Shown here piece after piece: positions 1-24,221 of a DNA stretch of 24,221 nt. Position 1 is the first letter of the stretch. Each line of letters begins with the position of its first letter. The DNA is taken from IMG/VR virus record IMGVR_UViG_3300030104_005905, positions 1 through 24,221 of that record; one strand, 5' to 3'. Source of the DNA: a virus. The translations under genes and the position numbers were made by a program. The notes under the pieces were generated by a model. The model was not told the origin of the DNA, ran no database searches, and worked only from the letters and a program-made list of their open reading frames with translations.

Positions 1-1749
1 CTGATAGGTGTTGATATCTGCGCCTGTGCTGTTATTGATTAATTTATATTCCAGCTTGATATGTGCGGTATCGCTCTCTTGAACGATGGTGAATGACACG
101 TTGCATGATGGCTTGTGTGAGATCCCGCTGGTGCTGTTGGGCAGCAGATCAACCGTAAATTGTTCGGTAAAGCCGTTGCCATTTGTAACCGATGTAAAGT
201 CATCCTCAACCAACGAAAACGTGTTTACATCACCGCTAATCTGCGCTGCGGTTAAGTTGTCTACAGTGATATTTGAGGCGTTAAGTGTGCCGCTATCGAT
301 CTTGTTTGCAGAGACGTTTCCCAGTTGCAATGTGGGAACACCGTTGACCACCACAGACTGGATTGAAGAACCATCGATGTTTAGCTTGCTGGCATCGATA
401 GAGCCGACACCAATTCGGGCAGAGTTAATTTCTCCGGCATTGATAACATCCGCACTGACACTGCCAATCTTCGCTGCCTCAATAGAGGCATCTTTAATGA
501 CAGCCGCTTTGATGTATGTTGTTCCGCTATCGATGAAAAATGGAATGATGCTGCTAGAGGGGGTGGTCGTTAGGTTGCCGTTGTAGGTTGCAGGATCGAC
601 TATCGCAAACTTGTCTGCGGCGATAATGAACGCGGATGAGTTGGTGCCGTCAACATTCTCACTGGCTAATCCAAAGCCAGACACATAGCGATTCGTTCCA
701 GTAGTTTGATTTATTTTGACCGTAAACTGACCGCTCAACGTGCCGTTGGTAGTAGCTTGAGCTGCCATTCTGGTTTCTAAAGAAACTCCAGAGGCAGGAC
801 CGTCAACATTGTCAATTCTTGCTGTCGCGTTCTTAATCGCCGTTGCGGCTGCGGAAGTGCTTGTGGTTGTGACGTTGTTTATTTCTGTGATAGATGCGGC
901 AGCGGCATTGGCAGTGTCTTTGACGCTTTTGAGCACCTTTCCGTCACCGATCAGATCCCAATAGGCATTAGTCGTATCCACAGTTGGCGGTGAGTCGTTA
1001 CCGTGTCCAGTTGCTGGCGGAGCAACCACCGCCTGTGTGCATGTATAAAAAAGATAGCGCTGTCCTAATCCATCGGTATTGTATAGGAGCTTAACCATGT
1101 CTCCGACATTGTAAGCGCCATTGCCATCCCAATCAGGGATGTTACCGATGTTGTTGCCGACAGGAGACGCTAAGAAGGTTGCCAGCTTTGACGATGTGAC
1201 AGATTGAGACAAGCTGGTAAGCAACGCATCAACGTCTTTTTCAGTTTCGCCTAAAGTGCCCGCCGAGCTGTTAAAGGCGCCTTTGTCGCCGTTTTTGTTA
1301 ACAGCGCGAATCCAGTAATAAAAGGTCGCATCGCTGCCTACGTTGTCTGCGTATACGCCAGCCTGTTGAGAAGTTACGGCAATAAGCTCGGCACTTGCAA
1401 TAGCGTCTGATGTGTGCCGCCAAATCTCAATATGATCGTGCGACGCATAGGAAAGCAAATCCCATCCAATTAAAATATTTTGGAATGCTCCGTTTGCCGT
1501 AAGATTAGTCGGGGTTGGGGGTATGGTCAGGTCCGGCAGAGTATCACTCGTGGGATACAGCCCATCTGATGCGCCGCTGTAGAAATTGGCGCCAGCAGGC
1601 AAGCGAGCTATACCTGAGTCAATCAGATCTCGTGCTGTGATCGCCCTATCCAAAGGGTCGCCGCGATTGCCGCAAAGGATATCTACGTTTTCCTTAACTG
1701 ACTCGGCATACTTTCGATCCTGCCCCGTCCACTTAGACGGAACGCTCAT
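1..1749 (-). CDS. Tail tip / host-specificity protein, lambda gpJ-like (partial, runs off left edge)
   Basis: The frame is open for 583 codons from ATG at 1749 to the first base of the window, so only the N-terminal part is present. Residues about 78-165 look like a fibronectin type III domain (PPTPTNLTANG, then IEIWRHT and YYWIRAVNKNG). About residues 340-430 match the DUF1983 region of lambda gpJ-type central fibres (YVSGFGL, FIIAADKFAIV, PFFIDSGTTYIKAAVIKDASI). A stretch rich in repeated SADVINAG / ANKIDSG / DASKLNIDG units follows, as in fibre shafts. In lambda, gpJ is at the tail tip and contacts the receptor; the same role is inferred here. It is the last visible gene of the leftward virion operon, 13 nt after the upstream tail gene. 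Shine-Dalgarno is weak. Confidence 0.85.
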   Translation of the reverse strand, partial: MSVPSKWTGQDRKYAESVKENVDILCGNRGDPLDRAITARDLIDSGIARLPAGANFYSGASDGLYPTSDTLPDLTIPPTPTNLTANGAFQNILIGWDLLSYASHDHIEIWRHTSDAIASAELIAVTSQQAGVYADNVGSDATFYYWIRAVNKNGDKGAFNSSAGTLGETEKDVDALLTSLSQSVTSSKLATFLASPVGNNIGNIPDWDGNGAYNVGDMVKLLYNTDGLGQRYLFYTCTQAVVAPPATGHGNDSPPTVDTTNAYWDLIGDGKVLKSVKDTANAAAASITEINNVTTTSTSAAATAIKNATARIDNVDGPASGVSLETRMAAQATTNGTLSGQFTVKINQTTGTNRYVSGFGLASENVDGTNSSAFIIAADKFAIVDPATYNGNLTTTPSSSIIPFFIDSGTTYIKAAVIKDASIEAAKIGSVSADVINAGEINSARIGVGSIDASKLNIDGSSIQSVVVNGVPTLQLGNVSANKIDSGTLNASNITVDNLTAAQISGDVNTFSLVEDDFTSVTNGNGFTEQFTVDLLPNSTSGISHKPSCNVSFTIVQESDTAHIKLEYKLINNSTGADINTYQ

Positions 1750-1762
1750 GTTGTTCTTAAAG

Positions 1763-3739
1763 TTACCCAAGGCCGACCTCTTGCGCTGACTCGTAGATGC
1801 AGACCTCATTCACTGCCACGCCGCCCTCTATTTCAGCCTCAAACTCCTGCGCCTTGTATCCCGACGGCAACTTAAATACCTCGCCGTTTGTAATTGTTTG
1901 GGTATGTTTAAGAGTGCTATCTGCATACAGCTTTAATGTAACAAACTGCCGATCCACCACAGTAATGGTGTTGCCCATGGCGTTACCATGAGCCGTGCAA
2001 TAGTATTTCAGCGTGTCAGGAGCATTATCAGGAACTGCAAACACCACTTTAGCGCCAGAAGATCCGGCAACGCCACTGACGGTCACGCCCGAACTGTAAG
2101 AGGCATCCGCAGATGTCCGAAAAGCCAAGGGGTGTGTGCCATTTGTGGCGGATGACTGATCAAATGTGTACGTCACCCCGCGCTGCAGAGTTAGCGCTGG
2201 AGCTGTAGCGCCATCAATAGCAAATTTGTTCCCGCCGGACGAAACAACCGTCACTGCATAGGTGACAGCGGACGCGGGATAAGTATCACAATTAACCTTG
2301 CATACGGCTGGATTCATGGGTCTAGGGGCGAAGAATTTTTTTGTCCGCCATGTATATGTGAGCGAACTGCCAGACGCGAACTTAACAACCGACCCGTCAA
2401 CAACCAGATACAGCTCGTCGTTACTTAGGTCGTTAAATCCTGCTGTGGCATGAAAATCCAGATTGACGAAGCTATTCTTGCCTCCGCGTGGGTCCAGAAT
2501 AAAACCCTTGCTTTCGGAGCCGGTGGCGTAAAAACCAACGTAATGACCCTCCCAGTTAAAACCGACAATGCTGCTGGGAACAAAATCCTGCCACTGATCC
2601 CGCGTTAAAATATTTTCAGTGGCTAGTTGCAACCCCGACTCACTCGCAATCGCCAAGCCATCTGGGGATGCGTACATGACATAATCCCCCATATCGACCA
2701 CGCTGCGTTTGGCAACGCAGGACAACGTACTGTCAATTTCGCTCATAGACATACTGGCCGGATCGAGGCCCTGAATAATGGCTGGCTTTTCTGTTGTTAA
2801 TACCAGAACGCCGCTTGACAGTGGGGCAACAGCCACCACATCGCTTTTAACGGTTAAACGATTACCGGTAGGCCACGCATGAGGCTGAAATGCTTGTGAA
2901 AAGCATACTGTCTGTCCTGAGAACCCAGCCAGAATGCCATTTGGCAAGCTGATTAAGCCCAGCATGGGACCGTCAGGATGGTTTGCAGAAACATCATCTG
3001 GTGGCGGAACAAAGCTCGTAGTCGGTATTTCTTCTCCTAGTTGCGCCTCTGTCAAGCTGTCGGCGTAAGATGCTTGTGCAAAAGGCACATCAAACACTTG
3101 CCGATAAACGCCGCTAGAGTCGGTGCGATACAGTCGCTTTTTTGAAAGGTTGACATTACCGCTGACGTTGGTGGGAAACGTCACGGTGGCCGTTTGATCT
3201 GAGTGGACGTTGACAATATGCGAAGTCAACGGGGCGTTTGGGGCACCTTCTTCGCCATAGGCGCTCACATAGGTGAAAATGTAGCTTCTGCTAACAGGTG
3301 TCTCTGTGGCGCTAACGCTTGTTGAGCCAAGAGCCGGCGCAGAATTAAATGCCGACGGCGTCGGAATACCCAACCGGTAATAAGTGCCAGCACCTACAAT
3401 AGTAGATAGTGTCATACGCGGATAACCAGAGCTGCCGCCCATGCCGGTTAGATAGATTCTTTCAAATTCATCTTCAGCAATTGGAGAGCGGACAAAATCA
3501 ACCTCATCATCGCTGCCAATCCAAGTCGAGCTATTGTACTTGTAAAGTGTTTTTGTATTTGCCGAAACAGTGTAAGACGCAACGGGTGTAATCGAGACTG
3601 CACTGTTGCCCTTCCAAGGCTCCAGCCGGCCCGAATCTAGGCGGCAGTTTTCCGCCACAGTCGCCATGTCATTAGGCAGCAGTCGGGCATAAACCTTGGG
3701 CGCCTTTCCTCCAAATGTTTTTAGCGAAAAGCCTGTCAT
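1763..3739 (-). CDS. Virion/tail protein with inserted cupredoxin-like domain
   Basis: 658 residues. The N-terminus (FGGKAPKVYARLLP, then NCRLDSGRLEPWKG) and the repeated beta-rich body resemble large structural proteins of marine phages, possibly a propeller-type tail protein. At about residues 491-596 sits a domain unlike the rest: NKFAIDG, LQRGVTYTFDQS, GTHPLAF, VPDNAP, YYCTAHGNAMGN. The order His536, Cys581, His584, Met588 copies the ligand set of type 1 copper (cupredoxin) sites. Similar inserts are common in marine phage tail proteins as I recall. Whether copper is bound is unknown. The ATG overlaps the holin stop (ATGA), so the two are probably translationally coupled. Exact virion position is not known. 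Confidence 0.75.
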   Translation of the reverse strand: MTGFSLKTFGGKAPKVYARLLPNDMATVAENCRLDSGRLEPWKGNSAVSITPVASYTVSANTKTLYKYNSSTWIGSDDEVDFVRSPIAEDEFERIYLTGMGGSSGYPRMTLSTIVGAGTYYRLGIPTPSAFNSAPALGSTSVSATETPVSRSYIFTYVSAYGEEGAPNAPLTSHIVNVHSDQTATVTFPTNVSGNVNLSKKRLYRTDSSGVYRQVFDVPFAQASYADSLTEAQLGEEIPTTSFVPPPDDVSANHPDGPMLGLISLPNGILAGFSGQTVCFSQAFQPHAWPTGNRLTVKSDVVAVAPLSSGVLVLTTEKPAIIQGLDPASMSMSEIDSTLSCVAKRSVVDMGDYVMYASPDGLAIASESGLQLATENILTRDQWQDFVPSSIVGFNWEGHYVGFYATGSESKGFILDPRGGKNSFVNLDFHATAGFNDLSNDELYLVVDGSVVKFASGSSLTYTWRTKKFFAPRPMNPAVCKVNCDTYPASAVTYAVTVVSSGGNKFAIDGATAPALTLQRGVTYTFDQSSATNGTHPLAFRTSADASYSSGVTVSGVAGSSGAKVVFAVPDNAPDTLKYYCTAHGNAMGNTITVVDRQFVTLKLYADSTLKHTQTITNGEVFKLPSGYKAQEFEAEIEGGVAVNEVCIYESAQEVGLG

Positions 3740-4101
3740 TTCTTCGCCTCTTTTTTATTCATCACTCCTTCAAATGCGCCGCCGCCAAAGTAAAAACCCA
3801 CAATCGTTAGCATTATCCAGTCGATCTTAAAACTTGTAATGAGTGCCTGAACTTGCGTGATGTCTCTCTCCATGAAAAACAAAGTCAAAACCATTAAATA
3901 ACTGCCGACAAACGTGAAGCCAAAAATCAACGCCAAGTATCTCTGAGCAACTTTAAATGGCGCATACGCGCTCAGTAGATCGGTCTTAGCTTTTGTTTTC
4001 GCCTCAACCATTTCAGTGTCACTTGTGTGCATTGAGTCGATCAGTCCCAGCCCTTTGCTGATGACATCACCGCTACCCAGAATTGTGCTCAAAATGCCCA
4101 T
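3736..4101 (-). CDS. Holin, GTA_holin_3TM-like
   Basis: 121 residues. An amphipathic N-terminus (GILSTILGSGDVISKGLGLID) is followed by a charged helix, a membrane segment at about 55-76 (YLALIFGFTFVGSYLMVLTL) and a second at about 93-111 (IDWIMLTIVGFYFGGGAF), ending in a Lys/Glu tail. Length, layout and the basic/aromatic start of the first membrane segment fit the 3TM holin family first named in gene transfer agents. Holins form inner-membrane lesions that release the lysin. The DUF5675 lysin in this operon lies far upstream (15875-16276), so lysis genes are split. A 25-residue membrane peptide lies directly before it. Confidence 0.7.
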   Translation of the reverse strand: MGILSTILGSGDVISKGLGLIDSMHTSDTEMVEAKTKAKTDLLSAYAPFKVAQRYLALIFGFTFVGSYLMVLTLFFMERDITQVQALITSFKIDWIMLTIVGFYFGGGAFEGVMNKKEAKK

Positions 4102-4102
4102 G

Positions 4103-4180
4103 CTAAAGCCCCAAAATGATGAAGATCACGATGAGCGTAATGATGATCGCAATGGCAAGTGGGTCAGGATAATTCTTCAT
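4103..4180 (-). CDS. 25-residue single-membrane-span peptide
   Basis: A tiny ORF that is easy to miss: MKNYPDPLAIAII, then a fully hydrophobic stretch to the end (about residues 8-25). It ends 1 nt before the holin ATG on the same strand and fills an otherwise empty 127-nt gap, which argues that it is real. Size and position suggest an accessory lysis peptide (antiholin or pinholin-like), but this is inference from context only. Upstream Shine-Dalgarno is poor. Confidence 0.45.
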   Translation of the reverse strand: MKNYPDPLAIAIIITLIVIFIILGL

Positions 4181-4228
4181 AACCACTAAACCTGTTTCGC
4201 TTGAAGTACGACATTCTTTAGCTCCAAT

Positions 4229-4411
4229 CTATTTCCAGTGGTCGGGCAATTTTGTTAAATCGGGAAAATCGTCTGTACTTGAATAATCGCGTAATTTCTG
4301 GCGATACGCTTTAATTGCAGCCAACTCGGAATGATCAGGAATTTGGACGATCTCATCCGTTTTTTCTAATCGAAGTTTTATTTGAATTCGACATGCTTCT
4401 TCTAGTGTCAT
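4229..4411 (-). CDS. Tail fibre assembly-like small protein
   Basis: 60 residues. The C-terminal half (AIKAYRQKLRDYSSTDDFPD, LPDHWK) has the pattern of the C-terminal segment of tail fibre assembly chaperones, YRQxLRD followed by FP and a terminal P-x-W/P. The start codon overlaps the stop of the 598-residue tail protein by one base (TGATG), so translation is probably coupled to that fibre gene, the usual arrangement for a fibre and its chaperone. Alternative: an unrelated small virion protein. Confidence 0.55.
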   Translation of the reverse strand: MTLEEACRIQIKLRLEKTDEIVQIPDHSELAAIKAYRQKLRDYSSTDDFPDLTKLPDHWK

Positions 4412-6207
4412 CAGTCAACCCTCGTATAGCTTGAAAATATTGCGCCAGATCCATCGGTTGGCGAACCTACTGCATCGTGAGTGCTAGTTTTAGTCGATGT
4501 CTGTGTAGTGTTGTTCATTGTCACGATATTTGAGTCGTGATAGTCAGCATCAACACTCGCATTGTTTGCCACGAATGCTTCCTTGTAAGTGCCATCAAAG
4601 CCGTACATTAGAATTTGATTGTTGGTATTTTCGGTGACAAAGAAAACGTCATTCGTTGTGTTGATTGCCAGAGCCGCAAGAGTTTTAGCTGAGTGAGGTG
4701 TGTCACTCAAAGTCACAAACGATTGATACACCAAACTAGAGTTATATTTATGAATTTTGCTATTAGACTTATCAAGCAGATAGAGGTCGCCATTTGCTGA
4801 GTCAATTGCGATCCCAGCGCCATTTCCAGCACTGATATAGCTTGTCGCATCAGTCACCCCAACATACGCATTATTCGTCGAGTTGTAACGATAGATTTTG
4901 CTATCTGCTGCAAAATTGAACACCAGATCGTTATACCAAGCGAGTTGTTTTGGTGCTTGTTGGCTAGACGTACTTATCGTCGTTTGTGAATCATAAGTGG
5001 TCGGATGGAGTCGAATGATCTTGTTTTCGCCACCTACACCTATCCAAATTTTGCTCGATGACTCTTGCGTATAGCCACTGTAGCCGGACGAACTATACGC
5101 GCTTGGCCAAGTGTACCCTGTCTGTAGATTTGAATTATAGACGCTGTACGGCGCGACTTGTGAGTTGCGATGATAAAACAGCGCACTACTTGAATCGCTG
5201 GCTTTTGCTGGCGAATTGTAAGTAGCAGCAACGCCGCCATCTAACGCAGAATGGTTAACCGAACTGTATACATAATTACCGCCTGAGGCGAGTGCGGCAG
5301 CAATACTGAAGTAATGAATTCTAGGGGTGCCGCTCACCGAGCATTTGATGCCAACATGATTTGTCGGGAAATTGCCTGTCGTGATCTGAGAATATGCGTA
5401 CCACGGAACCAATTCGGGTGCTTGCTGCCACCAAGAGTTGAAATTATTCGTGTAGTGAAGATATCCGTAATCAGATGAACTTAGTGTTCCGCTTGTGCCA
5501 GACGGATGCGCGTATTGCCAGAAATAAATGTTACTCGTATTCCCAGTTGCCACTAAAAAGTAGGTGTTGTTTTGAATCATGCAGCCAATGTACGCTCGGT
5601 TTTCGTTACCCGCATATGGACCATCGAATGAAATTGTAAACGTGCCGTAATGCGTGTCTAAGTCGGGAGAAAGATAAGCCACTTTTGTCTGATTACCGTC
5701 ATAACGACACATCACCATGATCATGTTTTGTTTGCTGTTTGCGGTATTTGCGTGGGTGAGATCGCTTTGCTGATCGTTGTTGAAAAAAACTTGCATGTAA
5801 GATGCATAAGCACTTGCCGAAAAAACAGTGCCGTCATTCAATTTTCTACGTTTGTTCCAAGTCTGTCCACGATTTGTCAAGCGGTGGATGTAGCCATCAG
5901 AGGTACATACCCATCGCCATAGATTTGTCGTGTCTGTGTCATTTACGATAACACCTTGCGTGTTTATATTGACTGGCGAGTAGCCGCCCCAAGGACTAAT
6001 AGCACCGCCATAAGTTTGCGTGGCGAGAGTACCATTGCCCATAAAATTACGAACAGGCGCATTTGGATAAGTAGATGAATTACTAAGCTGACCGCCTTTG
6101 AGAAATGTTTCGCCGCCCCTTGTCACTGTGTTCGCTGTGTCGAGAAGAGCGACGGTACTCCCGATAGGTACACTAACACCACCACCGCCACCTAATTTAA
6201 CTGCCAT
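4411..6207 (-). CDS. Tail fibre / receptor-binding candidate with NHL-like beta-propeller
   Basis: 598 residues behind a strong AGGAGG Shine-Dalgarno. The Gly-rich start (KLGGGGGVSVPIGS) is followed by a Tyr/Asn/Ser-rich beta body. The C-terminal part carries several NHL-like strands: LAWYNDLVFNFAADSKIYRY, GIAIDSANGDLYLLDKSNSK, AINTTNDVFFVTENTNNQI. Such propellers bind glycans or proteins. Located between a trimer-like fibre gene (6218-6790) and a small assembly-type protein, it is a good candidate for a distal fibre or adhesin. No catalytic motif was seen. Confidence 0.6.
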   Translation of the reverse strand: MAVKLGGGGGVSVPIGSTVALLDTANTVTRGGETFLKGGQLSNSSTYPNAPVRNFMGNGTLATQTYGGAISPWGGYSPVNINTQGVIVNDTDTTNLWRWVCTSDGYIHRLTNRGQTWNKRRKLNDGTVFSASAYASYMQVFFNNDQQSDLTHANTANSKQNMIMVMCRYDGNQTKVAYLSPDLDTHYGTFTISFDGPYAGNENRAYIGCMIQNNTYFLVATGNTSNIYFWQYAHPSGTSGTLSSSDYGYLHYTNNFNSWWQQAPELVPWYAYSQITTGNFPTNHVGIKCSVSGTPRIHYFSIAAALASGGNYVYSSVNHSALDGGVAATYNSPAKASDSSSALFYHRNSQVAPYSVYNSNLQTGYTWPSAYSSSGYSGYTQESSSKIWIGVGGENKIIRLHPTTYDSQTTISTSSQQAPKQLAWYNDLVFNFAADSKIYRYNSTNNAYVGVTDATSYISAGNGAGIAIDSANGDLYLLDKSNSKIHKYNSSLVYQSFVTLSDTPHSAKTLAALAINTTNDVFFVTENTNNQILMYGFDGTYKEAFVANNASVDADYHDSNIVTMNNTTQTSTKTSTHDAVGSPTDGSGAIFSSYTRVD

Positions 6208-6217
6208 GATTCCTCCT

Positions 6218-6790
6218 TTAAAGTTCTAGCCAGCCAATCGTGGCATCACAGAAAACCAAACTGGCTGCTGAACCACTGCTAATCTCACCGTCATCAGCCG
6301 TTGAATTGATTTTTGAACTGTTTCGACCCACAGTGACTGTTCCTCCGCCGGTTGCTTTGATGAACACAACATCGCCAGCGCTTGGGCTTGCGGGAAGCGT
6401 GATCGTCACCGCACTGCTAGAATTCACAATGATTTGGTCTTTCGCCACGGCGGTGTAAGCACTCGTCTTAATCACGAAATCGTTGAACGCCCCGCCAGCA
6501 TCATTTAACCCTGCAACAGTTAACCGCCCTTCTGCTTTATCTCCAGAGTCGAATGCCTGTGCTGAAGTGCCGTCTTGCCCTCGTACAACAGTGAGATCAT
6601 TGCTGTTTATAGCAGTACACTTCATAACCTCTACTTTAGAGTTATCAGAAGTCGCCAGCGTGATATAAGTATGGTCGCCAGCAGCAAGAGTCGGGAACAC
6701 CGCACCTGAAACAACAGGTATCGTTGTGACGCTATTGTTGACCGCGCTACTTAGCGTAGTCGAAGCATTGTTCTTAAATTTTACGCCCAT
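6218..6790 (-). CDS. Tail fibre-type structural protein
   Basis: 190 residues. The N-terminal half has the repeated phage motif TVVRGQDGTSAQAFDSGDKA, typical of proteins that decorate or form tail fibres. The C-terminal half (YTAVAKDQIIVNSSSAVTIT, LPASPSAGDVVFIKATGGG, TVGRNSSKI) is a beta-helical or knob-like module found at the ends of many fibres. Shine-Dalgarno AGAGGAA precedes the ATG. Ten bases separate it from the next fibre gene, so they are co-transcribed. Structural role is inferred from these patterns. Confidence 0.65.
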   Translation of the reverse strand: MGVKFKNNASTTLSSAVNNSVTTIPVVSGAVFPTLAAGDHTYITLATSDNSKVEVMKCTAINSNDLTVVRGQDGTSAQAFDSGDKAEGRLTVAGLNDAGGAFNDFVIKTSAYTAVAKDQIIVNSSSAVTITLPASPSAGDVVFIKATGGGTVTVGRNSSKINSTADDGEISSGSAASLVFCDATIGWLEL

Positions 6791-6800
6791 CGAGATTCCT

Positions 6801-7226
6801 CTATGATGCGGTGACCTGCCAAGTCACGGTCATGCTGTCGTTTGCCGATTTTGAAATGGTGCTGAACACCGTTCTGGCAAGCATCGTGCCGGAAGACGAG
6901 GCATTGAGAATAGCCGCTTCGGTCAGAGATCCAGTTCCAGTGCCAGCGGCAAAAGTTGCGACATAGGTCACAATCGCTCCCGACACAGAGGTGCTCGTCA
7001 AGGCAACTCGTCCAGCTTCAGCGCCAAGTGCGGTATCCCCCGCAGCCGCTGCCGTTGAGTTAGTTCCCACCGCCATGTGGCTCATCGCCGTGGCAGTAGC
7101 GTCTTTGATTCGGCTGGCAACGTAACCTTTTCCCGCCGTAACAACTAGATTTTCGATCTCTTCGACAATCACGCCATTGAGGGCGATTGACACGCGACCG
7201 CTGAGTTTTAAATTTGAATCAAACAT
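6801..7226 (-). CDS. Tail/fibre-associated structural protein
   Basis: 141 residues, beta- and Ala/Thr-rich. The segment SHMAVGTNSTAAAAGDTALG followed by RVALTS and TEAAILNAS, LARTVFSTISKS is a pattern I know from many phage and prophage tail-fibre proteins. No enzyme motif is present. It lies in the middle of the fibre block, between 7232-7921 and 6218-6790. Confidence 0.6.
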   Translation of the reverse strand: MFDSNLKLSGRVSIALNGVIVEEIENLVVTAGKGYVASRIKDATATAMSHMAVGTNSTAAAAGDTALGAEAGRVALTSTSVSGAIVTYVATFAAGTGTGSLTEAAILNASSSGTMLARTVFSTISKSANDSMTVTWQVTAS

Positions 7227-7231
7227 TTTTT

Positions 7232-7921
7232 TTACCCATTAAGCGTGAATGTATTTAGTGCCGAGGTGTTCAGCACTGCGTTGTTTCCAGAAATCAATTG
7301 AAACTGGAAGTTGTCTGACATCGAGACAATGTTGTTTATATCTTGAGTCAGGTTGAAACCTGCTTGAAAACTCTCATTAAATCCGAACGAATCTGATACT
7401 GCCTTGTCGCTCTGAATCGCTACCGTCTCAGACATCGAGATCGACTCTGTTTGATTTTGATTAACGTCAATCGAAGGAGAGTCGGCAAGTGTGAACGAAT
7501 CGGGAGTTAAAGCTGTGCTGAAGATCGAATTAAACGCATCTGTCAACGATATCGAATCAGAAAGAGCCTTGTTAATTACAAAAGTTTGTGACTCGCTGAG
7601 ACTTACGGATTCCGCAAATGTCCTGTTAATGAAAAGCAAGTGGCTAAAGCTGTCTGCAATAGAAATGCCATCCGAAACAGGCTTTGATAGGCTAAACGCT
7701 GGCACATCGGAAACCGTGATATCGTCTCCAAAGGGTTTGGATATGTTAAAAGCCGGAGCATCAGAAAGCGCTACAGTCTCAGCGAGATACTGATTAAGGG
7801 GATAGGCGTCGAGAAACACCCCTGCCGCCCTGACATGCTGATAGGACACAATGCTGCGAGCCGCAGTAAAGCTGCATATCTTTTTAAGCCGCGTATAACT
7901 AATTGTTGCTTTAGCGGCCAT
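7232..7921 (-). CDS. Repeat-containing structural protein (SxSxSD/E repeats)
   Basis: 229 residues. After a basic N-terminus (KATISYTRLKKICSF), the middle is built of about nine degenerate 18-25-residue repeats, each with a hydrophobic/Ser core such as ETVALSDAPAF, DDITVSDVPAF, DGISIADSF, ESVSLSESQTF, DSISLTDAF, DSFTLADSP, ESISMSETV. The tail NNAVLNTSALNTFTLNG is beta-strand like. This is a repeat-solenoid or shaft architecture, so a fibre or spacer role is likely. No homologue name is assigned. The start overlaps the stop of the preceding gene by one base. Confidence 0.6.
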   Translation of the reverse strand: MAAKATISYTRLKKICSFTAARSIVSYQHVRAAGVFLDAYPLNQYLAETVALSDAPAFNISKPFGDDITVSDVPAFSLSKPVSDGISIADSFSHLLFINRTFAESVSLSESQTFVINKALSDSISLTDAFNSIFSTALTPDSFTLADSPSIDVNQNQTESISMSETVAIQSDKAVSDSFGFNESFQAGFNLTQDINNIVSMSDNFQFQLISGNNAVLNTSALNTFTLNG

Positions 7922-8295
7922 CAGTCAAAGTCATCCCGAACTTTCAGTTTGATCAAGTCATAAACCGTCTGCACATTGCCGTTGCTAAAGGTAATTTCAA
8001 TCTCTCCCTCAAAGGTCCCGCTGGCCGTTAAAGTCCCTGCGGGGAAGTTAGTCGCCACCGCTCCGCTGGAGCCATCGGTAACCGTACAGGTCAGCGTAGA
8101 AAGCACCGTGGTGGTTCCGAGCTTTCTGATCCGCAATTTCACTGTCGCTCCGGTTACGTTGATCGCCCCCCATGTGTTGCTATCTGTCTCGTCCAGCACC
8201 TGACCGGTCGCGGCAGCATTGCTGTCCTTGAGGTTAAACACCAGTTCCGGCAACGTATCGCCAACAACCAGATTAATCGTGTCCGAATAAGCCAT
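7921..8295 (-). CDS. BppU N-domain-like / Ig-like virion protein
   Basis: 124 residues. The opening SDTINLVVGDTLPELVFNLK, then WGAINVTGATVKLRIRK and EGEIEITFSNGNVQTVYDL, is the sequence pattern of the N-terminal domain of upper baseplate proteins (BppU_N type), a small beta sandwich used in baseplates and fibres. It is joined end to end with the connector gene before it (8296) and overlaps the next gene by one base, which suggests coupled, stoichiometric synthesis. The assignment is by pattern only. Confidence 0.55.
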   Translation of the reverse strand: MAYSDTINLVVGDTLPELVFNLKDSNAAATGQVLDETDSNTWGAINVTGATVKLRIRKLGTTTVLSTLTCTVTDGSSGAVATNFPAGTLTASGTFEGEIEITFSNGNVQTVYDLIKLKVRDDFD

Positions 8296-8919
8296 TTACA
8301 GAAACTCCCTCCGCTTTGCTGTCAGCGATCCGCCAGAAAAACCGTATTTAACTTGGCGGACGGTGCGCCCCACTTGCCTTTCATACAGCCCTAGATTGGC
8401 AACTGCCGTACTGGGGTTGCTAAAGGCATAGCCAGACATCATTTGCAGCCTATATAAAGCGCCAAGCGTGATCGTCTCCCGATACTCTTTCCCAATGGTG
8501 TCAGGGATAGAGGTGCTGGAAGAGGTGGGTTTGAGCGAAAATAAAACCCTTAACGAGTCCGTAGCTGACGGGATAGGCGCTAAAAAGAATTCTTTGTTGT
8601 CACGCTGAGCGTACATTTTCGGTGAGCCGGTTTCAGTCTCATCCCCCAGATTCTGAAGAAGCACACCGTAGCTGACTGGCTTTAGCGCAGTCTTGTCGTT
8701 AAAGATGTCAAGAATATGATTTAACTCCGTGCCCGCAGGAATCGTCACCGCATACTCATTGACGTTTGCCACAATGGAAACGAACTCCGGTTCGGCAAGA
8801 TAGACATCGGTACGCCGGCAAAAATCGATGGTCGTATCGCGAATCGCCCGCTCAATCAGGACGTTGGGTGCGCCACTCACCTCAGGTCTTATATAGGGTG
8901 TAATATCGGAAAACTTCAT
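8296..8919 (-). CDS. Head-tail connector / adaptor-like structural protein
   Basis: 207 residues. MKFSDITPYIRPEVSGAP, ERAIRDTTIDFCRRTDVYLA and the late YRLQMMSGYAFSNP and YERQVGRTVRQVKYG segments form a mixed alpha/beta protein resembling the gp4/gp11-type adaptor group that follows the capsid gene in short-tailed phages. Start and previous stop overlap (ATGA), so this gene and 8916-9575 are coupled. Role (ring below the portal or tail nozzle) is inferred from order: capsid, small protein, adaptor, this protein, tail genes. Confidence 0.55.
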   Translation of the reverse strand: MKFSDITPYIRPEVSGAPNVLIERAIRDTTIDFCRRTDVYLAEPEFVSIVANVNEYAVTIPAGTELNHILDIFNDKTALKPVSYGVLLQNLGDETETGSPKMYAQRDNKEFFLAPIPSATDSLRVLFSLKPTSSSTSIPDTIGKEYRETITLGALYRLQMMSGYAFSNPSTAVANLGLYERQVGRTVRQVKYGFSGGSLTAKRREFL

Positions 8920-9575
8920 GCAGCCGCCTCAGGGTAGGGTGTAGTCGCCGCGTCTGCTTGAGACTTAATGCCGAGCGCTGCTGCGAATCTTTGATAATGC
9001 ATCATGGACTTCTCCACATTGCCTGAATACTCAGCGTCTTTTTGATAGGAACGGTACAAAACATAATCCAGCAGAGCGTTACCATAGGTGTCATCGAGAG
9101 AGATGGTTGTCGTATCTGACGAAAAGTTACCGATCGCGATATCCGCGAGCGATGCAGAGTACACAATCTCTAGAGAGTGGGTGCCTGAGACCGCGTTTGG
9201 GTAGACATAAAACACCTTGGGGTCTATGGAATCATAAACATAATGTTCAATCTTTCGCGCACCCGACACTGCGGTATACCAGTCGGGCTGAACGTCATCC
9301 AAAAGCTGCCGGTCCACCTGAGTGACCGACTGTCCTCCAGTGTTTCGGATAACCTCAATTAATCGCAACGCATTGGCCGGCAGGGCTTGTTTAGCCCCGT
9401 TCGCGAGCGCCAGCGTCGCGTTGGTTATGCTGGCATCTGGCCGCTGTAGGATCACCTCCCGTTGAGCATCGTTAAAGAACTTCAAAAGCTCGGCATTTGG
9501 GAATCGAACGTGTGACTCGTCCTGCAAAATAATGCTGGCGCGGTCCAGAACATCAATGACTTTAAGTGTCGCCAA
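8916..9575 (-). CDS. Head-tail adaptor protein (DUF6682-like)
   Basis: 219 residues. The N-terminal motif VLDRASIILQDESHVRFPNA, FNDAQREVILQRPDA, then LRLIEVIRNTGG and the later LDYVLYRSYQKDAEYSGN and YQRFAAALG are characteristic, as far as I recognise, of the phage DUF6682 family placed as a P22 gp4-like head-completion or adaptor protein. It overlaps the preceding small gene by 14 nt and the next by 4 nt. It would join portal and tail. Confidence 0.65.
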   Translation of the reverse strand: MATLKVIDVLDRASIILQDESHVRFPNAELLKFFNDAQREVILQRPDASITNATLALANGAKQALPANALRLIEVIRNTGGQSVTQVDRQLLDDVQPDWYTAVSGARKIEHYVYDSIDPKVFYVYPNAVSGTHSLEIVYSASLADIAIGNFSSDTTTISLDDTYGNALLDYVLYRSYQKDAEYSGNVEKSMMHYQRFAAALGIKSQADAATTPYPEAAA

Positions 9576-9834
9576 CTTCCTCCTCCCATTCGATTACTTG
9601 CAGATCAGGGTTGCCGGCAAACAAATCGTCGTAGTCAAACACGTTTCCAGTGATGACATTTCTGACCTTGCTGGGGCGAACCTTGGGCGTTTCTGGAGTC
9701 GGGTTGTCCTTCTCCTGCTGCATTCTCGCGACCTGATCTTCCAGTTGCGACAATGTGAGCCGTCGGTCTAACTTCCGCCCGAACTCTGACTGCGCTTTCT
9801 CAAATAACTCATCCTTTTTGGTTCTGACGCTCAT
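9562..9834 (-). CDS. Small acidic/charged protein after the capsid gene, unknown
   Basis: 90 residues from the ATG at 9834, chosen because AGGAGG stands just upstream; a longer frame reaching 9879 would start inside the terminator hairpin. The N-terminal half is helical and charged (KKDELFEKAQSEFGRKLDRR, LSQLEDQVARMQQEKD). The C-terminus is acidic (DYDDLFAGNPDLQVIEWEEE). I do not recognise a family. Its place between a terminator and the adaptor genes suggests a minor virion or assembly protein made at a lower level than capsid. Confidence 0.6.
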   Translation of the reverse strand: MSVRTKKDELFEKAQSEFGRKLDRRLTLSQLEDQVARMQQEKDNPTPETPKVRPSKVRNVITGNVFDYDDLFAGNPDLQVIEWEEEVGDT

Positions 9835-9847
9835 TTTTACCTCCTGT

Positions 9848-9877
9848 AAAAAAGAGGGGGGATTTAACCCTCCCCCC
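9848..9877 (-). terminator. Intrinsic terminator after the major capsid gene
   Basis: On the minus strand GGGGGGA pairs with TCCCCCC across an 8-nt loop, followed by TC and six T. It lies 19 nt after the capsid stop codon and before a gene with its own strong Shine-Dalgarno. Partial read-through would give high capsid and lower downstream transcript levels. Confidence 0.8.
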
Positions 9878-9895
9878 AAGGGTTGGTGGGGACCG

Positions 9896-10753
9896 TTAAG
9901 TCCACTTCCCTACGCACAATGCGTCTGGAGTTACTACCTTCGAGCCAAAGCATTTCAATCCTCTGACCTGATCCCCGAATGTTGCTTCCATTCGGACGGT
10001 CTCGGTGTTGGTGAACTGGCTTGCAAACGAGATACCCTTCGGGTGCCCCGCAAGAACGTGGGTGTAACCGGAATCAGCTCCCGATGCTGGGGTGTACAGC
10101 ATGTTCGACTGGTACACATTGAACCGGTCTACCATGCCGACCTTCCCGTTTCGCAGCGGCGAAGTATCATCGCCTGTCAGGTAAGCCTGCCTGAGTTCAC
10201 TCTGCTTGAGCTTGCTAACGAATTCAGGGCTAAGAACAATGAAGCGCCCTTCTTCGGGTATATTCAGCTCGTCAAGAGTCTTTGACAGCGTCAAGATGTT
10301 TTCCAGAATATTGGAGGTTGTTATCGTGACCTGTGAACCAATCGTGGTTGCACCTGTCACACTCGCCGACAATACATCTGTCTCAACCGCAATACGCATG
10401 CCTTCAGAAGCATCGGCTGACGCTTTTTCCAGCAAGTCAATGTCACCTTGCGCTTGAAGAACGTCATCAATTTTAAAGGCATAGTATTTTGCTTTGTCAA
10501 TTAACAGCTCTACTTTCGCAGTGGTTAACTCTTGCGTTGTGATAGTGCCAGCATAGTCGTTGATGGTGACGGCTGGTACTGTCCTGATGGTTACTTTGTC
10601 GCCCTGCCCTGCTATCTCGCCTTCGTAGTCCGTGTTCGAGATCGCAGGTAGAACAGATTGCTTGTAGAATTTTGCCTGAAGCAGCTTACTAAACACCTCA
10701 GGTATAAAATTCACCTCACTGGTTGTGCCAGTGCTAAAAAATGAAAAAGCCAT
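9896..10753 (-). CDS. Major capsid protein (HK97 fold inferred)
   Basis: 285 residues. Sequence such as FIPEVFSKLLQAKFYKQSV, GEIAGQGDKVTIRTVPAVTI, DYAGTITTQEL, DDVLQAQGDIDLLEKASADA and the late VLAGHPKGISFASQFTNTET fit the coat proteins of short-tailed phages. Position directly after a scaffold gene and before a terminator supports this. No N-terminal delta domain or protease is visible, so the separate scaffold probably guides assembly. Fold is inferred from family knowledge. Confidence 0.85.
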   Translation of the reverse strand: MAFSFFSTGTTSEVNFIPEVFSKLLQAKFYKQSVLPAISNTDYEGEIAGQGDKVTIRTVPAVTINDYAGTITTQELTTAKVELLIDKAKYYAFKIDDVLQAQGDIDLLEKASADASEGMRIAVETDVLSASVTGATTIGSQVTITTSNILENILTLSKTLDELNIPEEGRFIVLSPEFVSKLKQSELRQAYLTGDDTSPLRNGKVGMVDRFNVYQSNMLYTPASGADSGYTHVLAGHPKGISFASQFTNTETVRMEATFGDQVRGLKCFGSKVVTPDALCVGKWT

Positions 10754-10810
10754 TTTGTTTTACCTATTTCAAAATGTCTTCCCCATATCCGTTTACCAAG
10801 AAAACGTGGT

Positions 10811-11710
10811 TTAACGGATTCTGCCAGCCTCCATTGCCTGTAAAATTTCAGCCTGATGCTTCTCAAATTCCTTCAAGGGCATCCGCTTAATTTCGTCAAC
10901 GGTGAACAGCTTCTTTCCGCCTTCTGTTTTAGGCTTTCTGGCTTTTGGCAGCTTCGGTTCTGCAACCGATTTTGCCTTGGCCAGCGCCCGCTCCTGCGGC
11001 GTTTCAACTTCTAGCCCGATGTCTGACTTGTAGCGATGCAGCACAGCGTTAACATCATTAGAACTGCCGGCCTGAATCCACTGTTTTGTGGCGCCATCCT
11101 GCTCCTCCAACCAGTTCAGCCAGTCCGCTGTCTCAATTAACTGATCAACGTCTGGGTGCTCTGCCTTGATTCGCTCAAAGTGCGCTTCTTGCTCGCGCTT
11201 CGTTGCTTCATCAAGTTTGCTTTGCTCCTGCTTCGCCAGAGTTTCCTTCTGGCTATCAACTTGTGCTTGAGTTCTTTGAAGTTCGTCTAGCAGTGGCGCC
11301 GCAAGATCAGGATATTCCTCCCTCAATGCAGCTAATTTGCCATCGTCCTTCGGGACCTCTAGCTGTTTCTTCAGCTCCGCAACAGTCTCCATTAGACTCG
11401 CGTTCATACGCTTTAAGTCCGCAGCCTCTTGCGTCGCTTTTGTCATCCTCGATTGAGCGCCTTTCATCGCTTTCTCGGCTTTCTGTACAGCCAACTTGAG
11501 ATCTTCATCAGAGCCGCCGCTCTCTTTCTGATCTTCCTGATCCTCCGCGATAGTCTCCACCGTGTCCTCGGATTCGGGGGCTTCCTGTTGCACTTCCATC
11601 GGTTCTTCCTGAGTATCCTCTGCCGAGGGTTCAGGCTTCTCCTCTGTCATCTGCGCCATCAACTCTTTCGCTTCAGCTTCCAGACGTTCTGGATCATTTC
11701 GATTTGACAT
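10811..11710 (-). CDS. Scaffold protein
   Basis: 299 residues, highly charged. The first about 70 residues are strongly acidic (Glu/Asp/Gln/Pro), about 70-190 form a long predicted coiled coil (AVQKAEKAMKGAQSRMTKAT onward), and the last about 60 are basic (KLPKARKPKTEGGKK, then TVDEIKRMPLKEFEKHQAEI). Acidic coiled coil with a basic C-terminal end is the standard make-up of capsid scaffold proteins, where the basic end contacts coat. The location between portal and coat agrees. Confidence 0.8.
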   Translation of the reverse strand: MSNRNDPERLEAEAKELMAQMTEEKPEPSAEDTQEEPMEVQQEAPESEDTVETIAEDQEDQKESGGSDEDLKLAVQKAEKAMKGAQSRMTKATQEAADLKRMNASLMETVAELKKQLEVPKDDGKLAALREEYPDLAAPLLDELQRTQAQVDSQKETLAKQEQSKLDEATKREQEAHFERIKAEHPDVDQLIETADWLNWLEEQDGATKQWIQAGSSNDVNAVLHRYKSDIGLEVETPQERALAKAKSVAEPKLPKARKPKTEGGKKLFTVDEIKRMPLKEFEKHQAEILQAMEAGRIR

Positions 11711-11743
11711 AATTTGTTACGGGTCGATTGCTCGGTGTCCGCC

Positions 11744-12025
11744 TCACTCAATTGCGGTTGTTCGTTTACGATTCCGCGTGTTTTCCATGTGCGCCTTCGC
11801 ACTGGATTCCAGCTCCAAAACAAAGCGCAACTCTTCGAGCCTACCTTGCTGGTGCCTGAAACCTTTTTCATCTGCCCGCTCTAACTTGAGCTGAGCGTCC
11901 TTAAATCTTGCCTCAACCAACTCGATTAGGCGGGGCCATTCCGGCAGGGCCGCCAATCGCAGGATTCCCTGCGCTTGCGAGCTGTTGCATTTGAGCTTGC
12001 TGCATGGCGAGTTCTTGTTGCTCAC
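11744..12025 (-). CDS. Small helical protein between portal and scaffold, unknown
   Basis: 93 residues from GTG at 12025, preceded by GAGGAG at about 10 nt. It overlaps the 3' end of the portal gene by 113 nt in another frame. The conserved-looking part is PEWPRLIELVEARFKDAQLK and RLEELRFVLELES, two charged helices. Small helical proteins in this position are common in marine short-tailed phages, but no function is known to me. An internal start near residue 24 would remove most of the portal overlap and is a real alternative. Confidence 0.6.
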   Translation of the reverse strand: MSNKNSPCSKLKCNSSQAQGILRLAALPEWPRLIELVEARFKDAQLKLERADEKGFRHQQGRLEELRFVLELESSAKAHMENTRNRKRTTAIE

Positions 12026-13883
12026 GCGCTAATTGCTCCTCACTTTTAACCACCTCATCTGGATCAATGTCCATGCTTTGCGCGATTTCTCGCAGCAACC
12101 GGTGTCGGTCTACAAGGCTATTGTCCAGCTCGTTTGATACCAGCGACAGGAACTGCAATAACCGCTGACTCTGCACTTCTTTCTGCACAAGAGCGGTACT
12201 GCTACGGGCCACTATCTTGAGATCACCCTTCGCCTTCTGATTCGTTGAATACTCCATATTCCAATGAAATAACGCCTTGATCAGCGGCTCTAAAAGGAAA
12301 TCATCGATGTTTTTTATCGTACTTTTCAGCGCCACATTGGCCGCACCCATCAGCATGCTCATGCCGGTGGCTGTTTTGTTTAGGCTGCTGGTCTGCTCAC
12401 CGTGCGTATAGGACGGCAAGCTGGTTGTCTCATCCGCAAACCGCCGGAAAATCTCGACGATCTGGTTCAGGCCATTGGCGTTTGCAATCGGCTGATACCA
12501 TCGCACCATCGGCATGGTGCCGTCACCGCCTTCCCTGAGAAACACCCGCCAAGGATGTATGTCGGTCGGGTCTTCTCCCGCTGCTAATAAATCTGTATTG
12601 ACTTCGCACATAGGCGCACTGCTCATCGCCAGATTGTCCAGCCATATCCGTGTTGCGGCATTCATGGTTTGCTGTGAGTCTCGCATCATTCGCGGAACAC
12701 CAGTCCCCCAAAACTGATGGGGCGACTTTTCATACGGGAAGATATGGTAAGGAACCGAATAGCCGGCAATCGGATTTAGCATGATCTTAATGACCTTGCC
12801 GCCGCACAACCACACGCAAGTGCTGAAATCCTGACTAAGGTCCGCGTCAGGCCCTAGATCAATATTATGCTCTTTGAGCTGGTGGCCATCGACAAAGCCC
12901 CAGTATTCGAGAAGCTCAAAACGGCTGCTAGAAGCATGCTCATTGATCCCCGCCATGCTCCGGCGAGTCCGCTCATGCTCTTCTTCAGTATGATTGCCAG
13001 ACCGATTGTGCTTCAACAAGTACTTGATCATAGCCCCATCAAATTGAGGCAGATCGGCCAGATCTCTAAATTGCTTGCGGGTTAAAACATGACGCCGGAA
13101 TAACCCATCACAATCCTCCAAACTGGTGCAATATGGGTCGGGGTACAAATCAAAGATCGAGACGCTCTCAACCTCAGGGGCCGGTGTCTCAATGACTGAC
13201 AAAGCAAATACCTCTTCACCCGTCTCTGGGTCTGTGGTTCTCGTGTAGCTCTGCCGCGTGTCTATTTTCACTGCCCCAGCTTTTACGGCGCCGGAACCAA
13301 AGATACAGGCTTCAAGGATCGACTCCTTGAGCTTTTGTTCGGCATTAACTTCGACCAACTGATCAAGAATATCTACCGACATGTGCTCAGCAGCTTCCGC
13401 AGCAATCTTGCCGTACACTTCTTTAAGCTCGTCTTCCAGCTCCTGCATCCGCGCCGCGATGAGGTCCTCGTTCATGTTCGGGTCCTGTTGCGACGCAAGC
13501 GCTACCTGTTCGGCCGCCATCTGCTTAATTTGCATGACCTGCACAGGGTCGAGTTCGGGTACGGGTGTTGGCTCGATGGAAAAAAACTTGTCGCCATGCT
13601 GAAACAGCAAGTCAATGATGCGGCTATACGCGGCCATCACTTTCGTTCTTGTCAGCCCGACAAACACCTTGGATCGCGCCCCGCTTTCTTTTAAGCGAGC
13701 CAGCACATCGGCTTCATATTGGCCGTTGTATTGACGTAAATCCTTGAGCCATTCCGTCTCGGTCTCTTTGCGGGCATCCTTGAATTCGGTAAATTGTTCA
13801 GACAGCTTTGCACCTAACGACTGGATCGATTGATCCTGTACGCCATCCGATTCTGCTTGTTCTTCAATTATCTCTTCGAGCAT
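11913..13883 (-). CDS. Portal protein
   Basis: 656 residues, the usual size for P22-like portals. It begins with a charged helix (KLSEQFTEFKDARKETETEW), then VFVGLTRTKVMAAYSRIIDL. The middle holds ACIFGSGAVKAG, the typical VSIFDLYPDPYCTSLEDC strand and the PYHIFPYEKSPHQFWGTGVP segment with MMRDSQQTMNAATRIWLDNL, all known from this portal group. The Gln-rich C-terminus (LAREQQELAMQQAQMQQLA) is the barrel/tail region. Its start overlaps the terL stop by one base (TAATG). It forms the dodecameric DNA channel. Confidence 0.9.
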   Translation of the reverse strand: MLEEIIEEQAESDGVQDQSIQSLGAKLSEQFTEFKDARKETETEWLKDLRQYNGQYEADVLARLKESGARSKVFVGLTRTKVMAAYSRIIDLLFQHGDKFFSIEPTPVPELDPVQVMQIKQMAAEQVALASQQDPNMNEDLIAARMQELEDELKEVYGKIAAEAAEHMSVDILDQLVEVNAEQKLKESILEACIFGSGAVKAGAVKIDTRQSYTRTTDPETGEEVFALSVIETPAPEVESVSIFDLYPDPYCTSLEDCDGLFRRHVLTRKQFRDLADLPQFDGAMIKYLLKHNRSGNHTEEEHERTRRSMAGINEHASSSRFELLEYWGFVDGHQLKEHNIDLGPDADLSQDFSTCVWLCGGKVIKIMLNPIAGYSVPYHIFPYEKSPHQFWGTGVPRMMRDSQQTMNAATRIWLDNLAMSSAPMCEVNTDLLAAGEDPTDIHPWRVFLREGGDGTMPMVRWYQPIANANGLNQIVEIFRRFADETTSLPSYTHGEQTSSLNKTATGMSMLMGAANVALKSTIKNIDDFLLEPLIKALFHWNMEYSTNQKAKGDLKIVARSSTALVQKEVQSQRLLQFLSLVSNELDNSLVDRHRLLREIAQSMDIDPDEVVKSEEQLAREQQELAMQQAQMQQLASAGNPAIGGPAGMAPPNRVG

Positions 13884-15466
13884 TAGTACCCTGCAACTGG
13901 ATCAAGCGTCTTCCACCGCTTTTGTATCGTGCGGTGCCGAGGTCTAGGCATTGATGCGAGTCCGTGCAGAGCTATAGCGAAAGCCATAACTCGGTCATCA
14001 TAACATCCTTTTTGACTATTGAAAGCCCCTTTTTCATCAATTATGTAAGTCCGTAATTCGCTAACGAGATCAATGTCAGCAATGCCTCCCTGCCCTTGTC
14101 GCAAAAGGGCTGCAAGGTTATTGATGATCACGGGCTTGCTTTTGGAAGTGGTGAGAAAACCACCTCTTTTTGTCATTTTGTCGGTATAGGCTCCATCGAG
14201 AGAATGCTCGACAAACAGGCTGGGATAATTCACTTCTTGCAGTCGACGCAGCGTGGTCAGGCCGTGATTGTTTCGCTCAACGATCGTGTAAGCGTTATTA
14301 AACCGCTGACCAATCTGGGATATAACATTACCGAACTCCCATGGGTCAATGTGCCCGTGCCAAGCAGCAACCTGTCGGCCCAGATCGTCAATCACCTGAA
14401 TGCAGCTATAGTCACCGTATGACAGCCCTTCTGCAACGTCACAACCCATCGTGTAGGACCCCTCGCTCACGGGCGGGTGCCACTCCTTATAGCTTCCATA
14501 TGTGCGCTTGGATAACTGTCCGTTGATTATGTCGCCCCTGAAGTCGGGGGTATAGCAGTCGTTCTCGGCCACCGTGAGGTGCTCCTCCTCGACAAAGCAC
14601 CGGCCACTGGACAGAAACGCCTGAAGCGGGTTGGACGGATACTCCTGATTCCAGAGGTCAGTCCCACCCAGTTCATCCAGCTTGGCTCGGCGAAAGCAGA
14701 GCTGCGCGTCATCCAGCCCGTATCGCTCCGCCAGCTTGTACTCCTCCGGCGTCGCCTCAAAATAGGGACTGGGCTGTTTTCGGTATTCGGGCATCCAGAA
14801 CCAAGGGATAAAGCAGACAATCCACTCCGTCTCCCCCCTGAGGCTTTTCATCACCTGATCGTACCACCAGCCGCCCACGCCATTTGCCGTGCTTTCCAAG
14901 ATCACTTCAGATTTTTTTCCGCCCACTGTTTGCAACAGGCCGGCTACTATGTCTGCTCCTTGGGGGTAGAACGCCACCTCGGAACCATGAACAAACCGGT
15001 TGGTTTGCCCCCGTCCGGTTTGTGTACTCCTTGCCGTGCCCACCCTATACCGCGAGTTGATGTCATCAAAAACCAATGTTGACGCCGACTGCGACGCGAG
15101 CGGTGGTTTAAACGCCGGATGCGGGATGTTTTCATAAAAGAAGCGGACCATGTTAAAGATTGCGTTTGTGGATTCCGCGAGATGACTCAATACAAAAGCA
15201 TTCGCGTTCCTGCTTTGTGTGACTTTCCAGAAGTTCCTGCCCTGCGCGTAGGTGCTCATGCCCGTCTGCCGCGCCTTCAGGCAGAGCATGCGTATGTTGC
15301 CCTGCTTCTTGAGCTGCTCTTCAAGCTGGTTGTGAATATAGAGCTGGGCGCCATTGAGGATGAACGGCTTGCTCTCGCCCTCTTTGGTAATGATCCGCAG
15401 GATATTTTTTGAATAAAGCGGGAAATTCCCCTTTAACTTTGCGGCTAGGGTCTCAATATCCAACAT
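13883..15466 (-). CDS. terL: Terminase large subunit
   Basis: 527 residues. ATPase part: Walker A-like LKARQTGMST at 63-72, Walker B-type HGSEVAFY near 160-167, coupling motif STANG at 192-196. Nuclease part: GCDVAEG (Asp343), IVERNNHG (Glu397) and CYDDRVMA (Asp490/491) give the acidic metal-binding triad of the RNase H-like fold. It packages and cuts concatemeric DNA through the portal. The start overlaps the HNH gene by 14 nt, the stop overlaps portal by 1 nt. The small subunit lies about 2.3 kb upstream, an unusual distance, with unrelated small genes between. Confidence 0.95.
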   Translation of the reverse strand: MLDIETLAAKLKGNFPLYSKNILRIITKEGESKPFILNGAQLYIHNQLEEQLKKQGNIRMLCLKARQTGMSTYAQGRNFWKVTQSRNANAFVLSHLAESTNAIFNMVRFFYENIPHPAFKPPLASQSASTLVFDDINSRYRVGTARSTQTGRGQTNRFVHGSEVAFYPQGADIVAGLLQTVGGKKSEVILESTANGVGGWWYDQVMKSLRGETEWIVCFIPWFWMPEYRKQPSPYFEATPEEYKLAERYGLDDAQLCFRRAKLDELGGTDLWNQEYPSNPLQAFLSSGRCFVEEEHLTVAENDCYTPDFRGDIINGQLSKRTYGSYKEWHPPVSEGSYTMGCDVAEGLSYGDYSCIQVIDDLGRQVAAWHGHIDPWEFGNVISQIGQRFNNAYTIVERNNHGLTTLRRLQEVNYPSLFVEHSLDGAYTDKMTKRGGFLTTSKSKPVIINNLAALLRQGQGGIADIDLVSELRTYIIDEKGAFNSQKGCYDDRVMAFAIALHGLASMPRPRHRTIQKRWKTLDPVAGY

Positions 15467-15917
15467 GTTCTACCATTGCTCTTGCCCACCAAATCAACTC
15501 ATGGTCCTCCATGACGCCCCGCATCATGTTTGCTCTGGCGCAAACAAGCCTGATGTTGGCCTTCAGGTAGCCCTTATTACAACTGATCCGGTCAATTGAG
15601 GCACTAAGGTCGGTCCCAATGTGCGCTTTCATGGGCACACCCGTTAAAACACACATGGCCCGCTGTTTGGCCCATAGATCGAGAAGATCCTGCACCTCAA
15701 TATCAGTGGTATAACCCGCCTTCTTTGCGCGGGTTTTTATAATCGTTAAACGTCGCCCAAAAAAGTGGGCAGCGTCGCTATTGATTGACGCCAAGTGGTG
15801 CTCGTTATAGCAGCGCTTGCACTTCGGGCTGAGGGGCTGCCCGTTGGGTCTGTAAAAGAATTCAGTGGGGGGCTTTACAAGCCCGCAAACTGAGCAAACT
15901 TTATGCTCAACTGCCAC
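15453..15917 (-). CDS. HNH-type endonuclease with N-terminal zinc knuckle
   Basis: 154 residues. Cys8/Cys11 and Cys33/Cys36 make a zinc ribbon (CSVCG, CKRC). The C-terminal part has CVLTGVPM, SIDRISCNKGYLKANIRLVC and NMMRG, the layout of small phage HNH proteins (C-x2-TG, SxDRI, GY-x3-N). The classical first His is not obvious, so activity is uncertain. HNH proteins next to terminase assist packaging in some phages and act as free-standing homing enzymes in others. Here it overlaps the lysin by 43 nt and terL by 14 nt. Confidence 0.7.
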   Translation of the reverse strand: MAVEHKVCSVCGLVKPPTEFFYRPNGQPLSPKCKRCYNEHHLASINSDAAHFFGRRLTIIKTRAKKAGYTTDIEVQDLLDLWAKQRAMCVLTGVPMKAHIGTDLSASIDRISCNKGYLKANIRLVCARANMMRGVMEDHELIWWARAMVEHVGY

Positions 15918-16276
15918 GGTAAACCCTGCGTGAGTTCCTCAAAATTCTTTATGGCTGTGCGACTATTGCCTACCCCAAAAGTATCGCCCATCAAATCAGT
16001 TCCCAGACCGATACACCCATGCACATCGTGAGGAAAATTGGCCGCATGAATTAAAATATGGGTCCTGTTGGGAACATCTTGCACATGCCATGTCTCACCA
16101 AAGCGAGGCGACTTTCTCCAGCCCATGTCATAGAGGCCCTCCGGTATGCAGGACTCCATAACAACATTATTTTTCCACGGCTTTTCAATGGTGTAATATT
16201 TTTCGCCATCAAACTTTAAGACGCCCAACGTGCCTTTAGGGTGATAACAGAAACGATTTAAAGTAATCTCAATCAT
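15875..16276 (-). CDS. DUF5675 family protein, probable lysis enzyme
   Basis: 133 residues. Motifs in order: GTLGVL, YTIEKPWKNN, ESCIPEGLYDM, the VPNRTHILIHAANFP signature with its His, and VHGCIGLG with Cys. This is the pattern of DUF5675, whose IxIHxxN...GCI core resembles L,D-transpeptidase-like sites. Members occur in phage lysis positions and a peptidoglycan-acting role has been proposed; that is family inference. ATG overlaps the upstream stop (ATGA). No signal peptide is seen, so it would depend on the holin. Confidence 0.7.
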   Translation of the reverse strand: MIEITLNRFCYHPKGTLGVLKFDGEKYYTIEKPWKNNVVMESCIPEGLYDMGWRKSPRFGETWHVQDVPNRTHILIHAANFPHDVHGCIGLGTDLMGDTFGVGNSRTAIKNFEELTQGLPWQLSIKFAQFAGL

Positions 16277-16425
16277 TTGCCGACCTTTTTCATAGCAGCT
16301 TTGTGTGCAGCCGTAAACGTCTTGCCGTCACGCATCATCTTACGCATCATGGTCATATGCTTCGCAGTGTGATGAACGCTGTGCTTTTTCAGAGTTTCTT
16401 CTTGCCGCTTAGTCAGCTTTGGCAT
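16273..16425 (-). CDS. Small basic His/Met-rich protein, unknown
   Basis: 50 residues, MPKLTKRQEETLKKHSVHHT then a Met/Lys-rich helix and KTFTAAHKAAMKKVGK. I recognise the type from marine phages, where it has no known function. Charge suggests nucleic-acid or virion binding. The start overlaps the preceding small ORF by 17 nt and the stop overlaps the DUF5675 start (ATGA), so it is embedded in a coupled chain and very likely real despite its size. Confidence 0.7.
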   Translation of the reverse strand: MPKLTKRQEETLKKHSVHHTAKHMTMMRKMMRDGKTFTAAHKAAMKKVGK

Positions 16426-16528
16426 AATTAGATCCCTTCTTCTTGCCCTTTTTCGCTTGCTTGGCCTTTTTTGCAGCCGCTTTCCCCGCCGGCGTATAGG
16501 CGTACTTTTTACCGTTTACTTTTGGCAT
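16409..16528 (-). CDS. Small Lys-rich protein, unknown
   Basis: 39 residues from ATG at 16528 with AGGAGG 9 nt upstream. Sequence MPKVNGKKYAYTPAGKAAAK is followed by a run of Lys/Ala/Gly and YAKAD. A longer frame upstream to 16741 would overlap the 142-residue gene in antiphase and lacks a ribosome site, so the short form is chosen. Peptides with the PKVNGKKYxYTxAGK start recur in marine phages as I recall, function unknown. Extreme basicity suggests DNA contact or condensation. Confidence 0.65.
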   Translation of the reverse strand: MPKVNGKKYAYTPAGKAAAKKAKQAKKGKKKGSNYAKAD

Positions 16529-16541
16529 GATTTTTTGCCTC

Positions 16542-16970
16542 CTATAGGTAGTAATGCCATGACAGCAATAGCGTGGCGAAGCTCGACACCCCGCTAAAAA
16601 CTGCCTTAATCCATTTTGTGTGAAATGCCCTGTCCTTATCCCGCTGAATTTTCCGGCGGTGCAATTCCTTGGCCCTTGCTTTTTTTGCGTCTGCCTGAAA
16701 TTGCAACCACTCCTTCCACAGGTGCGGCCTACCACTCTCATAGATAAACCACTCCCTCAACTTGTTCTCCTGATCCTTTATTTGCTGCATAGCCACAAAG
16801 GCTTCCATCTGGGACCGCGTCCCCTTCCGTTTTGATTTTCTTTGCAGCGTACTTTTCGCATTAAAGAAATCCGCCATTCCTCCGGCCGCCGTCGCCAACT
16901 CATTTGAATTTTTGAGCGCGGTACGGATAACATCGAACGCAGCGTTAGCCGCTGCCAGTTCTGCTAACAC
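16542..16970 (-). CDS. Phage protein with C-terminal membrane segment, unknown
   Basis: 142 residues. AELAAANAAFDVIRTALKNS, MADFFNAKSTLQRK, then YESGRPHLWKEWLQFQADAK and a hydrophobic end (VFSGVSSFATLLLSWHYYL, about 121-140). The same plan, including GRPxLWxxWxxFQ, is familiar from many cyanophage and marine phage proteins without function. The C-terminal span after a basic helix suggests a membrane-anchored protein with the bulk in the cytoplasm; a lysis accessory role is possible. It overlaps the upstream gene by 26 nt. Confidence 0.7.
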   Translation of the reverse strand: MLAELAAANAAFDVIRTALKNSNELATAAGGMADFFNAKSTLQRKSKRKGTRSQMEAFVAMQQIKDQENKLREWFIYESGRPHLWKEWLQFQADAKKARAKELHRRKIQRDKDRAFHTKWIKAVFSGVSSFATLLLSWHYYL

Positions 16971-17271
16971 CGACTAATCTCTTTCGCAACCATTGCTGCG
17001 AAAAGGCTTCCGTTTCAGTCTCACAGAGCGACAAATACGCACTCCCTACCATGGCGAACTCTCCTGCGGGAACAAGGTCACATGGCCTCACAACGCCCCT
17101 AGCGTTCCTTCTGGACATCCTTTCGCGGATGGTTATGGATTTGAGTCCGGTAACTGCTGCAATGTGCGCCAGAGAGTAAGACTGCCCGTCCTCAAAGCTC
17201 TCATGCTCACCCTTGAAACGATAAAATATTCGCTCCATTCTCTGGTATCTTTTATAGGTGCCTACTCTCAA
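16945..17271 (-). CDS. Small protein with possible HTH, unknown
   Basis: Up to 108 residues from TTG at 17271. An ATG at 17238 (97 residues) is the main alternative: the TTG has a G-run ribosome-like site upstream, the ATG has none that is clear. The segment SYSLAHIAAVTGLKSITIRE followed by RMSRRNARG could be a helix-turn-helix. The rest is not recognised. It sits in the regulator-like block behind the small terminase. Confidence 0.5.
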   Translation of the reverse strand: MRVGTYKRYQRMERIFYRFKGEHESFEDGQSYSLAHIAAVTGLKSITIRERMSRRNARGVVRPCDLVPAGEFAMVGSAYLSLCETETEAFSQQWLRKRLVGVSRTGSG

Positions 17272-17285
17272 AACGACCGCCCCCC

Positions 17286-17489
17286 CTATTCAACGAGTGA
17301 TAGCTGGTTTTCTTTGTGCAGATCAATCAGTGTAAAAATCGCATCCTCAACCTGCTCCGAAAGGTAGAAGGTTTGCTGGCCCTCGAAACGAAGGCACGTT
17401 AGCAACGGATGAATGAAGCGCTCAAACGTAACCTCATCCATATCGAGATAACTAATGGCGCTCTGCTTGGACAATAGGAACGGTCTCAC
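17286..17489 (-). CDS. Excisionase/MerR-type winged-HTH-like small protein
   Basis: 67 residues from GTG at 17489. KQSAISYLDMDEVTFERFI, then a turn, LRFEGQQTFYLSEQVEDAI: this follows the AlpA/excisionase-like plan (helix, YLxM, short helix, RxxGxxxxF wing, helix), though the usual basic residues are few. Its GTG overlaps the stop of the zinc-ribbon gene (GTGA), and the Glu-codon run of that gene (GAGGAGGAGGA) serves as the ribosome site. So translation is coupled. A DNA-binding role is inferred. Confidence 0.55.
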   Translation of the reverse strand: MRPFLLSKQSAISYLDMDEVTFERFIHPLLTCLRFEGQQTFYLSEQVEDAIFTLIDLHKENQLSLVE

Positions 17490-17632
17490 TCGTCCTCCTC
17501 CTCTTCATCGGTGGGCTTATACACCACCGTATTGCAATGACACTGGTCGCAATGCAGATAAGCAACTAATAAGCCCGCATCAAGATCGGTGCTCTCTAGG
17601 TTGAGCTTTGCATTACAGTGGTAACAGTGCAT
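17486..17632 (-). CDS. 48-residue zinc-ribbon protein
   Basis: A small ORF on the minus strand, MHCYHCNAKLNLES, then LHCDQCHCNTVVY and an acidic tail TDEEEEDE. Two Cys pairs (C3-x2-C6 and C28-x2-C31, plus C33) make a zinc ribbon. The end of the coding sequence doubles as the Shine-Dalgarno for the next gene. Small zinc ribbons of this kind are common in phages, binding nucleic acid or host proteins; no specific role is claimed. Confidence 0.65.
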   Translation of the reverse strand: MHCYHCNAKLNLESTDLDAGLLVAYLHCDQCHCNTVVYKPTDEEEEDE

Positions 17633-17752
17633 ATCAAAATTTGCTCATATTCGCTGGCATAGGCCCCATGGAACCAAGCATTTTCGGCCGCCATTTTTCA
17701 GACGCACACCCCCCCCACCCAGCCGATTTGAGGAGCTGCAGGACCGAAAGCA

Positions 17753-17789
17753 GGCCAGATAAAGGCTCGCGGGGGCCTCTTTACTGGCC
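17753..17789 (-). other. Long imperfect hairpin after the small terminase gene
   Basis: GGCCAG at one end pairs with CTGGCC at the other, and inside them TAAA pairs with TTTA and GGC with GCC, with short bulges, about 13 bp in all. It lies in the 182-nt gap between the small terminase and the zinc-ribbon gene. No T-run follows in either direction, so it is not a standard terminator. An RNA-processing or stability element is possible. The rest of the gap contains a G/C homopolymer run (17708-17718) and no convincing gene. Confidence 0.55.
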
Positions 17790-17814
17790 ACAACCTTACT
17801 GAGGTGGTGACCCA

Positions 17815-18255
17815 TCAATGCAAGTCCTCAGAATCTAACGGATTAAATGCGGGATGATCGGGTATTTCGGGTTCCTCAAGGTCCACATCAGCCAAAAAGC
17901 CGCCGGAGAACGTCGTTTGCTCAACCTTCTCTGGAGCGTAAGCGCCGATCACCTTGCCGATCACCTCCAATGCCCGAACACGGGTTGCCTCACCATTGTC
18001 AGCGGCAGTCGCTTCCGCCGTCAGACGCTCCATGAGCCACGCCACTTTATCCTCTGAATCCGACATAATTTCGTTCCTTTTGGCCTCGATAGCCTGCTTT
18101 AGGTAAGGTTTCGTCAGGTTTTCATAACCCATCTGTTTCGCGGTGTTTTCGCTGTATCCAGCCCTGCGAGCCGCCTCGGCTGCATTAGCGCAGCCCAGAT
18201 ACTCGACTATGAACCGTTCCTGACGGTCTGATAGCTTTCTAATATTAGTACTCAT
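17815..18255 (-). CDS. terS: Terminase small subunit
   Basis: 146 residues. KLSDRQERFIVEYLGCANAA, EAARRAGYSENTAKQMGYEN and LTKPYLKQAIEAKR form the N-terminal helix-turn-helix of the Terminase_2 family, which recognises the packaging site. A helical oligomerisation segment (VAWLMERLTAEATAADNGEA) and an acidic C-terminus follow. It is the first gene of the leftward operon, transcribed away from the structured-RNA region. Ribosome site is weak. Confidence 0.85.
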   Translation of the reverse strand: MSTNIRKLSDRQERFIVEYLGCANAAEAARRAGYSENTAKQMGYENLTKPYLKQAIEAKRNEIMSDSEDKVAWLMERLTAEATAADNGEATRVRALEVIGKVIGAYAPEKVEQTTFSGGFLADVDLEEPEIPDHPAFNPLDSEDLH

Positions 18256-18350
18256 TACATTGGTCTGCCTTTAGTTGTCTTTCTCTACATGAGAGACCGG
18301 CATTTAATGGGGTTGGTTTTTTATTCCCGCCCAAATTTTTTCACCCTCTA

Positions 18351-18377
18351 ATTCTACCACCCGAAGCCATTATTCAA
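18351..18377 (-). promoter_or_regulatory. Weak candidate promoter for the leftward late operon
   Basis: On the minus strand TTGAAT and TAGAAT are 15 nt apart, about 95 nt before terS. The spacer is short, so this is a poor sigma70 match; a phage-specific or activated late promoter may be used instead. Between here and terS lies an AT-rich stretch with a TGGG/CCCA hairpin and T-run (plus-strand 18308-18341) resembling the terminator at 21128. Confidence 0.2.
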
Positions 18378-18427
18378 AAGAATAGATGCGTTTTTATCCA
18401 TCTAGTATGTTTATTTGCATAAAATGG

Positions 18428-18455
18428 TTGACTTTCTCTGACGAGGCCCTATAGT
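18428..18455 (+). promoter_or_regulatory. Sigma70-type promoter for the rightward transcript
   Basis: TTGACT (5 of 6) and TATAGT (5 of 6) with 16 nt between them. Upstream is AT-rich. Expected start is near 18462, just before the first hairpin of the structured region. It would drive the ncRNA and then, by read-through, the small-gene operon. A GCCC/GGGC inverted repeat overlaps the -10 element and could be an operator. Confidence 0.65.
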
Positions 18456-18461
18456 GGGCAT

Positions 18462-18913
18462 AAGTCGCTGATACAGCGATGAGGCAGGAAGCCCGAACAC
18501 GCAGCCAGCATCGACCGCCAGCCACGAAGGCTCAATCAACAAAGCGGCACGAGAGAGGCAAACATCCAGACCAGCGGATGGCTTTCTCCCCAAGGGGGGA
18601 ATCAAAAGAACAGAAGGACGGCCAGACACCTTCTCAAAATAATAGCGGTCAGAGTGGACCTGATAGTCCGCAGCTAGCCAAGCCGGCTAACGCAGCTCCC
18701 TACTTTTGTATTAGTAAGCGTCCGGTCAAAGAGAAAGCAACCTACTTTCTACACGCTAGTTAAACCGTCGGCAAGCGCGAGACTCACCGCGAAGTGAGAG
18801 GTAGCGACCAGCGGGGAAAAAGACAGACAAGAGAGCGGAGGGCATTCCTTCCCAGTTACACCGCTCACTAGTTTGCCAAAGCGACTTCACTGAGGTGGCT
18901 TTGCCAAACTTTT
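18462..18913 (+). ncRNA. Candidate large structured non-coding RNA (about 450 nt)
   Basis: No convincing gene on either strand. Short hairpins follow one another on the plus strand: TCGCTG/CAGCGA (18465-18479), CATCC/GGATG (18563-18580), TCCCC/GGGGA (18587-18600), AGAAGG/CCTTCT (18612-18634), GGTC/GACC (18647-18660), TAGCC/GGCTA (18675-18689), AGAAAG/CTTTCT inside AGCGT/ACGCT (18717-18757), CTCAC/GTGAG (18783-18798), GGG/CCC inside GAGCGG/CCGCTC (18833-18866). Joining segments are A-rich. A promoter stands before it and a hairpin with T-run after it. Size and look recall large ornate phage RNAs such as GOLLD and ROOL, but I cannot assign it to a class. An alternative is a long structured leader of the operon. 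Confidence 0.55.
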
Positions 18914-18914
18914 A
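18871..18914 (+). terminator. Hairpin with T-run ending the structured RNA (leaky terminator or attenuator)
   Basis: GTTTGCCAAAGC pairs with GCTTTGCCAAAC (11 bp with one C-C mismatch), loop of 15 nt containing CAC-TGAG-GTG, followed by TTTT. It stands 22 nt before the first gene of the operon, so it may end the ncRNA, with read-through feeding the genes. Confidence 0.5.
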
Positions 18915-18918
18915 AATA

Positions 18919-18930
18919 GCCTGAGGAGGC
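18919..18930 (+). promoter_or_regulatory. Shine-Dalgarno stem-loop (GCCT-GAGG-AGGC)
   Basis: First of the repeated ribosome-site hairpins: a 4-bp stem with GAGG as the loop, so the Shine-Dalgarno GAGGAGG spans loop and 3' arm. It ends 5 nt before the ATG at 18936. Confidence 0.65.
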
Positions 18931-18935
18931 ACACC

Positions 18936-19310
18936 ATGGAAAAATCAATATCATCTAAAATCGCAAATTACGCAATTCACACCGACTGCGACGTCAGCTT
19001 GGGTTGGGCCGAAGATTCCAACCGGTACACCGATGCTTTGTACGTGATGATTGAGTTTAAAACGGGCGAACGATTCGCCTCTTGGAAACAAGAGAATCTA
19101 GGCGTTTTAGTGTCGGATGAAGACGGTTACTTTTACGTGCAAGATCGCGCAAGGGAAGCCCGACAGGCGATGGAAGCATATCTAGCGTCACTTGATCTGA
19201 GCGAAGAAGGTCTTGACGAGACGTTGTCTCACGGGGCATTCGCAAAATCCTTTCCAGTCTACGGCTCACCCGCTTACGAGGCGGAGGAGCGCATGGGACT
19301 CTATTGTTAA
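18936..19310 (+). CDS. First gene of rightward operon, unknown
   Basis: 124 residues, mixed, not recognised. Features: a beta-rich middle (ALYVMIEFKTGERFASWKQE, DEDGYFYVQDRA) and an acidic helical part (REARQAMEAYLASLDLSEEG), no membrane segment or Cys motif (one terminal Cys). As the first gene after the promoter region it has no hammerhead before it, only the Shine-Dalgarno stem-loop; one follows directly after its stop. Probably an early host-interaction or regulatory protein, but there is no evidence for a specific job. Confidence 0.75.
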   Translation: MEKSISSKIANYAIHTDCDVSLGWAEDSNRYTDALYVMIEFKTGERFASWKQENLGVLVSDEDGYFYVQDRAREARQAMEAYLASLDLSEEGLDETLSHGAFAKSFPVYGSPAYEAEERMGLYC

Positions 19311-19372
19311 ATCGATCTGAAGAGTAGCAGAGTGGTTCTCTGCCGAAACGCCTTGCAAGAGGCGTCATCGAT
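19311..19372 (+). ncRNA. Hammerhead ribozyme 1 (type I)
   Basis: Helix I ATCGAT (19311-19316) with ATCGAT (19367-19372); core CTGAAGA (19317-19323); helix II GCAGAG/CTCTGC with loop TGGTT (19333-19337) after a G-C pair and 2-nt bulge; GAAA (19345-19348); helix III CGCCTT/GAGGCG, loop GCAA; triplet GTC with cleavage expected after 19366. Loop II TGGTT is complementary to AACCA at 19373-19377. It starts right after the stop of the upstream gene. Predicted leader to the next ATG: 33 nt. Confidence 0.92.
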
Positions 19373-19380
19373 AACCAACA

Positions 19381-19392
19381 GCCTGAGGAGGC
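19381..19392 (+). promoter_or_regulatory. Shine-Dalgarno stem-loop
   Basis: GCCT-GAGG-AGGC, 7 nt before the ATG at 19400, directly after the ribozyme 1 linker. Confidence 0.65.
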
Positions 19393-19399
19393 GATGATT

Positions 19400-19555
19400 A
19401 TGAACACTCACATAGACAACCAAAACTTGATTCCAATCCTGCTTGAACTCGGCTGGATGGTGAAAAAAGAAACGTGGACTGACTGCCCAGCGGACATTTA
19501 TCAGAAGCTGGGGAATATGACAGAAGATGAGATTTTTGAAGTCCTTTCTCACTGA
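19400..19555 (+). CDS. 51-residue protein, unknown
   Basis: A short gene, MNTHIDNQNLIPILLELGWM, VKKETWTDCPADIYQKLGNM and a short acidic end EDEIFEVLSH. Not recognised. Evidence that it is real: it has the shared Shine-Dalgarno stem-loop at the right distance, hammerhead 1 before it and hammerhead 2 after it, and its TGA stop lies inside the catalytic core of hammerhead 2. On the upstream cleavage product the stop would remain intact. Confidence 0.75.
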   Translation: MNTHIDNQNLIPILLELGWMVKKETWTDCPADIYQKLGNMTEDEIFEVLSH

Positions 19556-19606
19556 TGAGCTGGGCGGGTAGTTCCCGCCCCGAAACAGCCTGCGGGCTGT
19601 CTGAGA
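19547..19606 (+). ncRNA. Hammerhead ribozyme 2 (type I)
   Basis: Helix I TCTCA/TGAGA (19547-19551 with 19602-19606); core CTGATGA, the exact consensus; helix II GGGCGGG/CCCGCCC with loop TAGTT (19569-19573); GAAA; helix III CAGCC/GGCTG, loop TGCG; triplet GTC, cleavage after 19601. Loop TAGTT matches linker AACTA (19608-19612): both sides differ from the TGGTT/AACCA of other copies, a compensatory change. It overlaps the last 9 nt of the upstream gene. Leader 30 nt. Confidence 0.95.
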
Positions 19607-19612
19607 TAACTA

Positions 19613-19626
19613 GACCTGAGGAGGTC
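19613..19626 (+). promoter_or_regulatory. Shine-Dalgarno stem-loop with covarying stem
   Basis: GACCT-GAGG-AGGTC: the pair next to CCT/AGG is A-T here in place of G-C, and a further G-C is added. Ends 5 nt before the ATG at 19632. Confidence 0.65.
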
Positions 19627-19631
19627 CAAAA

Positions 19632-19946
19632 ATGGATACACCAACTTTTGCAAGCATTAACTCTGAGTATGACCGGCAGATCGCAAAGATGTACAAGCTG
19701 GACCGGCGCTACTCAGACCTGCTCGCTAAGCATGAGCGAGTGTGGGATACGGAAGATGAGTACTCTGACAAGGGCGCTCGAATCAAAGAGCGGCAAGAGC
19801 TGAAAGAAGAAGCTCTGTATCAGCGGTTGCTTGAGATGGCTGAAGCGTTGCCGTCACGAGAGCTAAAGAACTTTGATGCTCAGTACAAAGCAATTCACGG
19901 GTACGAGTCTTACGCTATGCCCTATGCCTACTACGGCATTAATTAA
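19632..19946 (+). CDS. 104-residue helical protein, unknown
   Basis: Highly charged and helical (EYDRQIAKMYKLDRRYSDLL, then ERVWDTEDEYSDKGARIKER), ending in a Tyr-rich tail (YESYAMPYAYYGIN). Probably a coiled coil. Not recognised. Start fixed by the Shine-Dalgarno stem-loop. No ribozyme separates it from the next gene; only a degenerate GGTGGG/CCCGCT hairpin (19949-19972) lies between. Confidence 0.75.
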   Translation: MDTPTFASINSEYDRQIAKMYKLDRRYSDLLAKHERVWDTEDEYSDKGARIKERQELKEEALYQRLLEMAEALPSRELKNFDAQYKAIHGYESYAMPYAYYGIN

Positions 19947-19998
19947 TCGGTGGGTGTGATTTTTTTCCCGCTTAAATTCACTTTGAGGGAGGGCATTT

Positions 19999-20133
19999 AT
20001 GTCCGACATCGAAAAGGTACGAGAGGCCATCAAACTCTCCGGCGATGAACATCTCGCCAAACTCGCTGAGCTGGATAACAGCGAGCTGGAAGCGGTTATC
20101 AAAGCCGTTAAAAACTCATCTGAAGATGACTAG
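19999..20133 (+). CDS. 44-residue acidic protein, unknown
   Basis: MSDIEKVREAIKLSGDEHLA, then KLAELDNSELEAVIKAVKNS and SEDD. A short two-helix acidic protein, unrecognised. GAGGGAGGG serves as ribosome site, not in the shared stem-loop format. It shares no ribozyme boundary with the gene before, so the two would stay on one processed mRNA. Its last 19 nt are the 5' strand of helix I, the core and part of helix II of hammerhead 3, so this stretch is both coding and catalytic. Confidence 0.65.
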   Translation: MSDIEKVREAIKLSGDEHLAKLAELDNSELEAVIKAVKNSSEDD

Positions 20134-20174
20134 TGTGAGGGCTAGTCGAAACGCCTCTCAGGGGGCGTCATGAG
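20115..20174 (+). ncRNA. Hammerhead ribozyme 3 (type I), overlapping a gene end
   Basis: Helix I CTCAT/ATGAG (20115-20119 with 20170-20174); core CTGAAGA (20120-20126); one-base U bulge; helix II GACTAG/CTAGTC with 8-nt loop TGTGAGGG; GAAA; helix III CGCCTC/GGGGCG, loop TCAG; triplet GTC, cleavage after 20169. Loop bases TGAGG pair with linker CCTCA (20176-20180), a different sequence from other copies but again complementary. Leader 29 nt to ATG at 20199, here with an ordinary ACGGAGA site. Confidence 0.9.
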
Positions 20175-20198
20175 ACCTCAACTATACGGAGATTTACG

Positions 20199-20423
20199 AT
20201 GTATCTGACAGAGCATCAAATCGACCGCATGGCAGAGTGGGCTGCTCAAAACTATGAGATTTCGTGCTCATGGGACAGCGCAGCCGATGAAGCTAGGCAG
20301 TTCAGCATAGATGAGTGGGGCATCAAGCCCCGCAAATCTGCGGTTCTGCTTGCAGTAACCCGCGCCAAGGTGATTTGGATGGGCGCTGGTTTTGCTGCGC
20401 GGTTTGCAATTGGCAACGGCTAA
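20199..20423 (+). CDS. 74-residue protein, unknown
   Basis: MYLTEHQIDRMAEWAAQNYE, then CSWDSAADEARQFSIDEWG and a hydrophobic-leaning C-terminus (SAVLLAVTRAKVIWMGAGFA). Helical, not recognised. The last part is only weakly hydrophobic, with Arg and Lys within it, so a membrane span is doubtful. It follows hammerhead 3 and uses GGAGA as ribosome site. Confidence 0.7.
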   Translation: MYLTEHQIDRMAEWAAQNYEISCSWDSAADEARQFSIDEWGIKPRKSAVLLAVTRAKVIWMGAGFAARFAIGNG

Positions 20424-20430
20424 TAGCCCG

Positions 20431-20446
20431 AACCCCTGCGGAGGTT
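20431..20446 (+). promoter_or_regulatory. Decayed Shine-Dalgarno stem-loop without a gene
   Basis: CCT-GCGG-AGG flanked by AA and TT looks like the shared ribosome-site hairpin with a GCGG loop, but no start codon or ORF follows before hammerhead 4. Possibly the trace of a lost small gene. Confidence 0.3.
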
Positions 20447-20464
20447 TGTAACTCAATCCGCAAT

Positions 20465-20524
20465 TCTCACCGATGAGCTGCACGGGTGGTTCCCGCGCCG
20501 AAACGCCCTGCTGGGCGTCTGAGA
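20465..20524 (+). ncRNA. Hammerhead ribozyme 4 (type I, variant core)
   Basis: Helix I TCTCA/TGAGA (20465-20469 with 20520-20524); core CCGATGA, with C for the usual U at position 4; helix II GCACGGG/CCCGCGC with one A-C mismatch and loop TGGTT (20487-20491); GAAA; helix III CGCCC/GGGCG, loop TGCT; triplet GTC, cleavage after 20519. Linker AACCA (20526-20530) complements the loop. All helices are intact although the core base is unusual; activity may be reduced. Leader 30 nt. Confidence 0.82.
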
Positions 20525-20533
20525 TAACCAACC

Positions 20534-20545
20534 GCCTGAGGAGGC
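20534..20545 (+). promoter_or_regulatory. Shine-Dalgarno stem-loop
   Basis: GCCT-GAGG-AGGC ending 4 nt before the ATG at 20550. Confidence 0.65.
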
Positions 20546-20549
20546 ACTT

Positions 20550-21119
20550 ATGGAAATCAATTTGTACGAGGATGGCGAGCGCAGCTATGCGCTTGTCAGT
20601 TTAACTCAGATATACCAGTTGGGCATCGAGGCTTTTATTAGCAACGAAAGCCGACGGGATGGCGAAAAGGTTTACCTTCGCGCCGACAACCCATACGACA
20701 GAGACTTCTGTCTGTTCCGACATGCCATGGCTGAGCACGGCATCACGCTCGACATTCACGAGATGAGTCTGCCGACTCTGAATCTCTTTGGTAGGGTGGC
20801 TTCACTGTCACCTTTCCACCTTTACAAGGATGGGTGCCGGACTAGCCCTGCAGTGAGAACTGCGGAGATCTGGATCGGCGAGGAGGACGGCGATTGGCTT
20901 CAGGAAATCGAAGCCTATCTTCCTGCCAACTATTGGGTGGTGGGTCGGGTAACCGATACCGCTGGCGATAAAAGCCGCCATGGCACACCGACGCTCGAAG
21001 GGGCGAACGGTGACGATCGTCGATGCTTCATCGAGGGCATCGATCACGCGGGATGGAAGCTCGACAGCTACGTCATTCCGCGACTTGGTTCTGGTGGTAT
21101 TTACGCTACTGAGCTTTAG
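20550..21119 (+). CDS. 189-residue protein, unknown
   Basis: Mixed alpha/beta, no membrane segment. Visible blocks: EINLYEDGERSYALVSLTQI, YDRDFCLFRHAMAEHGITLD, a central EIWIGEEDGDWLQEIEAYLP and a C-terminal FIEGIDHAGWKLDSYVIPRL, GSGGIYATEL. The GxDHAGWxLDxYVIPRLxSG block looks conserved in phage proteins, as I recall, but without a known function. It is followed by a terminator (21128-21159), which divides the operon into two segments. Confidence 0.75.
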   Translation: MEINLYEDGERSYALVSLTQIYQLGIEAFISNESRRDGEKVYLRADNPYDRDFCLFRHAMAEHGITLDIHEMSLPTLNLFGRVASLSPFHLYKDGCRTSPAVRTAEIWIGEEDGDWLQEIEAYLPANYWVVGRVTDTAGDKSRHGTPTLEGANGDDRRCFIEGIDHAGWKLDSYVIPRLGSGGIYATEL

Positions 21120-21127
21120 GTAATTGC

Positions 21128-21159
21128 GTGGGGTTATTTATTTCCGCCCCACATTTTTT
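21128..21159 (+). terminator. Intrinsic terminator abutting hammerhead 5
   Basis: GTGGGG pairs perfectly with CCCCAC over a 13-nt loop, then A and six T. The last T is also the first base of helix I of hammerhead 5. So transcripts that end here lack the ribozyme, and those that read through make it. Confidence 0.8.
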
Positions 21160-21215
21160 CTCACTGACGATCGCCGGTGGTTCCGGCGTGAAAAGCCCTT
21201 CGCGGGCTTATGAGA
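21159..21215 (+). ncRNA. Hammerhead ribozyme 5 (type I, UUA triplet)
   Basis: Helix I TCTCA/TGAGA (21159-21163 with 21211-21215); core CTGACGA; helix II CGCCGG/CCGGCG with loop TGGTT (21178-21182), flanked by U and U in place of the usual G-C; GAAA; helix III AGCCC/GGGCT, loop TTCGC; cleavage triplet TTA, cut expected after 21210. Linker AACCA (21217-21221) complements the loop. UUA is an allowed NUH triplet, generally slower than GUC. Leader 30 nt. Confidence 0.88.
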
Positions 21216-21221
21216 TAACCA

Positions 21222-21233
21222 GCCTGAGGAGGC
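21222..21233 (+). promoter_or_regulatory. Shine-Dalgarno stem-loop
   Basis: GCCT-GAGG-AGGC ending 7 nt before the ATG at 21241. Confidence 0.65.
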
Positions 21234-21240
21234 ACTAATC

Positions 21241-21537
21241 ATGAACAAACAAAGACGAAAGGAACTGCAAGAGATTTATAACGATATGCTGGACTTGGAA
21301 CGTCTGGTGACCGCAGCCAATGACCTCGCGTGGGGAATGTACAAGAAACTCTCTTTGGTCATTGAAGCAGAAGAAACGTATGCGGACAACATGCCAGCCA
21401 ACATGCAATACAGTCAAAAGTACAAGCGAGCTATCGACGTTTGCTACCAGCTCGAAAGACTGCAAAGGGAGATTGCAGAGGTCGGGGACTACGACTCCAT
21501 TGAGCACGGCGTGTGCGTCATTAGTGACTGCATGTAA
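21241..21537 (+). CDS. 98-residue helical protein, unknown
   Basis: MNKQRRKELQEIYNDMLDLE, LVTAANDLAWGMYKKLSLVI, then KYKRAIDVCYQLERLQREIA and a Cys/acidic end. Mostly helical and probably coiled-coil, not recognised. It is the first gene after the terminator and hammerhead 5 and is followed by hammerhead 6, so it would be released as a monocistronic mRNA. Confidence 0.75.
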   Translation: MNKQRRKELQEIYNDMLDLERLVTAANDLAWGMYKKLSLVIEAEETYADNMPANMQYSQKYKRAIDVCYQLERLQREIAEVGDYDSIEHGVCVISDCM

Positions 21538-21544
21538 ACACGAT

Positions 21545-21602
21545 TCTAGCTGACGATCGAGGGTGGTGCCCTCGTGAAAAGCCCCTCGCGGGGCTTACTA
21601 GA
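21545..21602 (+). ncRNA. Hammerhead ribozyme 6 (type I, UUA triplet)
   Basis: Helix I TCTAG/CTAGA (21545-21549 with 21598-21602), a compensated change from copy 5; core CTGACGA; helix II CGAGGG/CCCTCG, loop TGGTG (21564-21568), flanked by U and U; GAAA; helix III AGCCCC/GGGGCT, loop TCGC; triplet TTA, cut after 21597. Loop TGGT pairs with linker ACCA (21605-21608). Copies 5 and 6 form one subfamily. Leader 31 nt. Confidence 0.9.
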
Positions 21603-21609
21603 TAACCAA

Positions 21610-21621
21610 GCCTGAGGAGGC
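21610..21621 (+). promoter_or_regulatory. Shine-Dalgarno stem-loop
   Basis: GCCT-GAGG-AGGC ending 7 nt before the ATG at 21629. Confidence 0.65.
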
Positions 21622-21628
21622 AAACATT

Positions 21629-22348
21629 ATGGAAAATCGAGACAAACTTTTGAGCAAGGTCAGCAAGCTGCTTGCACTGGCCAAAGACAAAGCTGCTAAT
21701 GAAAACGAGGCGGCCACGGCCCTGCGCCAAGCGGAGAGCATGATGAGAAAGCATGACATCGCATTTGCAGAGATCGAGGCCAAAACGATCGATGAGGGCA
21801 GCATGGTCCAATCCGAAACGGATGAAAAGCGCAACTCCAATTGGGTATGGCAGTTGGCTTGGTCGGCGTCAAATCTGAGCAGCACGATGCCTTACAAGAT
21901 TTTTTCGGGAATCGTCTTTTACGGCACCAAGCAGGACTGCGAAGTGGCCCAACTCTACTTCGACTATCTAGTAGCGGTTGTCGAGCGCATGGCCAAAGCC
22001 TATCAGGGTGATCAACTAGCCCGCGACATGTACGCCGAAACTTTGCGCTCACAGCGCAATGCGTTTAAGGGCGGCATGTCCATCAGGCTGTACCAGAGGA
22101 CGCTCGCCATCAAAGAAGAGCGTGAAGGCGAGGTCAGCAAGGCCAGCGGCACTGGCAAAGATCTGGTGGTGATGAAGCAAGACTTGATCAAAAAAGAGTT
22201 CGGCCTGACCTATCGATCAGCGCGACGGACGAGCTATGTGAGCGGCAACAGCTACCGCGACGGGCGAGAGGCAGCTAACGGCGTCTCTCTGAGTCAGCAA
22301 GTGACCGAGGGAAGCAGGCTTCGCCGGTTAGAGCGATACTTTGACTAA
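21629..22348 (+). CDS. DUF2786 domain protein
   Basis: 239 residues. The first 50 (LLSKVSKLLALAKDKAANEN, EAATALRQAESMMRKHDIAF) are a clear DUF2786 domain: K(V/I)xKLLALA, NExEAxxA, A(E)xMMxKH. The C-terminal part (WVWQLAWSASNLSSTMPYKI, FYGTKQDCEVAQLYFDYLVA) with the later KGGMSIRLYQRTL matches the region usually fused behind DUF2786 in phage proteins, a small metalloprotease-like fold in some predictions; no HExxH is seen here. Function unknown. It lies between hammerheads 6 and 7. Confidence 0.75.
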   Translation: MENRDKLLSKVSKLLALAKDKAANENEAATALRQAESMMRKHDIAFAEIEAKTIDEGSMVQSETDEKRNSNWVWQLAWSASNLSSTMPYKIFSGIVFYGTKQDCEVAQLYFDYLVAVVERMAKAYQGDQLARDMYAETLRSQRNAFKGGMSIRLYQRTLAIKEEREGEVSKASGTGKDLVVMKQDLIKKEFGLTYRSARRTSYVSGNSYRDGREAANGVSLSQQVTEGSRLRRLERYFD

Positions 22349-22408
22349 TTCGATCTGAATGAGAACCGGTTGGTGACCGGTCGAAACGCCCGCAAGGGCG
22401 TCATCGAA
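22349..22408 (+). ncRNA. Hammerhead ribozyme 7 (type I, core with one extra base)
   Basis: Helix I TTCGAT/ATCGAA (22349-22354 with 22403-22408); core CTGAATGA, eight bases in place of seven; helix II ACCGGT/ACCGGT with loop TGGTG (22371-22375); GAAA; helix III CGCCC/GGGCG with a GCAA tetraloop; triplet GTC, cut after 22402. Loop GGT pairs with linker ACC (22410-22412), only 3 bp, the weakest of the nine. Leader 52 nt, longer than the others, with a second ribosome site. Confidence 0.82.
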
Positions 22409-22415
22409 AACCTTT

Positions 22416-22427
22416 GCCTGAGGAGGC
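22416..22427 (+). promoter_or_regulatory. Shine-Dalgarno stem-loop, distant from the start
   Basis: GCCT-GAGG-AGGC, but 27 nt before the ATG at 22455. A second site AAGGAGA (22440-22446) at normal spacing probably starts translation, making this copy a leftover or standby site. Confidence 0.6.
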
Positions 22428-22454
22428 ATTAACTAAATTAAAGGAGACCTAAAT

Positions 22455-23345
22455 ATGGGAGATCTAATTTACTCTCGAAAAGCGAACAACTCATTCCTGA
22501 CGAATGAGGAAATTCAGCAGCGGGCGCCTGCGGTATTCGCCCACGGCGCGGCCAATGACTTGTCGGCAAAATACGGCAACTTTGACTCCACCACGGCGAT
22601 TGCTGTCATGGCGGAAAATAACTACTTTCCGGTTCAGGCTGCCCAGATAAAGTCGCGTAACGTCAAGTCGCTCAAGTATGGTCAGCACCTTTTAGCGTTT
22701 GCAAAAAATGACCCTGTGTCGCTGGCTGAGCAGCCCGAAATCGTGTTTTACAATTCGCACGATGGCGGTAGCAGCATGCGGCTCTTCGCAGGCATGTACC
22801 GCTTCATCTGCAGCAACGGCATCGTGGCTGGTGACGGCTTTGATCAGCGGCTGGTCCACTATCAATCCAACGTGTCATCTTTTGAAAAAATGGTGGCAAG
22901 CACGGCTGATAGCTTGGAGGGCTTGTCAGAGATCACGGCTGAAATGAAGTCGAAGACGCTGTCCGGCGCGGCACAAGCTGAGTTTGCGGAAGCAGCTCTT
23001 GCTACTCGCTTCGACAGCTTCCGAGACTTTGGCGCTGTGTATAGCATGGAAGATGGCAAGCGCGAGCGCTCAGTGTTCACTGCCGCAACCGTGCAGCAAG
23101 CACTGCGTCCGCGTAGGGACGGTGATCTGGGCGCTGACGCATGGACGGTCTTTAACCGCGTTCAGGAAGCTGTACTGCGCGGCGGAGATCACTTCAATCC
23201 GCTGCGGGTCATTGGCGATTCTACGCGCCGAAGTCGCAAAATCCGCACGACCAAAAACGTGCGGCCGCTCAAGTCTATCCGCAGCCATGTGGAGACCAAT
23301 CGAGCGCTATGGGACATCGGCCAAAACATGCTGATGGCCGCCTAA
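22455..23345 (+). CDS. DUF932 domain protein
   Basis: 296 residues. Opening FLTNEEIQQRAPAVFAHGAA, then the Asn/Tyr region YGNFDSTTAIAVMAENNYFP, the pair EIVFYNSHDGGSSMRLFAGM and YRFICSNGIVAGDGF, is the signature of DUF932, a family of phage and plasmid proteins (about 260-350 residues) of unknown biochemical role, often near recombination or early genes. The C-terminal 60 residues (RRSRKIRTTKNVRPLKSIRS) are basic. Starts behind AAGGAGA; flanked by hammerheads 7 and 8. Confidence 0.85.
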   Translation: MGDLIYSRKANNSFLTNEEIQQRAPAVFAHGAANDLSAKYGNFDSTTAIAVMAENNYFPVQAAQIKSRNVKSLKYGQHLLAFAKNDPVSLAEQPEIVFYNSHDGGSSMRLFAGMYRFICSNGIVAGDGFDQRLVHYQSNVSSFEKMVASTADSLEGLSEITAEMKSKTLSGAAQAEFAEAALATRFDSFRDFGAVYSMEDGKRERSVFTAATVQQALRPRRDGDLGADAWTVFNRVQEAVLRGGDHFNPLRVIGDSTRRSRKIRTTKNVRPLKSIRSHVETNRALWDIGQNMLMAA

Positions 23346-23403
23346 TCCATCTGAATGAGAACCGGCTGGGAACCGGTCGAAACGCCCTCACGGGCGTCAT
23401 GGA
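23346..23403 (+). ncRNA. Hammerhead ribozyme 8 (type I, core with one extra base)
   Basis: Helix I TCCAT/ATGGA (23346-23350 with 23399-23403), covarying with the other copies; core CTGAATGA (eight bases, as in copy 7); helix II ACCGG/CCGGT with 7-nt loop CTGGGAA; GAAA; helix III CGCCC/GGGCG, loop TCAC; triplet GTC, cut after 23398. Loop TGGG pairs with linker CCCA (23406-23409), again a joint change. It begins at the base after the upstream stop. Leader 31 nt to ATG at 23430. Confidence 0.85.
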
Positions 23404-23410
23404 AACCCAT

Positions 23411-23424
23411 TGTCTGAGGAGGCA
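23411..23424 (+). promoter_or_regulatory. Shine-Dalgarno stem-loop that decides the start
   Basis: TGTCT-GAGG-AGGCA with one U-G pair. The ATG at 23424 is too close to it, so the ATG at 23430 (7 nt after GAGGAGG) is the likely start. Confidence 0.55.
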
Positions 23425-23429
23425 TGCCT

Positions 23430-23681
23430 ATGAAAAAACCCCTGTCATTTCGACAGATTAGCAATCGCGGCCATGTGCCCGTCATGCATTACGACGGCGG
23501 CTGGCGCACTGGATATGTGAGCAAGGTGGGCAGAACGCTCGTTCACCTTGTGAACAGTTACCCCAAACACACCAAGCGACTAAAGTTCGCGGAGGTCAAA
23601 GGTAAGGTCAGGGTCATGCTCGACAAATCCGGCAAGTCCAGAGACACCGACACCGCTGAGCTGAAGAGACTTTTAGCTTAA
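23430..23681 (+). CDS. 83-residue basic protein, unknown
   Basis: MKKPLSFRQISNRGHVPVMH, then YDGGWRTGYVSKVGRTLVHL, VNSYPKHTKRLKFAEVKGKV and a charged end. Beta-rich and basic, with an SH3-like or KOW-like look (GWRTGYVSKVGRTLVHL), so nucleic-acid binding is possible. No family is claimed. ATG at 23430 preferred over 23424 on spacing. Followed by a complex RNA structure, not by a simple ribozyme. Confidence 0.7.
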   Translation: MKKPLSFRQISNRGHVPVMHYDGGWRTGYVSKVGRTLVHLVNSYPKHTKRLKFAEVKGKVRVMLDKSGKSRDTDTAELKRLLA

Positions 23682-23771
23682 GTGGTGACCCCAACGTAGC
23701 CTTCGTCTGAGGAGGACTTTTAGGTGTGGAAACCTAAACAACTACGCTGGGGCCGGTCGCGATTGTACCAC
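23682..23771 (+). promoter_or_regulatory. Nested RNA structure around a GTG start
   Basis: GTGGT (23682-23686) pairs with ACCAC (23767-23771); inside, CCCCA-a-CGTAG (23689-23699) pairs with CTACG-c-TGGGG (23742-23752), one mismatch. Enclosed are a Shine-Dalgarno hairpin GTCT-GAGG-AGGAC (23705-23717) and TTTAGGT/ACCTAAA (23719-23738), which holds the GTG at 23724. It could control that start. Only sequence complementarity supports it. Confidence 0.5.
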
Positions 23772-23772
23772 A

Positions 23773-23833
23773 TTCCAACCGATGAGAACCGGCTGATGAC
23801 CGGTCGAAACGCCTCTCCTGAGGCGTCTTGGAA
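23773..23833 (+). ncRNA. Hammerhead ribozyme 9 (type I, variant core), inside an open frame
   Basis: Helix I TTCCAA/TTGGAA (23773-23778 with 23828-23833); core CCGATGA (C at position 4, as in copy 4); helix II ACCGG/CCGGT, loop CTGATGA; GAAA; helix III CGCCTC/GAGGCG, loop TCCT; triplet GTC, cut after 23827. Loop TGAT pairs with linker ATCA (23835-23838). A GTG-started frame runs in phase through the whole ribozyme into the next gene. Leader to ATG at 23859: 31 nt. Confidence 0.83.
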
Positions 23834-23841
23834 AATCAAAC

Positions 23842-23855
23842 ATCCTGAGGAGGAT
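23842..23855 (+). promoter_or_regulatory. Shine-Dalgarno stem-loop with covarying stem
   Basis: ATCCT-GAGG-AGGAT: both outer pairs differ from the GCCT/AGGC form yet remain paired. Ends 3 nt before the ATG at 23859. Confidence 0.65.
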
Positions 23856-23858
23856 ATT

Positions 23859-24062
23859 ATGAGTACTTTAAATTCTGAGTATTTTGAACTGGAGGCGGAA
23901 ATTGCTACACTTGCTGAATCAGCGATTGAGCTGCGCTTAATCAACGTCTCAAACCACTTGGCCAATGCGCTCGCAGCAATCGCCAAAGTGACGTTTACAG
24001 AGCCGTCAGATCTGCCGCGCATCGCTTGCATGCATCAGCTAAAATTGGAGGGCATCGTATGA
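23859..24062 (+). CDS. 67-residue helical protein, unknown (possible 112-residue form from GTG 23724)
   Basis: MSTLNSEYFELEAEIATLAE, SAIELRLINVSNHLANALAA and a short tail. Helical, unrecognised. ATG 23859 is preferred because it follows hammerhead 9 and the shared stem-loop. A frame from GTG 23724 (GAGGAGG 8 nt upstream) is continuous with it and would add 45 residues, including WGRSRLYHIPTDENRLMTGR, encoded by the ribozyme. Cleavage would remove that extension. Its stop overlaps the next start (ATGA). Confidence 0.65.
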   Translation: MSTLNSEYFELEAEIATLAESAIELRLINVSNHLANALAAIAKVTFTEPSDLPRIACMHQLKLEGIV

Positions 24063-24221
24063 AGCATTTAACGCCCGAAATGGCCAGCAAGGCCATACGC
24101 AGCATCGGCGGCGAGCCGGTGATTATTGATGTGAACGCCGGCGTGGTGATGTACATGCTGCATGCCCCCACGTTCACTGAGCGGCCATACGTCACGCACC
24201 TCGTGTCCATGCATGAAGACG
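24059..24221 (+). CDS. Partial gene at the right edge, unknown
   Basis: At least 54 codons, MKHLTPEMASKAIRSIGGEP, VIIDVNAGVVMYMLHAPTF, running off the window. GGAGGG precedes the ATG, which overlaps the stop of the gene before, so these two form a coupled pair with no ribozyme between. Not recognised. Confidence 0.65.
   Translation, partial: MKHLTPEMASKAIRSIGGEPVIIDVNAGVVMYMLHAPTFTERPYVTHLVSMHED

Follow-up and report, generated by a model that had tools for sequence, protein, structure and literature searches.

Nine type I hammerhead ribozymes at the gene junctions of one phage operon, with a predicted role in processing its transcript

The plus strand of the window (the whole stretch of 24,221 nt that was analysed) holds exactly nine type I hammerhead ribozymes between positions 19311 and 23833, as identified by a covariance model (R1) and by descriptor scans. 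These ribozymes occupy nine of the approximately 11 junctions of a single operon of a phage (a virus of bacteria), and each of them is either intergenic or overlaps a stop codon (Table 1). The junctions lacking a hammerhead are those from gene C to gene D (19947-19998) and from gene J to the 23724 reading frame. The number, type, place, and strand given in the original prediction are thus borne out. The series most probably lets a polycistronic transcript process itself into short mRNAs, each with a standardised 5'-OH leader.

Table 1. Hammerhead ribozymes, Shine-Dalgarno (SD) hairpins, and associated features of the operon. Hammerhead coordinates span the first to the last base of helix I. 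Cut sites are predicted; leaders run from the predicted cut to the start codon.
Feature	Position	Strand	Cut after	Leader (nt)	Details
Rightward operon	18936..24221	+			~12 small genes (A-M), most of them of no known function
Hammerhead 1, type I	19311..19372	+	19366	33	Core CTGAAGA, GAAA, GTC; E=1.2e-15; begins immediately 3' of gene A stop
SD hairpin 1	19381..19392	+			GCC-TGAGGA-GGC; gene B start 19400
Hammerhead 2	19547..19606	+	19601	30	Canonical core CTGATGA; E=1.2e-12; TGA stop of gene B inside core; pseudoknot UAGUU/AACUA
SD hairpin 2	19613..19626	+			GACC-TGAGGA-GGTC; gene C start 19632
Hammerhead 3	20115..20174	+	20169	29	Extra U after core; E=4.4e-8; overlaps final codons and stop of gene D; pseudoknot UGAGG/CCUCA; no SD hairpin behind
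Hammerhead 4	20465..20524	+	20519	30	Core CCGATGA (U4C); E=2.6e-13; one A.C mismatch in helix II; pseudoknot UGGUU/AACCA; weakest fold, not of minimum free energy
SD hairpin 4	20534..20545	+			GCC-TGAGGA-GGC; gene F start 20550
Terminator-like hairpin	21130-21158				Directly before hammerhead 5
Hammerhead 5	21159..21215	+	21210	30	U.U at 10.1/11.1; triplet UUA; E=4.2e-14
SD hairpin 5	21222..21233	+			GCC-TGAGGA-GGC; gene G start 21241
Hammerhead 6	21545..21602	+	21597	31	U.U at 10.1/11.1; triplet UUA; E=4e-16
SD hairpin 6	21610..21621	+			GCC-TGAGGA-GGC; gene H (DUF2786/DUF7168) start 21629
Hammerhead 7	22349..22408	+	22402	52	Core CTGAATGA (A6a insertion); E=3.5e-15; begins immediately 3' of gene H stop
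SD hairpin 7	22415..22428	+			TGCC-TGAGGA-GGCA, then a second SD (AAAGGAG); gene I (DUF932) start 22455
Hammerhead 8	23346..23403	+	23398	31	A6a insertion; E=2.3e-13; pseudoknot UGGG/CCCA; begins immediately 3' of gene I stop
SD hairpin 8	23411..23424	+			TGTC-TGAGGA-GGCA; gene J start 23430
Hammerhead 9	23773..23833	+	23827	31	U4C core CCGATGA; E=2e-18; pseudoknot UGAU/AUCA
SD hairpin 9	23842..23855	+			ATCC-TGAGGA-GGAT; gene L start 23859

Model R1, which consists of 13 rows (12 from other contigs and one corresponding to copy 9 of the window), returns nine matches in the window with E values from 2e-18 to 4.4e-8, the next best being E=3. A strict descriptor recovers six of these units and a slightly wider one eight, while copy 4 is recovered once a single mismatch is tolerated in helix II. 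The descriptor found no match in 2.5 Mb of shuffled sequence, and any match at all appeared in only two of 1000 shuffles of the operon. The expected three-way shape is the minimum free energy fold of every copy except copy 4, and all nine close helices II and III around the core and leave helix I open (with the one helix II mismatch in copy 4).

The GAAA element and the A15.1-U16.1 pair are present in all the copies, and the cleavage triplet conforms to NUH (no G at position 17) throughout, being GUC in seven copies and UUA in two, the two triplets originally proposed. CUGANGA is exact in copies 1, 2, 3, 5, and 6, which had all been regarded as canonical. This holds for copies 1 and 2, but not for copy 3, with an additional U between the core and helix II, or for copies 5 and 6, with a U.U at 10.1/11.1. 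Copies 4 and 9 carry U4C, and copies 7 and 8 an A inserted after A6 (A6a; CUGAAUGA), so that seven of the nine cores deviate from the canonical one. The A6a insertion is known from another natural hammerhead, which exhibited low activity when assayed (PMC3088659). The A6a of copies 7 and 8, the U.U of copies 5 and 6, and the fold of copy 4 count against the processing function proposed here. Self-cleavage is nevertheless predicted for the copies of the window.

The units of the window share only 55-85% pairwise identity, and all of them keep the fold. In an alignment of 36 distinct sequences, 94.6% of the cells are paired and 21 of the 23 helix pairs show changes on both sides. Double-change cells number 183, where shuffles give 44.5 and slid controls no more than 19. 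The covariation originally described for helix I is hence supported, and it extends to helices II and III. For the three helices, the alignment had been fitted to the model; this was not so for a further element that had been overlooked, a pseudoknot between loop II and the bases following helix I, which covaries copy by copy. It spans 3-5 bp in each of the eight scored copies and holds 13 double-change cells versus 2.4 in shuffles, a value reached by none of 500 shuffles; its covariation is also significant within the window alone (p=0.001).

A second overlooked element is a small hairpin with the Shine-Dalgarno sequence in its loop, located behind eight of the nine ribozymes, whose arms covary. 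Arm pairing reaches 2.92 of 4 at the ribozyme-linked genes, above the null maximum of 2.46, and stays at the null level at other genes (1.55 versus 1.48). Cutting leaves the average opening energy of the SD and start codon at roughly 7.5 kcal/mol, so that no direct effect of cleavage on initiation is predicted, and the idea that cleavage switches the ribosome-binding site on or off found no support on the same grounds. A type II reading, in which the SD (CTGAGGA) would act as the core with the same cut site, was also rejected, since it needs, besides helix II, a closed helix I hairpin between the cut site and the core: a hairpin I of at least 4 bp is found only in copy 8 and in none of the type I units from the terminase-related loci.

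The leaders are near-uniform, as had been proposed: eight measure 29-33 nt and the other 52 nt. In six of the nine junctions the upstream stop codon adjoins the ribozyme or lies inside it (gaps of 0, -9, -19, 7, 0, and 0 nt), so that cutting would leave the ribozyme hairpins at the 3' end of the upstream message. A promoter scan found no promoter-like site inside the operon and one upstream of it (18428-18455). The structures were dismissed as intrinsic terminators, because the units have no T-run behind them and the counts of the window scan were at background.

The location of all copies on the plus strand, their positions at junctions, and the lack of internal promoter-like sites argue for the originally suggested role in cutting a polycistronic transcript. 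According to this model, transcription of the operon would yield a single long RNA or a few of them, and a type I hammerhead would fold as each junction emerges, clamped by the pseudoknot between loop II and the 3' flank, with the cut falling just 5' of the 3' strand of helix I. The upstream product would bear a 2',3'-cyclic phosphate at its 3' end, which is formed by the stable helices II and III, whereas the downstream product would carry a 5'-OH and the short leader, usually with the SD in the hairpin loop. Cutting and end chemistry are predicted here from the behaviour of the hammerhead class; what the sequence itself establishes is the ribozyme fold with its pseudoknot, the SD hairpin, the placement relative to strand and genes, and the conservation. 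Cutting at the junctions would provide each gene or small gene group with a separate mRNA, nearly alike at its 5' and 3' ends to the others. This may uncouple the translation and decay of the gene from those of its neighbours, as with the synthetic insulator RiboJ, with a presumed benefit in insulation or stability.

Relatives were gathered through the terminase (72 loci). Comparable same-strand arrays of up to nine copies occur in related and unrelated environmental phages, always confined to one strand, and 67% of 285 ribozymes have an SD and a start codon 20-45 nt after the cut, versus 10% at random positions. Self-processing is further favoured by these figures and by L030, which has a terminator-like hairpin instead where a wide junction lacks a ribozyme. 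Searches with the operon proteins H and I confirmed no relatives in viral contigs, and model R1 detected no hammerhead in CRP-7, CRP-235, P26059A, MW202701, or MW202692, cultured or complete phages that are distant relatives by terminase or gene I. A BLAST search of one cassette against annotated phages gave only short, non-significant matches.

An alternative with a substantial, though less than even, chance of being correct is that the active ribozymes mainly control RNA decay, the 5'-OH and the 3' ribozyme body protecting or exposing single messages, with the separation of translation being incidental. The upstream messages that would end in ribozyme hairpins and the unchanged predicted SD accessibility fit this view, as does the effect of RiboJ, which raises transcript abundance about twofold (PMC6206723). 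It leaves unexplained, however, why the leaders hold a separate covarying SD hairpin, and it overlaps with the self-processing explanation to the extent that sequence alone does not separate the two.

The units could also represent a spreading cassette of ribozyme, SD, and gene, moved by recombination between repeats under little selection for cleavage. Near-identical units at several junctions of L030 do indicate local duplication or conversion, and the cassette is common to the window and to other arrays although the operon genes have no match among the genes of the latter. This explanation is nonetheless unlikely, given that the divergent units of the window all keep the fold, with helices and pseudoknot changing in step, that a type II hammerhead replaces type I in the corresponding region of sister phages, and that in four phages a ribozyme of varying sequence is kept 29-38 nt upstream of ArdC-like genes whose protein identity falls to ~32-36%. 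Less credible still are inactive hairpins acting as terminators, antiterminators, or protein-binding sites, to which the seven deviating cores and the terminator-like hairpin directly before copy 5 might point. The units lack the T-run of a terminator, and only selection for catalysis would lead one to expect the invariant GAAA and cleavage triplet, the CUGANGA or near-variant core, and the compensated C3U/G8A core found at L031:4658-4724.

Beyond self-processing in this operon, it is fairly plausible, though less likely than not, that phages of this lineage and others equip almost all junctions of an accessory operon with a standard modular cassette (hammerhead, clamp pseudoknot, SD-in-loop hairpin, and start codon) as a natural counterpart of RiboJ, so that unrelated genes can be exchanged without disturbing their neighbours; the overlap with stop codons may additionally let upstream translation time the cutting. 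A 2017 review lists the role of bacterial and phage hammerheads among the open questions of the field (PMC6155905). Nine ribozymes with near-uniform leaders, together with many related arrays, constitute repeated and internally controlled test units, and this dense, standardised series makes the debated role directly testable. The series further suggests that evolution in phages arrived at the very solution that RiboJ embodies in synthetic biology, and the operon is a source of natural insulator parts.

Clusters of phage hammerheads were described by Perreault et al. in 2011 (PMC3088659), with multiple copies flanking single phage genes and a proposed role in cutting long phage transcripts into single-gene mRNAs; the novelty originally attributed to multi-junction hammerheads was therefore overstated. 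Three tandem arrangements, from C. scindens, A. caulinodans, and A. tumefaciens, cleave in vitro, and the A. tumefaciens triple also cleaves in E. coli (PMC3088659). Like the copies of the window, those hammerheads lie on the same strand, flank genes or short blocks, and are stabilised by pseudoknots, and the antirestriction gene ardA beside them recalls the ArdC-like gene in relatives of the window phage. However, the largest arrangement named in that study is a triple, compared to nine copies in 4.5 kb at nine of ~11 junctions in the window, which is further set apart by its near-uniform leader length and covarying SD hairpin. The clustering and the proposed processing role are thus already known, while the extent and the uniform cassette of ribozyme, pseudoknot, and SD hairpin are new; a literature search, mostly of open-access journal articles, found no hammerhead arrays beyond those of PMC3088659.

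The window copies share the core, the three helices, and the NUH triplet with the Rfam families RF00163 (Hammerhead_1), RF02276 (Hammerhead_II), and RF03152 (RAGATH-1-hammerhead). The check originally proposed against these models had a divided outcome: neither the window nor any of nine array loci contains a match at the gathering score, an annotation cut-off rather than a defining chemical or structural feature of hammerheads, and sub-threshold matches do occur. The best in the window is to RF03152 (25.4 bits versus a gathering score of 56.3), and the L030 relatives match RF00163 at the same positions (28.6 bits, E 7e-4). Annotation based on Rfam thresholds consequently misses this group.

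RiboJ, an engineered derivative of the ribozyme of satellite tobacco ringspot virus, resembles the window units in combining a hammerhead, a small hairpin, and a ribosome-binding site to define the 5' end of the message (PMC6206723). It sits after promoters with its hairpin before the ribosome-binding site (PMC6206723), whereas the window units are natural, are located between genes, and hold the SD inside the hairpin loop. This likeness is one of analogy, not of homology.

The early mRNA of phage T7 is likewise a polycistronic transcript, which RNase III cuts at gene junctions into separate mRNAs. However, T7 relies on a host protein for the cutting, whereas the RNA of the window is predicted to cut itself.

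The window, 24,221 bases of viral sequence, encodes the large terminase, the portal-like head-tail adaptor, and the major head protein leftward; from about 18.9 kb, some twelve small genes form a rightward operon. A strict descriptor of type I hammerhead ribozymes matched the window six times and 200 shuffles not once, a slightly wider one recovered eight units, and the ninth (copy 4, counting 5' to 3') appeared once one mismatch in helix II was permitted. No match occurred in 2.5 Mb of shuffled sequence, and only two of 1000 operon shuffles held any match. A covariance model of 13 sequences, 12 of them taken from other contigs, returned exactly nine units (E 2e-18 to 4.4e-8; next best E=3). 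The coordinates of the original prediction are correct, as are its leaders, from predicted cut to start codon: 29–33 nt in eight of the nine copies, and 52 nt only before gene I.

Nine of about 11 operon junctions hold a ribozyme. The upstream stop adjoins or falls within it in six cases (gaps of 0, -9, -19, 7, 0, and 0), and lies further from helix I in copies 4 (41 nt), 5 (39 nt), and 9 (91 nt). In the window, one terminator-like hairpin directly precedes copy 5, and a scan blind to phage-specific promoters found a single promoter-like site, upstream of the operon. At one junction without a hammerhead, two hairpins (GTC-TGAGGAG-GAC and TTTAGGT/ACCTAAA) lie between the arms of an inverted repeat, ACCCCAACGTAG/CTACGCTGGGG, possibly as a three-way-junction RNA.

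Every unit shows the type I order (helix I, core, helix II, GAAA, helix III, triplet), with an open helix I of 5–6 bp and a GUC (seven copies) or UUA (two) triplet. In 36 distinct sequences, drawn from the window and from relatives, 94.6% of cells in the three helices are paired, 21 of 23 helix pairs change on both sides, and double-change cells number 183, compared with 44.5 for shuffles and no more than 19 for slid controls. These figures lean towards structure because the three helices guided the fitting of the alignment, and the shuffle tests are inflated by relatedness. A pseudoknot absent from the covariance model pairs loop II with the bases directly behind helix I (UGGUU/AACCA, UAGUU/AACUA, UGAGG/CCUCA, UGGG/CCCA, UGAU/AUCA), with 94.9% of cells paired and 13 double-change cells versus 2.4 (0/500 shuffles). 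Within the window only, re-dealt partners reach the observed value with p=0.001.

Copies 1, 2, 3, 5, and 6 had been regarded as canonical, which holds for 1 and 2, but not for copy 3 (additional U after the core) or copies 5 and 6 (U.U at 10.1/11.1). Copies 4 and 9 carry U4C. Copies 7 and 8 have an A inserted after A6, a variant reported to be of low activity (PMC3088659), and are expected to cut slowly; since locus L007 carries this insertion in an otherwise perfect structure, units of this type may tolerate it. Another locus, L031, has the compensated C3U/G8A core known from the same paper (PMC3088659).

Behind eight of the nine ribozymes (all except copy 3), the Shine-Dalgarno (SD) sequence lies in a hairpin loop, as GCC-UGAGGA-GGC, GACC-UGAGGA-GGUC, or AUCC-UGAGGA-GGAU in the window and AAUC-UGAGGA-GAUU, UACC-GCAGGA-GGUA, or UGCC-GGAGGA-GGCA in relatives. 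All ten occurrences of the exact motif CTGAGGAGG in the window lie on the + strand, from 18921 onward. The arms covary, with 2.92 of 4 pairs formed at 24 distinct ribozyme-linked sites (null mean 1.90, maximum 2.46, 2000 permutations), whereas SD sites of other genes stay at the null (1.55 vs 1.48). No description of this element was found in the searched literature, whose coverage may be incomplete.

In terminase relatives, one to nine type I units lie on the strand that diverges from the terminase. Phage locus L030, a relative, has nine within 4.2 kb. Two wide junctions there lack one and hold a terminator-like hairpin followed by an SD hairpin; its overlapping genes have neither ribozyme nor terminator-like hairpin. 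In three sister loci, type I units are missing and the corresponding upstream region instead holds a type II hammerhead (RF02276), which, judged from sequence, is a natural swap of circular permutation. Ahead of ArdC-like antirestriction genes of four phages (one being L030), down to about 32–36% protein identity, a ribozyme 29–38 nt upstream is kept while its sequence has turned over. Blocks resembling the L030 leader, a candidate new structured RNA without a match in Rfam at gathering score, occur in five further loci (L007, L015, L026, L198, L438; 71–82% identity).

Coordinates of features in the window and in compared loci (L handles)
Locus	Position	Strand	Feature	Detail
Window	18256-18935		Leader	Only a 70-nt patch in common with L007
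Window	18428-18455		Promoter-like site	
Window	22418-22455		SD hairpin plus second SD (AAAGGAG)	Gene I; start 52 nt after predicted cut
Window	23685-23760		Inverted repeat	Junction without hammerhead
L030	4790-5260	-	Leader before first operon gene	About 450 nt, non-coding, structured-looking
L030	20-44, 868-910, 1388-1430	-	Repeated element AAAAAGTAACTACCACAAAGC(C/T)C... with terminator-like hairpin	Ribozyme-less junctions; SD hairpin next where contig continues
L031	4658-4724		Hammerhead	Core UUGAUAA
L035	4590-4659	-	Type II hammerhead	44.7 bits (gathering score 37)
L055	4707-4772	-	Type II hammerhead	39.6 bits (gathering score 37)
L061	5667-5730	-	Type II hammerhead	35.8 bits, below gathering score 37
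L198	7364-7466		Long-insertion hammerhead	About 103 nt
L202	6601-6703		Long-insertion hammerhead	About 103 nt
L438	7289-7391		Long-insertion hammerhead	About 103 nt

Pattern-scan matches in viral and bacterial contigs are so numerous that such hammerheads are evidently common. Among the matches listed, other records hold arrays of 3–7 hammerheads, invariably on one strand, and the largest array has nine. An SD and start codon follow the cut by 20–45 nt in 67% of 285 strict ribozymes from all retrieved loci, a set in which some loci from the window and its relatives overlap, versus 10% at random positions. No operon gene of the window matched genes of other arrays; the cassette (hammerhead, pseudoknot, SD hairpin, start codon) is nonetheless common to both. 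Six bacterial assemblies, namely L209 (a Clostridiales MAG), L228, L239, L245, L311, and L318, hold 3–5 same-strand hammerheads each, probably in prophages. The hammerheads with unusually long insertions in L198, L202, and L438 occupy the same junction and are conserved between these relatives.

In the simplest reading, the ribozymes would cut themselves co-transcriptionally, yielding short mRNAs whose 5'-OH leaders are standardised and whose 3' ends are capped by a ribozyme. Cleavage as a switch of the ribosome-binding site (RBS) is not proposed here, because predicted SD accessibility is equal before and after cutting. The likely benefits of self-cutting would be insulation and control of decay.

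The array had been thought undescribed, which stands for its density, but not for the clusters or the processing role, both reported by Perreault et al. 2011 (PMC3088659) together with the pseudoknot and with activity of tandem hammerheads. On sequence grounds, what is new is this density in a near-uniform cassette with a covarying SD hairpin and predicted cleavage, as well as the conservation of ribozymes at orthologous junctions and the type I/type II replacement among sisters. As in the window units, the pseudoknot of Perreault et al. joins loop and 3' tail, a contact estimated to be used by about 40% of hammerheads and necessary for fast cutting in one type II example (PMC3088659). As an analogy only, the cassette layout resembles that of RiboJ, a synthetic insulator that has a hairpin behind its hammerhead; the hairpin may aid exposure of the RBS, and RiboJ raises levels of transcript and protein (PMC6206723).
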